Notes under the pieces: generated by a model | What the model saw: only the letters and a program-made list of their open reading frames with translations | Database searches by the model: none | Told to the model about the DNA's origin: nothing | Origin: Streptomyces violaceusniger | GTDB taxonomy: Bacteria; Actinomycetota; Actinomycetes; Streptomycetales; Streptomycetaceae | Assembly (NCBI GenBank): GCA_005405945.1 | Contig: BJHW01000001.1 | Location: 8,866,001-8,930,000 of the forward strand | Direction of reading: 5' to 3' | Length of the DNA: 64,000 nt | Part shown: positions 1 to 64,000 of the stretch, in pieces | Layout of the letters: each line of letters opens with the position of its first letter | Numbering within the stretch: position 1 is the stretch's first letter | Translations under genes and position numbers: made by a program

Positions 1-1
1 C

Positions 2-250
2 GACCTCCACGTCACCGTGGACGACTGGATCCTGGAGGGGAACAAGGTCGTCAGCCGCTTCACCGCGCGCGGCACCCACACCGGCGACGACTACGCGGGA
101 CTCATCCCTGCACAGGGCCGCAAGCTGGAGATCCCCGGCATCGTCATCGACGAGTTCAACGACGAGGGCAAGATCGTGGAGAGCTGGTTCTCCATGGACT
201 CCTACGACCTCGCCACCCAGCTCGGGGCGTTCGACGCGCCCCCCGCGTGA
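2..250 (+). CDS. SnoaL-like / ester cyclase family protein, 3' part only
   Basis: The reading frame is already open at base 2, so the start lies before the window; the last 82 codons are present, ending in TGA at 248-250. The visible part reads as the C-terminal half of a small NTF2-fold protein: an alternating beta-strand pattern (NKVVSRFTARGTHTGD, then GRKLEIPGIVIDEF, then GKIVESWFSMD) matching the SnoaL-like polyketide cyclase/ester cyclase superfamily. Members range from aldol cyclases of polyketide pathways to proteins of unknown substrate, so no reaction is assigned. Its stop overlaps the GTG of the next gene (GTGA), which argues for co-translation with the SDR and P450. Family confidence is moderate; substrate unknown. 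Confidence 0.7.
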   Translation, partial: DLHVTVDDWILEGNKVVSRFTARGTHTGDDYAGLIPAQGRKLEIPGIVIDEFNDEGKIVESWFSMDSYDLATQLGAFDAPPA

Positions 251-1173
251 CCGGCCACGAGCCGGCCCCGGGCTCCGGGGCCGGCATCCCGGTCCTCATC
301 ACCGGCTGCTCCTCCGGCATCGGCCGCGCGTGCGCGCTGCGGCTGCACCGGGCCGGACACGCCGTGTACGCCACCGCGCGGCGGCCCGAGACGCTGGCGG
401 AGCTCGCGGGCTTGAGCATCCGCACCATGGCCCTCGACGTCACCGACGAGGAGTCCATGGCCTCCGCGGTCGCCAAGGTCGAGGCGGAACACGGCGCGGT
501 CGGGGCCCTGGTCAACAGCGCCGGCTACGCCATGTCGGGCTGTATCGAGGAGGCCTCCCTGGCCGAGGTGCGCGAGCAGTTCGAGACCAATGTGTACGGC
601 CTGGTCCGGCTCAGCCAGCTGGTGCTGCCCGCGATGCGCGCCCACGGCGGCGGCACCATCGTCAACATCTCCTCCATCTTCGGCCGTTACGCCGTCCCCG
701 GGTCGGGCTTCTACAACGCCACCAAGCACGCCGTGGAAGCGCTCAGCGACTCCCTGCGCAACGAGGTGGCCGACTTCGGGGTGCGGGTCGTGCTCGTCGA
801 GCCGGGCCCGGTGCGCACCACCCGCTTCGGCGCCACCTACGTGGCCAATCTGCGGCCGGTGAGCCGGACGTACGAGACCTTCCGCCGGGAGAGCGCCGAG
901 TACTTCGAGGCGATCTACACCGGCAGCCGCCGGACCCTGGCGGGCACCTTCGCGATCCAGTCGGACGATGTGGCCCGCCGGGTGGCGAAGGTGGTGGCCA
1001 AGGGCGCCCGCGGCTCCCGGCCGCGCGCCCGCTACCCCGTCGGACTCCTCGCCCACAGCACGATCGCCCTGCGGCGCCTCACCTCCGACGTCCTTTTCGA
1101 CCATCTCTTCGTGCGCCGCCTGTTTCCGGTGCCCCGCGGGCCGCGGCCGCGAAAGCAAGGAGACCACCGATGA
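247..1173 (+). CDS. SDR family NAD(P)-dependent oxidoreductase
   Basis: A 308-residue classical short-chain dehydrogenase. Near the N terminus is the Rossmann glycine motif (ITGCSSGIGRA, about residues 17-27). Further on are a degenerate NAG motif (VNSAGY), the catalytic Ser in NISSIFG, and the YNATKHA segment carrying the catalytic Tyr and Lys. GTG at 247 is chosen because it overlaps the upstream stop (GTGA) and leaves only a short tail before the cofactor motif. The stop overlaps the ATG of the P450 gene (ATGA at 1170-1173), so SnoaL-like protein, SDR and P450 form one transcription unit and probably act on the same small molecule. The C-terminal 40 residues are basic and proline-rich. Substrate not predictable. 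Confidence 0.88.
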   Translation: MTGHEPAPGSGAGIPVLITGCSSGIGRACALRLHRAGHAVYATARRPETLAELAGLSIRTMALDVTDEESMASAVAKVEAEHGAVGALVNSAGYAMSGCIEEASLAEVREQFETNVYGLVRLSQLVLPAMRAHGGGTIVNISSIFGRYAVPGSGFYNATKHAVEALSDSLRNEVADFGVRVVLVEPGPVRTTRFGATYVANLRPVSRTYETFRRESAEYFEAIYTGSRRTLAGTFAIQSDDVARRVAKVVAKGARGSRPRARYPVGLLAHSTIALRRLTSDVLFDHLFVRRLFPVPRGPRPRKQGDHR

Positions 1174-2602
1174 CCACAGCGACCTCCGCGCCGCGCATCG
1201 CACCCGGCCCAAGGGCGCCCCGCTGCTGGGCAGCCTGGGCCCCTGGAAGCGGAACACCGCCGAATTCCTGCTCGGTCTGCAGCGCGACCACGGCGAGATC
1301 GTCCGGATGCGGCTCGGCCCGTTCCTGGTGCACCAGGTGACCGAGCCCGAGGCGGTGCGCCGGGTGCTGGTGGAGAACAACGGCAACTACGTCCGCGGCC
1401 CGCTCTACGAGCAGTTCGGCGTCGTCATGGGCAAGGGACTGCTCACCACCGACGGCGAGTTCTGGCGCGCCCACCGGCGGGCGGTGCAGCCGGTCTTCCT
1501 CAAGAACGCCATCACCGACATCATCCCCAACATCGTCCGGGCCACCGAGGAGATGCTGGAGACCTGGGAGCGCAAGGCCGCCGCCGGTGAGCCGGTCGAC
1601 CTGATGACCGACATGCTGCGGCTGACCCTGGTCACCCTCTCCCGCTCGCTGTTCGCCTACGACATCAAGCCGGACTCGGCCCTGCTGAAGACGATCGTGG
1701 ACGATGTGGTCGAGGTGATGTTCCGCCGCGGCACCGCCACCGAGATGCTGCCCTCCTGGGTGCCGACGGACCGTCAGCGCAAGATCCTCAGAATCCACCG
1801 GGTCTTCGACCGCATCGTGGCCGATGTGCGCCGGAGTTACGCCGAGACGGGGGAGGGGCCGCTGATCGCGCTGATGGAGCGGGCCACCGACCCGGCCACC
1901 GGTGAGCCCTGGACCGATCAGCAGATCAAGGACGAACTCCTCACGGTCTATCTGGCCGGCCACGAGACCACCGCCGTCGCCCTGTGCTGGACGCTGCTGT
2001 CGGTCGCCGCCCACCCCGCGGTCCAGGAGGAGCTGGACGCCGAGATCGCCACGGTGCTCGGCGGCGGGCTGCCGGACGCGGAGAGCGCCGAGGGGCTGAC
2101 GTACACCAAGATGGTCGTCGACGAGAGCCTGCGGATGCACCCGCCCATCTGGATCTTCCCCCGGGCGGCGGTGGAGGCGGACACCCTCGGCGGCTACGAC
2201 ATCGAGCCGGGCTCCTCGATCCTGCTGTCCCCGCTGGTCTCCCACCACAACCCGCGCCACTGGGACAACCCGCTGGCCTTCGACCCGTACCGGTTCACCC
2301 CGCAGGCCGTCAAGGAGCGGCCGCGGATGGCGTACCTCCCGTTCGGCTCGGGGCCCCGGCAGTGCGTCGGCAACTTCATGGCGCTGCTGGAGCTGCGCAC
2401 CATCGTGGCCATGGTGAACCAGCGCTTCCGGGTCAGCCGGATCCCGGGGACCGAACTGCGGTACGGCTCACCGGTGATCTCGCTGCGGCCGCTCGAGGAC
2501 GTGATGGTGACGGTGACTCCGCGCGAGCGATCCACCGCCGCGCCCCGCCCGTCCCGCCGGACCGCTCCGGCCGCCCCCGCCGCCTGCCCCCATCACCCGT
2601 AG
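1170..2602 (+). CDS. cytochrome P450 (one-base frameshift near the N terminus)
   Basis: A P450 monooxygenase with all core motifs: I-helix AGHETTA for oxygen activation, K-helix ESLR (EXXR), and the haem loop FGSGPRQCVGNF with the axial Cys near the C terminus. The ATG at 1170 (ATGA overlap with the SDR) reads MTTATSAPRIAPGP and then leaves frame. The rest of the enzyme (KGAPLLGSLGPW onward) continues one frame away. Adding one C to the CCC run at 1208-1210 joins them into a 477-residue protein with a typical proline-rich P450 N terminus. Without the correction, the open frame starts inside the SDR gene and lacks a sensible start. It needs ferredoxin and reductase partners, none of which are encoded nearby. 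Substrate unknown. Confidence 0.85.
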
Positions 2603-3333
2603 TCCGGAGGGCGGAAGCGGAATCGGAGTTCCGGGCCGGGCCGGCGCCGTCGCCTTTCCCGATTTCGCCCGCGCGACCCCGCCCGGGAAACCCGGCACAC
2701 CGTCAGAAGCCGGGGTCCGTGGCGGTGGAGCGTTATCCACGGGACGCGGGCGCTTTTCAACGAAAACGCGTCCCGTGGTGATCCGGACGAGAATATGGAA
2801 GGTGCGCGGCGGGACGCGAAGGACGAGGCCCGGGCCGACCGCGCGACAGCGCTCCGGCGCCGGGACGACGCCCTCCGGCGAGCCGCGGAAACCGTCCCCG
2901 GGCCGGGGCCGGAAATCCACCGCGCCGACCGGTCGGTTTTCTTGACGCTCCTGGTGGAAGGGTGGGGCGGCCTCTTTCGCCGGGTGCGCCGGGGCGGGCA
3001 GGAACGTCATTTCACGATCGCTAAGGCCGTTTACTCCCAGGCGGCGCCGAGTGCGGCCGTCCCCCGTCCCCCTTCCGCCCCTGAGATCACTCGCGCACAA
3101 TGCCTCCGAATACATGTCCGACGTATGTGCGGACGCTCCCCCGCTCCCCCGAGTGACCCGGATGGTGGTCGCTGAGCCATCCGGCGGGGCATCCCCGCGG
3201 ATCTGTGGCAGGGTCAGGGGGCCAGCAGTTGAACCAGAGGCACTGTCGCCGCCGCTGTTCACTAAACGGAGGCGCTGTATCGTGTGCGTGTACGCCGGGT
3301 TGTCGAACGGCGCAGCATCAGGGAGGGGGACGC
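2603..3333 (+). other. 731-bp intergenic region between P450 and TetR genes
   Basis: No convincing gene is seen. A 126-codon open frame at 2795-3175 has unremarkable composition and no recognisable domain. The region holds one strong hairpin (listed separately), a weak ACAT-N9-ATGT dyad at 3112-3128, and the ribosome-binding purine run GGGAGGGGG at 3321-3329 for the TetR gene. It probably also carries the promoter of the TetR gene, but no clear -35/-10 pair stands out. Confidence 0.5.
2737..2778 (+). terminator. stem-loop downstream of the P450 gene
   Basis: Perfect 12-bp inverted repeat: CCACGGGACGCG at 2737-2748 and CGCGTCCCGTGG at 2767-2778, with an 18-nt loop. It lies 134 bp after the P450 stop. 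No T-run follows, which is common for Streptomyces terminators. Confidence 0.5.
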
Positions 3334-4074
3334 GTGTCGCCAGGGGAAGCGCACGTCGCACCGTACTCACGGCGCGAGCGGCTGCGCATCGCGACCATCC
3401 GTGAGATCAAGGACGTCGCCCGGACGCTCCTGGTCCAGGAGGGCCCGGAGAATGTGACCATCCGGGCCATCGCCCGTGAGATGGGCATGACCGCGCCGGC
3501 CGTCTACCGCTACTTCAGTAGCCGGGATGCGCTGATCCTTCAGCTGCGTGTGGACATTTTCGAGGAGATGGCCCGCTTCATGCGCGGCGTCCTCGGCCAG
3601 CATCCCGAGGAGGAGCCGGGCCGCCGGTGGATCAGCGGCGCCCGCGCGCTGCGCGTCTGGGCGATCAAGCACCCCCATGAGTTCGGGCTCATCCTCGGCC
3701 CCTGGGCCCCGGGGCTCGGCCGTGAGGAGACCAAGCCCGAGCGCCATATGAGCTGGGTCTTCGGCTCCGTCTACTCGGATCTGGTCTCCGACCTGTGGCG
3801 GGTGCGGGGCTTCCCCGCCCCCGAGGTCGAGGAGCTCGACCCGGGCCTCGCGCGGACCCTCACCGCGCTCAGCGAGGACCAGGACGTCGACATGCCCCCC
3901 GGAGCCATCGCCGTGATGCTCCGCTGCTGGGTGCGGCTGTACGGGGTGATCTCCATGGAGGCGCTCGGCCACATGTCCTTCGCGCTCTCCGAGGGCCAGC
4001 ACTTCTTCGAGTTCGAGCTCCGCGACCTGTGCCGGGTGCTGGACATCTCCGAGTTCTACGAAGAGGTCGTCTGA
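3334..4074 (+). CDS. TetR/AcrR family transcriptional regulator
   Basis: A 246-residue TetR-type repressor. After about 15 basic residues the helix-turn-helix domain reads IREIKDVARTLLVQEGP, then VTIRAIAREMGMTAPAVYRYF, the canonical TetR recognition helix. The remainder is a WHG/C-terminal ligand domain (GARALRVWAIKHPHEFGLIL). GTG at 3334 has a purine-rich ribosome-binding site 5-13 bases upstream and begins just ahead of the helix-turn-helix. The gene stands alone between the P450 unit and the hopanoid operon. It could regulate either neighbour or itself; short TACATGT-containing sequences occur both upstream of it (3111) and upstream of hpnC (4168). Ligand unknown. Confidence 0.88.
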   Translation: MSPGEAHVAPYSRRERLRIATIREIKDVARTLLVQEGPENVTIRAIAREMGMTAPAVYRYFSSRDALILQLRVDIFEEMARFMRGVLGQHPEEEPGRRWISGARALRVWAIKHPHEFGLILGPWAPGLGREETKPERHMSWVFGSVYSDLVSDLWRVRGFPAPEVEELDPGLARTLTALSEDQDVDMPPGAIAVMLRCWVRLYGVISMEALGHMSFALSEGQHFFEFELRDLCRVLDISEFYEEVV

Positions 4075-4082
4075 GGCCGTCC

Positions 4083-4115
4083 GAAGGCCCCCGGGACACC
4101 GGCCCGGGGGCCTTC
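4083..4115 (+). terminator. strong terminator after the TetR gene
   Basis: Perfect 13-bp stem: GAAGGCCCCCGGG at 4083-4095 pairs with CCCGGGGGCCTTC at 4103-4115 across a 7-nt loop, 8 bp after the TetR stop. It separates the regulator transcript from the hopanoid operon. Confidence 0.85.
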
Positions 4116-4435
4116 GCCGGTCACCCGTCCGGCGCCCCGTCGAAGGTCACATCGGGGTATCGCTCCGTACATGTGTACACCGAGAGGCGTAAGCTGTGGC
4201 AATGCCCGTCCGGATCATGCCGGAGCCGGGCCCTTGTCGCCTGTTCGGGGTCAGGGGCCGGGGTCCGTTGACAAGACGGAGCGGCGTGTCCGGATCGTGC
4301 CGACCCTGGTAACCGGTGTAGAACGGGGGATGTGACGGCATTGGCTACACGGCCCATCTCCAGCGCTCCCGGGGGGCCCGGTCGCCGGGACCCACATGGC
4401 GTCCTGGGTCTCGCCCGTACGCCTGGCTGTCCACG
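4116..4435 (+). promoter_or_regulatory. upstream region of the hopanoid operon
   Basis: A 320-bp region that must hold the operon promoter. TTGACA at 4268-4273 is a perfect -35 hexamer, but no good -10 follows at 17-18 bp (GGATCG at 4292 is the closest). A 15-bp direct repeat, GTCCGGATCRTGCCG, occurs at 4208-4222 and 4288-4302, exactly 80 bp apart; the second copy overlaps the possible -10. GTACATGTGTAC at 4167-4178 is a dyad-like element. A short frame from TTG 4341 ends at 4439, overlapping the hpnC start as GTGA, and might be a leader peptide. Promoter assignment is tentative. Confidence 0.4.
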
Positions 4436-5376
4436 GTGACCGTCGAGGACGAGCGCAGCGGGTCCCATACCACGTCGAGCAGCCGGAGCGGCGGGCAGGA
4501 AGCCGCTCGCGCCGTGCTCGCCAAGGCCGCCCGCGAGAACTTCCCCGTGGCCCCCTTCTTCCTCCCCCGCGCCTGGCGCACCGATCTGATGGCCGTCTAC
4601 GGCTACGCCCGGCTGGTCGACGACATCGGCGACGGCGATCTGGCCCCCGGTGGTGCCGACGCCGAGCTGCTGGGACTGGACCGCGACCAGGCGGACGACG
4701 CGCTCGCGATGCTGGACGCGTTCGAGGCCGACCTCCGCCGGGTCTTCCGGCCCGCCGCGGAGCCGCGCCATCCGCTGCTGCGGGCGCTGCGCCCCACCGT
4801 CCAGCGCCATGGGCTTGACCAAGAGCCCTTCCTGGGGCTGATCGAGGCCAACCGCCAGGACCAGCGGATCCGGCGGTACGCCACCTATCAGGACCTCCTC
4901 GACTACTGCGAGCTGTCCGCCAACCCGGTCGGGCGGCTCGTCCTCGGCATCACCGGCACCGCGAGCCCCGAGCGGATCCGCCGCTCGGACGCCATCTGCA
5001 CCGCCCTGCAGATCATCGAGCACCTTCAGGACGTGGCCGAGGACCTTCGCAGGGACCGCGTCTACCTGCCCGCCGAGGACATGAAACGCTTCGGTGTGAC
5101 CGAGGCCGACCTCGCCGCCCCCAGGGGCGGCGTACGGTTGCGCGCGCTGGTCGCGAAGGAGGCGGAACGCGCCGCGGCCCTGCTGAATGAAGGCACCCCC
5201 CTGGTGGGTAGCGTCCACGGCAGGCTCAAGGTGCTGCTCGCCGGATTCGTGGCCGGGGGGCGGGCCGCCTTGCGGGCGGTCGCGGCCGCGGGACATGACG
5301 TACTCCCTGGACCGCCCAGGCCCACCAAGCTCAGCCTGCTGCGCGAGGTGGGGCGACACTGCGAAGAGAGGGGTGA
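4436..5376 (+). CDS. hpnC: HpnC: hydroxysqualene synthase (squalene/phytoene synthase family; frameshift near the 3' end)
   Basis: First gene of the hopanoid operon. Known of the family: HpnC converts presqualene diphosphate to hydroxysqualene. Seen: the trans-isoprenyl diphosphate synthase fold with the first acidic motif LVDDIGDGD (about residue 61), and the second region [20 protein letters not shown], including the DxxED-type metal ligands. GTG 4436 puts about 33 residues before the conserved [11 protein letters not shown], as expected. As read, the frame runs on into hpnD. Adding one G to the GGGG run at 5350-5353 gives the ending [11 protein letters not shown], a TGA at 5374-5376 and a 313-residue protein that overlaps hpnD by GTGA. 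The apparent HpnC-HpnD fusion is therefore an artefact. Confidence 0.9.
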
Positions 5377-6334
5377 GCCGGACCGTGAAGGGATCTCCGC
5401 ACGCGTCCGCGCCAGTGCTCGCGGCGTACCGTTACTGCGAGGCCGTGACCGGCCACCAGGCCCGCAACTTCGCCTACGGCATCAGGCTGCTGCCGACGGA
5501 GAAGCGCCATGCGATGTCGGCCCTGTACGCCTTCTCCCGCCGGGTCGACGACATCGGCGACGGCCCCTCGACCCGGAGGCCAAGCGCGCCCGGCTGGCGG
5601 ACACCCGCGCCCTGCTGGACCGGATGCGGCGCGGCGGCATCGAGGAGGACGACACCGACCCCGTCGCCGTCGCCCTCGCCCATGCCGCACACCGCTTCCC
5701 GATCCCGCTGGACGCGCTGGACGAGCTGATCGACGGCGTGCTGATGGACGTGGCCGGGCAGACCTACGAGACCTGGGACGACCTCAAGGGCTACTGCCGC
5801 TGTGTGGCGGGCGCCATCGGACGGCTCTCGCTCGGCGTCTTCGGAACCGCCCCCCGCACCGGCCACAGCGAGGACGAGCTCGAGCGCGCCCCGGCTTACG
5901 CCGACACCCTCGGGCTCGCCCTCCAGCTGACCAACATCCTGCGCGACGTCCGCGAGGACGCCGCCACCGGACGCACCTATCTGCCCGCCGACGACCTGGC
6001 CAAATTCGGCTGCACCGCCGCGTTCCACGGCTCCACCGCACCGCCGGACGCCGACTTCACCGGTCTGGTCCACTTCGAGGTGCGGCGGGCCAGGGCCCTG
6101 TTCGCCGAGGGCTTCCGGCTGCTGCCGCTGCTGGACCGCCGCAGCGGCGCGTGTGTGTCCGCCATGGCGGGCATCTACCGCAGGCTGCTGGACCGGATCG
6201 CCAAGGACCCCGCGGCCGTCCTGCGCGGCCGCGTCTCGCTGCCCGGCCACGAGAAGGCGTATGTGGCGGTGCGCGGGCTGGCCGGTCTCGACGCCCGCGC
6301 CGTGGAGCGCCGCGGCACCGGGAGGCCGGTGTGA
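5373..6334 (+). CDS. hpnD: HpnD: presqualene diphosphate synthase (internal frameshift)
   Basis: Condenses two farnesyl diphosphates to presqualene diphosphate, upstream of HpnC and HpnE. The N-terminal part ([20 protein letters not shown], then RRVDDIGDG with the first Asp-rich motif) is in one frame. The rest, from [18 protein letters not shown] through the second motif [20 protein letters not shown], is in the next frame. One extra C in the CCCC run at 5564-5567 joins them (GDGPLDPEAK) and gives 320 residues. GTG 5373 is supported by the GTGA overlap with restored hpnC and by the family-typical VSRTVKGS start. The stop overlaps the hpnE GTG. HpnC and HpnD share the fold but have different steps. 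Confidence 0.9.
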
Positions 6335-7814
6335 CCCACTCGACCCTGGACCCCGCCCCGGCCGCCGGGCGACGCCCCGCCGGGCGGAGCGCGCTGGTGA
6401 TCGGCGGCGGGCTCGCCGGTACGACGGCCGCGCTCGCGCTGGCCGACGCCGGGCTGCGGGTCACCCTGGTCGAGGGCCGCCCCCGCCTGGGCGGCCTCGC
6501 CTTCTCCTTCCACCGCTCCTCCCCGGCGGGCGTGCTCAGCGTCGACAACGGCCAGCATGTGCACTTGCGCTGCTGCACCGCCTACCATTGGTTCCTGGAG
6601 CGGGTCGGCGCGGCCCGGCTCGCCCCGCTCCAGGGCCGGCTGGACGTCCCCGTCCTCGATGCCCGGGGGCGGAGCGGGCGGCGGCTCGGCCGGTTGCGCC
6701 GCACCGGCCTGCCGGTGCCGCTCCATCTGTCCGCGAGCCTGGCCACCTACCCCCATCTCTCCCTCGCCGAGCGCGCCCAGGTGGGCCGCGCCGCGCTCGC
6801 CCTGGGGCGGCTGGACCCCGAGGACCCGGCGCTGGACGGGGTGGACTTCGCCGGCTGGCTGCGCCGCCACGGCCAGTCGCCGCGCGCCGTCGAGGCGCTG
6901 TGGGACCTGGTCGGCGTGGCCACGCTCAACGCCACCGCGCCCAACGTCTCGTTGGGCCTGGCCGCGATGGTCTTCAAGACCGGGCTGCTCTCCCGGCCCG
7001 GCGCCGCCGACATCGGCTGGGCCCGCGCCCCGCTCGGCGAGCTGCACCACACCCACGCCCGCCGCGCCCTGGACGCGGCGGGCGTGACCACCGAGCTGCG
7101 CACCCGGGTGACCGCCGTCACCCGTACCCCGAGGGCCGCTGGAGCGCGGCCACCGCCGGGCGGCCGGGAGAGGAGCCGCGGGCCGAGGCGGACGTTCTCG
7201 TGCTGGCCGTACCGCAGCGCGAGGCGCACGCCCTGCTGCCCGACGGCGCCCTGGAGGACCCCGACCGGCTGTTGCGCATCGGCACCGCGCCCATCCTCAA
7301 CCTGCACGTGATCTACGACCGCACGGTGCTGCGCCGCCCCTTCTTCGCCGCGATCGGCTCCCCCGTCCAGTGGGTCTTCGACCGTACGGACGCCTCGGGG
7401 CTGAGGGACGCGCCCGGGGCCGGGGACAGCCAGTACCTGGCGGTCTCGCAGTCCGCCGCGTACGACGACATCGACCGCCCGGTGGCCGAGCTGCGCGCCC
7501 GCTATCTGCCCGAGCTGGAGCGGCTGCTCCCGGTCGCCCGCGGGGCGCGGGTGCGCGACTTCTTCGTCACCCGGGAGCGCACCGCCACCTTCGCCCCCGT
7601 CCCCGGCGTCGGCCGCCTCAGGCCCTCCGCCCCGACCGACGCGCCCGGCCTCTACCTGGCCGGCGCGTGGACCGCCACCGGCTGGCCCGCGACCATGGAG
7701 GGCGCCGTGCGCAGCGGGCTTTCCGCCGCCCGCGCGGCCCTCACCGACCCAGGGTCCGTCTTCGGAGGGGGCGCCCGGCCGCGAGCGGCGTCAGGGGGCA
7801 CCTCCCAGCGGTAG
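6331..7814 (+). CDS. hpnE: HpnE: hydroxysqualene dehydroxylase (internal frameshift; 3' end in a repeat element)
   Basis: FAD-dependent amine-oxidase-fold enzyme that reduces hydroxysqualene to squalene. The dinucleotide-binding motif ALVIGGGLAGTTAALALA lies at about residues 20-37, followed by the Arg-rich FAD motif region (VEGRPRLGG). The C-terminal FAD motif is LYLAGAWTATGWPATMEGAV. The frame changes at the CCCC run 7127-7130; one added C restores TRTPEGRWSAATAG and a 494-residue protein. GTG 6331 overlaps the hpnD stop. The last 22 codons come from the inverted-repeat element at 7748-7945, and the TAG stop sits in that element's internal hairpin, so the native C terminus seems to have been replaced. 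Function is probably kept, because the FAD motif is intact. Confidence 0.88.
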
Positions 7815-7945
7815 CTGGGGGAGCGGTCGCTCGCAAGGCGGAGGATCGCCCTCGTACTGGGCGTACTCGGGCGACTCCGACAACGCCGCGAGGGGCCGTG
7901 TCAGGCGTCGGGAGCAGGGCGGCCCCTCCGAAGACGGACCCTGGG
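7748..7945 (+). mobile_element. 198-bp MITE-like element with 29-bp terminal inverted repeats
   Basis: The left arm 7748-7776 (CCCAGGGTCCGTCTTCGGAG and on) and the right arm 7917-7945 are inverted copies matching at 28 of 29 positions. The interior has no coding capacity. It contains a hairpin, CCCAGCGGTAGCTGGG, around 7804-7819, whose 28-bp context recurs twice more in the window (54522-54548 and 57330-57357). The element supplies the hpnE stop codon and fills the hpnE-to-prenyltransferase gap. No clear target-site duplication was seen. Calling it mobile is inference from size, ends and recurrence of its core. Confidence 0.6.
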
Positions 7946-8002
7946 CCGCCCGCATGTGAACCCTCTCCCCGCCCCGGGCGGGGGGACGCCCAAGGAGGCG
8001 GC

Positions 8003-9100
8003 ATGAGCACCACCACCAAAAACAGAGGAGAGACCGTGACTCCGGCGACCCCCGCTGTCGACACCGCAGGCGTCATGGCGCTGCTGGAGCGCGGCCGCAC
8101 GCTCGCCACGCCGGTGCTGCGCGCCGCCGTGGACCGGCTGGCCCCGCCCATGGACACCGTCGCCGCGTACCACTTCGGCTGGATCGACGCCGCGGGCAAC
8201 CCGGCCGCGGGCGACGGGGGCAAGGCCGTCCGCCCCGCGCTCGCCCTGCTGTCCGCCGAGGCGGCGGGCGCCGCCCCCGAGACCGGGGTGCCCGGCGCGG
8301 TCGCGGTCGAGCTGGTGCACAACTTCTCGCTGCTCCACGACGACCTCATGGACGGGGACGAGCAGCGCCGTCACCGCGACACCGTCTGGCGGGTGCACGG
8401 CCCGGCCCAGGCCATCCTGGTCGGTGACGCCCTGTTCGCGCTGGCCAACGAGATACTGCTGGAGATCGGCACCGCCGAGGCCGGGCGGGCCACCCGCCGG
8501 CTCACCGCCGCCACCCGGAAGCTGATCGACGGCCAGGCCCAGGACATGTCCTACGAGCACCGCGAGCGGGTCACCGTCGCGGAGTGCCTGGAGATGGAGG
8601 GCAACAAGACCGGTGCCCTGCTCGCCTGCGCCGCCTCCATCGGCGCCGTGCTCGGCGGCGCCGACGACCGCACCGCCGACACCCTGGAGCGCTACGGCCA
8701 CCACCTGGGCCTCGCCTTCCAGGCCGTCGACGACCTGCTCGGCATCTGGGGCGACCCGGAGGCGACCGGCAAGCGGACCTGGAGCGATCTGCGCCAGCGC
8801 AAGAAGTCCCTCCCCGTGGTCGCCGCGCTCGACGCCGGGGGCCCCGACTCCAAGCGGCTCGCCGAGATCCTCGCGGCCGACGCGCACAAGCCGGAGGAGG
8901 AGTTCGCCGACTTCTCGGAGGAAGAATTCGCCGTGCGCGCCGCGTTGATCGAGCAAGCGGGTGGCCGGGACTGGACCTCTCAGGAGGCCCGCAGACAGCA
9001 TGCGACCGCCATGGAGGCGCTGGATGCGGTGGACATGCCCGCCGAGATCCGGGCGCGGTTCGTGGCGCTCGCCGACTTCGTCGTCGTACGAAAGAGATGA
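8003..9100 (+). CDS. polyprenyl (farnesyl-type) diphosphate synthase
   Basis: Makes the prenyl diphosphate that feeds HpnD, FPP being the most likely product from operon context. It has 365 residues and both aspartate-rich motifs: DDLMDGD (first, about residue 113) and DDLLGIWGD (second, about 244), with the GDALFALANE segment between. The first motif is DDLMD without the two-residue insertion of some bacterial enzymes. ATG 8003 has the strong ribosome-binding site AAGGAGG at 7992-7998; GTG 8036 is a weaker alternative. The gene lies between the repeat element and the cyclase gene, as in other Streptomyces hopanoid clusters. Chain length cannot be fixed from the sequence. Confidence 0.92.
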   Translation: MSTTTKNRGETVTPATPAVDTAGVMALLERGRTLATPVLRAAVDRLAPPMDTVAAYHFGWIDAAGNPAAGDGGKAVRPALALLSAEAAGAAPETGVPGAVAVELVHNFSLLHDDLMDGDEQRRHRDTVWRVHGPAQAILVGDALFALANEILLEIGTAEAGRATRRLTAATRKLIDGQAQDMSYEHRERVTVAECLEMEGNKTGALLACAASIGAVLGGADDRTADTLERYGHHLGLAFQAVDDLLGIWGDPEATGKRTWSDLRQRKKSLPVVAALDAGGPDSKRLAEILAADAHKPEEEFADFSEEEFAVRAALIEQAGGRDWTSQEARRQHATAMEALDAVDMPAEIRARFVALADFVVVRKR

Positions 9101-9205
9101 TCGCCATGGACCGCTAGTTCGCAGTCGCCGGCCGGCACCCAGCCGGGGTGTCGGCCGACGGAAGCCCCAAAGACGGCAGATGAGCACACTGCAGAGGGGA
9201 AGCCA

Positions 9206-11152
9206 TTGACAGCGACACCGACCGTCCAACCCTCCGAGTCATCCGAGTCCAAGACCTTGAGCGTCGCCCGTGAGGCGACGGCTCGCGCGGTGGACCACCT
9301 GCTGTCCCGCCAGGACGAGCGGGGCTGGTGGAAGGGCGACCTGGAGACCAACGTCACGATGGACGCCGAGGACCTGATGCTCCGCCAGTTCCTCGGCGTC
9401 CAGGACCCCGACACCCTCGACGCCGCGGCCCGCTATCTGCGCTCCCAGCAGGCCACCGACGGCACCTGGGCCACCTTCCACGGCGGGCCGCCCGAACTCT
9501 CCGCCACCATCGAGGCGTACGTCGCCCTGCGGCTGGCCGGCGACGAGCCCGACGCGCCCCATATGGCCGCCGCCTCCGCCTGGGTGCGCTCCCGGGGCGG
9601 GATCGCGAGCAGCCGGGTGTTCACCCGGATCTGGCTGGCCCTCTTCGGCTGGTGGCGCTGGGAGGACCTGCCCGAGCTGCCACCGGAGATCATCTACTTC
9701 CCGAAGTGGCTTCCGCTCAACATCTACGACTTCGGCTGCTGGGCCCGGCAGACCATCGTGCCCCTCACCATCGTCTCGGCCAAGCGCCCCGTGCGCCCGG
9801 CCCCCTTCCCCCTCGACGAGCTCCACACCGACCCCCGCAGGCCCAATCCGCCGCGCCCGCTCGCCCCCGTCGCCTCCTGGGACGGGGTCTTCCAGCGGCT
9901 GGACCGGGCGCTGCACGCCTACCACAAGGTCGCCTTCCGCCCGCTGCGCCGGGCCGCGCTGCGCTCCTGTGCCCGCTGGATCGTGGAGCGGCAGGAGAAC
10001 GACGGCTGCTGGGGCGGCATCCAGCCACCCGCCGTCTACTCCGTCATCGCCCTCCACCTGCTCGGCTACGACCTCGACCACCCCGTGATGCGCGCCGGTC
10101 TGGAGTCGCTGGACCGGTTCGCGGTCTGGCGCGAGGACGGCAGCCGGATGATCGAAGCCTGCCAGTCCCCGGTCTGGGACACCTGCCTGGCCGCCATCGC
10201 GCTCGCCGACGCCGGTCTCGCCCCGGACCACCCGGCGCTGGTCAAGGCGGCCGACTGGATGCTGACCGAGCAGATCGACCGGCCCGGCGACTGGTCGGTC
10301 CGGCGGCCGGGGCTGCCCTCCGGCGGCTGGGCGTTCGAATTCCACAACGACAACTACCCCGACATCGACGACACCGCCGAGGTCATCCTGGCGCTGCGCC
10401 GGATCGACCACCCCGAGCCCGAGCGGATCGAGGCGGCCGTGCGGCGCGCCATGCGCTGGACCCTGGGCATGCAGTCGAAGAACGGGGCGTGGGGCGCGTT
10501 CGACGTCGACAACACCAGCCCACTCCCCAACAAGCTGCCGTTCTGCGACTTCGGTGAGGTCATCGACCCGCCGTCGGCCGATGTCACCGCGCATGTCGTG
10601 GAGATGCTGGCGCACGAGGGGCGGACGTACGACGCCCGCACCCGGCGCGGGATCTCCTGGCTTCTGTCCGAGCAGGAGCCGAGCGGCGCCTGGTTCGGCC
10701 GCTGGGGCACCAACTACGTCTACGGCACCGGCTCCGTCGTCCCCGCGCTGATCGCCGCGGGCGTCCCCGCCTCCCACCCGGCGGTCCGCCGGGCCGTCCG
10801 CTGGCTGGAGAGCGTCCAGAACGAGGACGGCGGCTGGGGCGAGGACCAGCGCTCCTACCTCGACGCCGAGTGGATGGGCCGGGGCGCCTCCACCGCCTCG
10901 CAGACGGCGTGGGCGCTGCTCGCGCTGCTGGCGGCGGGGGAGCGGGACGGCGGGGCCGTCGAGCGCGGGATCACCTGGCTCGCCCGGACCCAGCGGCAGG
11001 ACGGCTCCTGGGACGAGCCGTACTTCACCGGCACCGGCTTCCCCTGGGACTTCTCCATCAACTACCACCTGTACCGGCAGGTCTTCCCGGTCACGGCACT
11101 GGGCCGGTATGTCCACGGCGAGCCCACCGGGGCGCGACCGCGGAGCAGTTGA
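9206..11152 (+). CDS. shc: squalene-hopene cyclase
   Basis: Cyclises squalene to hopene/diplopterol at the membrane, the committing step of hopanoid synthesis. The 648-residue length fits the family. Seen: the catalytic DxDDTA motif (DIDDTAEV, about residue 388), many QW repeats (for example QSKNGAWGAFD, QNEDGGWGED, QRQDGSWDEPYF), and the conserved NDNYPDIDD context. The start is TTG 9206, preceded by AGAGGGGA at 9191-9198. The alternative would be a much later codon that removes the first helix. The stop overlaps the hpnG ATG by one base (TGATG at 11150-11154), indicating translational coupling. The protein should be a monotopic membrane enzyme. Confidence 0.96.
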   Translation: MTATPTVQPSESSESKTLSVAREATARAVDHLLSRQDERGWWKGDLETNVTMDAEDLMLRQFLGVQDPDTLDAAARYLRSQQATDGTWATFHGGPPELSATIEAYVALRLAGDEPDAPHMAAASAWVRSRGGIASSRVFTRIWLALFGWWRWEDLPELPPEIIYFPKWLPLNIYDFGCWARQTIVPLTIVSAKRPVRPAPFPLDELHTDPRRPNPPRPLAPVASWDGVFQRLDRALHAYHKVAFRPLRRAALRSCARWIVERQENDGCWGGIQPPAVYSVIALHLLGYDLDHPVMRAGLESLDRFAVWREDGSRMIEACQSPVWDTCLAAIALADAGLAPDHPALVKAADWMLTEQIDRPGDWSVRRPGLPSGGWAFEFHNDNYPDIDDTAEVILALRRIDHPEPERIEAAVRRAMRWTLGMQSKNGAWGAFDVDNTSPLPNKLPFCDFGEVIDPPSADVTAHVVEMLAHEGRTYDARTRRGISWLLSEQEPSGAWFGRWGTNYVYGTGSVVPALIAAGVPASHPAVRRAVRWLESVQNEDGGWGEDQRSYLDAEWMGRGASTASQTAWALLALLAAGERDGGAVERGITWLARTQRQDGSWDEPYFTGTGFPWDFSINYHLYRQVFPVTALGRYVHGEPTGARPRSS

Positions 11153-11937
11153 TGTCCGCCGATCCGGCCGCGGAGGCCGGCGGTGCGGCGCTGCTGATCG
11201 CCTGCGCGCTCGGCATCGAGCGGTTCGCCCTGCGCGGCGCCGACCTCGGCGCCGCCGCCGGGGCCGTGACCGTACTGCGCACGGGCATGGGGCCGCGGTC
11301 GGCCGAGCGCGCCGTGACCCGGGCGCTCACCGGGAGGTCCGATGAGGCCGGGGAGCCCGGTGAGCGCGGTCAGCCCGGTGAGCCCGGGGAGCGGCCCGCC
11401 GCGCCCGGGGAGCGGGCCACCGCCGTCATCGCCACCGGCTTCTGCGCCGGGCTGGCCCCCGGGATGCACCCCGGGGACCTCGTCGTGGCCGACGAGACCC
11501 GCGATCCGGCGGGCCGCACGGTGTGCACCGGCACCCGGATCCTCGCCCACGCCCTGTCACATCCCCTCTCCGGCGGCCCCCGCCGGGCCGTCCACATCGG
11601 CCCGGTGGTGGGCTCCGACCATGTGGTGCGCGGCGCGGAGCGGGCCGCGCTGCACAGCACCGGCGCCATCGCGGTGGACATGGAGTCCGCCGCGACCCTG
11701 CGCACCGCCGTCGGTCACGGCATCCGTCCGGTTGCGGCCGTCCGGGTGGTCGTGGACGCTCCTGAACATGAACTCGTCCGAATCGGCACACTACGCGGTG
11801 GAATATCGGCTTTCCGGGTCTTGAGGACCGTTCTTCCCGCTTTCTTTCACTGGCACCATTCTTCGCTGCTCCCAGGAGGTGAGCTAGATGGCCATGCCTC
11901 TCCGCCAGACCATCCGGGTCGCGACGTATCTCTTTGA
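11152..11937 (+). CDS. hpnG: HpnG: adenosylhopane nucleosidase (3' end probably frameshifted)
   Basis: Nucleoside-phosphorylase-fold enzyme that removes adenine from adenosylhopane, giving ribosylhopane. Seen: the glycine-rich CALGIERFALRG start, TGFCAGLAPGMHPGDLVVAD, the catalytic DMESAAT segment, and RVVVDAPEHELV. A 20-residue insert of repeated GEPGERGQPG-type sequence sits near residues 63-85. As read, the frame ends at 11937, inside hpnH. If one C is missing from the CCC run at 11871-11873, it would end LLPRR with TGA at 11880-11882 (243 residues). The stop would then fall inside the AGGAGGTGA ribosome-binding site of hpnH. I consider that ending more likely. ATG 11152 overlaps the shc stop. 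Confidence 0.88.
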   Translation: MSADPAAEAGGAALLIACALGIERFALRGADLGAAAGAVTVLRTGMGPRSAERAVTRALTGRSDEAGEPGERGQPGEPGERPAAPGERATAVIATGFCAGLAPGMHPGDLVVADETRDPAGRTVCTGTRILAHALSHPLSGGPRRAVHIGPVVGSDHVVRGAERAALHSTGAIAVDMESAATLRTAVGHGIRPVAAVRVVVDAPEHELVRIGTLRGGISAFRVLRTVLPAFFHWHHSSLLPGGELDGHASPPDHPGRDVSL

Positions 11938-12913
11938 ACAAAAAATGATCAAGCGACGGGACAAGTTCCCGTTGATCGTCGAGCTCGAGCCGCTGTTCGC
12001 GTGCAATCTCAAATGCGAGGGCTGCGGAAAGATCCAGCATCCGGCCGGGGTGCTCAAGCAGCGCATGCCGGTCGCCCAGGCGGTGGGCGCGGTGCTGGAG
12101 TCGGGTGCGCCGATGGTGTCCATCGCCGGCGGCGAACCCCTGATGCATCCACAGATCGACGAGATCGCACGGCAGCTGGTGGCGCGGAAGAAGTACGTCT
12201 TCCTCTGCACCAACGCGATGCTGCTGCGGAAGAAGATGCATCTGTTCAAGCCCTCTCCGTACTTCGCCTTCGCGGTGCACATCGACGGACTGCGGGAGCG
12301 GCATGACGAGTCGGTGGCGAAGGAGGGGGTGTTCGACGAGGCGGTGGAGGCGATCAAGGAGGCCAAGCGGCGCGGCTTCCGGGTCACCACCAATTCCACG
12401 TTCTTCAATACCGACACCCCGCAGACCGTCATCGACGTGCTCGACTTCCTCAATGACGAGCTCCAGGTGGACGAGATGATGATCTCGCCCGCCTACGCCT
12501 ACGAGAAGGCGCCCGACCAGGAGCACTTCCTGGGCGTCGAGCAGACCCGCGAGCTGTTCCGCAAGGCGTTCGCCGGGGGCAACCGGCGCCGCTGGCGGCT
12601 CAACCACAGCCCGCTCTTCCTCGACTTCCTCGAGGGCAAGACGGACTTCCCGTGCACTGCCTGGGGCATCCCCAACTACTCCCTCTTCGGCTGGCAGCGC
12701 CCCTGCTACCTGATGAGCGACGGCTACGTCCCGACCTACCGCCAGCTGGTGGAGGAGACCGACTGGGACAGTTACGGCCGCGGCAAGGACCCGCGCTGTG
12801 ACAACTGCATGGCCCACTGCGGCTATGAGCCCACCGCGGTCCTGGCGACCATGGGCTCCCTCAAGGAGTCGCTGCGCGCCGCCCGGGACACCGCCGCCGG
12901 AAGCCATGGGTGA
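11888..12913 (+). CDS. hpnH: HpnH: adenosylhopane synthase, radical SAM
   Basis: Couples the 5'-deoxyadenosyl group to diploptene, the first step of side-chain extension to C35 hopanoids. It has 341 residues. The radical SAM cluster motif CNLKCEGC is at about residues 38-45, preceded by the strand [11 protein letters not shown]. Further family features are [10 protein letters not shown] (SAM-binding GGE) and a C-terminal Cys-rich SPASM-like tail ([12 protein letters not shown]). ATG 11888 follows AGGAGGTGAG at 11874-11883. The ispG gene starts 4 bp after its stop. Its presence with HpnG and HpnO implies that the strain makes extended (bacteriohopanepolyol) hopanoids, not only hopene. Confidence 0.95.
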
Positions 12914-12917
12914 CGGG

Positions 12918-14081
12918 ATGAGCGCGGAGGAACCGGTCGCACTCGGCCTGCCGTCCGTGCCGGCCAGGCTCGCCGAGCGCAGGGTCAGCCGGAAGATTCA
13001 GGTCGGGTCGGTGGCGGTGGGTGGCGACGCGCCGATCTCGGTGCAGTCGATGACGACGACGGTGACGGCGGACATCGGTGCGACGTTGCAGCAGATCGCG
13101 GAGTTGACGGCGTCGGGGTGCCAGATCGTGCGGGTGGCGTGTCCGTCGCAGGATGACGCGGACGCGTTGCCGGTGATCGCGAAGAAGTCGCAGATTCCGG
13201 TGATCGCGGACATTCATTTCCAGCCGAAGTACGTGTTCGCGGCGATCGATGCCGGGTGTGCGGCGGTGCGGGTGAATCCGGGGAACATCCGGCAGTTCGA
13301 CGACAAGGTCAAGGAGATCGCGAAGGCGGCGTCGGACGCGGGTGTGCCGATCCGTATCGGGGTGAACGCGGGGTCGCTGGACAAGCGGTTGCTGGAGAAG
13401 TACGGCAAGGCCACGCCGGAGGCGCTGGTGGAGTCGGCGTTGTGGGAGTGCTCGCTGTTCGAGGAGCACGGTTTCCGGGACATCAAGATCTCGGTGAAGC
13501 ACAACGATCCGGTGGTGATGGTCAACGCCTACCGTCAGCTGGCGGCGCAGTGTGACTATCCGCTGCACCTGGGGGTGACGGAGGCGGGTCCGGCGTTCCA
13601 GGGGACGATCAAGTCGGCGGTGGCGTTCGGTGCGCTGCTGAGCGAGGGGATCGGGGACACGATCCGGGTGTCGTTGTCGGCGCCTCCGGCGGAGGAGGTC
13701 AAGGTCGGGATCCAGATCCTGGAGTCGCTGAATCTGCGGCAGCGGCGGCTGGAGATCGTCTCGTGTCCGTCGTGCGGTCGGGCGCAGGTGGATGTGTACA
13801 AGCTCGCGGACCAGGTCACGGCTGGTCTGGAGGGCATGGAGGTCCCGCTGCGGGTGGCGGTCATGGGGTGTGTGGTGAACGGTCCGGGTGAGGCGCGGGA
13901 AGCGGATCTGGGGGTGGCGTCAGGCAATGGCAAGGGGCAGATCTTCGTCAAGGGCGAGGTCATCAAGACCGTGCCGGAGTCGAAGATCGTGGAGACCCTG
14001 ATCGACGAGGCCATGAACATCGCGCGGCGCATGGAGGACGAGGGGGTCCCGCCGGGTACCCCGGACGTCACCGTGAGCTGA
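12918..14081 (+). CDS. ispG: IspG: 4-hydroxy-3-methylbut-2-enyl diphosphate synthase
   Basis: Iron-sulfur enzyme of the MEP pathway, converting MEcPP to HMBPP. It has 387 residues. Fe-S cysteines are visible in [11 protein letters not shown] and in [11 protein letters not shown], and the barrel motifs [13 protein letters not shown] and VRVNPGNI are typical. ATG 12918 gives the usual short leader before [16 protein letters not shown] 12906 in the same frame is an alternative. Codon use is odd: from about 13010 to 13880 it favours G- and T-ending codons (GTG, ACG, GCG, GGT, TTG), while its neighbours favour C-ending ones. This suggests recombination with another ispG copy. Location in the hopanoid operon implies extra isoprenoid supply; Streptomyces usually also carry a housekeeping ispG. 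Confidence 0.96.
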
Positions 14082-14104
14082 TACACCGAGGAGGGGAACC
14101 TACC

Positions 14105-16074
14105 GTGCCGTTGCTGGAGAACATCAGGGGCCCGCACGACCTCAAGGCGCTGACCGCTGACGAACTGGCCGCGCTCGCCCAGGAGATCAGAGAGTTCCTG
14201 ATCGACGCGGTGGCCAGGACCGGGGGCCACCTCGGACCGAACCTCGGCGTGGTCGAGCTGTCCATAGCCCTGCACCGCGTCTTCGACTCACCCGCCGATC
14301 GCATCCTGTGGGACACCGGCCACCAGTCCTACGTCCACAAACTGCTCACCGGCCGCCAGGACTTCTCCAAGCTCCGCCACAAGGGCGGGCTGTCCGGCTA
14401 TCCGTCACGCGCCGAATCCGAGCACGACATCATCGAGAACAGCCACGCCTCCACCGTGCTGGGCTGGGCCGACGGCCTCGCCAAGGCCAATGCGGTGCAT
14501 GGCCGCACCGACCATGTCGTGGCCGTCATCGGGGACGGGGCGCTGACCGGCGGAATGGCCTGGGAGGCGCTCAACAACATCGCCGCCGCCCGGGACCGTC
14601 CGCTGGTCATCGTCGTCAACGACAACGAGCGCTCCTACTCGCCGACCATCGGCGGGCTCGCCAACCACCTCGCCACCCTGCGCACCACCGACGGCTACGA
14701 GCGCTTCCTGGCCTGGGGCAAGGAGGTGCTGCAGCGCACCCCCGTGGTCGGCCAGCCGCTGTACGGGTCGCTGCACGGCGCCAAGAAGGGGTTCAAGGAC
14801 GCCTTCGCGCCGCAGGGCATGTTCGAGGACCTGGGGCTGAAGTACGTCGGCCCCATCGACGGCCATGACACCGAGGCGGTCGAGTCGGCCCTGCGCCGCG
14901 CCAAGCGGTTCCACGGCCCGGTCCTCGTCCACTGCCTCACCGAGAAGGGGCGCGGCTACCGGCCGGCGCTGGAGGACGAGGCGGATCGTTTCCACACCGT
15001 GGCCGCGATGGACCCGCTCACCTGCGCGCCCCTGACCCCCTCGGGCGGCCGCTCCTGGACCTCGGTGTTCGGCGAGGAGATGGTGCGGATCGGCGCCGAG
15101 CGGCCCGATGTGGTCGCCCTCACCGCCGCGATGCTGCACCCCGTGGGCCTCGCCGGCTTCGCCGAGGCGTACCCCGAGCGGGTGTGGGACGTGGGCATCG
15201 CCGAGCAGCACGCGGCGGTCTCGGCGGCCGGGCTCGCCACCGGCGGACTCCATCCGGTCCTCGCCGTCTACGCCACGTTCCTCAACCGCGCCTTCGACCA
15301 GCTGCTCATGGACGTCGCCCTGCACAAGTGCGGGGTGACCTTCGTCCTGGACCGGGCCGGTGTCACCGGCACCGACGGGCCGAGCCACAACGGCATGTGG
15401 GACATGTCCGTGCTCCAGGTGGTGCCGGGGCTGCGGATCGCCGCCCCGCGCGACGCCGACCAGCTCCGTGCCCAGCTGCGCGAGGCGATCGACGTGGACG
15501 ACGCGCCGACCGTCATCCGCTTCCCCAAGGAGTCGGTGGGGGAGCCGATTCCGGCGATCGACCGGGTGGGCGGGATGGACGTCCTGCGCCGGGGCGAGGA
15601 CGTCCTGATCGTGGCCGCCGGGGTCATGGCCCCGTCGCGCTGCGCGCCGCCGAGCTGCTGGCCGGGCGCGGCATCGGCTGCACGGTGGTGGATCCGCGCT
15701 GGGTGAAGCCCGTCGACCCCGAGCTGCCCGGGCTCGCGGCGCGCCACCGGCTGGTGGCGGTCGTGGAGGACAATGTGCGCACCGGCGGGGTGGGCGCGGC
15801 GGTCGCCCAGACGCTGCGGGACGCCGAAGTAGACCTGCCGGTGCGGACGTTCGGCATCCCCGAGGCGTTCCTGGCGCATGCCAAGCGCGGGGAGGTGCTC
15901 GCCGATATCGGGCTCACCCCCGCCGAGATCGCGGGCCGGATCGGGGCGGCCCTGACCCGTATCGAGGCGGCCCACCCGGAGCGGGCGGGCGCCGCTGCCG
16001 AGGCCCGTACCGCCGCCCGGGCCGGTACGGCCGCCGGGGCCCGTACCGCCGCCGCCAAGGAGAGCCAGGCATGA
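14105..16074 (+). CDS. dxs: Dxs: 1-deoxy-D-xylulose-5-phosphate synthase (frameshift at about 78% of length)
   Basis: Thiamine-diphosphate enzyme, the first step of the MEP pathway. Seen: [14 protein letters not shown], the TPP/Mg motif [16 protein letters not shown], the transketolase pyrimidine-binding [15 protein letters not shown], and [15 protein letters not shown]. The frame changes at the CCCC run 15630-15633; one added C restores [17 protein letters not shown] and a 656-residue protein with the C-terminal transketolase domain ([12 protein letters not shown]). The tail is an Ala/Arg-rich extension (about 25 residues). GTG 14105 has GAGGGGAA at 14091-14098. The stop overlaps the hpnO ATG (ATGA). 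An extra dxs beside hopanoid genes is common in Streptomyces, so a break here might be tolerated; the pattern elsewhere favours an error. Confidence 0.94.
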
Positions 16075-17480
16075 CAGCAGCCGAGCAGCAGCAGCGGCGT
16101 TCGGGCTTCGACCTCGGGAAGCTGCTGGCCGAGCGCGCGTCGGAGCGGTACGACCTGCACACCCGGCACCTCAACCACCAGCTGCCCCGGATGCTGCACA
16201 CCATCGGCTTCGACAAGGTCTACGAACGGGCCGAGGGCGCGTACTTCTGGGACGACGAGGGCCAGGACTACCTCGACATGCTCGCCGGTTTCGGGGTGAT
16301 GGGCCTGGGCCGCCACCACCCCGTGGTCCGCAAGGCGCTGCACGACGTCCTGGACGCCGACCTGGCCGATCTGACCCGCTTCGACTGCCAGCCACTGCCC
16401 GGTCTGCTGGCCGAGCGGCTGCTGACCCACGCCCCGCACCTGGACCGGGTCTTCTTCGGCAACAGCGGCACCGAGGCCGTCGAGACGGCCCTGAAGTTCG
16501 CCCGCTACGCCACCCGCAAGCCACGCGTCCTGTACTGCGCCCACGCCTTCCACGGGCTGACCACCGGCTCGCTGTCGGTCAACGGCGAGGACGGCTTCCG
16601 CAAGGGGTTCGACCCGCTGCTGCCCGACACCCCGATCGAGCTGGGCGACCTCGACGCGCTGGAGCGGGAGCTGGCGCGCGGGGACGTGGCGGGGTTCGTG
16701 GTGGAGCCCATCCAGGGCAAGGGGGTGCACGAGGCCCCGCCCGGCTTCCTGCGCGCCGCGCAGGAGCTGCTCCACCGCCACAAGGCCCTGCTCATCGCGG
16801 ACGAGGTGCAGACCGGCCTCGGCCGCACCGGGGACTTCTTCGCCTACAGCCACGAGGACGGCGTCGAACCGGATCTGGTGTGCGTGGCCAAGGCCCTCTC
16901 CGGGGGCTATGTGCCGGTCGGCGCGACCCTGGGCAAGGACTGGATCTTCAAAAAGGTCTACTCCTCGATGGACCGGGTGCTGGTCCACTCCGCCAGCTTC
17001 GGCTCCAACGCCCAGGCCATGGCGGCCGGGCTCGCCGTCCTCGCCGTCATGGAGGACGAGGAGGTCGTGGCCAACGCCCGCCGCACCGGCGAGCTGCTGC
17101 GCGACCGCCTCGCCGCGCTGGTGGACCGCTACGAGATGCTGCACGACGTCCGCGGCCGGGGGCTGATGATCGGCATCGAGTTCGGCAGACCCAGCTCACT
17201 GGGGCTGCGCGGCCGGTGGACGATGCTCCAGGCGGCGCGCAAGGGGCTGTTCGCGCAGATGGTCGTCGTCCCGCTGCTGCGGCGCCATCGCATCCTCACC
17301 CAGGTGTCCGGCGACCATCTGGAGGTCATTAAGCTGATCCCGCCGCTGATCATCGGCGAGCGGGAAGTGGACCGTTTCGTCGAGGCGTTCACAGCGGTCA
17401 TGGACGACGCACACGACGGCGGCGGCCTGATCTGGGACTTCGGCCGGACGCTCGTCAAACAGGCGGTGGCAGGCCGCTGA
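16071..17480 (+). CDS. hpnO: HpnO-type class III aminotransferase (aminobacteriohopanetriol synthase)
   Basis: PLP-dependent aminotransferase that, by family and context, aminates ribosylhopane-derived hopanoids to aminobacteriohopanetriol. It has 469 residues. Seen: [16 protein letters not shown] for PLP phosphate binding, the conserved acidic [13 protein letters not shown] motif, and the catalytic lysine in [14 protein letters not shown]. The family-typical N terminus [12 protein letters not shown] is present. ATG 16071 overlaps the dxs stop. It is the last hopanoid gene; the serpin gene follows after 17 bp. General ornithine/acetylornithine aminotransferases share the fold, so the HpnO assignment rests largely on the cluster. 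Confidence 0.88.
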
Positions 17481-17497
17481 CCGATGGGGGACCCCGC

Positions 17498-18691
17498 ATG
17501 ATCGACGCGACCGCCGTAGAGGCCGTGAACACGATGACGGCGCGGTGGGCGCGGGCCGCCGTGGCGGACGAGGGCACGGCCTTCGCCGCCACCGGGGTCT
17601 GGCCGCTGCTCGCCCTGCTCGCGGGCGGCGCCGACGGCCCGGCCCGTCAGGAGCTGGAGGGCGCGCTGGGCGTCGGCGCCGACGGGGCGACGGCGCTCGG
17701 CGGGCGGCTGCTCGGGGCGCTGGACGCCATGGACGGTGTCCACGCGGCCGCCGGGCTGTGGACCCGCCAGGACCTGCCGATCCGGCCCGAGTGGGAGGCC
17801 GCGCTGCCCCCGGGCGTACGTGCCACGCTGACCGGGGACGCCGAGCGCGACCGCAAGGAGCTGGACGGCTGGGCGTCCCGGCGCACCCGGGGCGCGATCA
17901 CCGAGATGCCGGTGCCGCTCACCCCCGACACCCGGCTGGTGCTGGCCGGAGCGCTCACGGTCGAGACGGCCTGGCTCCAGCCGTTCCAGCCGGGCTGGAT
18001 GAGGCCGACGAGCGGCCCCTGGCGGGACCGGTCGCTGGCCGGGCTCACCCGGTCCACGGACGACCTCGACGGGGTGCTGCGGGTCGTCCCCGACACCCCG
18101 GCCGGTCCGCTCACCCTGTCCGGGGTCGCGGGCGGCAACGGGCTGGATGTGCATCTGGTCCTCGGCGCCGAGGACGCCCCGGGCGGTGAGGTGCTGGAGG
18201 CCGGGATCGGCGCGGTGGCCGGGCGGTACGAGGGATGGCCCGGCTCGGCGCTGCCGCCGGGCGAGGCCGGGCCCGGGGTCCGGGTGACGCAGGTCGCGAG
18301 CTGGGACCCCACACCCCGGGCGACGCTCACCACCCCGCAGTTCACCGTGGCGGCGCGGCACGATCTGCTGCGCCGGGCCGCGCTGTTCGGGCTGCGTACC
18401 AGCCAGGACACCGCGCGCGGCCACTTTCCGGGGATCAGCCCCGCCGCGCTGGCGCTGTCCTCGGCGGAGCAGTCCATGACCGCCTCGTTCAGCGCCGAGG
18501 GCTTCCGGGCGGCGGCGGTGACCGCGTTCGCCATGGCGCCCGGTTCGGCGCCGCCGCAGCGGACGGCGAAGCTGATCAGCGTGCGGTACGAGCGGCCGTT
18601 CGGCTTCCTGGCCGTGCACCGCGCCACCGGTCTGGTGCTGACGGCGGGCTGGGTCACCGAGCCGGAGGCCGGGGCCGACACCATGTGGTGA
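17498..18691 (+). CDS. serpin-like protein (proteinase inhibitor I4 family)
   Basis: A 397-residue protein with a serpin layout. An early helical/strand core (NTMTARWARAAVADEGTAFA, GVWPLLALLAGGADG) is followed by a late segment AEGFRAAAVTAFAM, which resembles the serpin hinge and reactive-centre loop, and by the strongly serpin-like ending RPFGFLAVHRATGLVLTAGWV. There is no signal peptide, so it should be cytoplasmic. ATG 17498 is preceded by GATGGGGGA. It follows hpnO by 17 bp and is probably co-transcribed with the hopanoid genes, an unexpected partner. Whether it inhibits a protease cannot be told; loop residues around Met/Ala could form the P1 region. Confidence 0.72.
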   Translation: MIDATAVEAVNTMTARWARAAVADEGTAFAATGVWPLLALLAGGADGPARQELEGALGVGADGATALGGRLLGALDAMDGVHAAAGLWTRQDLPIRPEWEAALPPGVRATLTGDAERDRKELDGWASRRTRGAITEMPVPLTPDTRLVLAGALTVETAWLQPFQPGWMRPTSGPWRDRSLAGLTRSTDDLDGVLRVVPDTPAGPLTLSGVAGGNGLDVHLVLGAEDAPGGEVLEAGIGAVAGRYEGWPGSALPPGEAGPGVRVTQVASWDPTPRATLTTPQFTVAARHDLLRRAALFGLRTSQDTARGHFPGISPAALALSSAEQSMTASFSAEGFRAAAVTAFAMAPGSAPPQRTAKLISVRYERPFGFLAVHRATGLVLTAGWVTEPEAGADTMW

Positions 18692-18754
18692 GGCCCGTGA
18701 GCCCGCGTGGCCCTTCGGCTCGCGTGGCCCTTCGGCCCGGGGCGGGCCGCGCCG

Positions 18755-19577
18755 TCAGCCCGTGAGCAACCGTTCCCGGAGCCGGTCGCGCTGCTCGGGG
18801 GCGAGGCCCAGCCCCTCGGTGAGATAGCGCTCGGTGCCGCCCCAGGTCTCCTCGATGGTCGTGAAGGCCGCCGTCAGGTATTCGGCGCGCGCGTCGAACA
18901 GCGGCAGCAGCAGCGCCATGACCTCGGGCGACATGGGGTCGGAGCCGTCCCCGGATCGCCCTTGCGCCAGATCTTGTAGCGCCGGTGGGCGGCCGCCGAC
19001 TCGAGGTAGTCGGCCTCGATGGCCTCCTGGTCGACGCCGAGGGCCAGCAGGGTCACCGCGATGGACAGCCCGGCCCGGTCCTTGCCCGCCGAACAGTGCA
19101 TCAGCACTGGTGAGCTGTCCTCGGCCATATCGCGGAGGATCCGGCCGTGCTCGACGAGCCGGGTGGTGATGATGGAGCGGTAGGAGCCGATCATGCGCTT
19201 CTCGGCCCGGCCCTCGGCGAGCAGCTCGCGCAGCGTCTTCAGATCGCCCTCGCGGACCATCCTCCAGAACCCGGCGCCGTCGGCCGGGTCGGACAGCGGC
19301 AGGTTGACGTTGCGGACCCCGCGGAGCGTGACGTCCGGGCCCTCCAGCTTGATGTCGGCGGCGTTGCGGAAGTCGAAGACGGTGTGCAGGCCGAGCGAGT
19401 CGAGGTAGGCCGTGTCCGCCTCGGTGGCATGGGCGAGATGGCCGCTGCGGAACAGCACTCCGGGCCGTACGCGGCGGCCGTCGGCAGCCGGCAGTCCACC
19501 GAGATCACGGAAATTTCGCACCCCCACCAGCTGGGTTTCGGCCTGGGGACCTGCGGCGACTGCGACTGCTGCGTCAC
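18755..19577 (-). CDS. tyrosine-protein phosphatase (PtpA/IphP-like; two frameshifts)
   Basis: DSP/IphP-type phosphatase. The catalytic loop HCSAGKDRAGLS carries the nucleophilic Cys and the Arg. The general-acid region and the family start motif VRNFRDLGGLPAADGRRV are present. The start is GTG at 19577 (VTQQSQSPQVPRPKP) with an AAGGAG site upstream. One C missing (plus-strand GGG at 19533-19535) separates this from the conserved domain. A second missing base (plus-strand CCCC 18949-18952) separates RKGDPG from DGSDPMSPEVM and the true end RERLLTG. With both restored it has 274 residues. It converges on the serpin gene and diverges from the alpha-galactosidase gene. Substrate, protein or phosphoinositide, is unknown. 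Confidence 0.88.
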
Positions 19578-19743
19578 GGGCTCTCCTTCACCATCGGCCG
19601 CCGACGCGGCTCGTCGACGAGGCGGCTGAAGCTGACCATACGACATGGGTGCACCGGGCAATCGGTCTCGTGAGGGTGCGGGCATTGCCGCACCACCCGC
19701 CCTCCCCGATCATGTCGATACCTGTGGAGAATTGGGGAGTGCG

Positions 19744-21855
19744 ATGATCGAAATCGGTGGAAGCGGTCGGCTCTGGGTGCTCTCGGGGCAGCGCAGTAGC
19801 TATGCCCTGCACCTCACCGACCGTGATGAGCTGCTCCATCTCCACTGGGGGCCGCGGATCGCGGTCGAGGACGCCGAGGCCCTCGCCGCCGAGCCGGGGC
19901 CGCCGGACTGGCCGTTCGAATCACCGCTGGACGGGCGCGAGGAGTACCCCGTGGAGGGCGGCCCGCGCTTCGCACGCCCCGCCCTGTCCGTACACGCCGG
20001 GGGCGTACGCGGCACCGAGTGGCGCTTCGACGGCGGCACCGTCCTCGACCCCGGCACCGGTGAGGAGCTGCGGCTGCGCTTCCACGATCCGCTGCACCAC
20101 CTCGGCATCACCCTCCACTACCGGATGCGGGACGACGGCGATGTCGTCGAGCGCTGGACCACCCTCGCCCACACCGGCACCGCGGGGCAGGAGCCGGTGG
20201 AGCTGCTGCGGGCCGACTCCGCCGCCTGGTCGCTCCCGGCGCGCGACCGCTGGCGGCTGTCCCATCTGCACGGCCGCTGGGCCGCCGAGAGCCGGCTCGC
20301 CCGCACCGAGCTCACCCCCGGCGAGAAGGTGATCGGCAGCCGCCGGGGCCACACGAGCCATCACCATCTGCCCTGGATCGCGCTGGACGGCGGGGAGGCC
20401 ACCGAGGAGAGCGGCGAGGTGCACAGCTGCGCGCTCGCCTGGTCCGGGGCCTGGCGGATCGCCGTCCAGCTGCTGGGCGACGGCGCCGTCCAGGCGGTCG
20501 GCGGGGTCGGCCACGACGACGCGGGCCAGCTGCTCCTCGCGCCCGGCGAGTCCTTCACCACGCCCGTCTTCGCCGGACTGTGGACCGACGGCGGCTTCGG
20601 GGCCGCGAGCCGCGCCTGGCACGCCTGGCAGCTCGCGCATGTGGTCCCCGGTGCCGACCGGTCCCGGCCGGTGCTCTACAACTCCTGGGAGGCCACCGAG
20701 TTCGAGGTGAGCGAGGAGCGGCAGCGCTCGCTCGCGCGGCTGGCCGCCGACATGGGCGTCGAGCTGTTCGTGGTGGACGACGGCTGGTTCGGGGCACGCA
20801 CCAGCGACCGGGCCGGGCTCGGCGACTGGACGCCCAACCCGGACCGCTTTCCCCACGGGCTGAAGCCGCTGGCCGACGAGGTGCACGCGCTCGGGATGCA
20901 GTTCGGCGTCTGGGTCGAGCCGGAGATGGTCAACCCCGACAGCGACCTCTACCGCGCCCACCCCGACTGGGTGCAGCACCACCCCGGCCGGGCCCGCACC
21001 GAGTTCCGCAACCAGCTCGTGCTCAACCTCGCCCGCCCCGATGTGCGCGCCCATCTGTGGGAGCGGCTGGACACCCTGCTGAGCGGCGCGCCCATCGACT
21101 ATGTGAAATGGGACTTCAACCGCTCCTTCGCGGACCCCGGCTGGCCCGGCGACCGCTATCCGCGGCGGCTGTGGATCGACCACGTACGCGGGCTGTACGA
21201 GCTGCTGGAGCGGCTGCGCGCCGCCCACCCGGGCGTCGCCTTCGAGTCCTGCTCGGGCGGCGGCGGCCGGATCGACCTCGGCGTCCTGGGCCTGACCGAC
21301 CAGGTGTGGACCTCGGACAACACCGATCCGCTGGACCGGCTGGCCATCCAGCACGGCTTCGGTCAGCTCCACCCGGCCCGGGTGATGGCCGCCTGGGTCA
21401 CCGACAGCCCCAACGTCATGGGCAACGCCCGGGTCAGCTCGCTGCGCTTCCGCTTCGTCAGCGCGATGGCCGGGGTGCTGGGCGTGGGCGGCGATTTGAC
21501 CCGCTGGAGCGAGGCCGAACTCGCCGAGGCCCGCGACTGGGTGGCGCTCTACAAGCGGGTGCGCCCGGTCGTCCAGCACGGTGAGCTGTACCGGCTGCGG
21601 CCGCCGGAGGGCGACGGGCTCAGCGCGGTGCAGTACGTCCGGGGCGCGGAGACCGTCGTGCTGGCCTGGCTCCAGGCGCAGCACCACGGCCGGGCACAGC
21701 CTCCGCTGCGGCTGCGCGGGCTCGACCCGGCGGCCACCTACCGGGACCTGGAGACCGGGGAGGTGCACCGGGGAGCGGTGCTCGCCCACCGGGGCCTGCG
21801 CACCGGGCTGAGCGGCGACCTGGACGCCGCCGTATTCCACCTTCGCCGAAACTGA
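19744..21855 (+). CDS. GH36 alpha-galactosidase
   Basis: Hydrolyses terminal alpha-galactosides. The 703 residues form the standard three-part GH36 protein: an N-terminal beta-supersandwich, a (beta/alpha)8 barrel and a C-terminal beta domain. Seen: NSWEATEFEVSEE, VDDGWFGARTSDRAGLGDW, WVEPEMVNPDSDLY, the nucleophile region DYVKWDFNRSF (Asp of KWD), and the acid/base region TSDNTDPLDRLAIQHG (Asp of SDN). No signal peptide, so it is intracellular and acts on imported melibiose- or raffinose-type sugars; no transporter is adjacent. ATG 19744 is preceded by GGGGAG at 19734-19739. It diverges from the phosphatase gene across 166 bp. Confidence 0.95.
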   Translation: MIEIGGSGRLWVLSGQRSSYALHLTDRDELLHLHWGPRIAVEDAEALAAEPGPPDWPFESPLDGREEYPVEGGPRFARPALSVHAGGVRGTEWRFDGGTVLDPGTGEELRLRFHDPLHHLGITLHYRMRDDGDVVERWTTLAHTGTAGQEPVELLRADSAAWSLPARDRWRLSHLHGRWAAESRLARTELTPGEKVIGSRRGHTSHHHLPWIALDGGEATEESGEVHSCALAWSGAWRIAVQLLGDGAVQAVGGVGHDDAGQLLLAPGESFTTPVFAGLWTDGGFGAASRAWHAWQLAHVVPGADRSRPVLYNSWEATEFEVSEERQRSLARLAADMGVELFVVDDGWFGARTSDRAGLGDWTPNPDRFPHGLKPLADEVHALGMQFGVWVEPEMVNPDSDLYRAHPDWVQHHPGRARTEFRNQLVLNLARPDVRAHLWERLDTLLSGAPIDYVKWDFNRSFADPGWPGDRYPRRLWIDHVRGLYELLERLRAAHPGVAFESCSGGGGRIDLGVLGLTDQVWTSDNTDPLDRLAIQHGFGQLHPARVMAAWVTDSPNVMGNARVSSLRFRFVSAMAGVLGVGGDLTRWSEAELAEARDWVALYKRVRPVVQHGELYRLRPPEGDGLSAVQYVRGAETVVLAWLQAQHHGRAQPPLRLRGLDPAATYRDLETGEVHRGAVLAHRGLRTGLSGDLDAAVFHLRRN

Positions 21856-21934
21856 CCGGGTGGGATTGATCACCCCACGTCAAGCCCTGGTTACGGTGGC
21901 GTAAGTCACGCCATCGGGTGAATGATGTCCCGAC

Positions 21935-22731
21935 GTGGCAGACGATAAGGAGAGATTCAGAAACGGTTCCATCGGGTCGTACGCAGCCGTCGGGGACAGC
22001 TTTACCGAGGGCGTCGGCGACCCCGGTCCTGACGGGGTGTTCGTCGGCTGGGCCGACCGGCTCGCCGTCCTGCTGTCCGACCAACGACCCCACGACGATT
22101 TCCGCTACGCCAATCTGGCCGTACGCGGTCGACTCCTTGACCAGATCGTGGCCGAGCAGGTGGCCCGCGCCATCGAACTCGGCCCCGATCTGGTCACCTT
22201 CTGCGCGGGTGGCAATGACATCCTGCGCCCCGGCAGCGATCCGACGATGTGGCCGAGCGCTACGAGGCGGCCGTCGTCGACCTCGTGGCGCGGGTGGGGA
22301 CGGTGCTGCTGTGCACCGGCTTCGACACCAGAGGGGTGCCGGTGCTGCGCCATCTGCGGGGCAAGATCGCGACGTACACGGCGCATGTGCGGGCGATCGC
22401 CGACCGCCACGGCTGCCCGGTGCTCGACCTGTGGTCGCTGCGCTCGGTGCAGGACCGCCGGGCCTGGGACGCCGACCGGCTGCATCTGTCGCCGGACGGG
22501 CACACCCGGGTCGCGCTGAGGGCCGGTCAGGTGCTCGGCCTGGAGGTCCCCGCCGACCCCGATCAGCCCTGGCCTCCGGAGGGGCAGCGCACCGCGGCCG
22601 AGGTGCGCCGGGACAACATCCACTGGGCGCGCGAATATCTGGTGCCCTGGATCGGCCGACGGCTGCGCGGAGAGTCGTCGGGCGACCATGTGGAGCCCAA
22701 GCGGCCGGATCTGCTGCCGCTGCGGCCCTGA
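21935..22731 (+). CDS. SGNH/GDSL hydrolase (internal frameshift)
   Basis: A small esterase/lipase-type hydrolase without signal peptide. Block I is AAVGDSFTEGVGD (nucleophile Ser); block III is CAGGNDILRPG; the C-terminal catalytic Asp/His block is DRLHLSPDGHTRVALRAG. The frame breaks after GNDILRPGSDP. One extra C at 22241-22242 gives GSDPDDVAERYEAAVVDL and a 265-residue protein. The start is GTG 21935 (MADDKERFRNGS). GTG is the only reasonable choice before the GDS block. It lies 79 bp after the alpha-galactosidase gene and converges on the HATPase gene with a shared hairpin between. Substrate unknown. Confidence 0.88.
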
Positions 22732-22764
22732 ACGATGAACGATCCGTGACCCGAAGCGGTCCCG

Positions 22765-22838
22765 GAGGAATAGGGGCAGACCCCCGTTGGCGCCCCGAGG
22801 CTGACCGCCCGGTGCGCTGTCGCTGCCCCTATTCCCTC
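22765..22838 (+). terminator. bidirectional hairpin between convergent genes
   Basis: GAATAGGGGCAG at 22768-22779 pairs perfectly with CTGCCCCTATTC at 22823-22834; further pairing follows on the outside (GAG/CTC). The 43-nt interior is GC-rich. It lies between the ends of the SGNH hydrolase (22731) and HATPase (22878) genes, the place for a shared terminator. Confidence 0.55.
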
Positions 22839-22877
22839 GGCACCGCCCGCGTACGTCGTGTCCTCGCCGCGGGGTCG

Positions 22878-23357
22878 CTAGACCGCCAGGTAGGCCCAGA
22901 CGGCGCGGCCCGCGCCCCCCTGGTTCGGCCTGACTCCCCAGGCCTCCGACATGGCCTCCACCAGCATCAGCCCGCGGCCGCCCTCCTGGTCCGCGCTCAC
23001 CGACCGGGCCTCCGGCACCGTGCGCGCACAGCCCTGGTCGGCCACCTCCAGCCGCAGCCGGGTGCCTATGAGCTGGAGTGAGCAGCGAACGTCCTCGCTG
23101 GAGGTGTGGCGCACCGCGTTGGTGAAGAGCTCGGAGACGATCAACTCCGCGCTGTCCCGGGTGTCCTGGTCGATGCCCCATGAGCCCAGCCGCCGGACGA
23201 CATGCCTTCTCGCCTCGGCGACGGACGTGCTCAGCGCCGGCAGACGAAACACGTCGTGGCGGGGCGGAGCGACCACGGTGCCGCCGCGCCCTAACCGGAG
23301 AGCCTCATAGGAAGGAGCCACGCCGACACTATGCTCTGTCACACTCGCGTATGGCAA
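22878..23357 (-). CDS. ATP-binding protein, HATPase_c anti-sigma-factor-kinase-like
   Basis: A 159-residue single-domain GHKL ATPase, like the RsbW/SpoIIAB-type proteins that are numerous in Streptomyces. N-box: IVSELFTNAVRHTSSEDV (about residue 72). G1 box: LEVADQGCAR. G2 box: EGGRGLMLVEAMSEAWGV. No transmembrane segment or sensor domain. It diverges from the XRE regulator gene across a 100-bp region with a perfect palindrome. Such ATPase / XRE-DUF5753 / DUF397 triads recur in Streptomyces (the whiJ and abaA types) and are linked to developmental control; its role here is inferred from that. The start is uncertain by a few codons, because several candidates lie close together. Confidence 0.85.
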   Translation of the reverse strand: MPYASVTEHSVGVAPSYEALRLGRGGTVVAPPRHDVFRLPALSTSVAEARRHVVRRLGSWGIDQDTRDSAELIVSELFTNAVRHTSSEDVRCSLQLIGTRLRLEVADQGCARTVPEARSVSADQEGGRGLMLVEAMSEAWGVRPNQGGAGRAVWAYLAV

Positions 23358-23364
23358 GGTTCAA

Positions 23365-23379
23365 TCTGTAAATTACAGA
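23365..23379 (+). promoter_or_regulatory. palindromic operator between HATPase and XRE genes
   Basis: TCTGTAAATTACAGA is a perfect 15-bp odd palindrome (7-bp arms, central A) in an AT-rich patch of otherwise GC-rich DNA. It is 8 bp upstream of the HATPase start codon and 78 bp upstream of the XRE start codon. Inference: a binding site for the adjacent XRE protein controlling both directions. Confidence 0.6.
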
Positions 23380-23457
23380 ATCGCAAGCGCAGGCTGTTCG
23401 GAATGCTGAGCCCATGCCAGACTGCTGTGTCGTGAAGGTACTTGGAGGGGGACGGTA

Positions 23458-24324
23458 GTGGCGGATGCGCGGGCGGGCGGAGCCCCGACCGTCCTGCGAG
23501 TCGTGCTCGGCAAACGGCTCCAGGACCTTCGGGAGAAGGCCGGGCTGTCGTTCGAACAGGCCGGGCGCGCCCTGGACGTCACCCATGCCACGATCCGGCG
23601 GATGGAGAAGGCCGAGGTCGGCCTGAAGCTCCCGTACGTCGAGAAGCTGCTGCGGACGTACGGCGTCACCGACCCCGAGGAGGTCGAGGGGTTCCTCTCC
23701 CTCGCGCGCGAGGCCAACAAGGCGGGCTGGTGGCACCGGTTCCGGGACGTCCTGCCGGAGTGGTTCAACACCTTCGTCAGTCTGGAGGTCGAGGCCAATC
23801 TGATCCGGGCCTACGAGCCGCACTACATCCCCGGGCTGCTGCAGACCGAGGACTACGCCCGCGCGGTGCTCCGCGCGGGCATGCCGCACGCGCCCGAGAC
23901 GGAGATCGAGCGCAACGTGGCCCTGCGCATGGAGCGCCAGGCGCTGCTCACCCGGGACAACCCGCCGATGCTGTGGGTGGTCATGGACGAGACGGTGGTG
24001 CGCCGCCCCATCGGCGGTGCCGAGACCATGCGTGCCCAGATCGCGCGGCTCATCGAGGAGGCCGAGGCTCCTCATATCCGGCTACAGGTCATGCCGTTCG
24101 ACGCCGGTCCGCACCCGGCGATGTACGGCCCCTTCCATATCTTCCGGTTCCCGATCCCGGAGCTGCCCGATATCGCGTATACGGAGACGCTCGTCAGCGG
24201 CTCCTACTTCGACCAGCGCGATGACGTATCGGCGTTCCTGGAGGCCCTGGACCGGATGTGCGCGCAGGCCGCGCCTGCACAGACGACTCAGGCGATTCTG
24301 AGTCGCATTCGCAAGGAGATCTGA
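23458..24324 (+). CDS. XRE-family regulator with DUF5753 domain
   Basis: A 288-residue regulator. The N-terminal helix-turn-helix (residues about 16-75) reads LGKRLQDLREKAGLSFEQAG, then VTHATIRRMEKAEVGL. The C-terminal DUF5753 domain starts near WFNTFVSLEVEANLIRAYEP and includes the family hallmark YIPGLLQTEDYARAVL. GTG 23458 has GGAGGGGGA at 23442-23450. It is followed after 3 bp by the DUF397 gene and diverges from the HATPase gene, completing a standard Streptomyces triad. Known relatives (WhiJ-like) repress development or antibiotic genes and are thought to be relieved by the DUF397 partner. The ligand and targets here are unknown; the palindrome at 23365 is a likely autoregulatory site. 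Confidence 0.92.
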   Translation: MADARAGGAPTVLRVVLGKRLQDLREKAGLSFEQAGRALDVTHATIRRMEKAEVGLKLPYVEKLLRTYGVTDPEEVEGFLSLAREANKAGWWHRFRDVLPEWFNTFVSLEVEANLIRAYEPHYIPGLLQTEDYARAVLRAGMPHAPETEIERNVALRMERQALLTRDNPPMLWVVMDETVVRRPIGGAETMRAQIARLIEEAEAPHIRLQVMPFDAGPHPAMYGPFHIFRFPIPELPDIAYTETLVSGSYFDQRDDVSAFLEALDRMCAQAAPAQTTQAILSRIRKEI

Positions 24325-24327
24325 ACG

Positions 24328-24579
24328 ATGGATCGCATATGCGGGAGCCGCGTCTACAGCGGCATGCCGGCGAGGGACCTCGGCAGCGAGGGCTGGCACA
24401 AGCCGTGGAGCGGTGGCAATGGGGGAAGCTGCGTCGAGGCGATGAGACTGAAGGACGGACGGGTGGCGCTGCGCCAGTCGACCGATCCGGACGGACCGGC
24501 CCTGATTTACACCCATCTGGAGATGAAACGCTTCATCCAGGGGGCCAAGGCCGGGGAGGCGGACTTTTTGTTTCTGTGA
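24328..24579 (+). CDS. DUF397 domain protein
   Basis: An 83-residue small acidic partner of the XRE protein. Family features: the W-x-K/P-S segment (GWHKPWSGGNGGSCVEAMRL), the D-x-x-ALRQSTDPDGPAL turn, and a C-terminal hydrophobic strand EADFLFL. The start is ATG 24328, 3 bp after the XRE stop, with AAGGAGAT at 24314-24321 as ribosome-binding site. Its 3' end overlaps the open frame of the convergent radical SAM gene (24533-25531) by 47 bp. DUF397 proteins are proposed to antagonise their XRE partner, but the mechanism is unproven. Confidence 0.9.
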   Translation: MDRICGSRVYSGMPARDLGSEGWHKPWSGGNGGSCVEAMRLKDGRVALRQSTDPDGPALIYTHLEMKRFIQGAKAGEADFLFL

Positions 24580-25531
24580 CGTCCTCCGCGACGTCCGGAC
24601 CCGCGACGCTCATCGTGACCAGGGGGAGCGAGGGGGAAACAGTGTGACCGACCGACCGTGAAGTGACCGGCGGGGGCGGCGCCGGGACGCGTTCCAGTAC
24701 ACCGCCCGCGAACACGTCGTACAGCGGAAGCGACTCCAGGTGCACATAGCCGATGTGACAGTCGCAGACCGCCAGCGGACACCGGCGGGGCCGTAGCGCC
24801 GCGCGGTACGACCCGTCGTAGAGATTGCCCAGTTCGGCGGGGACGAAATGGCAGCGGCGCACCGTGCCGTCGCCGTCCACCGAGATCACCGAGGCGCCGG
24901 TCCGGCATGGCAGACCGGCGCTTCGGTGGGGATGGCGGCTGTAGCCGAAGAGCGGGTCCAGCGCGGTCCACTCGGCCGCCTCGGCGTCGGTGTAGGTATG
25001 GCCCTCGGCCGCGTTCACCCACAGATACACCCGCTCGGGGAGGTCGGCGCGCAGTCTGCGGGCCTGGTCCAGATGAGCGGGCAGCCCCACGATGCCGACG
25101 CTGTGGCGCACCCCGCGCGCGGCCAGCTCCCGGCACTTGGCGAGGAACCGGTCGTACGGCGTCTGGTCCGGGTGGTAGGTGCACCACAGGGCGAGGGTGT
25201 CGGGGTCGGCCTCGGCCGTCCAGCCGGTACGGCAGCTCAGATTGGTCTGGATGGCGACCCGCGCGACGTGCGGCAGATGGCTGAGCTCGATGAGCGCCCG
25301 GCGGTACCAGGAGCGCACCAGCCCCTCGCCCCACGGGGTGAACAGCACCGACAGCCGGTCGCCGGTCTGCTCCGCCACCCAGGCCGTGAACCGCTCCAGC
25401 GCGGCGCGGTCGGCGCGCAGCCGCTCCGGGCTGTCCCGGCGCTTGGCGAACGGGCAGTACGGACAGTCGTAGTCGCACGAGGCGAGCGGACCCCGGTAGA
25501 GAATGGTCAAGTCCACGCCCGACTCCCTCAC
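24533..25531 (-). CDS. STM4011 family radical SAM protein
   Basis: Fifth and last gene of the STM4011-4015 operon. The cluster motif is CDYDCPYCPFAKR near residues 19-31, after DLTILYRGPLAS. Further Cys residues occur in RTGASVISVDGDGTVRRCHF and RRCPLAVCDCHIGY, resembling auxiliary-cluster ligands. GTG 25531 overlaps the STM4012 stop (GTGA). Of 332 residues, about the last 50 (after FAGGVLERVPAP) are low-complexity and overlap the DUF397 gene tail to tail. The natural end may be earlier, hidden by another base error. The PGAP-type family name is recognised; the reaction is unknown. Radical SAM enzymes of this kind could modify peptides or small molecules. Confidence 0.85.
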   Translation of the reverse strand: MRESGVDLTILYRGPLASCDYDCPYCPFAKRRDSPERLRADRAALERFTAWVAEQTGDRLSVLFTPWGEGLVRSWYRRALIELSHLPHVARVAIQTNLSCRTGWTAEADPDTLALWCTYHPDQTPYDRFLAKCRELAARGVRHSVGIVGLPAHLDQARRLRADLPERVYLWVNAAEGHTYTDAEAAEWTALDPLFGYSRHPHRSAGLPCRTGASVISVDGDGTVRRCHFVPAELGNLYDGSYRAALRPRRCPLAVCDCHIGYVHLESLPLYDVFAGGVLERVPAPPPPVTSRSVGHTVSPSLPLVTMSVAGPDVAEDVTETKSPPPRPWPPG

Positions 25532-26886
25532 TTCAGATCGTACGCGGCCATGGCGGCGCGCACGGCGGGCGAGAACAGCTCGGGGCCGAGCGCGTCGGAG
25601 TGCGCCAGCCCCTCGGGGGACAGCCGCAGCCGTCCCGGGGCCGCGTCCGGGTCCAGCCAGCCGCGGCCTGCGAACCGGGCCAGCTCGGCGGGGAAGTCCT
25701 CGGCGGGATCGGTGCCGAACCGGGCCCGGTACTCCGCCGCCGCCATCCCCTCGGCCTGGAGGACGGACTGCAGCAGATGGCGTCGGCGGGCCTCGTCACC
25801 GGTCATCCACCGGCCGTGCTCGGCGCGGGCGAAGTCGGCGGCGGGCCGGGAGACGTAGTCGTCGACGATGCCGCGTATCTCCCGCATGTCGACCGCGTAG
25901 TCGAACGAGTAGTGCAGGGCGGAGGTGTAGGAGCGGGCGCCACAGCCGAGGCCGACCATGCCGTCCGTCTGGCAGGCGTGGTCCTCCCCGCCGGTGGCGG
26001 GCGCGCCCGGGGCGCGGAACATCCGCATCGAGACCTGCTCATAGCCGTGGGCGAGCAGCTGGTCGCGGCCCGCGCGGTACAGCCGCAGCCGCCGCTCGTC
26101 CCACTCCGGGTCCCCCTCCGCCTCCGGCTCCCCGGCCTCCTTACGGCCGAGCCCGGTCAGCGGGCGGACATAGAGGGGGTAGAGATACAGCTCCTCCGGG
26201 CGCCAGGCGAGGGCGGCGTCCAGGGAGTGGCGCCACGTGTCCTCGGTCTGACCGTCGATGCCGTAGATCAGATCGATGTTGAGCACCGGGATGCCCGCCT
26301 CCCGGATCCGGCCCAGCGCCGCCTCCACATCGGCCCGGCGCTGCGGGCGCACCGCCGAGCGCGCCTCCGCGTCCACGAAGCTCTGCACCCCCAGGCTCAG
26401 CCGGGTGGTGCCGCGCCCGGCCAGCACCGCGAGCCGGTCGGCCGTGGCGGTGGCCGGGGACGCCTCGACCGAGAGCGGCACGGCGGCCAGGTCCGCGCCC
26501 ATCCCCTTCTCGGCGATGTCGCAGAGCCGCTCCAGCTCGGCCGCCTCCAGGAACGTGGGGGTGCCGCCGCCGAACGCCGCGGCGGCGAACCGGGCCTCCT
26601 CGCCGAGCGCTTCGCGCACCGCACCGGCCTGCCGCTCCAGCGCGTCCAGATAGGCGGTCACCAGCCCCTCGGGGGCGCCGATCCGGGTGAAGAGGTTGCA
26701 GAAGCCGCAGCGCACCTCGCAGAAGGGGATGTGCAGATACAGCGACAGCGCGTCCTTCGGCTCGGCCGCCCACAGCTCGCGCAGCGCGGGGCGCTCCACC
26801 AGCGGCCGGTAGGCGGTCTTGTGCGGATAGGCGTAGACGTACGACTGGTAGGGGCGGACGGTGGAACCGAGCGTGCTGATGTTCAT
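25528..26886 (-). CDS. STM4012 family radical SAM protein (HemN/HemW-like)
   Basis: A 452-residue enzyme like HemN/HemW. The radical SAM motif CEVRCGFCNLF lies after LSLYLHIPF, the signature of coproporphyrinogen dehydrogenase-like proteins. Then come AFGGGTPTFL (SAM-binding), RLSLGVQSF and NIDLIYGIDGQTEDTW. A HemW-type C-terminal domain follows (GLGCGARSYTSALHYSF, then RRRHLLQSVLQAEGM). ATG 26886 overlaps the stop of the sulfatase-like gene (ATGA). Homology does not mean haem synthesis: family members next to STM4011/4013/4014 are uncharacterised. The open frame extends upstream in this sequence only because the preceding gene is frameshifted. Confidence 0.9.
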   Translation of the reverse strand: MNISTLGSTVRPYQSYVYAYPHKTAYRPLVERPALRELWAAEPKDALSLYLHIPFCEVRCGFCNLFTRIGAPEGLVTAYLDALERQAGAVREALGEEARFAAAAFGGGTPTFLEAAELERLCDIAEKGMGADLAAVPLSVEASPATATADRLAVLAGRGTTRLSLGVQSFVDAEARSAVRPQRRADVEAALGRIREAGIPVLNIDLIYGIDGQTEDTWRHSLDAALAWRPEELYLYPLYVRPLTGLGRKEAGEPEAEGDPEWDERRLRLYRAGRDQLLAHGYEQVSMRMFRAPGAPATGGEDHACQTDGMVGLGCGARSYTSALHYSFDYAVDMREIRGIVDDYVSRPAADFARAEHGRWMTGDEARRRHLLQSVLQAEGMAAAEYRARFGTDPAEDFPAELARFAGRGWLDPDAAPGRLRLSPEGLAHSDALGPELFSPAVRAAMAAYDLK

Positions 26887-27706
26887 CGGGCCTCGAGGAA
26901 GAAGTGGGTGTACGGCACGGTCCAGACGGCCTCGTGGCCGAGCCGGTGGCCGGTGTAGCCGTCGTCGCCGTACGCGGTGCCGTGGTCGGAGCAGACGATC
27001 GCGAAGGCGGGGCCGCGGCGGCCCAGGGCGGCCAGCAGCCGGTCGACATGGCGGTCGACGTACTCCAGGGCCGCGGCGTGGGTGGCGCGGGTGTCGCCCG
27101 CCTCGCGGGTGGCGCCGGGCAGATGGAACCAGTTGGGCTGGTGCAGCGCCGAGACATTGACGAAGAGGAACAGCCGGCGGCCGGGGTCCAGACCGGCGAT
27201 CACCTTCTCGGCGCGGTCGATCTGCGCCTCGAAGGAGGTGGGGGAGGTGACGCCGAACTCCGGCTCCCAGTGGCTCTCCCGGAAGTAGCCGGGCAGCACC
27301 GAGCCCAGCGGCCCCCGCTGGTTGAAGAAGCCGACCCCGCCGACGCACACCGTGTGGTACCCGGCCGCCGCGAGCCCCGACACCAGATCGGGGGTTTCGA
27401 AGACATAGGTGCCCGCCGCGGTGGTCTCGCTGCCCGCGAAGCGGGCCGCGAACAGCCGGCGGTGCGGTCCGGGGCGGCCGGGGTCGGCAGAAAGCCCGCG
27501 AACATCGCCTGGTGGGAGGCGTAGGTGAAGCTGCCGGGGGCGTGCCGCTCGTCCCAGACGCCGCCGGGCATCCGGGCGCTGAGGTGCGGCGTCCGCCCGG
27601 CCGCCGCCAGCTCGGCCGCCACGTCGTAGCGCAGGGTGTCGAGGGTGAGCAGCAGCAGATCGTGGCTGCCCACCACCTCGTTCATGTCGGGCTCAGACAG
27701 CGGCAT
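26883..27706 (-). CDS. STM4013/SEN3800 family sulfatase-like hydrolase (internal frameshift)
   Basis: Alkaline-phosphatase/sulfatase superfamily member. N-terminal metal-binding strand LLLLTLDTLRYDVA, then SFTYASHQAMFAGFLP around the usual nucleophile position, and C-terminal metal ligands in AFAIVCSDHGTAYGDDGYTGHR. There is no Cys/Ser-x-Pro-x-Arg sulfatase signature, so it may be a phosphohydrolase or phosphotransferase instead. The frame breaks at about 27458-27464; one extra base restores DRTRRLFAARFAGSETTAAG and 274 residues. ATG 27706 has the ribosome-binding site AAGGAGG; an alternative ATG at 27685 would give an ATGA overlap with the upstream gene. No signal peptide is visible, so it acts in the cytoplasm. 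Confidence 0.85.
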
Positions 27707-28848
27707 CCCGATGGGCCTCCTTCCCCGGCCCGGAGCACGGCGGCGACCTGGGCCGCGTAGGTGTCAAGACCCTCCGCGCCGCTGCCGGGCAGACCGGTCA
27801 GCCGGGGCAGCAGATCGCCGAAGGCGTTGACCTCGCCCACGGCGAACCGCCGCCACCCCGGGCCGGGCAGCAGATCCACCCCGACGCACAGGGTGCGCGG
27901 GAAGCGCTCCGCCGCCCGCTCCGCGGTGCCCAGCACCCCGCTCCAGGCCACCCCGGCCGCCTCCGCCGCGGCGCGCGCGGCGGCCAGATCGCCGCGCACC
28001 CCGCCGAGATGGAGATTGGTCATGGGGGAGCGGCTGGTGCGCACCACGGCATGGGTGGCCCTGCCCCCCACCACCACGACCCGCAGATCGGCCACCCGCT
28101 TGTCCTGGGTGGCCTTGGGCAGCCAGCGCTCGATGTGCAGCCCGTCCGGCGCCAGGGTGTCGATGATCGCGGCGACCTCCGCCTCGCTCTCGTACCGCCG
28201 CACCCGCAGCGAGTTGAACAGCCGGCCGTCCTCCGTGCGCTCCACGGAGGTGGTGGCCCGCACCCGGCCGGGGCCCGCCGTCTCCACCGCGAGCACCCCG
28301 GACGCGGACGAGCCGTGGGCCGGCTTCACGAAGGCGCGCCGCAGCCCCGAGGTGCCGAGCGTCGCGCGCACATCGTCCCAGCCGCGCACCGGCGGCGCCT
28401 GCGGCCCGGAGGTCGGCGAGGGCGGGACCGGGACCCCCGCGCCGTCCAGCACCCCGTGGCACAGCCGCTTGTCGAACAGGACGGCCAGCTCGCCGGGGTC
28501 GTTCAGCAGCGTGGCCCCGGCCGAGCGCGCCGCCGCGGCGACGCCCCGGACGGCCTCGGTGAACCGCGCGTACCAGCGGCCGGTGCCCTCGACCCGGGTG
28601 GGGTCACAGGCGCCGCGCAGCAGCCACTCCACCTCCTCGTCCTCGCCCGGCGAGTCGATCCGCACGGTCTCGGCGGGCTCGAACACGGCGCCGTAGGTCA
28701 GCACATCGCGCCAGGCCAGCACCCGGGGCGCGGGCAGTCCGGCGGCCACGGCCGCGGCGGTGAACATCTCCACCCGGCGGCCGCCCGCATTGCCGACCAC
28801 GGCGAAGCGGGGACCTTCCCGGTCGGGTTCTCGGTGTGGCATGGGCAT
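27682..28848 (-). CDS. STM4014 family protein (ATP-grasp-like)
   Basis: A 388-residue protein with an ATP-grasp-like layout. After RFAVVGNAGGRRVEMFTAA the central part holds NDPGELAVLFDKRLCHGVLD, AFVKPAHGSSASGVLAVE (nucleotide-binding Lys and glycine loop), ERWLPKATQDKRVADLRVVVV, and a late metal-ligand strand RFAVGEVNAFGDLLPRL. ATP-grasp enzymes form amide or ester bonds through acyl phosphates. ATG 28848 overlaps the STM4015 stop (TGATG). The last 25 bp overlap the start of the sulfatase-like gene. Operon context with two radical SAM enzymes suggests tailoring of an unknown carboxylate substrate. Family recognised; function unknown. Confidence 0.82.
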   Translation of the reverse strand: MPMPHREPDREGPRFAVVGNAGGRRVEMFTAAAVAAGLPAPRVLAWRDVLTYGAVFEPAETVRIDSPGEDEEVEWLLRGACDPTRVEGTGRWYARFTEAVRGVAAAARSAGATLLNDPGELAVLFDKRLCHGVLDGAGVPVPPSPTSGPQAPPVRGWDDVRATLGTSGLRRAFVKPAHGSSASGVLAVETAGPGRVRATTSVERTEDGRLFNSLRVRRYESEAEVAAIIDTLAPDGLHIERWLPKATQDKRVADLRVVVVGGRATHAVVRTSRSPMTNLHLGGVRGDLAAARAAAEAAGVAWSGVLGTAERAAERFPRTLCVGVDLLPGPGWRRFAVGEVNAFGDLLPRLTGLPGSGAEGLDTYAAQVAAVLRAGEGGPSGCRCLSPT

Positions 28849-29800
28849 CACTCGGAGACGGCCGTGTAGCGGAACACTTCGCCCTCGTCCTCGTCCTGGT
28901 CGCCCTTCTCGGACATCACGACCTCCACCCCGGACGGCTCCAGGGCCTCCCGCAGCCGCTGCTCCATGGGCGCGGAGAAGAAGTTGTGGTCCAGATCGAT
29001 CCACTTCAGATGGGTCAGCGGCTGGCCGTCGAGCAGCGCCGCCGCGCCCTCGTCGCCGAGCACGCCCATGGACAGGTCGAGGCATTCGAGCTGGGCGACC
29101 ACGGGGCCGCCGCCATGGCGGCCGCGATCTCGTCCTGGATCTCGCTGTTCTGCACGCCCAGGTGGCGCAGGGCGGGGAACCGGCCACCGCTCAGGATCGG
29201 GGCCAGGTCGGCGACGGTGGCGTCGCCCCCGTACTCCTCCACGCCGAGCCACATCTCCAGGCGCTCGAGCGCGGGAAGGTCGCTGGCGGCGACCCCGCGC
29301 ACCACCGCGCCGGGCAGCCCGCCGGTCTCGAAGCGGAGCGTACGCAGGCCGGCGTGGCCGACGGCGGGGAAGGACAGCCCGCTCCCACCGCGGACGCCCA
29401 GCTCGCGCAGGCCCGGGTAGGCGTGGAGGACCGGTGTCACATCGGACTGCTGGATCCAGGAGATCTCCGACTCCTCCGCGGTGATGTCGCCGATGAACAC
29501 CGCCTCCAGCGAGGTCAGCCGGTCCTTGGCCATGACGAGCTGCTCGATGGCGTCGTCGGCGTCGCCGTCGTAGGTCTCGCCCCACATACCGATGATCAGC
29601 GCTCGCACCCGCGCGGGGGCCACCGTGGCGAGGAAGCGCTGGAAACGCCCGTCGAAACCGCCCTCCTCCTCGTCGACATAGGGGTTGTAGGAGATCCGCC
29701 AGGCGACGGTGTCCGTCTCGGGCAGCACGACTTCCTGGCCGGGCGTGGGGAAGTCGAACGCGGGAAGACCGTGCAGTTCTTCCAGGTGGTAGACCGACAT
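28848..29800 (-). CDS. STM4015 family leucine-rich-repeat protein (frameshift near the C terminus)
   Basis: First gene of the STM4011-4015 operon. After an N-terminal domain (HLEELHGLPAFDFPTPGQ, then VAWRISYNPYVDEEEGG) come irregular leucine-rich repeats of bacterial type: TSLEAVFIGDI, PGLRELGVRGGSGL, AGLRTLRFETGGLP, PALERLEMWLG, PALRHLGVQNSE, AQLECLDLSMGVLGDEGA, THLKWIDLDHNFFS. The frame breaks at the plus-strand GGGG run 29103-29106; one extra base restores AAAPVVAQLECLDLS and 317 residues. ATG 29800 is preceded by AGGAGA. No signal peptide, so it is a cytoplasmic scaffold or recognition protein, perhaps presenting a substrate to the operon's enzymes. That role is inference. Confidence 0.85.
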
Positions 29801-30032
29801 GAGCGGTATCTCCTGATGTGTTCGCGTGGGCGTGCCTGATTCCGAATGGCGTGCGAAGAGTTGTACCAAGCGCCACCGACAGCCGGCCCGGCGCCCCGCG
29901 ACGCCGCCGGGCCGCGCGTGCTCGCCGCGCTGCCGGACGGCGTTGTCGGTGCCTCCCCCTAACGTCATGACCATCGACCGGACCCCGCGGGGTGCGGTGG
30001 GTCCAACAGGGCTGCGGTGAAAGGGAATTGGC

Positions 30033-30359
30033 ATGTACCGACAGGGCGACGTCCTGATCGTTCCGGTGGCCGCCGAGGCGCTGCCGCGGGGCATCGACGC
30101 GCTGCCGCGGCAGCCGAGGGACGGGCGGGGTCGGCTGGTGCTGGCGCTCGGCGAGGTGACCGGGCACGCCCATGCGGTGGTCGGGCCGGGCACGCTGGTG
30201 CGCGAGTCGGGCCCGTTCGGCGTCTCGTATCTCCATCTCCCCGACGGCGGGCGGGTGGTGCACGAGGAGCACGCGGCGATACCGCTGCCCAAGGGCTGGT
30301 ACCGCGTGGTGCGCCAGCGGGAGTACGTGCCGGGCGCCGTGCGCGTCGTGGCGGACTGA
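30033..30359 (+). CDS. small protein of unknown function (QGDVL-type)
   Basis: A 108-residue protein diverging from the STM4015 operon. It starts MYRQGDVLIVPVAAEALP and contains GEVTGHAHAVVGPGT, then VVHEEHAAIPLPKGWYRVVR and ends PGAVRVVAD. The sequence looks all-beta, and the two conserved His-containing turns (GHAHA, HEEHAAI) resemble cupin-like metal or ligand sites. I recognise it as a widespread conserved hypothetical but know no function. ATG 30033 is preceded by GAAAGGGAA at 30018-30026. The DUF6745-like gene follows after 18 bp, and the two are likely co-transcribed. Confidence 0.75.
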   Translation: MYRQGDVLIVPVAAEALPRGIDALPRQPRDGRGRLVLALGEVTGHAHAVVGPGTLVRESGPFGVSYLHLPDGGRVVHEEHAAIPLPKGWYRVVRQREYVPGAVRVVAD

Positions 30360-30377
30360 GAGCGGGGGAGCGAAGCG

Positions 30378-31550
30378 ATGACGACGGCAACGGCGAAGGC
30401 GATGGCGACAGCGGTGGAGAACGGCATGAGCGGTGTGGACGCGCTCGCGGACGAGGACCGGGCGGCGCACTGGCGCACGGTCGCCGCCGCCACCGGCCCG
30501 GCCGACCGCGAGGCGGCCGAGGCGGGCCTCCGCCGCGCCTATGAGCGGGCCGGGCTCACCGCGCCCGAGCGGATCGTGTGGGCCGGTTCCCCGCTGGCGG
30601 CCACGGCGGCCGCGATGCTGCTGACCGGGCAGGAGGAGCGGCTGCCCCGGGAGGTCGCCGAGCGGGCGGCGGACATGCTGCGGGCGGCCGGGGTCGAGCC
30701 GGTCGCGGGCGGCGTGGGCGCATCGGTGCGGGAGGCCGTGCGCACCCGCCCGTGGGCGCGCGCCAGGCAGCGGCTCCACGATGCCCTGGGCCCGGCCGGC
30801 TGGGCCGGGCGGTGGGCGCTCGCGGCGGCGCCGCTGTGGGAGGTCACCCGCGCCCTCACCGAGCGCGTCCGCACCGGGGTCGTCGAGGCCCTGGCGCCGG
30901 ACCCGGACTCGAGCCGGGGGACGGCCGTCCGGCTCGCCCTGCTGGACGCGGTGCTGGGCCAGCACGACGCGCCCTGGCTGGCCGCCGTGGCGGACGGGAC
31001 GGAGTCCGACCCGCTGGCCGGCCTCGCCGCGGTCGCCCGCGCCGCCGGCTGGTGGTGGCCGTACGAGAAGGCCGTGATCGTGGCGGAGCGCCCGGTCGAA
31101 CTGCACCGCGACGAGGCGGGCCGTCTCGACCGCGGCGACGGTCCCGCGCTCGCCTTCCCCGACGGCTTCGCGCTGTACGCCTGGCGGGGCATGCCGGTGC
31201 CCGCGGCCTTCCTCCAGCAGCTCGGCGAGCTGACCCCGGACCGCATCCGCGCGGAGGAGAACGCGGAGCTGCGCCGGGTGATGCTGGAGCACTACGGATA
31301 CGAGCGCTATCTCGACGAGTCCGGGGCGCGGCCGGTGCACCGCGACGAGACCGGGGTCCTGTGGCGCATCGAGCTGGACGGGGACGAGCCGGTGGCGATG
31401 GTCGAGGTGGTCAACTCCACGCCGGAGCCGGACGGTACGCACCGCACGTACTGGCTGCGCGTGCCGCCCCGGGTCCGGACCGCCCGCGAGGGCGTCGCCT
31501 GGACCTTCGGGGTGGACGCCGACACCTACCGCCCCGAGCGCGAGACCTGA
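30378..31550 (+). CDS. DUF6745-like protein of unknown function
   Basis: A 390-residue protein. The N-terminal half is helical and Ala-rich (TAPERIVWAGSPLAATAAAM, EVAERAADMLRAAGVEP). The C-terminal half has the recurring pattern seen in DUF6745-type proteins: VAERPVELHRDEAGRLDRGD, LAFPDGFALYAWRGMPVP, IRAEENAELRRVMLEHYGYERYL, VHRDETGVLWRIE, YWLRVPPRVRTAREGVAWTF. Such proteins are often found with leucine-rich-repeat proteins, which fits the divergent STM4015 gene. No catalytic motif or membrane segment is seen. ATG 30378 is preceded by GGGGGAG at 30363-30369. The family name is from memory of the motif pattern. Confidence 0.72.
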   Translation: MTTATAKAMATAVENGMSGVDALADEDRAAHWRTVAAATGPADREAAEAGLRRAYERAGLTAPERIVWAGSPLAATAAAMLLTGQEERLPREVAERAADMLRAAGVEPVAGGVGASVREAVRTRPWARARQRLHDALGPAGWAGRWALAAAPLWEVTRALTERVRTGVVEALAPDPDSSRGTAVRLALLDAVLGQHDAPWLAAVADGTESDPLAGLAAVARAAGWWWPYEKAVIVAERPVELHRDEAGRLDRGDGPALAFPDGFALYAWRGMPVPAAFLQQLGELTPDRIRAEENAELRRVMLEHYGYERYLDESGARPVHRDETGVLWRIELDGDEPVAMVEVVNSTPEPDGTHRTYWLRVPPRVRTAREGVAWTFGVDADTYRPERET

Positions 31551-31620
31551 TTCCAGGTCAGATCGCCTTCGTGTGCCCGGAATCGCTCCAAGGCGGCCCG
31601 TTTACTCATCCCGGCACAAA

Positions 31621-31656
31621 GGTTTGGTCTATACCTTGACTGGTATAGACCAAACC
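31621..31656 (+). promoter_or_regulatory. double DasR-like site upstream of the chitinase gene
   Basis: Perfect 15-bp inverted repeat: GGTTTGGTCTATACC at 31621-31635 and GGTATAGACCAAACC at 31642-31656, with a 6-nt spacer. Each arm holds a sequence one base from the 12-bp chitinase-promoter repeat/DasR-responsive element TGGTCTAGACCA/T: TGGTCTATACCT (31625-31636) and TGGTATAGACCA (31641-31652). It lies 52 bp before the chitinase ATG. Known: DasR represses chitin genes until N-acetylglucosamine phosphates accumulate. Its action here is inferred. Confidence 0.8.
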
Positions 31657-31707
31657 GCTTGAGTGTCCCTCAGAGTTCCAGGGCCCCACACGAAGGAGAT
31701 CGGCCCC

Positions 31708-32610
31708 ATGTGGAGACGACGTGTTCTGGCGCCGCTCGCGGCGACCGCGGCGGTGTGCGCGAGTGTGCTTGTCATGCCCATGGCCTCAGCCTCGGCGGCG
31801 GGCACGACCGCCCAGGCGGCCTGCGACTACCCGAACTGGGTGGCGGGCAAGCCGTACGTCACCGGTGACATCGTCCGGTACACCGACGGCAAGTACTACC
31901 GCGCGGAGCACGACAACCCGGGCTATGACCCGGTGATCAGCACCTGGTACTGGGAGCCCTACAACTGCGGCTCCGATGGTCAGAACCCGAGCGGCTTCGT
32001 GGTGAGCGAGGCGCAGTTCAACCAGATGTTCCCGAACCGGAACTCGTTCTACACCTACCAGGGGCTGACCGCCGCCCTGAGCGCCTACCCCGGCTTCGCC
32101 AACACCGGCAGCGACACCGTCAAGAAGCAGGAGGCGGCCGCCTTCCTGGCGAACGTCAACCACGAGACCGGCGGCCTGGTCCACATCGTGGAGCAGAACA
32201 CCTCCAACTACCCGCACTACTGCGACTGGAACCAGCCCTACGGCTGCCCCGCGGGCCAGGCGGCGTACTACGGCCGCGGGCCGATCCAGCTCAGCTGGAA
32301 CTTCAACTACAAGGCCGCGGGCGACGCGCTCGGCATCGATCTGCTCGGCAACCCCTGGCTGGTGGAGCGGGACGCCGCGGTGTCCTGGAAGACCGCCCTG
32401 TGGTTCTGGAACACCCAGCGGGGGGCCGGTTCCATGACCCCGCACGACGCCATGGTCAACCAGCGCGGTTTCGGCGAGACCATCCGCGCGATCAACGGCA
32501 GCCTGGAGTGCAACGGCGGCAACCCCGGTCAGGTGCAGAGCCGAATAGACGCCTACCAGCGGTTCGTCCAGATACTCGGCACCACCCCCGGCTCCAACCT
32601 GAGCTGCTGA
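31708..32610 (+). CDS. secreted GH19 chitinase with chitin-binding domain
   Basis: A 300-residue extracellular chitinase. Signal peptide: residues about 1-30 (MWRRRVLAPLAATAAVCASV, cleavage near ASAAGT). A carbohydrate-binding module of family 5/12 follows (YPNWVAGKPYVTGDIVRYTD, TWYWEPYNC). The GH19 catalytic domain starts at FVVSEAQFNQMFPNRNSFYT; it contains the catalytic Glu in NVNHETGGL and the substrate-binding motif YYGRGPIQLSWNFNY. ATG 31708 has GAAGGAG at 31692-31698; an upstream GTG would add residues before the signal peptide. The DasR-like double site lies just upstream. It degrades chitin from fungi and insects. Confidence 0.96.
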   Translation: MWRRRVLAPLAATAAVCASVLVMPMASASAAGTTAQAACDYPNWVAGKPYVTGDIVRYTDGKYYRAEHDNPGYDPVISTWYWEPYNCGSDGQNPSGFVVSEAQFNQMFPNRNSFYTYQGLTAALSAYPGFANTGSDTVKKQEAAAFLANVNHETGGLVHIVEQNTSNYPHYCDWNQPYGCPAGQAAYYGRGPIQLSWNFNYKAAGDALGIDLLGNPWLVERDAAVSWKTALWFWNTQRGAGSMTPHDAMVNQRGFGETIRAINGSLECNGGNPGQVQSRIDAYQRFVQILGTTPGSNLSC

Positions 32611-32620
32611 CCGGCCGCCG

Positions 32621-32690
32621 CCGACGACCGACGGCGACCGCCGACGACCGACGGCGACCGACGGCGACCGACGGCGACCGACGGCGACCG
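32621..32690 (+). repeat. 10-bp tandem repeat after the chitinase gene
   Basis: ACGGCGACCG is repeated four times without error at 32651-32690. It is preceded by two copies of a 20-bp unit (CCGACGACCGACGGCGACCG at 32621-32640 and 32641-32660). It starts 10 bp after the chitinase stop. Length is likely variable between strains. Confidence 0.9.
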
Positions 32691-32775
32691 ATGACAGCCG
32701 ATGACCGGCGCTGAGCGGCCGTCCGGTCGGAAATTGAGGTGCGCCGCTCCGCCGCCACGCGCCAGCCTGGAGCAC

Positions 32776-33729
32776 ATGGCGTGGACGGTGACGTACGACC
32801 TCGAGGAGTTCCGGGCCGCGGCGGGTGGCTTCCTGCGCGCCCACCCGGCCCGGAACACCACCTTGCTCACGGTGGTCTCCTCCCTGACGGTGGCGGGCAG
32901 CGGCAGATACGGCGACGAGCCGCCGGTCTACGGCTGGTGGACCGGGGAGGAGCAGGGCCCGGCGGAGGGTGCGTTCCTGTGCACCCCGCCCTACCCCCCG
33001 CTGCTCTCCGCACTCTCCGGCGAGGCGGCCCGGGGCCTCGCCCGCACCTTCGCCCGGGACGGCGCACTGAAGGTCACCGGAGTGAACGCGGGGCGCGAGA
33101 CCGCCGAGACCTTCGCCACCGCCTGGATGGACCTCACCGGGGCGGTGAGCGGCGTCGAGCAGACCCACCGGCTCTATCGTCTCGATGCCCTCACCCCGCC
33201 CGATCCCGCCCCGCCGGGGCGCCCCCGGACCGCCACCACCGCCGACCGGGACCTGTTGATCACCTGGTACGAGGGGTTCGCCCGCGAGACCGCCGCGCTG
33301 ATGGACGACGTCGCGGCGCAGGTGGACGACAAGCTCGGCCATGACGGGATCACGGTGTGGGAGCTCGACGGCCGGCCGGTGGCCTGCGCCGGGATCAGCC
33401 GTACGATCGCCGACATGGCCCGGGTCGCCCTGGTCTACACCCCGCCCGAGCTGCGCGGACGCGGCTACGCGGGCGCCGCCACGGCCGCCGTGAGCCGGGC
33501 CGCGCGGGCCGCCGGGGTGAAGGACGTCCTGCTCTTCACCGATCTCGACAACCCCACCAGCAACGCCCTCTACCAGCGTCTCGGCTACCGCCAGGTGGAG
33601 GACCACCTGGTGCTGTCCTTCTCGGCGGCCGAGCACGCCGTCCCCGCAGTCGAGCGCGCCGTCTCCACGGCCGTGCGCGCCGTCCCCGCGGCCGTGCGTG
33701 CCGTTCCGGAACAAGGTCACCCCTCGTAA
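32776..33729 (+). CDS. GNAT family N-acetyltransferase
   Basis: A 317-residue protein with a GNAT fold in its C-terminal half. Motif A (acetyl-CoA binding) is ARVALVYTPPELRGRGYAGA; the following helix and strand AGVKDVLLFTDLDNPTSNAL and YQRLGYRQVEDHLVL complete the domain. The N-terminal half (EEFRAAAGGFLRAHPARNT) is a second, divergent GNAT-like domain, as in two-domain members. ATG 32776 is chosen over an upstream in-frame ATG at 32701, which lies in the repeat-adjacent DNA. The last 30 residues are an Ala/Val/Arg repeat (AVRAVPAAVRAVP) from short DNA duplications. Substrate unknown. Confidence 0.85.
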   Translation: MAWTVTYDLEEFRAAAGGFLRAHPARNTTLLTVVSSLTVAGSGRYGDEPPVYGWWTGEEQGPAEGAFLCTPPYPPLLSALSGEAARGLARTFARDGALKVTGVNAGRETAETFATAWMDLTGAVSGVEQTHRLYRLDALTPPDPAPPGRPRTATTADRDLLITWYEGFARETAALMDDVAAQVDDKLGHDGITVWELDGRPVACAGISRTIADMARVALVYTPPELRGRGYAGAATAAVSRAARAAGVKDVLLFTDLDNPTSNALYQRLGYRQVEDHLVLSFSAAEHAVPAVERAVSTAVRAVPAAVRAVPEQGHPS

Positions 33730-33798
33730 GAGTTGTGTCATTGCAGCCCAACGGCACCGCTCGTTGGAGTGCCCCCGCCCTCTCACCCTGGAGGCCCC

Positions 33799-35057
33799 GT
33801 GACCGGCTCCCATCCGACACGTTCCCGGCTCACCGCCGCCCTGCGCCCCGCCGCCTTCGGTGCGGATCCCAGCGGGGAGCGGATGGAGCGCATCCGACGG
33901 TCGCCGAACTTCGCGAACGGTGTGTTCGTCAACCCGGTGGGGGCCCGCACCGCCCCGTCCGGTTCGATGCTGAAGTTCGCGTCCACCTACTTCCGCAAGG
34001 AGGAGCGCGTCCGCCGGGCCCCGGCCGGAACCGTGCCGGTGCACCCCACCACCGTCGCCGATCTGGCCACCCCGCCCGCCTCCGGGCTGCGGCTGACCTG
34101 GATGGGGCACTCCAGCGTGCTCGCGGAGATCGACGGGCGGCGGGTGCTGTTCGACCCCGTCTGGGGCCGGCGCTGTTCGCCCTTCTCGATGGTGGGGCCC
34201 AAGCGGTTGCACCCGGTGCCGGTGCCGCTGCGGGAGCTGGGGCCGGTGGACGCGGTGGTGATCTCCCATGACCACTACGACCATCTGGACATGCCCACGA
34301 TCCGGGCGCTGGTGCGGAGCCACGCGATGTTCGTCGTCCCGCTCGGGGTGGGGGCTCATCTGGAGCGCTGGGGCGTCCCGGCCGAGCGGATGACCGAGCT
34401 GGACTGGCACGAGTCCACCGAGGTCGCCGGGCTCACGCTCACCGCCACCCCCGCCCGCCACTTCTGCGGGCGCGGGCTGCGCAACACCCAGCACACCCTG
34501 TGGGCCTCCTGGGTGGTGGCCGGTTCCGGGCGCCGGATCTACCACAGCGGGGACACCGGCTACTTCTCCGGTTTCGCGGAGATCGGCGCGGCGTACGGGC
34601 CGTTCGACGCGACCATGATCCAGATCGGTGCCTACTCCGACTACTGGCCGGACATCCACATGACCCCGAGGAGGGCATGCGGGCCCATCTCGATCTCCAG
34701 GGCGGGGACCCGGCGCGGGGGATCATGCTGCCGATCCACTGGGGCACCTTCAACCTCGCCCCGCATCCGTGGGAGGAGCCCGCCGAGGGCACGGTGAGGG
34801 CGGCCAAGGAAGCCGGGGCGACCGTGGCCGTTCCGCGTCCCGGCCAGCCCTTCGAGCCGGAGCACGGGCTGCCGCTGGAGCCGTGGTGGCGGGCGATCGC
34901 GGCACGGCCGGTGACGGAGCTGCCGGCCGCGGCCGAGGGCGCGGCCGAGCCGGCCGTTCCCGCCGGACCGTCCGGTGCCGGGGCTTCGGGGGCGACCGGA
35001 AAGCGCCCCGGGGCGACCGGCGGCGCGGACCCCGCGATGCCCATCCCCCAGTCGTAG
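33799..35057 (+). CDS. MBL-fold metal-dependent hydrolase (internal frameshift)
   Basis: Metallo-beta-lactamase-fold enzyme of the YjfR/NAPE-PLD-like type. The metal motif HDHYDHLD is in VVISHDHYDHLDMPT; other ligands are in TPARHFCGRG, HSGDTGYFSGF, and the late PIHWGTFNLAPHPW. The N-terminal 90 residues (ERMERIRRSPNFANGVFVN) are typical of this subfamily. The frame breaks at the CCCC run 34664-34667; one extra C gives DIHMTPEEGMRAHLDLQGGD and a 419-residue protein. GTG 33799 has TGGAGG at 33789-33794. The final 40 residues are a Pro/Ala/Gly-rich tail. Probably cytoplasmic; substrate could be a phosphodiester or lactone. Confidence 0.88.
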
Positions 35058-35170
35058 CACCGGAGTTGGGAGCCGCCTCCCGAGGCGGTACGGCACGGGT
35101 TGCTTCTTTGTCGAATGGCGCTGAATGGCGTCGAAACCCTTGTGGTGGACACGACGCGCTCGCTTGAATG

Positions 35171-35189
35171 GTTAGGAAAGGTTCCTAAC
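35171..35189 (+). promoter_or_regulatory. palindromic operator upstream of the chitosanase gene
   Basis: GTTAGGAAAGGTTCCTAAC: perfect 8-bp arms with a 3-bp centre, about 86 bp before the chitosanase start. It resembles the palindromic operator reported upstream of Streptomyces GH46 chitosanase genes, bound by the ROK-family repressor CsnR. No regulator gene is adjacent here. Confidence 0.7.
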
Positions 35190-35275
35190 GGATTGCCTCA
35201 GGGTCCGGGGCTGCCCCGGTGCGCCCTGGGGCGGTCGTGCGCACTTCCCCACAGTCGACAAGGAACGGAGTCCCC

Positions 35276-36144
35276 ATGTCCCCCTGCACAGGAGGATCGG
35301 CCTCGCGGCCGTGGCCGTCGCGGTACCGGCCGCGCTCGTCTTCACCGGCGTCGGGGTCGGGCAGGCGTCCGACCACCTGCCGTCCTCGTCGGACGCGCGC
35401 CACACCCACTCGGCGCACAAGGTCGCGGCGGCGAGCGGCCTGGACGACCCGGCGAAGAAGGAGATCGCCATGAAGCTGGTCTCCAGCGCCGAGAACTCCT
35501 CGCTCGACTGGCGCGCCCAGTTCAAGTACATCGAGGACATAGGCGACGGCCGCGGCTACACCGCGGGCATCATCGGATTCTGCTCCGGCACCGGCGACAT
35601 GCTGGAGCTCGTCGAGTACTACACCCAGCAGAAGCCCGGCAACGTCCTGGCCAAGTACCTCCCCGCGCTGCGCGAGGTCAACGGAAGCGACTCCCACGAC
35701 GGCCTGGACCCGAACTTCACCAAGGACTGGAAGAAGGCCGCCGCCGACAAGGCGTTCCAGGACGCCCAGGAGCACGAGCGCGACCGCGTCTACTTCAACC
35801 CGGCCGTCAAGCAGGGCAAGGGCGACGGCCTGGGCGCGCTCGGCCAGTTCATCTACTACGACGCGATCGTGATGCACGGCCCCGGCGACAGCAAGTACAG
35901 CTTCGGTGGCATCCGTAAGACCGCGCTGTCCAAGGCCAAGTCCCCGGCGCAGGGCGGCAATGAGACCACCTACCTCAACGCCTTCCTCGACGCTCGTAAG
36001 GAGGCCATGAAGAGCGAGGAGGCGCACAGCGACACCAGTCGGGTCGACACCGAGCAGCGGAAGTTCCTCAACGAGAAGAACTTCGACCTGACGCCGCCGC
36101 TCAAGTGGAAGGTCTACGGCGACCCGTACGAGATCACCTCCTGA
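35276..36144 (+). CDS. secreted GH46 chitosanase (frameshift in the signal peptide)
   Basis: Endo-hydrolase of chitosan. As read, ATG 35276 leaves frame after MSP. Adding one C to the CCCCC run at 35280-35284 gives MSPLHRRIGLAAVAVAVPAA, a clear signal peptide ending near GVGQA, and a 289-residue protein. The mature part has the GH46 catalytic region: LVSSAENSSLDWRAQFKYIE (catalytic Glu) and DIGDGRGYTAGIIGFCSGTGDM (catalytic Asp). Later family blocks are DRVYFNPAVKQGKGDGLGA and GQFIYYDAIVMHGPG. A ribosome-binding site AAGGAACGGAG lies at 35260-35270. With the GH19 chitinase 3 kb upstream it forms an amino-sugar polymer degradation locus. Confidence 0.93.
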
Positions 36145-36172
36145 CCGCCGCGCCGGTCCCCGCTTGCTAAGC

Positions 36173-36210
36173 GGGACACTGTCCCATATCGTCAATCGGG
36201 ACAGTGTCCC
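36173..36210 (+). promoter_or_regulatory. paired palindromic operators before the alpha/beta hydrolase gene
   Basis: Two near-identical 13-bp palindromes, GGGACACTGTCCC at 36173-36185 and GGGACAGTGTCCC at 36198-36210 (consensus GGGACASTGTCCC), with centres 25 bp apart. The second is 30 bp before the ATG at 36241 and the region has AT-rich patches (TTTATTT). The form suits a TetR-type repressor. Together the arms could also pair as a terminator for the chitosanase gene, whose stop is 29 bp upstream. Confidence 0.65.
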
Positions 36211-36240
36211 GTTTATTTGGCGTGGGGATGGAGTAGAGCC

Positions 36241-36966
36241 ATGTCGACATATCTGCTGGTGCACGGAGCTTGGCACAGTGGGCAGTGCTGGGAGCGGGTG
36301 GTCCCGCTGCTGACGGCGGCCGGACACCGGGTCGTGGCGCCGACGCTGACCGGCTACGGCGACACCGCGCATCTGCTCGGCCCCGAGGTGGGGCTCGATA
36401 CGCATGTCGACGACATCGTCCGGCTGATCACCGAAGAGGACCTCACCGATGTGGTGCTCGTCGGGCACAGCTACGCCGGGCTGGTCATCTCGTCCGCGGC
36501 CAACCAGGTCCCGGAGCGGATCGGGCAGCTGGTCTATCTCGACGCGATGGTCCCGGAGGACGGCGAGAGCGCGGTCGATGTCATGCCCTTCACTCAGGCC
36601 ATGATCGACCAGGCCCTGGCGTCCGAGAGCGGCTGGCGGATTCCGCCCCTGGTCGGAATGGAGCCGTCCGCGGATCTGTTCGGAGTCACCGACCCGGCGG
36701 ATGTGGCGTGGCTGCGGTCGATGCTGTCGGATCAGTCGGTGCGCTGCCTCCAGCAGCCGGTCCGGCTGGACAACCCGGCCGTGAACGCGATACCGCGGAC
36801 CCACATCCACTGCGTCGCCAATGTGCCGGAGGGCATCACCCGGCGGCCCGTCCCCGCGATCCAGCCCAACGGCACCCCGGCACAGGTGTGGGAGCTGGAG
36901 ACCGGCCACGACTGCATGATCACCATGCCCGCCGAACTCACCGAACTGCTGCTCAAGCTCGGCTGA
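36241..36966 (+). CDS. alpha/beta hydrolase
   Basis: A 241-residue alpha/beta-hydrolase-fold enzyme. Oxyanion segment LLVHGAWHSGQCWE at the N terminus; nucleophile elbow VLVGHSYAGLV (Ser in GHSYAG); lid LDAMVPEDGESAVD; catalytic His in ETGHDCMITMPAEL near the C terminus. It resembles small esterases and plant-type methylesterase/hydroxynitrile lyase-like proteins. No signal peptide. ATG 36241 has GGATGGAG at 36225-36232. The operator pair just upstream suggests induction by a small compound sensed by a TetR-type regulator that is not encoded next to it. Substrate unknown. Confidence 0.9.
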   Translation: MSTYLLVHGAWHSGQCWERVVPLLTAAGHRVVAPTLTGYGDTAHLLGPEVGLDTHVDDIVRLITEEDLTDVVLVGHSYAGLVISSAANQVPERIGQLVYLDAMVPEDGESAVDVMPFTQAMIDQALASESGWRIPPLVGMEPSADLFGVTDPADVAWLRSMLSDQSVRCLQQPVRLDNPAVNAIPRTHIHCVANVPEGITRRPVPAIQPNGTPAQVWELETGHDCMITMPAELTELLLKLG

Positions 36967-37039
36967 GCCGGCCTCGCCGCGGGTCGGCCTCGCCGCGGCG
37001 CAGTCCGCCGCAGCCCGGCCCGTCCCGGCCGACGCCCTC

Positions 37040-37732
37040 TCAGCCCGACGCCGCCTCCACCAGGGCGCGCATGATCCGTACGTCGTCGCCCGCCTCCGGA
37101 TGCCACTGGACGCCCAGCACGAACGCCTCCGCGTCCGGCAGCTCCACCGCCTCCACCGTTCCGTCGTCCGTGGCGTGGGCCGAGGGGATCAGGCCCTTGC
37201 CCAGGTGGGCGACGGACTGGTGGTGGAAGGTGGGGACGGACACCGGCTCCGGGAGGATCCCGGCGAGGAGCGTGCCCGGGACCGGCTTCACCTGGTGGTG
37301 GTCGAAGACGCCGGGCGGGCCCGCGTGGCCGTCCAGGTGCTGGACGAGGGTGCCGCCGAGGGAGACGTTCAGGAGCTGGTGGCCGCGGCAGATGCCCAGC
37401 AGGGGAGTGCCCGAGGCCAGGGCCGCGTCGATCAGGGCCAGCTCCCAGGCGTCCCGCTCCCGCGCGGGCGGCCCGGTGCGCGGCTCCACCTCGGCCCCGT
37501 ACCGAGCCGGTTCCACATCCGGGCCGCCGGAGATGACGAGCCCGTCGAGGCGGGAGACGACGCTCGCGGCGGCGGCCGGGTCCTCGTCCGGTGGCAGCAT
37601 CGCCGCGAGGCCGCCCGCGCGCTGGACGAGCAGGTGGTAGCCCGAGGGCAGCAGCGCGGCGGGGAGGTTCCACACGCCCCAGCTCGCGGAGGGTTCGAGA
37701 TAGGTGCTGACGCCGATCAGGGGCTTGGACAC
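37040..37732 (-). CDS. gamma-glutamyl-gamma-aminobutyrate hydrolase-like class I amidotransferase
   Basis: A 230-residue class I glutamine-amidotransferase-fold protein, PuuD-like. Nucleophile elbow LLGICRGHQLLNVSLGG (Cys), and the His/Glu pair in GVQWHPEAGDD. Other family blocks: KPLIGVSTYLEPSASWGVW, GLVISGGPDVEPARYG, FHHQSVAHLGKGL. GTG 37732 is the start (VSKPLIGV). It is downstream of the permease gene on the same strand, 131 bp away. Context with a GlnA-like gamma-glutamyl ligase indicates release of glutamate from a gamma-glutamylated amine, as in the polyamine/ethanolamine routes of Streptomyces. Confidence 0.9.
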   Translation of the reverse strand: MSKPLIGVSTYLEPSASWGVWNLPAALLPSGYHLLVQRAGGLAAMLPPDEDPAAAASVVSRLDGLVISGGPDVEPARYGAEVEPRTGPPARERDAWELALIDAALASGTPLLGICRGHQLLNVSLGGTLVQHLDGHAGPPGVFDHHQVKPVPGTLLAGILPEPVSVPTFHHQSVAHLGKGLIPSAHATDDGTVEAVELPDAEAFVLGVQWHPEAGDDVRIMRALVEAASG

Positions 37733-37765
37733 CGGGGACTCCGATCTTCGTGGATCTGCTCGGTC

Positions 37766-37853
37766 GCGGGACGGTTCTCGGCCATGGGACGGTTCACCGT
37801 CGCGGGACGGCCGAGGGGCGGCCGAGGGACGGTCGCGGACGGTTCTCCGCCGG
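37766..37853 (-). repeat. degenerate GGGACGGTTC repeats between permease and hydrolase genes
   Basis: Short imperfect repeats of the type TCGCGGGACGGTTCTCGGCC recur four to five times in the 131-bp spacer (for example at 37770, 37793, 37820 and 37834). No coding potential. They probably arose by slippage and may fold into weak hairpins. Confidence 0.55.
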
Positions 37854-37863
37854 GGGAATGGTC

Positions 37864-39360
37864 TCAGTCGCGGGACAGTTCCGCCTCGGCCTCCGCCAGC
37901 GCCGCGAACTCCTCCTCCGGCGCCGCCGCGACCAGGCGGTGGCGGCTGTAGAAGGCGAAGTAGGCCAGCGCCACCGCGTAGACGCCGAGCGCGATGAAGG
38001 CCGCGTCCTTGTCCACCAGGAAGGTGGCCACCAGCGCGGAGCAGGCCAGGACGAAGGCGAGGGACGACGTCACCGTGCCGCCGGGGGTGCGGTAAGGACG
38101 CTCCAGGCCCGGTTCGCGGCGGCGCAGGACGATGTGCGAGAGCGACATCAGGGCGTACGAGATGGTGGCGCCGAAGACCGCCGTGTTGAGCATCCGGGCG
38201 CCGTCGCCGGTCCACGCCGCGAGGGCGAAGCCGATGGCACCCGGGACCAGCAGGCCCAGGAAGGGGGCCTTGCGGCTGCTGGTCAGCGAGAGGAAGCGGG
38301 GCAGATAGCCGGCCCGGGAGAGCGCGAACAGCTGGCGCGAACCGGCGAAGATCAGGGAGAAGAAGGAGGCCACGAGCCCGGCGAGCCCCGCGTAGTTGAC
38401 GATGCGCGACAGCACGGTGGCCTCGCCGTCCGGCTGCAGCGCCTCCACCAGCGGGTTGCCCGCCTCCTGCACGGCGCTCGGGCCGCGCGCCCCCGTCGCC
38501 GCGAGGAAGGTGAGCAGGGCGAGGAGCAGCAGGATGCCCATGGACCAGGCCATGGCCTTCGGCAGCGTACGGGCCGGGTCCCGGGTCTCCTCGGCCGCCA
38601 GCGGCACCCCCTCCACCCCCAGGAAGAACCACATGCCGAAGGGGAACGCCGACCAGATGCCGAGCAGCCCGAACGGCAGCCAGGAGCTCGCGCCGAAGGA
38701 GGAGTGGTCCGCCGGGATGTCGTTGAGCGAGCCCGCGTCGAAGTCGGTGAGGGCGCCCACGGCGAAGACCAGCAGCGCGGCGACGGCGATGGCGGTCACG
38801 ACCAGGCTGAACCGCAGGGCCTCGCCCACGCCCCACAGATGGATGCCGATGAAGATGACGAAGCACGCCAGGTAGACCGGCCAGCCGGACTCCAGGCCGA
38901 AGAGCCCGAGCGATTCGACGTAGTCGCCGATGAAGATGGAGATGGCGGCAGGCGCCAGGACGTACTCGATGAGGATCGCCGTGCCGGTGAGGAAGCCGCC
39001 CCAGGGGCCGAGGGCGCGCCGCGCGAAGCCGTAGCCGCCGCCCGCGGTGGGGAGGATCGCGGCCAGCTCCGCCAGGGCGAACACCATGCAGGCGTACATC
39101 AGGCCCATCAGCAGGGCGGCGATGGCGAGACCGCCGAAGCCGCCCTCCGCCAGGCCGAAGTTCCAGCCCGAGAAGTCGCCGGAGACGACATAGGCGACGC
39201 CGAGGCCGGTCAGCAGCAGGGGGCCCGCGCTGCCGCGCCGCAGGGTGCGGCGCTCCAGGTACGCGTCCTCCGGGGACGGTGCCGGGCCGCCGCCCGGCGG
39301 CGCGCCGCCGACGGAGGCGCGGGCGGATTCGGTGCGGGCGGACTCGGTACCGTCGGCCAT
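37864..39360 (-). CDS. APC-family permease, probably for ethanolamine
   Basis: A 498-residue amino acid/polyamine/organocation transporter with about 12 hydrophobic segments. The first is GSAGPLLLTGLGVAYVVSGD, then LMYACMVFALAELAAILPTA with GGGYGFARRALGPWGG, and the later WFFLGVEGVPLAAEETRDP (family motif). These blocks match ethanolamine permease-type members. ATG 39360 is preceded by GGAGTGTCCCCC and leaves a 30-residue hydrophilic N terminus. An imperfect 28-bp palindrome lies 34 bp upstream. The operon partner is the gamma-glutamyl hydrolase, and the GntR regulator is just upstream. The ethanolamine assignment rests on context and overall similarity. Confidence 0.85.
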   Translation of the reverse strand: MADGTESARTESARASVGGAPPGGGPAPSPEDAYLERRTLRRGSAGPLLLTGLGVAYVVSGDFSGWNFGLAEGGFGGLAIAALLMGLMYACMVFALAELAAILPTAGGGYGFARRALGPWGGFLTGTAILIEYVLAPAAISIFIGDYVESLGLFGLESGWPVYLACFVIFIGIHLWGVGEALRFSLVVTAIAVAALLVFAVGALTDFDAGSLNDIPADHSSFGASSWLPFGLLGIWSAFPFGMWFFLGVEGVPLAAEETRDPARTLPKAMAWSMGILLLLALLTFLAATGARGPSAVQEAGNPLVEALQPDGEATVLSRIVNYAGLAGLVASFFSLIFAGSRQLFALSRAGYLPRFLSLTSSRKAPFLGLLVPGAIGFALAAWTGDGARMLNTAVFGATISYALMSLSHIVLRRREPGLERPYRTPGGTVTSSLAFVLACSALVATFLVDKDAAFIALGVYAVALAYFAFYSRHRLVAAAPEEEFAALAEAEAELSRD

Positions 39361-39393
39361 GGGGGACACTCCTGCTCCACACGAGGGGGCGAT

Positions 39394-39421
39394 GGCAAAG
39401 GTGTGGGGCCATACCTTTGCC
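39394..39421 (-). promoter_or_regulatory. 28-bp palindrome upstream of the permease gene
   Basis: GGCAAAGGTGTGG at 39394-39406 and CCATACCTTTGCC at 39409-39421 are inverted copies (12 of 13 matching) separated by GG. It lies 34 bp before the permease ATG. It is a good candidate operator for the GntR protein encoded next door, or for a nitrogen regulator. Confidence 0.6.
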
Positions 39422-39486
39422 TTCCGGTCGGCGATGCGCAAGACCTCTGCGTAAAACCGTGGTTAATGACCCCGTGGGCCGACCGC

Positions 39487-40236
39487 TCAGACCAGGAAGC
39501 CGCGCAGCAGCGCCGCCGTGCCCTCGCAGTGCTCCCGCATCACCTCGCGCGCCCCGTCCGCGTCCCCGTCCAGCACCGCCTCGACCAGCGCCCCGTGCTG
39601 GGCCTGGGAGTGCTCGAGGTTCTTGACCAGCAGCGGGATGCAGTCCAGCAGGTCGTTGACGGTCGCGCGGACGGCCGCGTACTGGGCGGCCAGCGACGGT
39701 GAGCCCGCCAGCTCCGCGAGCGTGAGGTGGAGCATCGTGTCCAGCCGGCGGTAGTCGGCCAGCGGGGCGTCCCGCGTCGCGTCCAGGGCCGCCCGCAGCC
39801 GCCGCGCCTGCCCCTCGCCCAGCCCGTGCGCGGCGCACAGCCCCGCCGCGCCCACCTCCAGGACCTCACGGAACCGCAGGGTGTCCTCGACGTCGACCGC
39901 CTCGACCCGCCGCCGCAGCTCGTCCTGGCCGCCCTCGGCGGGCTCGGGCCTGGCCCGGACGAAGGTGCCGCCGTAGCGGCCGCGGCGGCTCTCCACCAGC
40001 CCCTGGTCCTGGAGCACCTTCAGCACCTCGCGCAGGGTCACCCGGCTGATCCGCAGCCGGTCGGCCAGCTCCCGCTCGGCCGGGAGCCGGCCGCCGTCGG
40101 GGACCAGCCCCAGCCGCAGCACCTGGAGTATCTGCTCCAGCGCCTCCTCGAAGCCGTTCCCCGCGCGCACCGGGCGCAGCACCGGCGCCAGCCGGTCGTC
40201 CGCCGCGCTCCCGCGCCCACTCCCGCTCTCGCTCAT
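39487..40236 (-). CDS. GntR/FadR-family transcriptional regulator
   Basis: A 249-residue regulator. The N-terminal winged helix reads LEQILQVLRLGLVPDGGRLP, then AERELADRLRISRVTLREVL and LQDQGLVESRRGRYGGTFV, the GntR signature. The C-terminal all-helical FCD domain (DTLRFREVLEVGAAGLCAAH, TMLHLTLAELAGSPSLAAQY, HGALVEAVLDGDADGAREVM) has the conserved Asp/His metal-ligand pattern of FadR-C. ATG 40236 gives about 25 residues before the DNA-binding domain. It is divergent from the GlnA-like gene (123 bp) and upstream of the permease, so it probably controls both arms of this amine catabolic locus. Confidence 0.92.
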   Translation of the reverse strand: MSESGSGRGSAADDRLAPVLRPVRAGNGFEEALEQILQVLRLGLVPDGGRLPAERELADRLRISRVTLREVLKVLQDQGLVESRRGRYGGTFVRARPEPAEGGQDELRRRVEAVDVEDTLRFREVLEVGAAGLCAAHGLGEGQARRLRAALDATRDAPLADYRRLDTMLHLTLAELAGSPSLAAQYAAVRATVNDLLDCIPLLVKNLEHSQAQHGALVEAVLDGDADGAREVMREHCEGTAALLRGFLV

Positions 40237-40359
40237 CGAACCGTCCGCACCTACTTCCCAACCAATGGTCTGCGGTATTACCTTAAGGCCACCCCGCGCT
40301 CCCCAACCCCTCTCCGCACTCTCCCTCCCCCAGAATTCTCCGACGCAGGAGGCCCCACC

Positions 40360-41726
40360 GTGGCAGACCGCACGCCCCCGCTCTCGGTCGACGAGCTGAC
40401 CAGACTGGTCGCCGCCGGGGAGATCGACACCGTCGTCCTGGCCTTCACTGATATGCAGGGAAGGCTCCAGGGCAAGCGGTTCGCCGCCCGCTTCTTCCTC
40501 GACGACGTCCTGGAGCACGGCACCGAGGGCTGCAACTACCTCCTCGCCGTCGACACCGAGATGAACACCGTCGACGGCTACGCCATGTCCTCCTGGGAGC
40601 GCGGCTACGGCGACTTCGCCATGCACGGCGACACCGCCACCCTGCGCCGCACCCCCTGGAACCCCGGCACCGCCCTCCTCACCGCCGACCTCGCCTGGCA
40701 CGACGGCAGCCCGGTGGCCGCCTCCCCGCGCCAGATCCTGCGCCGTCAGCTCGACCGGCTCGCCGAGCGCGGCTGGACCGCGTACACCGGCACCGAGCTG
40801 GAGTTCATGGTCTTCAGGGACAGCTACGAGCAGGCGTGGAACACCGGCTACCGCGGGCTGACCCCCGCCAACCAGTACAACGTCGACTACTCCGTGCTCG
40901 GCACCGGCCGGGTCGAGCCCCTGCTGCGCCGCATCCGCAACGAGATGGGCGCCGCCGGGATGACCGTGGAGTCGGCCAAGGGGAGTGCAACCTCGGCCAG
41001 CACGAGATCGCCTTCCGCTACGCCGACGCCCTGACCACCTGCGACCAGCACGCCGTCTACAAGACCGGCGCCAAGGAGATCGCCGCCCAGGAGGGCATGG
41101 CGCTCACCTTCATGGCCAAGTACGACGAGCGCGAGGGCAACTCCTGCCACATCCACCTCTCGCTGCGCGACGAGGCCGGGCACCCCGTGCTCGCCGACGA
41201 CGACGGCGCGTACGGCATGTCGAAGACCATGCGCCACTTCCTCGCCGGACAGATCGCGGCGATGCGCGACTTCACCCTGCTCTACGCCCCGAACATCAAC
41301 TCCTACAAGCGGTTCCGCCCCGGCTCCTTCGCGCCCACCGCCGTCGCCTGGGGCCCGGACAACCGCACCTGCGCGCTGCGCGTCATCGGCCACGGCCCCT
41401 CCCACCGGCTGGAGAACCGGCTCCCCGGCGGCGACGTCAACCCGTACCTGGCCGTGGCTGGGATGGTGGCCGCCGGGCTGCACGGCGTGGAGCGGGAGCT
41501 GGAGCTCCCCGAGGTCTGTACCGGCAACGCCTACAACGGCGACGCCGAGCACGTGCCGACCTCGCTGCGCGACGCCGCCGAGCTGTGGCGGAACAGCCCC
41601 ATAGCGCGGGCCGCCTTCGGCGACGAGGTGGTCGAGCACTACCTCAACATGGCGCGCGTCGAGCAGGACGCCTATGACACCGCCGTCACGGACTGGGAGC
41701 GCTTCCGGTCCTTCGAGCGCATGTGA
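40360..41726 (+). CDS. glnA4: glutamine synthetase-like gamma-glutamyl-amine ligase, GlnA4 type (internal frameshift)
   Basis: A GlnA-fold ATP-dependent ligase. Seen: VVLAFTDMQGRLQGKRFAAR, metal-binding TGTELEFMVF, AKGECNLGQHEIAFRYADAL, the ATP-region GNSCHIHLSL, and NSYKRFRPGSFAPTAVAWG with RLENRLPGGDVNPYLAVAGM. The frame breaks at the GGGG run 40980-40983; one extra G restores ESAKGECNLGQHE and 455 residues. GTG 40360 has GCAGGAGG at 40346-40353. Known: S. coelicolor GlnA4 glutamylates ethanolamine, not ammonia. The permease, aldehyde dehydrogenase and gamma-glutamyl hydrolase around it support the same role here. True glutamine synthetase activity is unlikely. Confidence 0.88.
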
Positions 41727-41737
41727 GGAACCACCAG

Positions 41738-43143
41738 GTGAGCAACGAGCACCCGCACCCCGACCACCACCCCCACGAACACCGGATCCTCAATCCGGCC
41801 ACCGAGGAGGTCATCGCCACCGTCCCCGCCGCCACCCCGGGCGAGGTGGCCGCCGCCGTGGCGCGCGCCACCGCGGCGCAGCGCGGCTGGGCCGCGCTCG
41901 CCCCCGCCGACCGCGCCCGGCTGCTGCGCCGCTTCGCCGCCGCGGTGGACGACCACATCGAGGAGCTGGCCGCCCTCGAGGTCCGCGAGGCGGGCCATCC
42001 GATCGGCAACGCCCGCTGGGAGGCGGGCAATGTGCGCGATCTGCTGGACTATGCGGCCGGGGGAGCGGAGCGGCTGAGCGGCGCCCAGATCCCGGTGGCC
42101 GGCGGTCTGAACGTCACCTTCCACGAGCCGCTGGGCGTGGTCGCGGTCATCGCGCCGTGGAACTTCCCCATGCCGATCGCCGCCTGGGGCACCGCGCCCG
42201 CCCTGGCCGCCGGGAACGCCGTCGTCCTCAAACCGGCCGAGACCACCCCGCTCACCGCGCTCCGGCTGGCCGAACTCGCCCTGGAGGCGGGCCTGCCCGA
42301 AGGGCTCTTCCAGGTGCTGCCCGGGGCCGGGCCGGTCGCGGGCGCCGCGCTGGTCGAGCACCCCGGCGTCGCCAAGGTCGTCTTCACCGGCTCCACGGCC
42401 GTCGGCAAGGAGATCATGGCCAAATGCGCCGCGGGCGTGAAGCGGGTGACCCTCGAACTCGGCGGCAAGAGCCCGAACATCGTCTTCGCCGACGCCGACC
42501 TCGAGCGCGCCGCGGCCTCCGCGCCCGGCTCCTTCCTGGACAACACCGGACAGGACTGCTGCGCCCGCAGCCGCATCCTGGTCCAGCGGAGCGTCTACGA
42601 CCGGTTCATGGAGCTGCTGGCGCCCGCCGTGACCTCCTTCGCGGTCGGCGACCCGGCCGACCCCGCCACCGCCATGGGCCCGCTGATCTCGGCGGCCCAG
42701 CGGGAGCGCGTACGGTCCTACGTACCCGAGGACGCGCCCGCCGCCATCCGCGGCGAGGCCCCGAAGGGCAAGGGGTTCTGGTACCCGGCCACCGTGCTGG
42801 AGGCCACCGGCCCGGGGGACCGCGCCGCCGTGGAGGAGATCTTCGGCCCCGTCGCGGTCGTCCTCCCCTTCGAGGACGAGGCCGACGCCGTGACGCTGGC
42901 CAACGCCACCGACTACGGCCTCTCCGGCTCGATCTGGACCCGTGACGTGGGCCGCGCGGTCCGGGTCTCGCGCGCCGTCGCCGCCGGGAACCTGTCCGTC
43001 AACTCGCACAGCAGCGTGCGGTACGCCACCCCTTCGGCGGCTACAAGCAGTCCGGCCTGGGCCGGGAGCTGGGCCCCGACGCCCTTGCCGCCTTCACCGA
43101 GACCAAGAACGTCTTCATCAGCACCGAGGAGCGACTGACGTGA
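41738..43143 (+). CDS. aldehyde dehydrogenase family protein (frameshift near the 3' end)
   Basis: NAD(P)-dependent aldehyde dehydrogenase. Seen: VVAVIAPWNFPMPIAAWGTA (cofactor), LKPAETTPLTALRLAEL, FTGSTAVGKEIM, the catalytic Glu in VTLELGGKSPNIVFADAD, and the active-site Cys in FLDNTGQDCCARSRILV. The frame breaks at the CCCC run 43029-43032; one extra C gives TPFGGYKQSGLGRELGPDAL and 468 residues. GTG 41738 with a GAGGAA site is preferred over GTG 41723, which overlaps the upstream stop as GTGA. It probably oxidises the aldehyde formed from gamma-glutamyl-ethanolamide in the ethanolamine pathway. Its stop overlaps the SDR start. Confidence 0.9.
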
Positions 43144-43922
43144 CCGAGACCCCCGTGTGCCGCCGTCTGGTGGGCCGTACCGCCGTCATCACCGGAGCGG
43201 GCAGCGGCATCGGCCTGGCCACCGCGCGCCGCCTGGCCTCCGAGGGCGCGCAGGTCGTCTGCGCCGATATCGACGAGAGCGCGGGCAAGGCCGCCGCCGA
43301 CGAGGTCGGCGGGCTCTTCGTGCGAGTGGACGTGGTCGACCCCGAGCAGGTCGAGGCGCTCTTCAAGACCGCCTTCGACACCTACGGTTCGGTGGACATC
43401 GCCTTCAACAACGCCGGGATCTCCCCGCCCGACGACGACTCGATCCTCACCACCGGGCTCGACGCCTGGAAGCGGGTCCAGGAGGTCAACCTCACCTCCG
43501 TCTATCTGTGCTGCAAGGCCGCGCTGCCGTACATGCGGCGGCAGGGCCGGGGTTCCATCATCAACACCGCCTCGTTCGTGGCCGTGATGGGCGCCGCCAC
43601 CTCCCAGATCAGCTACACCGCCTCCAAGGGCGGGGTGCTGGCCATGTCCCGCGAACTGGGCGTGCAGTTCGCCCGCGAGGGCATCCGGGTCAACGCGCTG
43701 TGCCCGGGGCCGGTCAACACCCCGCTGCTGAAGGAGCTGTTCGCCAAGGACCCGGAGCGGGCCCAGCGGCGGCTGGTGCACGTACCGGTGGGCCGGTTCG
43801 CCGAGCCGGAGGAGATCGCCTCCGCCGTGGCCTTCCTGGCCAGCGATGACGCGTCCTTCGTCAACGCCGCCGAGTTCCTCGTGGACGGCGGGATCGCCGG
43901 GGCATATGTCACGCCGTTGTAG
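43140..43922 (+). CDS. SDR family oxidoreductase (3-oxoacyl-ACP reductase-like)
   Basis: A 260-residue classical SDR. Cofactor motif AVITGAGSGIGLATARRLAS, then the Asp of VCADIDE that favours NAD, NNAGI, catalytic Ser in INTASFVAVMG, and YTASKGG with Tyr and Lys. The ending DGGIAGAYVTPL is typical of the FabG-like group. GTG 43140 overlaps the aldehyde dehydrogenase stop (GTGA), making it the third gene of the glnA4 operon. It probably oxidises the alcohol group of the glutamylated amine or a related intermediate to the aldehyde. That order of steps is inferred from gene content. Confidence 0.9.
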   Translation: MTETPVCRRLVGRTAVITGAGSGIGLATARRLASEGAQVVCADIDESAGKAAADEVGGLFVRVDVVDPEQVEALFKTAFDTYGSVDIAFNNAGISPPDDDSILTTGLDAWKRVQEVNLTSVYLCCKAALPYMRRQGRGSIINTASFVAVMGAATSQISYTASKGGVLAMSRELGVQFAREGIRVNALCPGPVNTPLLKELFAKDPERAQRRLVHVPVGRFAEPEEIASAVAFLASDDASFVNAAEFLVDGGIAGAYVTPL

Positions 43923-43985
43923 TCCGGGTGCGTAGTCCTGCCATCCGCGGTGTACGGACTCCACCCCTGGCCATAGGCTGACCAT

Positions 43986-44956
43986 GTGACGATGAACACG
44001 CCCCCCGGCTGGTACCCCGATCCCGGCTACGCAGGTAACGGCCCCGCCATGGAACGGTGGTGGGACGGCTCGGCGTGGACCGAGTACACCCGTGATGCCT
44101 CGGGCGCCGCGGACCCGGCCTTCGGCCCGCCGCAACCCCCCTACCTGCCAGGGCAGCAGGGGGGACACGGCCACGGCCGGGGCCGGGGCCCGAGGATCGC
44201 GGCGCTCTCCGTCGCCGTCGGCGTCGTCGTCGCCGCGATCGCCGGTGGCATCGTGCTGCTGGGCGACGGCGGCGACGGCGGCGGGAACGCCCAGACCGGG
44301 CCCGGCCCCAGCACCTCCGCGCCGGACGACGGCGGCGACCCGGCCCCGACCTCCCCACCCCGGACAACCCCTCGGAGGGGCCCACCGAGAGCCCCGGCGC
44401 ACCACCCAGCTACGACCCGGACACCGCCCCGGACCCGGGCAACGGCATCAGCCTGCCGGTGCTCTCCGGCTGGCAGGCGGGGCGCAGCAGCTCCGGCGGC
44501 GCGGGCGTCACCACCTCCCGCTACCCCTGCCCGGGCGACCCGTCCACCGACTGTGTGCGCGGCGGCGCCTTCTCCCGGACCGCCGAGGGCTACAAGGCCA
44601 CCTCCGCCAAGGGCATAGCCAAGGAGGACATCGCGCAGAACGCCGAGGAGTCCTACGGCACCGACCAGGACACCGACCGCAAGGCGTACGGCGGGATCAC
44701 CTCCCACAAGCAGCTGAAGGCGTCGGCGGTCGAGGTCGCGGGCAAGGAGGGCTATCTGGTCCGCTGGAAGGTGGTGACGAAGAAGGGCGACGACGGCATC
44801 GTCCAGTCGGTGGCGTTCCCCTCGCCCACCATGCCGGGCACGATGGTCGTGGTGCGCTTCGGGTTCGACGAGAGCGACAAGGCGCCGCCGCTCAGCGACA
44901 TGGACAAGATCCTCAAGGGCATCGAGGCGCTGGCGGGCGACGGCAGGTCCATCTAG
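43986..44956 (+). CDS. DUF2510 membrane protein (internal frameshift)
   Basis: An N-terminal DUF2510 module (PPGWYPDPGYAGNGPAMERW, WDGSAWTEYT) is followed by a proline-rich linker, one transmembrane helix (IAALSVAVGVVVAAIAGGIV, about residues 71-92), and an extracytoplasmic part. The frame breaks at the CCCC run 44353-44356. One extra C gives PTSPTPDNPSEGPTESPGA and a 323-residue protein whose external domain (VLSGWQAGRSSSGGAGVTTS, EGYLVRWKVVTKKGDDG) is a common Streptomyces domain of unknown function. GTG 43986 is used; ATG 43992 is an alternative. Probably a membrane-anchored lipid- or wall-facing protein. Function unknown. Confidence 0.85.
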
Positions 44957-45001
44957 CCGCGTCGCACCGTTACTTTTCGGTCGTTGCTCGAAAGATGTCG
45001 G

Positions 45002-46198
45002 TCAGAGGAACGTCCTGCCCTCGCCCCGGTACGTCGGCACCTCGGCCACCACCCGGTCCCCCTCGATCAGCCGCAGCGTGTCGAACCGTTCGCACAGCTC
45101 ACCGGCCTTGGCGTGCCGGAACCACACCTTGTCGCCGATCAGCAGATCGTCGGCGGCCGTGCCCAGCAGCGGGGTCTGCACCTCGCCCGGCCCCTCCATC
45201 GAGTCGTACACCAGCCCCTCCGGCAGATACGGCACCGGCAGCCGGTCCCGGCCCGCCGCGCCCGACGCCGGATAGCCACCGCCGAGCACCGTCACCACGC
45301 CCACCCCGGGGCGGCGCACCACCGGCTGGGCGAACAGGGCCGCCGGGCGGCCGCGGAAGGAGGTGTAGTGGTCGAACAGCCGTGGCTGGTAGAGCCCGGA
45401 CCCGGCGGCGATCTCGGTCACCGCGGCCTCCGCGGCGGTGTGCTGCACACTGCCCGTACCGCCGCCGTTGACGAACTCCAGGTCCGCCACGGCCCGCACC
45501 GCCCGTACGGCCGCGGCCCGGCGCGCCGCGAGCTCCCGGCGCGCCACGGACTGCATCAGCCGGATGGCGCGCGAGCGCAGCGGGCTCCCGGGCACCGCGT
45601 CGCCCACGCCCGCCACATGCCCCTCGTACGCCATCAGTCCGACCAGCCGGAAGCCGGGGCGGTCGGCGATCGCCCGCGCCAGGGCGGCCAGTTGCTCCGG
45701 TTCGCGCAGCGGTGAGCGCAGCGCCCCGACCCGCACCCGCCCGCCGAGCATCCGCAGCGAGGTGTCCAATTCCAGGCAGACCCGGACCTCTTCGGTCCCG
45801 GCGCGAACGCTGTCGATCAGATCGAGCTGGGAGAGGTCGTCCACCATGACGGTCACGGCCTCGGCCAGCTTGGGGTCGCCGGTCAGGGTGGCGAAGCCGT
45901 CCCGGTCGGCGGAGGGATAGGCGAGCAGCACGTCGTCGAACCCCTCGCGCGCCAGCCACAGTGACTCCGGGAGCGTGAAGCTCATGATCCCCGCGAAGCC
46001 GTCGCGCGCGAGCACCCGCTCCAACAGCGCGCGGCAGCGCACCGATTTGCTGGCGACACGGATCGGTTTGCCTCCCGCCCGGCGGACCAGATCCCGGGCG
46101 TTGTCGTCGAAGGCTCCCAGGTCGACAATCGCCACGGGCGCTTCGAGATGGGCGGTGGCCCGGTCGTACCGGGCCCGGTCAGCGGCGGCAGCGGACAT
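45002..46198 (-). CDS. PLP-dependent amino acid deaminase/aldolase (D-threonine aldolase / alanine racemase fold)
   Basis: A 398-residue fold-type III PLP enzyme. The PLP lysine lies in KPIRVASKSVRCRALLERVL. The barrel continues with FTLPESLWLAREGFDDVLLA, VRVCLELDTSLRMLGGRVRVG, GLMAYEGHVAGV, EFVNGGGTGSVQHT. The C-terminal beta domain carries the zinc-site-like ending VPTYRGEGRTFL. Usual annotation is amino acid deaminase/aldolase, acting on D-threonine or D-serine analogues; the exact substrate is not decidable. ATG 46198 leaves a short helical leader. It converges with the DUF2510 gene (45 bp) and diverges from the membrane protein at 46412. Confidence 0.88.
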   Translation of the reverse strand: MSAAAADRARYDRATAHLEAPVAIVDLGAFDDNARDLVRRAGGKPIRVASKSVRCRALLERVLARDGFAGIMSFTLPESLWLAREGFDDVLLAYPSADRDGFATLTGDPKLAEAVTVMVDDLSQLDLIDSVRAGTEEVRVCLELDTSLRMLGGRVRVGALRSPLREPEQLAALARAIADRPGFRLVGLMAYEGHVAGVGDAVPGSPLRSRAIRLMQSVARRELAARRAAAVRAVRAVADLEFVNGGGTGSVQHTAAEAAVTEIAAGSGLYQPRLFDHYTSFRGRPAALFAQPVVRRPGVGVVTVLGGGYPASGAAGRDRLPVPYLPEGLVYDSMEGPGEVQTPLLGTAADDLLIGDKVWFRHAKAGELCERFDTLRLIEGDRVVAEVPTYRGEGRTFL

Positions 46199-46411
46199 GG
46201 ACGCAGCTTGCCAGACCGCTATTACCACTGGGTAGAGGGCGCCCGGTGCGCAGGCCCCCCGGCTGGCCGTAGAGTGTCGCGCACGCCACGACCGGCAGGT
46301 CAGCGGCGTGTTGTCCGCATACGGGTCGGCCTGCCCGAAAGGCGGTGCGGTGGCGCGGCGAACCGGACGGAGCCAGGTGAAGCAGGTCTCGACGGGTGCG
46401 AGGGGGTGCAG

Positions 46412-47506
46412 GTGAGCACCGACGCGGAACAGGCGCACTCACCCCGCGGCACGCCCCCACCACGCCCCGCACATCCCCCGCGCACGGCGCCCGAGCGGCC
46501 TTCCGCGCCCCCGCCGCGCCCCGCCAACGCGCCCGGGTTCACCCCGGATCCGGAGACCCCCGTCCTCGGCGTACGGGCGAAGGCCCCGTTCTCCAGGGGT
46601 ACCGCCGGGGCGCCCGGCACCGGGGTGCCCCCGCAGCCCTCGGCACCGCCGCGCCCCTCCGCACCGCCGGGCACCGGGGCATCAGCGCGCACCGGGGCAT
46701 CACCGCGTACCGGCGGGCTCTTCGGGGACCTCGGGCCGGGCGGCCGGCGCCGGCCGCCCAGCCGTACGGCGGCCGCCGCCGCGAGTCTCGTCCTCGGCCT
46801 CGGGCTGCTCGGCGGGGCGGCGGCCGGAAGCTGGCTGGGCGACGACCCCGACGCCCCGCCGTCCACCGCCGACACCTACGCCCACGCCCGCTCCGCCTGG
46901 CACAGCGTCCCCGTGGACGACCTCTTCCCGCGCACCCTGCGCGGCAAGGGCCAGGGCCCCGGCGGCGCCGACCGCGTCTGGACCCGGATAGCCGTCGCCC
47001 CCGACAGCAGCTGCGGCGGCGGATTCGATCCGCTGCTCGCCAAGGCGCTGGCCCCGGTGGGCTGCAAACGGCTGGTGCGCGCCACATACACCGACGCCAC
47101 CAGCACCAGCGTCACCACCGTCGGGGTGCTGATCACCACCTCAGGACCCACCGGCATGCGGGCGCTGCGACAGCGCTTCGTGGCCGAGAAGCTGGACGAG
47201 CGCACCGATCTGATGCCCCGCACGTACGCCGCCGAGGGCACCGCCGCGGCCGGTTTCGGCGACGACCAGCGCGCCAGCTGGCGGATCCGGATCCTCACCG
47301 ACGCCCCCGCCGTCGTCTACACCGTCACCGGCTTCGCCGACGGACGTGAGGTCACCGACCCGCAGTCGGCGGGCGAGGCGACCCAGCGCGGCGCCACCTC
47401 GGCCCCCGCGCAGTCCGGCCTCGGCAACGACGCCCGGGGCATCGCCGACGCGATCGAGGCCGGATTCCGCCGGGCCCTGGCCACGTACCCGGAGACCACC
47501 TCATGA
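46412..47506 (+). CDS. single-pass membrane protein paired with a mycosin-like protease
   Basis: A 364-residue protein. The N-terminal 110 residues are an extreme Pro/Ala/Arg/Gly linker (SPRGTPPPRPAHPPRTAPER). One transmembrane helix follows (TAAAAASLVLGLGLLGGAAA, about residues 120-140), then an external domain (ARSAWHSVPVDDLFPRTLRG, WTRIAVAPDSSCGGGFDPLL, ATYTDATSTSVTTVGVLITT). GTG 46412 is the start; a GAGGGGGTGCAG site precedes it. Its stop overlaps the protease ATG (ATGA), so the two proteins are made together and may interact outside the membrane. No family known to me; similar pairs are common in Streptomyces. Confidence 0.82.
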   Translation: MSTDAEQAHSPRGTPPPRPAHPPRTAPERPSAPPPRPANAPGFTPDPETPVLGVRAKAPFSRGTAGAPGTGVPPQPSAPPRPSAPPGTGASARTGASPRTGGLFGDLGPGGRRRPPSRTAAAAASLVLGLGLLGGAAAGSWLGDDPDAPPSTADTYAHARSAWHSVPVDDLFPRTLRGKGQGPGGADRVWTRIAVAPDSSCGGGFDPLLAKALAPVGCKRLVRATYTDATSTSVTTVGVLITTSGPTGMRALRQRFVAEKLDERTDLMPRTYAAEGTAAAGFGDDQRASWRIRILTDAPAVVYTVTGFADGREVTDPQSAGEATQRGATSAPAQSGLGNDARGIADAIEAGFRRALATYPETTS

Positions 47507-48720
47507 CCGGGATCGGACGGCGCCTCGCCGTGGCCCTCGCCGCCGCCGGGCTGACCCTGGTGCCCGCCGCCCCCGCGGACGCCGACGGCATACAGGCCCA
47601 GGAGTGGGCGCTGGACACCCTCCACGTCCGCGAGGCCTGGCAGACCACCAAGGGCTCCGGGATCACCGTCGCCGTCCTCGACACCGGCGTCGACGACGGC
47701 CACCCCGACCTCAAGGGCCAGGTGCTGCCGGGGAAGGACCTCATCGGCTTCGGCGCCCGGCGCGGCGAACGCGCCTGGGCCCGCCACGGCACCGCCATGG
47801 CCGGGATCATCGCCGGGCACGGCCACGGCGCCTCCGGCGGCGAGGGCGTGCTGGGCGTCGCCCCGAAGGCCCGCATCCTGCCGGTGCGGGTGATCCTCGA
47901 GGATTCCGACCCCGCCCGCAAGAAGGCCCGCTCGACCCGTGGCGGCGCGCTCGCCGCCGGGATCCGCTGGGCGGCCGACCACGGCGCCGACGTCATCAAC
48001 CTCTCGCTCGGCGACGACAGCGCCTCCGCCCACCCCGAGGCCGCCGAGGACGCCGCCGTGCAGTACGCGCTGCGCAAGGGCGCGGTCGTGGTCGCCTCCG
48101 CGGGCAACGGCGGCGAGAAGGGCGACCGGGTCTCCTACCCGGCCGCCTACCCCGGGGTCATCGCCGTGACCGCCGTGGACCGCTACGGCTCCCGCGCCGC
48201 CTTCTCCACCCGCCGCTGGTACGCCACCGTCTGCGCGCCCGGCGTCGACGTGGTCATCGCCGACCCCGACAAGCGCTACTACGAGGGCTGGGGCACCAGC
48301 GCGGCCGCCGCCTTCGTCTCCGGCTCCGTCGCCCTCGTCCGCGCCGCCCACCCCGACCTGAGCCCGCGCCAGATCCGCGGGCTCCTCACCCGGACCGCCC
48401 AGGACGTCCCCGAGGGCGGCCGCAGCGACGACCTCGGCGCGGGCCTGGTGAACCCGGCGGCGGCGATCGCCGCGGGGAACAAGACGAAGCCCGAGGCCCA
48501 GCAGCCCGCCGCGGCCGCCGCCCCGAACCGCTACTTCGGCAACGGCCCCGGCCACACCCAGAGCGCCCACGACGACTCCGGCCCCAGCCAGATGGCCTTC
48601 CTCGCCGGCCTCGCCGGCACGGCCCTGGTCGTCGCCGCGATATCCCTATGGCGCGGCTCGGGCCCCCTGCGGGTGCCCCCGAGGCTGCGGGCACTGCTGA
48701 CGGGGACCCGTACGCGCTGA
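47503..48720 (+). CDS. mycosin-like S8 serine protease, membrane-anchored
   Basis: A 405-residue subtilisin-family protease with mycosin (MycP) layout: signal peptide (RRLAVALAAAGLTLVPAAPA), the catalytic Asp in TVAVLDTGVDDGHPDL, His in ARHGTAMAGIIAGHG, Ser in GWGTSAAAAFVSGSVALV, a proline/alanine linker, then a C-terminal transmembrane helix (AFLAGLAGTALVVAAISLW) and a basic cytoplasmic tail. In mycobacteria such proteases serve type VII secretion, but no EccC, EsxA/B or other type VII gene is in the window. ATG 47503 overlaps the upstream stop. It faces the outside of the membrane. Target unknown. Confidence 0.92.
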   Translation: MTGIGRRLAVALAAAGLTLVPAAPADADGIQAQEWALDTLHVREAWQTTKGSGITVAVLDTGVDDGHPDLKGQVLPGKDLIGFGARRGERAWARHGTAMAGIIAGHGHGASGGEGVLGVAPKARILPVRVILEDSDPARKKARSTRGGALAAGIRWAADHGADVINLSLGDDSASAHPEAAEDAAVQYALRKGAVVVASAGNGGEKGDRVSYPAAYPGVIAVTAVDRYGSRAAFSTRRWYATVCAPGVDVVIADPDKRYYEGWGTSAAAAFVSGSVALVRAAHPDLSPRQIRGLLTRTAQDVPEGGRSDDLGAGLVNPAAAIAAGNKTKPEAQQPAAAAAPNRYFGNGPGHTQSAHDDSGPSQMAFLAGLAGTALVVAAISLWRGSGPLRVPPRLRALLTGTRTR

Positions 48721-49089
48721 ACGCGCCGACTCGGCCCCTCGTCGGCCTGGACAACGTCGCTCGCCGCGACGGTTGGCGGGGGCCTGTTGTGGGTGCGTCG
48801 CCGGCGGGGTTCGGTCGGCTCTGGGCGGCGTCCGGCCGTTGGGTTGTCGGTTCGGTCCGGGTGCGTGTGCCTGCTCGTGGGGATCGGTACGCGCTGAAGC
48901 GCGGCGGCGGTTGTCGCATCGGCGTGCTGGGCGGGCCGTCGCCGGGGCTCGTGGGGTGCCGGGCCGGGGCCCCTCGGCTGCCGGGCCGGGGCCCCTCGGC
49001 GGTCATCGGTTCGGGTGTGCCGCACGCGCTGCTCATGGGGAGCCCGCGCGCTGAGGGCCCGGCGGCGGTCGTCGGCTCCGGCACGCCGC
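48721..49089 (+). other. 369-bp non-coding region of degenerate repeats
   Basis: No gene is supported. It contains an adjacent duplication, GCCGGGCCGGGGCCCCTCGG, at about 48959-48999, and imperfect copies of GGCGGTCRTCGGYTCSGG followed by a CACGC-containing tail near 49000-49027 and 49066-49090. The segment TACGCGCTGAA from the end of the protease gene (48712) recurs at 48889. The pattern resembles the repeat-rich gaps at 54.1-55.0 and 61.1-61.7 kb. It lies between convergent genes. Confidence 0.5.
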
Positions 49090-49896
49090 TTACCGCGACG
49101 CGTACGCGGCGGTCGTCGCCACGGCCGTTCGCGCCACCTCTTCCACCAGCGTCACCCCGCTCTCCCGGTCAGCATTGCCCTCGGACAGCACCGCGATCAG
49201 GTAGGGCCGGCCGTTCGCCGTCACCTCGCCGATGCTGTTGATGACCCACAGGCCGGTGGCGTCGCGGGGCATCCAGCCGTTCTTGAGCCGCGTTGCGGCG
49301 CCGTCCGCGGCGGCCGAGATGCCCCAACTCTGACCGGCGATGACGCGGCCCATCAGCGTCCGTAGATACGCCTGGGAGCGCGCGTTCAGTGGGGAGCCGT
49401 CCAGGAAGACCGCGCGCAGCAGGGTCAGCTGATCGGACGCGGTGGTGTGCGTCAGACCCCAGCGTCCGCGGTCGTCGGCGTGGGTACCGGTCAGCCCGAG
49501 CCGTCCCAGCGCGGCCTCGAGGCCGCGCGCCCCGCCGATCGTCCCCCACAGCGCTGTCGCCGCGTCGTTGTCGCTCTTCTCGATCATCACGCCCGCGTAC
49601 GAGCGCTCCTGAGCGGTCAGCCGCCGCCCCTCGTCCTGCGCCCCGAGCAGCAGCGCCGCGAGGATGCCGACCTTGATGACGCTCGCCGTGGCGTACGAGC
49701 CCTCGCCATGGGCCCCGTTCGCGCCCGACCCGGGCTCCAGGACGGCGACTGAGAAGTCCGCGCCGGAGCCCGCGCCCGCGCCCGCGCCCGCGGCCAAGGG
49801 CGCGAGCGCGTCGGCGAGTGCGCCGCTCAGCCCCTTCAGCCCGCCCGCACCCGACAGGGCGGGCAGGGCCGGGCCACCGTCGTTCACGCGTTCCAC
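49090..49896 (-). CDS. class A beta-lactamase-like serine hydrolase
   Basis: A 268-residue penicillin-recognising-fold protein. The SxxK motif is in ATASVIKVGILAALL, the SDN motif in IEKSDNDAATALWG, and a degenerate KTG-equivalent in RLKNGWMPRDATGLWVINS. There is no Glu-containing omega-loop motif of true class A beta-lactamases that I can identify, and no signal peptide. It is therefore likely to be a cytoplasmic esterase/peptidase-type hydrolase and not a resistance enzyme. GTG 49896 has GAAGGAGA upstream. An Ala/Gly-repeat stretch (AAGAGAGAGSGA) sits near residue 38. It converges on the mycosin gene region. Confidence 0.85.
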   Translation of the reverse strand: MERVNDGGPALPALSGAGGLKGLSGALADALAPLAAGAGAGAGSGADFSVAVLEPGSGANGAHGEGSYATASVIKVGILAALLLGAQDEGRRLTAQERSYAGVMIEKSDNDAATALWGTIGGARGLEAALGRLGLTGTHADDRGRWGLTHTTASDQLTLLRAVFLDGSPLNARSQAYLRTLMGRVIAGQSWGISAAADGAATRLKNGWMPRDATGLWVINSIGEVTANGRPYLIAVLSEGNADRESGVTLVEEVARTAVATTAAYASR

Positions 49897-49976
49897 GTGG
49901 TCTCCTTCACGGCCGCCCCCGCCGCACGGCGGGGGTGCGGGGGTCTCGGTCTCCTCGCTGTCGATACCCTCATGGC

Positions 49977-50759
49977 GTGGCGCTCAAGAACATTCCCGAC
50001 CCCGGCTTCTCCGGCGACGACGGCTCCGCCGACCCCCGGCTGACCGCGGCGCTCGCCGCCTGGGCCGATGACCGCTCGGCCGAACCGGAGGTGCTCGCGG
50101 CGCTCACCGACGCCCGCCTCCTCGTCCCCGTGGTGGCGATTCTCGGCGAGGCCGAAGTGGTGGATTCCAAGCCGCGCGAAGCGTCCGTTGAGGGTGGTGG
50201 TGGGCGACGGGCGGGCGGGCTGCGCCGCGACAAGACCAGCGACATGGCGGTGCCCACGCTCCAGGCCCCCGACGGCCGGCGCGCGCTGCCCGCGTTCACC
50301 TCGCTCGAGACGCTGGCCCGCTGGCGCCCGGACGCCAGGCCCGTGGCCGTACCGCTGCGCCAGGCGCTGGAGGCCACCGCCCATGAGAAGGCGGACACCC
50401 TGGTCCTGGACCTCGCGGGCCCGGTGCCGTACCAGCTGACCGGCCCCGCGCTGCTGGCCCTCGCCGAGGGGCGGACCAGCGCCGATCCGCTCGCCGACCC
50501 GGCCGTGACCGAGGCGGTGCGCACCGTGCTGGACGCCGAGCCGGAGGTGCTCCGGGCCCATCTGGCCCCGGCGGCGGACGCCGACGGGATGCTCGCGCTC
50601 GCCCTGACGCCCGGCGCGCCGGCGCGCGAGACGGCGCACCGGGTGGCGGGCGCCCTGGCCGCCGACGAGGTGCTGCGGGCGCGGCTGGTGCGCGGGCTGA
50701 CCCTGGCACTGCTGCCGCCGGACGCGAACGTCCCCGGCGAGCCGCTCTTCAGCCGCTGA
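49977..50759 (+). CDS. SseB family protein
   Basis: A 260-residue SseB-domain protein. The N-terminal domain has the family pattern ALTDARLLVPVVAILGEAEV, then KTSDMAVPTLQAPDGRRALP, AFTSLETLARWRPDARPVAV and DTLVLDLAGPVPYQL. A second, weaker SseB-like domain follows (VRTVLDAEPEVLRAHLAPAA). GTG 49977 (VALKNIPDPGFSGDDG) is the family-typical start in Streptomyces. No enzymatic motif; the function of SseB proteins in actinobacteria is unknown. It lies in the conserved neighbourhood ahead of infC, with the aquaporin and DUF1844 genes between. Confidence 0.9.
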   Translation: MALKNIPDPGFSGDDGSADPRLTAALAAWADDRSAEPEVLAALTDARLLVPVVAILGEAEVVDSKPREASVEGGGGRRAGGLRRDKTSDMAVPTLQAPDGRRALPAFTSLETLARWRPDARPVAVPLRQALEATAHEKADTLVLDLAGPVPYQLTGPALLALAEGRTSADPLADPAVTEAVRTVLDAEPEVLRAHLAPAADADGMLALALTPGAPARETAHRVAGALAADEVLRARLVRGLTLALLPPDANVPGEPLFSR

Positions 50760-50864
50760 GGGTCGGGGCCCGACCCTCCCCATTCGGACCAACAGGCGAA
50801 TACTCCCGATTCCGCCCACAATGCTTAGGCGACTGGCGGTCGGAATCTGCGTGAGGAGAGCGCC

Positions 50865-51665
50865 ATGGAGACGAGAACGGTCGTAGCGGAGTTCATCGGG
50901 ACCGCGATGCTGGTCCTCTTCGGAGTCGGTTCGCTGGTCCTGGCGGGCGACTACATCAACGCCCTCGGGATCTCGCTCGCCTTCGGCTTCACGCTGATCG
51001 CGATCGCCTTTGCGTTCGGACGCATCTCGGGCTGCCACATCAACCCGGCGGTGACCCTCGGCGTGCTGCTGGCCAGGCGCATCGACATCCGTACGGCCGT
51101 CCAGTACTGGGTCGCGCAGTTCGTCGGCGCGATCGTGGGCGCGGCGATACTCTTCCTGCTCGCCAACCAGGTGCCCCGGCTCCAGACGGCCGGCGCCTTC
51201 GGCAGCAACGGCTACGGCGGCCGCTCACCGGTGGGCATGGGCGCGGGCGGGGCCTTCCTCGCCGAGGTGCTGCTGACCTTCCTGCTGGTCTTCGTCTTCC
51301 TCACGGTGACCCACGCGGTGCCGATGGTCGGTGCCGAACCGGTCCCGGTGGGCCTCGCCTACGCCGCGGCCAACCTGATCGGCATCCCGCTGACCTGGGC
51401 CTCGGTCAATCCGGCGCGCAGCTTCGGCCCCGCGATCTTCGCGGGCGGCGACGCGCTGGGCCAGCTGTGGCTGTTCATCGTGGCACCGCTGGCCGGCGGG
51501 GTGCTCGCCGCCGTGGTGCACCGGTTCACCCATCTCCATCCGGCGGGCCGGGCCGAACGGGAGGAGGCGCATCCGCCCCCGGCGACCGGGCCGTGGGGAC
51601 GCATGCGCGGCGGCCACCGCCCCCAGGCGGGCGGCCCGGAGACCAAGGGCCCGGAGGCGGCCTGA
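50865..51665 (+). CDS. MIP family channel (aquaporin Z-like)
   Basis: A 266-residue membrane channel with six transmembrane segments and the two half-helices carrying the NPA motifs: GCHINPAVTLGVLLAR and ASVNPARSFGPAIFAGG. The selectivity-filter Arg after the second NPA is present. Sequence blocks VAEFIGTAMLVLFGVGSLVL and FLAEVLLTFLLVFVFLTVTH support a water-selective AqpZ-like protein rather than a glycerol facilitator. ATG 50865 has GAGGAGAG at 50852-50859. The last 45 residues are a hydrophilic cytoplasmic tail, longer than in most homologues. Confidence 0.93.
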   Translation: METRTVVAEFIGTAMLVLFGVGSLVLAGDYINALGISLAFGFTLIAIAFAFGRISGCHINPAVTLGVLLARRIDIRTAVQYWVAQFVGAIVGAAILFLLANQVPRLQTAGAFGSNGYGGRSPVGMGAGGAFLAEVLLTFLLVFVFLTVTHAVPMVGAEPVPVGLAYAAANLIGIPLTWASVNPARSFGPAIFAGGDALGQLWLFIVAPLAGGVLAAVVHRFTHLHPAGRAEREEAHPPPATGPWGRMRGGHRPQAGGPETKGPEAA

Positions 51666-51721
51666 GCGACGAGGGGCCCGGAGGCGGCCTGAGCCTATGC
51701 CCGGGGCCCGGGCCCGGCCGT

Positions 51722-51777
51722 GACGTAAGGGGGCGGCCGGTCAGCCGAAGACGTAAGGGGGCAGCCGGTCAGCCGAA
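51722..51777 (-). repeat. 28-bp tandem duplication at the 3' end of the DUF1844 gene
   Basis: Two copies of a 28-bp unit (beginning GACGTAAGGGGGC, with one G/A difference at the 14th base) at 51722-51749 and 51750-51777. The second copy contains the last codons and TGA of the DUF1844 gene. The first therefore carries a duplicate of the gene end, downstream of the stop. Confidence 0.85.
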
Positions 51778-52134
51778 GACCGGTCCGGTGAACTTCTCGC
51801 CGGGCCCCTGCCCCGGCTCGTCCGGCACCACCGACGCCTCGCGGAAGGCGAGCTGGAGGGACTTCAGGCCGTCCCGCAGCGGAGCGGCGTGGAAGGAGCT
51901 GATCTCCGTGGCGCTGGCCGTGACCAGCCCCGCCAGGGCGTTGATCAGTTTCCGTGCCTCGTCCAGGTCCTTGTGCTGGGGGCCCTCCTCGGCCAGGCCC
52001 AGGTTGACCGCGGCGGCGCTCATCAGGTGCACCGCGACCGTGGTGATCACCTCGACGGCGGGCACATCCGCGATGTCCCGGGTCATCCGGTCGAAGTCGG
52101 GGGTCGGCGGCTGCGCGGCGTTGGCGTCGCTCAT
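51769..52134 (-). CDS. DUF1844 domain protein
   Basis: A 121-residue small acidic protein. DUF1844 core: MTRDIADVPAVEVITTVAVH, then LMSAAAVNLGLAEEG and DLDEARKLINALAGLV. The C-terminal tail ends GEKFTGPVFG. This gene is conserved immediately upstream of infC, in the opposite orientation, in Streptomyces. Helix-rich; no known function. ATG 52134 is the only start giving the family-typical length. The stop lies in the 28-bp duplication. Confidence 0.92.
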   Translation of the reverse strand: MSDANAAQPPTPDFDRMTRDIADVPAVEVITTVAVHLMSAAAVNLGLAEEGPQHKDLDEARKLINALAGLVTASATEISSFHAAPLRDGLKSLQLAFREASVVPDEPGQGPGEKFTGPVFG

Positions 52135-52503
52135 GGTGGTCGGGGCTCACTTCCTGATGGACGGTGTTCCCCAGCCTAGGCGTCCGCCCGGCGCCGTACG
52201 CACGGGGCGGGTGAGTTCACAGGAACAGGAGGGACGGGAGGGACGGGAGGGACTGGAGGGACGGGAGAAGTGGGGACCGGGGGAACCAACCGGGGGAACC
52301 AGGGGAACGGCGAACGCCGGAGACACGGCGGGTGAGCATCCCGTGCGGGTCCTGGTATCGTAGATAAACGACCGGCCGGTCACCTGTGTGTCCGGCCCAC
52401 AAGTGGAGGCTCCGCGCTCCCACCTCCCGACCCACGGTCGGCAGGTCATCGGTCAGGCTGCGCCCCGCGGTGATATCGCGGCGGTGCTCCCGGTCAGTGA
52501 GGA
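52135..52503 (+). promoter_or_regulatory. infC promoter and 5' leader with G-rich repeats
   Basis: A region between the divergent DUF1844 and infC genes. At 52229-52264 the 9-bp unit GAGGGACGG occurs four times (one copy GAGGGACTG), followed by GGGGGAACCA repeats to about 52310. Around 52356-52370 the sequence TATCGTAGATAAACG is the AT-rich patch most like a -10 element, followed by the 12-bp palindrome GACCGGCCGGTC at 52369-52380. The remainder to the attenuator at 52504 is a GC-rich transcribed leader able to form alternative stems. Confidence 0.5.
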
Positions 52504-52535
52504 GCCCCGCCTGTGTACCGTGCGGGGCGTTTTTT
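52504..52535 (+). terminator. attenuator-type terminator in the infC leader
   Basis: GCCCCGC at 52504-52510 pairs with GCGGGGC at 52522-52528 (11-nt loop), followed at once by GTTTTTT. An intrinsic terminator with a T-run is unusual in Streptomyces. Placed 84 bp before infC, it points to attenuation control of infC-rpmI-rplT, analogous to the L20/IF3 autogenous leaders known from other bacteria. Confidence 0.8.
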
Positions 52536-52618
52536 GCGCCACGGCGCGGTGGTCTCAACCGATACAGACTTACGCGGCAGTCCGCCAGGCGGTCGCGTGG
52601 TGCAACCGAGGAGGATCC

Positions 52619-53227
52619 ATCAGCGCCGAGCCCCGCATCAACGACCGGATTCGCGTCCCCGAGGTGCGACTCGTCGGTCCCAGCGGCGAGCAGGTCGGCA
52701 TTGTGCCGCTTGCCAAGGCCCTGGAGCTTGCGCAGGAGTACGACCTCGACCTGGTCGAGGTGGCGGCGAACGCCCGTCCGCCGGTCTGCAAGCTCATGGA
52801 CTACGGAAAGTTCAAATACGAGTCGGCCATGAAGGCCCGTGAGGCGCGCAAGAACCAGGCGCACACGGTCATCAAGGAGATGAAGCTCCGGCCGAAGATC
52901 GACCCGCACGACTACGACACCAAGAAGGGTCACGTCGTCCGGTTCCTCAAGCAGGGCGACAAGGTCAAGATCACGATCATGTTCCGCGGCCGTGAGCAGT
53001 CCCGGCCCGAGCTCGGCTACCGCCTGCTGCAGCGGCTCGCTGAGGACGTCCAGGAGCTGGGCTTCGTGGAGTCCAACCCCAAGCAGGACGGACGCAACAT
53101 GATCATGGTTCTCGGTCCGCACAAGAAGAAGACCGAGGCGATGGCCGAAGCCCGTGAGGCGCAGGCCGCCCGAAAGGCGGAGCGCCAGCAGGGCGGCAGC
53201 CCCGCTGAGGAGCCCGCCGAGGCGTGA
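52619..53227 (+). CDS. infC: translation initiation factor IF-3, with probable AUC start codon
   Basis: IF-3 binds the 30S subunit and proofreads start codons. N-domain: [20 protein letters not shown], then [20 protein letters not shown] and [21 protein letters not shown]-domain: [39 protein letters not shown]. The frame is open far upstream. Between the attenuator and the conserved ISAEPRIND there is no in-frame ATG, GTG or TTG, while a strong GAGGAGG (52609-52614) stands 4 bp before ATC 52619. I therefore place the start at ATC. Known: infC in other bacteria uses AUU/AUC starts for self-repression by IF-3. The protein would have 202 residues, with a 25-residue Glu/Ala tail. Confidence 0.9.
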
Positions 53228-53378
53228 TGGGAGAGGCGTGAGCCTCGACCGCCCACCCTGGAGCCGCACGGCTCCGGAGACCAACCGAAACACATGACGC
53301 TGCTTCTGGACGCCCGGATCGCGGTGATCCCCGCATCCGCGGCCGCCCGGACAGCGCCTGACGAGGAGAGACGGCGAC

Positions 53379-53573
53379 ATGCCGAAGAACAAGACGCACA
53401 GCGGTGCCAGCAAGCGCTTCAAGCTCACCGGCTCCGGCAAGGTGGTGCGCCAGCGCGCCGGTCGCCGCCACCTTCTCGAGCACAAGCCGTCCACGCTGAC
53501 GCGCCGCCTGGCCGGAAAGGTCGAGATGGCCCCTGCCGACGCCAAGAAGATCAAGAAGCTTCTCGGCAAGTGA
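53379..53573 (+). CDS. rpmI: 50S ribosomal protein L35
   Basis: A 64-residue L35 with the full family sequence: [20 protein letters not shown] at the start and [20 protein letters not shown] further on, ending IKKLLGK. Highly basic, part of the large ribosomal subunit near L20/23S domain. ATG 53379 has GAGGAGAGACGG at 53361-53372. It is the second gene of the infC-rpmI-rplT operon; a GC-rich hairpin (CGCCCCGC / GCGGGGCG, 53579-53598) follows before rplT. Confidence 0.98.
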
Positions 53574-53686
53574 CGCCCCCGCCCCGCTCCGGCGGGGCGA
53601 GGCGAGCGCCAGACCGGGACCTACCGGGACCTATTCGTTTCCGGGCCGCGTGAGTCACCCGCGGCCCCGTACAAGGAGTTAAACAA

Positions 53687-54070
53687 GTGGCACGCGTCAA
53701 GCGGGCAGTCAACGCCCACAAGAAGCGCCGGGCGATCCTCGAGCAGGCCAGCGGCTACCGGGGCCAGCGCTCCCGCCTGTACCGCAAGGCCAAGGAGCAG
53801 GTCACCCACTCTCTGGTCTACAACTACAACGACCGCAAGAAGCGCAAGGGCGACTTCCGCCAGCTGTGGATCCAGCGCATCAACGCCGCTGCCCGCGCCA
53901 ACGGCATGACGTACAACCGCTTCATCCAGGGTCTGAAGGCCGCGAACATCGAGGTGGACCGCAAGATCCTGGCCGACCTCGCGGTCAACGACGCGAATGC
54001 GTTCGCGGCGCTGGTGGAGGCTGCGCAGAAGGCGCTGCCGAGCGATGTGAACGCGCCGAAGGCCGCGTAA
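53687..54070 (+). CDS. rplT: 50S ribosomal protein L20
   Basis: A 127-residue L20: [60 protein letters not shown], then [21 protein letters not shown]20 is an early assembly protein of the 50S subunit; in other bacteria it also represses its own operon by binding the leader RNA. GTG 53687 is preceded by AAGGAG at 53672-53677. It is the last gene of the infC operon, closed by the strong terminator at 54095. Confidence 0.98.
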
Positions 54071-54094
54071 GCGCTGCGCTGAGCATTGCCGAGT

Positions 54095-54127
54095 GGACCC
54101 GCAGGTGAAGGCTTCACCTGCGGGTCC
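54095..54127 (+). terminator. terminator of the infC-rpmI-rplT operon
   Basis: Perfect 16-bp inverted repeat: GGACCCGCAGGTGAAG at 54095-54110 and CTTCACCTGCGGGTCC at 54112-54127, with one base between the arms (innermost pairs form the loop). It lies 24 bp after the rplT stop, with no T-run. Confidence 0.9.
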
Positions 54128-54132
54128 GCGCA

Positions 54133-54515
54133 TGTGGGCGCCCCCTGGGGCCCCGCCCCCGGGCGCTGCCCGGCGGCGGTGCTGGCCCACTCGCCCCGCG
54201 GTGCGGGTGCGCCCGCTGCCCCTGGGGATTCGTTTCCGGGTGCGGCCCGGCGGCCGGGTGGTGCCTCCTGGGGTCTCGCTCCGGGCGCTGCCCGGTGGCG
54301 GTGCTGTGCCGCCCGTTTCGCGGTGCGGGTGCGCCCGCTGCCCCCTGGGGATTCGTTTCCGGGTGCGGCCCGGCGGCCGGGTGGTGCCTCCTGGGGTCTC
54401 GCTCCGGGCGCTGCCCGGTGGCGGTGCTGTGCCGCCCGTTTCGCGGTGCGGGTGCGCCCGCTGCCCCTGGGGTTCCGTTTCCGGGTGCGGCCCGGCGGCC
54501 GGGTGGTGCCCACCC
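54133..54515 (+). repeat. three tandem copies of a 122-123-bp GC-rich repeat
   Basis: Equivalent points (GTGCGGGTGCGCCCGCTG) occur at 54201, 54323 and 54446, giving periods of 122 and 123 bp. The second and third copies are almost identical; the first, from about 54133, is diverged. The one-base period difference comes from an extra C in GCTGCCCCCTGG of the second copy. The unit contains TTCCGGGTGCGGCCCGGCGG, and reads open in several frames only because of its composition. The region sits between rplT and the TrmH gene. Confidence 0.85.
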
Positions 54516-54521
54516 GTCCCT

Positions 54522-54548
54522 CTCCCAGCTACCGCTGGGAGGTGCCCC
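54522..54548 (-). repeat. second copy of the GGTAGCTGGG palindromic repeat
   Basis: CTCCCAGCTACCGCTGGGAG and the following GTGCCCC are the reverse complement of the core inside the element at 7748-7945 (7796-7820), and also match 57330-57357. Stem CCCAGC / GCTGGG with a TACC loop. It follows directly on the 122-bp repeat array. Confidence 0.8.
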
Positions 54549-54660
54549 TCGCGGGACGATTGCCCACAACGGGGCACGTTCCGCCTCGCGGGGCGGCTGC
54601 TCGCAGTCGGGGGCGCCGCTGGCCTCTCCGAGGCCGGGGCTTGGCCTGCCGTTGCCGTGC

Positions 54661-54957
54661 GCGCCGCTGCCTCTCCGGGGGTCCGGGGGCTTGCCTCCGG
54701 TTTCGGGAAGGGGCGGGGTGGGGGAATCCGCCCCGCGAGACGATGCCCGCAGCCGGGCGCGTCGCTGGCCCTGTGGGGCTTGCGTCGCCACAACCTGGCG
54801 CGTTGCCCGTCCCCGGGGCCGGGCTCGCCCGGTCATGACCGGGCGCCGGTGCCCCCTCCGGGCCCTGGGGCTTGCCCCGGCGCAGCCGGGCGCGCCGCTG
54901 CCTTTCCCCGGGGTCCGGGGGCTTGCCCTCGGTTTCGGGAAGGGGCGGGGCGGGGGA
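54661..54957 (+). repeat. 65-bp direct repeat pair in the rplT-TrmH gap
   Basis: 54661-54724 and 54892-54957 are imperfect direct copies. Both read GCGCCGCTGCC, a C/G-run junction, GTCCGGGGGCTTGCC, then GGTTTCGGGAAGGGGCGGGG, and differ at a few positions, mainly in C runs. No gene is present between 54128 and 55007. The sequence resembles the repeat-rich intergenic DNA at 61.1-61.7 kb in style. Confidence 0.75.
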
Positions 54958-55007
54958 AGGCCCGGCCCGCGTAACCAACACACCACACGAGAAAGCGCAC
55001 GCACCCC

Positions 55008-55841
55008 ATGGCGACCCCCGAATTGACGTCCCTGCGATCGCCACGCGTCACCGCCGCCCGGCGCCTGGCCAAGCGCAGCTTCCGCGGCAAGGAGCGGCGG
55101 TTCATCGTCGAGGGGCCGCAGGCCGTACGGGAGGCCATCGCGCACCTCGTGGAGGTGTACGTCACCCCCGAGGCCGCCGAGCGCCACCAGCCGATCCTCG
55201 ACGCCGCCCGCGCCGCCGGCGTCCCCGTGTTCACCGCGACCGATGACGTCGTCGCGGAGATGTCCGACACCGTCACCCCACAGGGCATCGTCGGGCTGTG
55301 CCGCTTCCTGGACTCGCCGTTCGAGGAGATCCTGGCCGCCCGGCCCAAGCTCGTCGCCGTGCTCGCCAACGTCCGCGACCCCGGCAACGCCGGCACCGTG
55401 CTGCGGTGCGCCGACGCCGCCGGGGCGGACGCGGTCGTGCTGACGGACGCCTCCGTGGACCCGTACAACCCCAAGGCCGTACGCGCCTCCGTCGGCTCCC
55501 TCTTCCACCTCCCCGTCGCCGTCGGCGTACCCGTCGAGCGTGCGGTGAGCGGGCTGCGGGAGGCCGGGGCGCGGGTGCTGGCCGCGGACGGGGCGGGGGA
55601 GCGGGACCTGGACTCCGAGCTGGACGACGGGCTGCTGGGCGGCCCCACCGCGTGGATCTTCGGCAATGAGGCATGGGGCCTGCCGGAGGCTACCCGCGCA
55701 CTCGCTGACGAGGTGGTGCGCGTTCCGATTCACGGCAGGGCCGAGAGCCTCAACCTCGCCACGGCCGCCGCCGTGTGCCTCTATGCCTCCGCTCGTGCGC
55801 AGCGCGCTCCCGCAGGGTGCCGCTCCGTCACATCGACCTAG
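55008..55841 (+). CDS. TrmH/SpoU family RNA methyltransferase
   Basis: A 277-residue SPOUT enzyme that probably 2'-O-methylates rRNA or tRNA. An N-terminal substrate-binding domain (KRSFRGKERRFIVEGPQAVR) is followed by the knotted domain with motif 1 LANVRDPGNAGTVLRCADAA (Arg, Asn), motif 2 WIFGNEAWGLPEATRALAD, and motif 3 RVPIHGRAESLNLATAAAVC. ATG 55008 is the family-typical start. The gene lies between rplT and the histidine kinase, as in other Streptomyces. The last 12 residues after LYASAR are not conserved in style. Confidence 0.94.
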   Translation: MATPELTSLRSPRVTAARRLAKRSFRGKERRFIVEGPQAVREAIAHLVEVYVTPEAAERHQPILDAARAAGVPVFTATDDVVAEMSDTVTPQGIVGLCRFLDSPFEEILAARPKLVAVLANVRDPGNAGTVLRCADAAGADAVVLTDASVDPYNPKAVRASVGSLFHLPVAVGVPVERAVSGLREAGARVLAADGAGERDLDSELDDGLLGGPTAWIFGNEAWGLPEATRALADEVVRVPIHGRAESLNLATAAAVCLYASARAQRAPAGCRSVTST

Positions 55842-55885
55842 TAGGGTTGCCCCCTCTGGGAGGGGACCCGAGAGGGGGTGTGGGG

Positions 55886-57160
55886 ATGGACGTCAGGACT
55901 TCCGGCGCCAGGGCGGCCGAAGCCCATGCGGCCGAAGCCCATGCGCCCGGAGCGGAGCCGCCCGGCGGGAAGCAAGGCCGGGAGCAAGGCGGGAAACACG
56001 GCGAGGGGCCCGGCGAGGGGCAGGGCCGCCCGCCCACCGGGGCGGACCCCGGTGTGCCCGGCCCCGGCGGCGCGCCGGACGCACTCGGACCGCACCCCGA
56101 CGATCTGCCCGACGGCCTGGTCGTGGCCGACGAGACCGGCCTGGTCACCTGCTTCAACGCGGCGGCGGCCCGCATCACCGCCACCGACCCCGCGGACGCG
56201 ATCGGCCGTCGGCTCGAGGTGGCCCTGCCGTTAGAGGACCTGGACGGCCGGCGCTGGTGGGCGCTGACCGATCCCTATGGAGGGCTGGCCATCCGGGCCG
56301 GTCAGCCCGAGCGGAACCTGCTGCTGCCGGGCGGCCGCGAGGTGCTGGTCTCGGCCCGCTATGTGCGCGAGCGGCCGACCGGGCCGGTGCGCCGGGTGGT
56401 GGTCTGTCTGCGCGGCACCGAGGCCCGCCGCCGCACCGAGCGCAGCCATGCCGAGCTGATCGCGACCGTCGCCCATGAGCTGCGCTCGCCGCTGACGTCC
56501 GTGAAGGGGTTCACGGCCACCCTGCTGGCCAAGTGGGAGCGGTTCACCGACGACCAGAAGCGGCTGATGCTGGAGACCGTCGACGCCGACGCCAACCGGG
56601 TCACCCGGCTGATCGCCGAGCTGCTGGACATCTCCCGGATCGACTCCGGCCGGCTGGAGGTGCGCCGCCAGCCGGTGGACCTCGCCGCCGCCGTCCGCCG
56701 CCATGTGCAGGCGCTCACCGCGGCCGGGCACACCGCCGAGCGCTTCCTGATCAGGGTCAGGGGTCCGCTGCCCAGGCTGTGGGCCGATCCGGACAAGATC
56801 GATCAGGTGCTGGGCAACCTGCTGGAAAACGCGGTGCGCCACGGCGAGGGAACGGTCACCATTGACATAGCGCCCGCACCGGCCAAGCCGGTCGCGGAAG
56901 GCCCCGCTGAAGGCCCCACTGTCGAAAGGACCGCCGTCACCGTGAGCGACGAGGGCCCCGGTATCCCGGAGGAGTCGATGAGCCGCGTCTTCACCCGCTT
57001 CTGGCGGGGCAGCAAGCGCGGCGGCACCGGCCTGGGGCTCTACATCGTCAAGGGCATCGTCGAGGCCCACGGCGGCACGATCACCGTCGACCGGGCCCGC
57101 GGCGGCGGCGCGGAGTTCCGATTTACCCTGCCCGTGGGCACCCCGGCCTATCTGGCCTGA
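55886..57160 (+). CDS. cytosolic PAS-domain sensor histidine kinase
   Basis: A 424-residue kinase without transmembrane segments. Residues 1-70 are a low-complexity Ala/Gly/Glu linker. A PAS domain follows (DDLPDGLVVADETGLVTCFN, AAAARITATDPADAIGRRLE). The HisKA domain has the H-box LIATVAHELRSPLTSVKGFT. The HATPase domain has N-box DQVLGNLLENAVRHGEG, G1 VSDEGPGIPEESM, F-box FTRFWRGSKRGG and G2 GTGLGLYIVKGIVEAHGG. ATG 55886 is preceded by AGAGGGGG; no response regulator gene is adjacent. It sits at a conserved place between the TrmH gene and pheS. The signal sensed is unknown; its partner must lie elsewhere. Confidence 0.93.
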   Translation: MDVRTSGARAAEAHAAEAHAPGAEPPGGKQGREQGGKHGEGPGEGQGRPPTGADPGVPGPGGAPDALGPHPDDLPDGLVVADETGLVTCFNAAAARITATDPADAIGRRLEVALPLEDLDGRRWWALTDPYGGLAIRAGQPERNLLLPGGREVLVSARYVRERPTGPVRRVVVCLRGTEARRRTERSHAELIATVAHELRSPLTSVKGFTATLLAKWERFTDDQKRLMLETVDADANRVTRLIAELLDISRIDSGRLEVRRQPVDLAAAVRRHVQALTAAGHTAERFLIRVRGPLPRLWADPDKIDQVLGNLLENAVRHGEGTVTIDIAPAPAKPVAEGPAEGPTVERTAVTVSDEGPGIPEESMSRVFTRFWRGSKRGGTGLGLYIVKGIVEAHGGTITVDRARGGGAEFRFTLPVGTPAYLA

Positions 57161-57252
57161 TCCGCCCGCGGGCTTCTCCAGCACGGGGGACCCCGAGCGC
57201 GGCGGCCGTCGCGCGGCGTCCCCCGGAACAGCACCCCTCGCGCGCCCCTTAG

Positions 57253-58508
<1,256 letters not shown>

Positions 58509-58509
<1 letters not shown>

Positions 58510-61036
58510 TGCGGGTCCCGCTTTCTTGGCTGCGGGAGTACGTCGACCTGCCCGCCGGTGAGACCGGCCGTGACGTACAGGCCAAACTCGTCGCCGCCGG
58601 GCTCGAGGTCGAGACGGTCGAGCAGCTCGGCGCCGGGCTCAAGGGCCCCTGGTCGTCGGGCAGGTGCTGACCATCGAGGAGCTGGAGGGGTTCAAGAAGC
58701 CCATCCGCTTCTGCACCGTGGACGTCGGCCGGGCCAACGGCACGGGTGAGCCGCAGGAGATCGTCTGTGGCGCCCGCAACTTCGCGGTCGGCGACAAGGT
58801 CGTGGTCGTGCTGCCCGGCGCCGAGCTGCCCGGCGGCTTCGCGATCTCCGCACGCAAGACCTACGGCAAGGTCTCGCACGGCATGATCTGCTCCAGCGAC
58901 GAGCTGGGCATGGGCGACGACGGCACGCACGGCATCATCGTGCTCCCGCCGGAGCACGAGGTCGGCACCGACGCCATCGAGCTGCTTCAGCTGGTGGACG
59001 AGGTCCTGGACATCGCCGTCACCCCCGACCGGGGCTACTGCCTGTCGATGCGCGGGGTCGCCCGTGAGACCGCGACCGCCTACGAGCTGCCGCTGCGCGA
59101 TCCCGCCCTCCTCGACGTGCCCGCGCCCAACAGCCACGGCTACCCGGTCAAGGTCGCCGACCCGGTCGGCTGCGACCGCTTCACCGCCCGCACCGTCACC
59201 GGGCTCGACCCCGAGGCGCACTCCCCGATCTGGCTCCAGCGCCGGCTCCAGAAGGCCGGGATGCGCCCGGTCTCGCTCGCCGTCGACATCACCAACTACG
59301 TGATGCTCGAACTGGGCCAGCCGCTGCACGCCTACGACCGCTCCCGGATCACCGGGGCGATCGGGGTGCGCCGCGCGGAGCCGGGCGAGAAGCTCACCAC
59401 CCTCGACGGCACCCAGCGCGTCCTGGACGCCGAGGACCTCGTCATCACCGACGAGAGCGGCCCCATCGGCCTCGCCGGTGTCATGGGCGGCGCCAACACC
59501 GAGATCGCGGACGCCGCCGCCGACCCCGAGTCCGGCCAGGTGGCGGGCACCACCGAGGTGGTCATCGAGGCCGCCCACTTCGCCCCCGTCTCGGTCGCCC
59601 GCACCGCCCGCCGCCACAAGCTGTCCTCCGAGGCGTCCCGCCGGTTCGAGCGCGGTGTCGACCCCGAGGCCACCTCGGCGGCGGCGCAGCGCACCGTCGA
59701 TCTGCTGGTGCTGCTCGCGGGCGGCACCGCCGAGGTGGGCGTCACCGAGATCATCGCGCCCAGCGCTCCGCACACCATCACGCTGCCCGCCGACCACCCG
59801 GACAAGGTCGCGGGGGTGTCCTACGGCCGCGAGACCGTGGTGCGCCGGCTGCAGCAGATCGGCTGTGATGTCTACGGCGCCGACGACCTCACCGTCACCG
59901 TGCCCAGCTGGCGGCCGGACCTCACCGACCCCAACGACCTGGCCGAGGAGGTCATCCGGCTCGAGGGGTACGAGAACCTCCCCTCGACCCTGCCCCGGCC
60001 CCCCGCCGGGCGCGGGCTGACCGAGCGTCAGCGGCTGCACCGCCGGGTCGGCCGGGCGCTGGCCGGGGCCGGATACGTCGAGGCGCTGAACTACCCGTTC
60101 CTCGGCGAGGAGGTGCTCGACCAGTTCGGGCTGGCCGCCGACGACCCGCGGCGCGATCTGGTCCGACTGGTCAACCCGCTGTCGGACACCGAGCCCGCGC
60201 TCCGTACGACGCTGCTGCCCGGGCTGCTCGGCGCGCTGCGCCGCAACGCCGGCCGCGGCGAGCACGACCTCGCGCTCTTCGAGACGGGGCTGGTCTTCCG
60301 CGCCACCGGCGACGAGCCGCCCGCGGCCATCCTGCCCGTCGACCGCCGTCCCACCGACGAGCAGATCGCCGGGCTCGACGCGGCCCTGCCGCATCAGCCG
60401 CGCCGCGCCGCCGTCGTCCTCGCGGGCGACCGCGAGCAGGCCGGCTGGTGGGGCCAGGGCACCCCGGTGAGCTGGGCCGACGCTATCGAGGCGGGCCGGA
60501 TCGTGGCCCGCGAGGCGGGGGCCGAGCTGATCGTCCGCCAGGACCAGCAGGACCCCTGGCACCCGGGCCGCTGCGCCGCGCTGCTGGCCGTCGTCGACGG
60601 CCAGGAGATCCTCGTCGGCAACGCCGGTGAGCTCCACCCCCGGGTCACCAAGGCCCTGGGCCTGCCCGAGCGCACCTGCGCGATGGAGATCGAGCTCGAC
60701 CGTCTTGAGCAGGCCGGCACCGGCCGCGTGGGGGCGCCCCACGTCTCCACGTTCCCGGTGGCCACCCAGGACGTCGCGCTGGTCGTGGACGTGTCCGTGC
60801 CCGCGGCCGAGGTCGAGACGGCGCTGCGCGAGGGCGCGGGGGAACTGCTCGAATCCCTCCGCCTGTTCGACGTCTTCACCGGTGAGCAGCTCGGCGAGGG
60901 CAGGAAGTCGCTGGCCTACGCGCTGCGCTTCCGCGCCCCGGACCGCACGCTGACCGCCGAGGAGATCGCCGCGTCCCGCGACGCCGCGGTGTCGGCGGCC
61001 GCCGACCGCACCGGCGCCACGTTGCGCGGAGCCTGA
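58509..61036 (+). CDS. pheT: phenylalanine-tRNA ligase beta subunit (frameshift near the N terminus)
   Basis: Beta chain of PheRS. ATG 58509 reads [20 protein letters not shown], then leaves frame at the CCCC run 58646-58649. One extra C gives [20 protein letters not shown] and an 842-residue protein. Domains in order: EMAP/OB-like tRNA-binding ([35 protein letters not shown]), B3/B4 editing domain ([37 protein letters not shown]), B5 ([20 protein letters not shown]), synthetase-like core, and C-terminal anticodon-binding FDX-ACB ([20 protein letters not shown]). PheT is expected to be single-copy and essential, so the break is almost certainly a sequence error. Confidence 0.96.
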
Positions 61037-61060
61037 CGGCACCGGCCACCGCGCCACCAC

Positions 61061-61097
61061 GGAGGGGCGCACCCGTACGCAACGGGTGCGCCCCTCC
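61061..61097 (+). terminator. pheST terminator
   Basis: Perfect 16-bp stem: GGAGGGGCGCACCCGT at 61061-61076 and ACGGGTGCGCCCCTCC at 61082-61097, 5-nt loop ACGCA, 24 bp after the pheT stop. Confidence 0.92.
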
Positions 61098-61851
61098 GCC
61101 GTCCCTCGCCGCAGCCGGCCCGGTCAGCCCGCGCGGACCGCGCCGACCGGGCGCGAAGCCCCCGCGCAGCGGGCCGCAGGGCCCGCACGAAGGCCACGGA
61201 CGCGGCTCGGCCCGGCCCGGCCCGCGATCGCCCGCCCGGCCCGTGCGGGTCGCAGGCAGGCCGGTGGCCGAGTGCGCGCCGTCGGCATCTCGGGCGCGGC
61301 GGGGCGGCGGCTCACACGCCTTGCGGCTCCGGGACGGAAAGCCCGCCCCTTCCCCCGGCGGCCGCCTACGGCGGGTGCTCGGGGTCTGTCCGGGGCGCAG
61401 CCCCGAGCCGCCCTCACTCGGTGGACGGCGAACAGCCGAACATCTCGTCCGTGGGACGGCGGGGTGTTCGGGTGGGTGCCCGGGGCGCGGTCCGGGTCGC
61501 CCGCGTTCTCCGCGCAGGGTGCTGTCGCGTCGGTGATTGGGCGTGCCCTGTGGCCTCCGGTGTTGCCCGGGAGTTCGCCTTGTGCGTCGCCCGGCTCAGG
61601 GCTGTGGCCCCGGGCCGGGTGGGTCGCCGCCCTCACTCGGTGGACGGCGAACAGCCGAACATCTCGTCCGTGGGACGGCGGGGTGTTCGGGTAGGTGCCG
61701 GGGGCGCGGTCACCCGATCAGGTGAGATGCGGAGGCGGCTGGTCCAAATGGCAGAAGCTGTCGCAAGAATCGTGCCGGTCGTACGGCCCCTGCTGGACCG
61801 ACCGTCCGGGGCCCGGCCGACCGCCTCATTGGCCGGCGTTGGGGGCGACAC
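61098..61851 (+). other. 754-bp non-coding gap between pheST and the phosphatase gene
   Basis: No gene supported; the open frames here (for example 61086-61694) reflect base composition and contain the duplicated segment twice. The first 300 bp are G/C-rich with short GGCCCGGCCC repeats. The 86-bp duplication is listed separately. The promoter of the SpoIIE-type gene should lie in the last 140 bp, but no clear hexamers are seen. Confidence 0.5.
61407..61711 (+). repeat. 86-bp direct repeat pair with internal hairpin
   Basis: 61407-61492 and 61626-61711 are direct copies with only two mismatches. Each contains a nested inverted repeat: CCGAAC and GTTCGG (61436-61441 with 61466-61471), enclosing CGTCCGTGGGACG. 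The copies are offset by 219 bp. Such a structured, well-conserved repeat could be a small mobile or regulatory element. Confidence 0.85.
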
Positions 61852-63069
61852 ATGATCGGGACATCGTCAGTCGGCGGCGCGTCCGTACGGAAGGCACGGG
61901 GTCTGCGGGCGGCCGCCCGCGCCGTCCCCTGTCTGTGGGTGCTCGGCGTCATCTGCTGGGAACTGCTGACCCCGCACCACACCGAGGTCGTCCCCCTCAT
62001 CGCCGCCGCACCCGCCATCGCCTGCGTGAGCGGCGGCCGCCGCGGATGCGTTCTGCTGCTCGGCGGCGCCGGTCTGCTGTTCGCCCTCGCCCCCGAGTCG
62101 GCGCTGGAGCCCGACGGCGAGGTGACGGACCCGCATGCGCCGCTGGTCACCTGCTGCGCCATCGTCGGCGTGGCCGTCGGCGGCTATCTCACGGCGGGCC
62201 GCAAGGTGCGGCTGCTCCGCGAGCTGGAGGAGCTCCGGGCGGTGGCCGCCGCGGCGCAGGACGTGGTGCTGCGGCCGCTCCCGGCCCGGCTGGACGGCGT
62301 CGAGCTGGCGGGCGGCCATCTGTCGGCCAGCCGGGGCGCCGCCGTCGGCGGCGATCTCTACGAGGCGCTGGCCACCCCGCACGGCGTCCGCGTCATCATC
62401 GGCGATGTGCGCGGGCACGGCCTCGCGGCGATCGGCACCGTGGCCGCCGTCCTCGGCAGCTTCCGCGAGGCCGCGCACGAGGAACCCCGGCTCAGCGGGG
62501 TGCTGCGGCGGCTCGACCGCGCCCTGGAGCGCCATCTTCGGTCCCGCGCGAGCGAGGAGTGCCCGTTGGACCATCACGTGGACGAGGAGTTCGTGACCGT
62601 CCTGCTGCTGGAGGTGGGCCGGGACGGCGAGGTCACCGCGCTCAACTGCGGCCACCCCTGGCCGTACCGCCTCCGCGAACAGCCCGTGGGCCCGGCCCTG
62701 GCCCGGCAGACCGCGCCCGGCGAGGTGCTGCCGCCGCTCGGCCTCTTCCCGCTCCCCGCCGAACTCCCCATCGCCCGCTGGGGCTCCCTGGGGACCGGCG
62801 ACACCCTGGTGCTGCACACCGACGGCGCCGAGGACGCCCGCGACGCCCACGGCACGTTCTTCCCGCTGCGCCGCGCCCTGTCCGAGGCCGCGGGCGCCGG
62901 ACCGCTCGTCCCGGCGGCGGTCGTGGCGGGGGTGCGCTCGGCGCTGCTGCGCCACACCGGCGGCCGGCTCTCCGACGACGTCGCGCTGCTCGCCCTGCGC
63001 TACGACCACTGCCCGCTCTCGACCCCCACGCCCCTCACCCGCCCCGCAGCCGACGCCCACCGGGCCTAG
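61852..63069 (+). CDS. SpoIIE-type PP2C protein phosphatase, membrane-bound
   Basis: A 405-residue protein. Three to four N-terminal transmembrane segments (AVPCLWVLGVICWELLTPHH, CVLLLGGAGLLFALAPESAL, VTCCAIVGVAVGGYLTAGRK) lead into a cytoplasmic SpoIIE/PP2C domain: LSASRGAAVGGDLYEALATP (first metal Asp), VIIGDVRGHGLAAIGTVAAV, EFVTVLLLEVGRDGEVTALN, LVLHTDGAEDARDAHGTFFP, GGRLSDDVALLALRYD (last Asp). Such phosphatases act on anti-anti-sigma factors. ATG 61852 is used; a purine-rich GGGGGCGACA precedes it. The TAG stop overlaps that of the convergent amidohydrolase gene in CTAG (63066-63069). Confidence 0.92.
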   Translation: MIGTSSVGGASVRKARGLRAAARAVPCLWVLGVICWELLTPHHTEVVPLIAAAPAIACVSGGRRGCVLLLGGAGLLFALAPESALEPDGEVTDPHAPLVTCCAIVGVAVGGYLTAGRKVRLLRELEELRAVAAAAQDVVLRPLPARLDGVELAGGHLSASRGAAVGGDLYEALATPHGVRVIIGDVRGHGLAAIGTVAAVLGSFREAAHEEPRLSGVLRRLDRALERHLRSRASEECPLDHHVDEEFVTVLLLEVGRDGEVTALNCGHPWPYRLREQPVGPALARQTAPGEVLPPLGLFPLPAELPIARWGSLGTGDTLVLHTDGAEDARDAHGTFFPLRRALSEAAGAGPLVPAAVVAGVRSALLRHTGGRLSDDVALLALRYDHCPLSTPTPLTRPAADAHRA

Positions 63070-64000
63070 CTAGCGGCCCGTTGGGGCTTGTCTGCGATAC
63101 CAGGGGTGGGAGCGCGGTGCACGGTGCCCTTTTGCATGACGAAGTCGATGTCCGCAACGGCCGTGATGTCGTCGAAGGGATCGGCGGGCAGTGCGATCAG
63201 GTCGGCGGTCGCGCCGGGCTGAAGGCGTCCGAGGTCGGGCCGGTCGAGCAGGTCGGCGGCGACGCTGGTGGCAGCGCGAAGGGCCCGCACGGTGGCGATG
63301 CCGGTCTTGACCATCGCCGGAAACTCGCGCCAGTTGTCGGCGTGCGGGAACATGCCGGCGTCGGTGCCGAACGCGATGCGCACGTCGCTTGCGGCCACGT
63401 TGTGCGCGGACTCCCGGAGCTGGTCGGCGTAGCGGGTGAACTTCACCCGTTCCCCTGGATCCTTACCCTCCCAGTAGCTGTCGTCGTCGAGGTGGTCGAG
63501 CGCGTCGAGGACCATGAACTGGGTCGGCACGAGGAAAACGCCCCGTTCAGCCATCTGGGCCAGTGTCGACGCCGAAGCGAGGTTGCCGTGCTCGATCGAG
63601 CGAACACCGGCGGTGACGGCACGCGACACGCCCTCGTCACCGTAGGCATGCGGCGTGCAGGGGACGCCCAAGTCGCGCGCCGTGGCGACCAGCGTGTTCA
63701 TCTCCTCCTGCGTGTAGGTGGTCTGCGTGGGATCGTCCGAGGGAGTGGCGAAGCCGCCGGTGGCGCCGAACTTGATCCAATCGGCGCCGGCACGGATGTT
63801 CTCGCGTACCCTGCGCGTGATCTCGTCCGCGCCGTCTGCCAGCGCGCCGATCTCGCGGTCGAAGTGTGACGCGAGGAGTGTCGAGGCGTCGCCGTGCGCG
63901 CCCCGCGCGGAGATCAGGTACGGCGCGACGATCATCCGCGGCCCCGCAATGTGATCACGGGCGATGGCGTCGCGCAGATACAGCGTGACCGGCTCGGCGG
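63066..64000 (-). CDS. amidohydrolase family protein, 5' end beyond the window
   Basis: The C-terminal 310 or so residues of a metal-dependent amidohydrolase (imidazolonepropionase/prolidase-like group). The frame runs to the window edge, where VTLYLRDAIARDHIAGPRM matches the usual family context, so the start is upstream of the window's right end. Seen: ADWIKFGATGGFATPSDDPT (bridging Lys), CTPHAYGDEGVSRAV and RSIEHGNLASASTLAQMAE (His ligands), AFGTDAGMFPHADNW (metal Asp), and the terminal GATADLIALPADPFDDIT. The product hydrolyses an amide or cyclic amide bond; the substrate is unknown. Its codon use includes more mixed third positions (GTGCTCGATCGAG, GTCGTCGAG) than its neighbour. Confidence 0.88.
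   Translation of the reverse strand, partial: AEPVTLYLRDAIARDHIAGPRMIVAPYLISARGAHGDASTLLASHFDREIGALADGADEITRRVRENIRAGADWIKFGATGGFATPSDDPTQTTYTQEEMNTLVATARDLGVPCTPHAYGDEGVSRAVTAGVRSIEHGNLASASTLAQMAERGVFLVPTQFMVLDALDHLDDDSYWEGKDPGERVKFTRYADQLRESAHNVAASDVRIAFGTDAGMFPHADNWREFPAMVKTGIATVRALRAATSVAADLLDRPDLGRLQPGATADLIALPADPFDDITAVADIDFVMQKGTVHRAPTPGIADKPQRAAS

Follow-up and report, generated by a model that had tools for sequence, protein, structure and literature searches.

The PafBC activator turns on genes through the RecA-NDp motif (available sections of PMC6789036), making contact with the −26 element and inserting itself so as to separate the promoter from the sigma domain by which −35 is usually contacted (available sections of PMC11804915). 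An example of the PafBC/RecA-NDp regulon is the Streptomyces macrodomain gene SCO6735 (accessible part of PMC5087735). In Deinococcus, the repressor DdrO of the IrrE/DdrO radiation-desiccation regulon works with the RDRM motif (excerpted text of PMC8072749), for which the consensus TATGYYHTTARCRKA has been published (excerpted text of PMC8533742). Two gene groups are relevant as well: the genes STM4011-STM4015 of Salmonella and Paenibacillus, and a pair of phage genes, phrog_27831 and phrog_31813, present in LMM01 (gp175-gp174) and in prophiGD102-1 (gp37-gp38).

We analysed a 64,000-nucleotide stretch of the Streptomyces violaceusniger genome (the window) in which a homologous pair, a small protein followed by a DUF6745 protein in the same order as in the phages, stands divergently beside the same five STM genes, in the same order as in Salmonella and Paenibacillus. 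The Salmonella and Paenibacillus operons differ in having neither the small-DUF6745 pair nor a recognised damage box. The phage pair differs in that no STM genes are annotated beside it and in that many phage DUF6745 proteins carry tetrapeptide or tripeptide arrays, whereas the window protein has none. With the PafBC/RecA-NDp regulon the locus shares its promoter type, which is common to the pair and, less exactly, to STM4015, and we found no literature report of the pair or the STM genes as members of that regulon. Likewise, these genes are not named in the available parts of the IrrE/DdrO papers (PMC8533742, PMC8072749), with which the Deinococcus loci share the RDRM at the pair promoter. 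In the PMC literature we found no description of the seven-gene unit; the STM4011-STM4015 names occur in two papers, and DUF6745 was not named in any paper found. The radical SAM gene vnz_31145 of S. venezuelae, which is induced 20-fold by mitomycin and was likened by its authors to enzymes repairing thymine cross-links, was considered as kin and not adopted. New are the resemblance of both promoters to a damage-type promoter, the two WYL genes near a Pup-ligase-family gene and the RDRM in Deinococcus; the original prediction had noted neither the damage-type promoters nor the phage copies. The pair is probably part of a DNA-damage response not yet described. The locus consists of the following features:

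24533-25531, minus strand: STM4011-family radical SAM protein (NF038073, 421.1 bits, cut-off 200)
25528-26895, minus strand: STM4012-family radical SAM protein, HemN-like (NF006067, 646 bits, cut-off 380)
26883-27706, minus strand: STM4013/SEN3800-family hydrolase (sulfatase type), frame broken near 27469
27682-28863, minus strand: STM4014-family protein, ATP-grasp-like (NF038074, 447.8 bits, cut-off 175)
28848-29800, minus strand: STM4015-family gene, weak leucine-rich-repeat match, frame broken near 29103
29801-30032: shared divergent intergenic region, 232 bp
29860-29882, minus strand: second, inverted promoter unit before STM4015, two mismatches (read from sequence)
29943-29965, plus strand: RecA-NDp (PafBC-type) promoter before the small gene, exact consensus match
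30033-30359, plus strand: small, mainly beta protein of 108 aa (ORF; phrog_27831, E 3.7e-13)
30378-31550, plus strand: DUF6745 protein of 390 aa (PF20530; phrog_31813, E 3.1e-9)

Both ORFs of the pair are as originally predicted, one of 108 residues with GHAHA and HEEHAAI motifs and one of 390 residues, and the STM4015 start codon at 29800 (minus strand) confirms the predicted divergent spacing of 232 bp. The assignment of the larger protein as DUF6745-like was borne out by its Pfam match to PF20530, which covers residues 184-390 (E 1.5e-115; 384 bits against a cut-off of 27). In the divergent operon, which reads STM4015-4014-4013-4012-4011, the STM4011, STM4012 and STM4014 proteins score above their curated NCBIfam cut-offs. 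STM4013 falls into two frame pieces scoring 115 and 252 bits against a cut-off of 250 for the whole protein, and the single piece of the interrupted STM4015 frame that was scanned scored 94.7 bits against a cut-off of 275. Each of these two genes lies in two frames and shows a one-base difference from L020, the one relative (94-96% identical at the locus) against which the indels were read. A Pup-ligase-family gene of the same assembly (G000:C1:3141435-3142696) is likewise split over two frames, so the breaks in STM4013 and STM4015 are probably sequencing errors rather than decay.

The original prediction had suggested that the seven genes form one functional island. We examined 160 Streptomyces genomes, each at least 95% complete, and found the small protein in 60, STM4014 in 70 and both in 58. 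STM4014 was thus present in 58/60 genomes with the small protein compared with 12/100 without it (Fisher P 7e-29, uncorrected for kinship), and chance co-location of the pair and the STM operon was rejected. The two genes were no more than 6 kb apart in 57 of the 58 co-carrying genomes; the remaining genome (G406) had no STM4014 at the locus and one 2.2 Mb away. As for the two genomes with the small protein only, the match in G307 was weak (E 9.6e-7), and the copy in G413 contained a stop and lay beside DUF6745 and STM4011 remnants. Twelve of the 70 STM4014-bearing genomes were without the small protein. Among 246 sampled Actinobacteria genomes, six held the small protein, six STM4014, seven DUF6745, and four the small protein together with STM4014; in all six genomes with the small protein, DUF6745 was within 1.2 kb of it.

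We also compared the best 80 genome loci of at least 546 confirmed relatives, nearly all of them from Streptomyces, Kitasatospora and relatives, with one from Nocardia. All seven genes were present at 70 of these 80 loci. STM genes were found at 77 and were divergent from the pair in every case (77/77); the three loci without them were L035, L040 and L068, the last being a 3.6-kb contig. DUF6745 was found at 74 of the 80, and in five of the six loci without it a contig end lay within 0.3 kb of the small gene; the sixth, L047, has long flanks and still shows no DUF6745. In 30 of the 80 loci (L022-L034, L044, L047 and others) the STM4015 matches extended over more than 1.7 kb, as tandem copies would, and STM4015 was annotated in two copies in L014, L019 and L203.

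Alignment of the divergent intergenic regions revealed two inverted copies of the element TGTC(A/G)G-N10-TA. Using a regular expression written once the alignment had been viewed, both units were found in order in 58 of 72 regions (shuffle mean: 0.02), and the spacers were 10 and 10 in all 57 paired units measured. By its sequence, the element equals the RecA-NDp promoter, whose consensus we take to be TTGTCRGTG-N8-TANNNT. Its short spacing agrees with the contact of PafBC at the −26 element (PMC11804915, sections available). Upstream of the small gene at the same best 80 of at least 546 loci, the consensus was matched with 0, 1, 2 and 3 mismatches in 31, 6, 33 and 10 cases, respectively, compared with 0, 0, 5 and 53 among 800 shuffled upstreams that preserved single-base composition only. 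Upstream of STM4015 (77 of these 80 loci) there was one mismatch in 26 cases, two in 33, three in six and more in 12, so that 59/77 were within two mismatches, the number found in the window copy. Outside this set, all seven tested small genes (11 found) of another family of the order were within two mismatches, the small gene of Nonomuraea had a site with one mismatch, and G053 (L198) had one with three. Both divergent promoters thus resemble, as far as sequence can tell, the actinobacterial RecA-NDp/PafBC DNA-damage promoter. One promoter type common to both units predicts their coordinated expression, and co-regulation of the pair and the STM operon appears well supported.

When the whole window genome was searched with the same consensus, 21 exact sites (L205-L225) were obtained, compared with none for the reversed control, and the site at 29943-29965 is one of them. 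Ten of the 21 downstream ORFs, chosen once their translations had been viewed, were scanned. They comprised recA, uvrB, dnaE, an AlkZ-like glycosylase and a PhoH protein, further GNAT, AAA/RuvB-like and YjbR proteins, and two ORFs with no Pfam match. The pafB and pafC genes are expected near the Pup-ligase gene. In the window genome, a Pup-ligase-family gene has two WYL genes at a distance of about 2 kb; these are separated from each other by about 1 kb and would, by their position only, be pafB and pafC. According to a LexA study of S. venezuelae, the PafBC motif of mycobacteria did not seem, in a first search, to be conserved there (available text of PMC9380542). The exact sites at recA, uvrB, dnaE and the AlkZ-like gene point to a putative PafBC regulon in Streptomyces.

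In all four Deinococcus records, the small gene was preceded by an RDRM within 2 of 15 mismatches of the consensus (as given in the available parts of PMC8533742). No other RDRM within two mismatches occurred in the 73 kb of these four records, and shuffled sequence yielded 54 such sites per 2.93 Mb. Unlike the pair, STM4015 had no RDRM upstream in the three Deinococcus tested. A search for SOS-type/LexA boxes in front of the genes likewise found none in Methylobacterium, Skermanella, Salmonella, Paenibacillus or the Microcystis phage LMM01. The predicted link to DNA damage is therefore strong in two phyla and was unseen in the other lineages examined. We consider it very probable that the pair and the STM operon are one module, and we have similarly high confidence that this module is damage-inducible in actinomycetes, as its promoters predict. 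We favour, with somewhat more confidence than doubt, the fuller reading that the seven genes are a single DNA-damage-inducible module made up of a two-protein effector and an accessory radical-SAM/ATP-grasp operon.

The pair also occurs in viruses, where we compared the best 80 of 334 confirmed relatives. A DUF6745 match lay beside the small gene in 62 of these 80 viral loci; the other 18 comprised 16 that ended no further than 1 kb from the small gene and two with long flanks (L156, L163). No STM genes were found in the flanks of any of the 80, so these phage copies have no linked accessory operon, and none carried, ahead of the small gene, a RecA-NDp site with at most one mismatch. Twenty-seven of the 80 loci (e.g. 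L104, L106, L131, L147) ended no more than 1 kb beyond the small gene, inside or close to DUF6745, where repeat arrays may break the assembly. An apparent fusion of the pair in five viral ORFs was rejected: the small gene was out of frame with the ORF start in 5/5, indicating an overlap artefact of G+C-rich DNA. Among the carriers are Microcystis phages, with a uracil-DNA glycosylase adjoining the pair in LMM01, and a prophage of Mycobacterium abscessus whose pair lies close to ERF and RepA-like genes. From the frequent clusters of flanking viral proteins, ten representatives were scanned; two had no PHROG match and eight did, six of them to functions of DNA metabolism (primase/helicase, RecT, two helicases, ParB-like, Erf) and the other two to terminase and integrase.

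These phage copies raise the possibility that a phage pair serving anti-defence, superinfection or host takeover was captured by some bacteria, which use it against phages or prophages, its damage control being inherited from phage life. Damage control is also common among phage-derived genes. The occurrence of the pair in viral contigs, in Microcystis phages and in the Mycobacterium prophage near ERF/RepA-like genes is consistent with such an origin, as are its patchy distribution in Streptomyces (60/160) and the strong differences between phages in their DUF6745 repeat arrays. However, neither protein matched any family of PADLOC-DB 2.0.0 at E up to 1, the bacterial locus is conserved and comprises a five-gene operon as well as damage-type promoters specific to the lineage, and the RecA-NDp promoter is missing from the viral copies (0/80 of the best 80 of 334, within one mismatch). 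We consider a role in phage conflict unlikely.

In a plasmid collection, STM4014 accompanies the small protein in seven of the nine records that contain the latter, and the small protein accompanies STM4014 in seven of 12. The seven genes lie together in three Deinococcus, with the pair and the operon convergent, in Methylobacterium currus, where they are co-directional, and in two Streptomyces, where they are divergent. Each unit was also found without the other: over the stretch covered, D. ficus and Skermanella carry the pair but no STM genes, and the Salmonella and Paenibacillus records carry the STM operon without the pair. Such separate occurrences would be expected if two independent damage-inducible units merely shared a divergent promoter region, as would the finding that, among 12 STM operons lacking the pair, 8 possess a RecA-NDp-like promoter of their own, within two mismatches. 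Yet the Deinococcus units converge, and hence have no shared promoter, and in Methylobacterium all genes run in the same direction, while the seven genes stay together in both; the 58/60 nesting in Streptomyces likewise speaks against co-location only, which we regard as improbable. Membership is constant while arrangement varies, so a shared divergent promoter alone is insufficient as an explanation. The predicted seven-gene island was upheld in that its members co-occur beyond chance, in three phyla and three arrangements, with both promoters of one type. As a separate observation, a VWA-domain gene lies beside the pair in D. ficus (L202:10363-12222) and beside the STM operon in D. taeanensis (L203:16987-18291).

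The AlphaFold2 model of the small protein (mean pLDDT 90.6) is all-beta except for short helical turns, in line with the all-beta look noted in the original prediction. Across 72 aligned sequences, 18 columns spread along the whole length, from residue 3 to 108, are invariant (R3 Q4 G5 D6, L37 A38, G40 E41, T43 G44 H45, H47, H77, E79, H80, Q95, V106 and the C-terminal D108), and the GHxH and HxEH histidines probably bind metal or form an active site. The model had no convincing match in the PDB, either with Foldseek (none at E 0.001 or better) or with VIA-align, whose best match, considered with regard to a cupin fold, reached Z 2.5 (rmsd 3.2 over 61 residues). A sequence search of the PDB with both pair proteins yielded no match at E up to 1, and a viral-model search yielded one at E 3.6e-5, an uncharacterised phage protein. 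The last residue was exactly D in 160/160 extracted copies (VAD in 139); this D is no part of the search patterns, which lean towards the GE(V)TGH and QRE motifs, but it is part of the profile that extracted the copies. In the DUF6745 protein, the model (mean pLDDT 93.3) has a mainly helical N-terminal part with a 55-residue helix at 118-172, and again no convincing PDB match was found (Foldseek, none at E 0.001 or better; VIA-align, best Z 3.2); weak rows for SSB and Pur-alpha were at noise level and were set aside. Of 121 DUF6745 ORFs, 118 reach a stop codon within their stretch; in 117 the last two residues are E or Q followed by S or T, and the one exception (L121) stops earlier, inside the domain. 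For both proteins, C-termini so nearly fixed suggest possible recognition by a partner.

These features bear on the proposal of a RiPP-like island, in which the radical SAM and ATP-grasp enzymes would modify the small protein as their precursor or carrier. Members of two radical SAM families are indeed encoded beside the pair, as is an ATP-grasp-like protein, and the nearly fixed C-termini could suit a C-terminal ligase. However, a leader and variable-core pattern is absent, the 18 invariant columns extending over the full length in 72 sequences; the predicted fold is compact; and the same C-terminal D is found in the 80 viral loci (best 80 of 334) without an STM gene in their flanks. The suggestion in the original prediction that the small protein could be a carrier or a precursor is thus not supported by conservation throughout, by the predicted fold or by the viral loci, and a RiPP-like island seems to us quite improbable.

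In phages, DUF6745 proteins often contain long arrays of short repeats such as DSVG/ASVW, DQLG/DQLW, SQVR, GAVD and AATR, or of tripeptides; genes with arrays occur in viral loci within L101-L179 and also at L226:4071-5516. At the DNA level, 7 of 12 arrays (L103, L107, L126, L129, L130, L169, L178) show nearly all their variation at two positions four bases apart, with the other codons differing between arrays, and those of L101, L108, L111, L114 and L134 depart from this pattern. The adjacent variable residues are reminiscent of a readout code. In our reading of the model, helix 118-172 of the window protein would match the site of the arrays in many phage DUF6745 proteins. Leucine-rich repeats were read by eye in the Deinococcus and Methylobacterium DUF6745 proteins, their Pfam support being sub-threshold in Deinococcus (E 0.011 at best) and none in Methylobacterium. 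One could imagine the pair as the core of a DNA-damage and phage-replication system, with the repeat array of DUF6745 as an exchangeable surface for adaptable recognition, of short units with variable residues in phages, leucine-rich-like in Deinococcus and Methylobacterium and a long helix in Streptomyces, with the small protein as a metal-dependent effector and the operon as its damage-induced activation; we think this very improbable. That the RecA-NDp and RDRM matches are artefacts of chance or relatedness and the island responds to something else is most improbable: the sequences are related, the shuffles hold single-base composition only and the regular expression is post hoc, but the RecA-NDp consensus came from outside the data set, its 21 sites against 0 genome-wide include recA and uvrB, and the small gene carries an unrelated damage motif in a second phylum.

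For the damage-inducible module that we favour, we propose the following course of events. As single-stranded DNA accumulates, PafBC would direct RNA polymerase away to both inverted promoters of the RecA-NDp type, and the pair and the STM4015-4011 operon would then be co-expressed; in Deinococcus, the pair would instead be freed from DdrO repression at the RDRM. Given the constant pairing of the small gene with DUF6745, the DUF6745 protein and its small beta partner would form one two-component effector, with the histidines of the small protein probably as a metal-binding or active site and both C-termini recognised by a partner. Because phages carry the pair, in several cases among replication and recombination genes, this effector may act on damaged or replicating DNA or on proteins associated with it. 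We propose the two-component effector and its action on DNA tentatively. In the weakest step, the STM operon, with its two radical SAM proteins, ATP-grasp-like protein, hydrolase and leucine-rich-repeat-like protein, would serve as an accessory pathway, either to modify the effector or to synthesise a molecule needed by it; we hold this role to be doubtful.

With these results, two families that have neither an assigned function nor a convincing counterpart among solved structures, and five families mostly named by number, gain a shared and directly testable DNA-damage context, which rests on two unrelated regulatory motifs in two phyla. The findings also bear on whether Streptomyces has a PafBC response, a question left open in the available text of PMC9380542. 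Since phages carry the same pair, it is a candidate for a shared part of phage and host genome maintenance.
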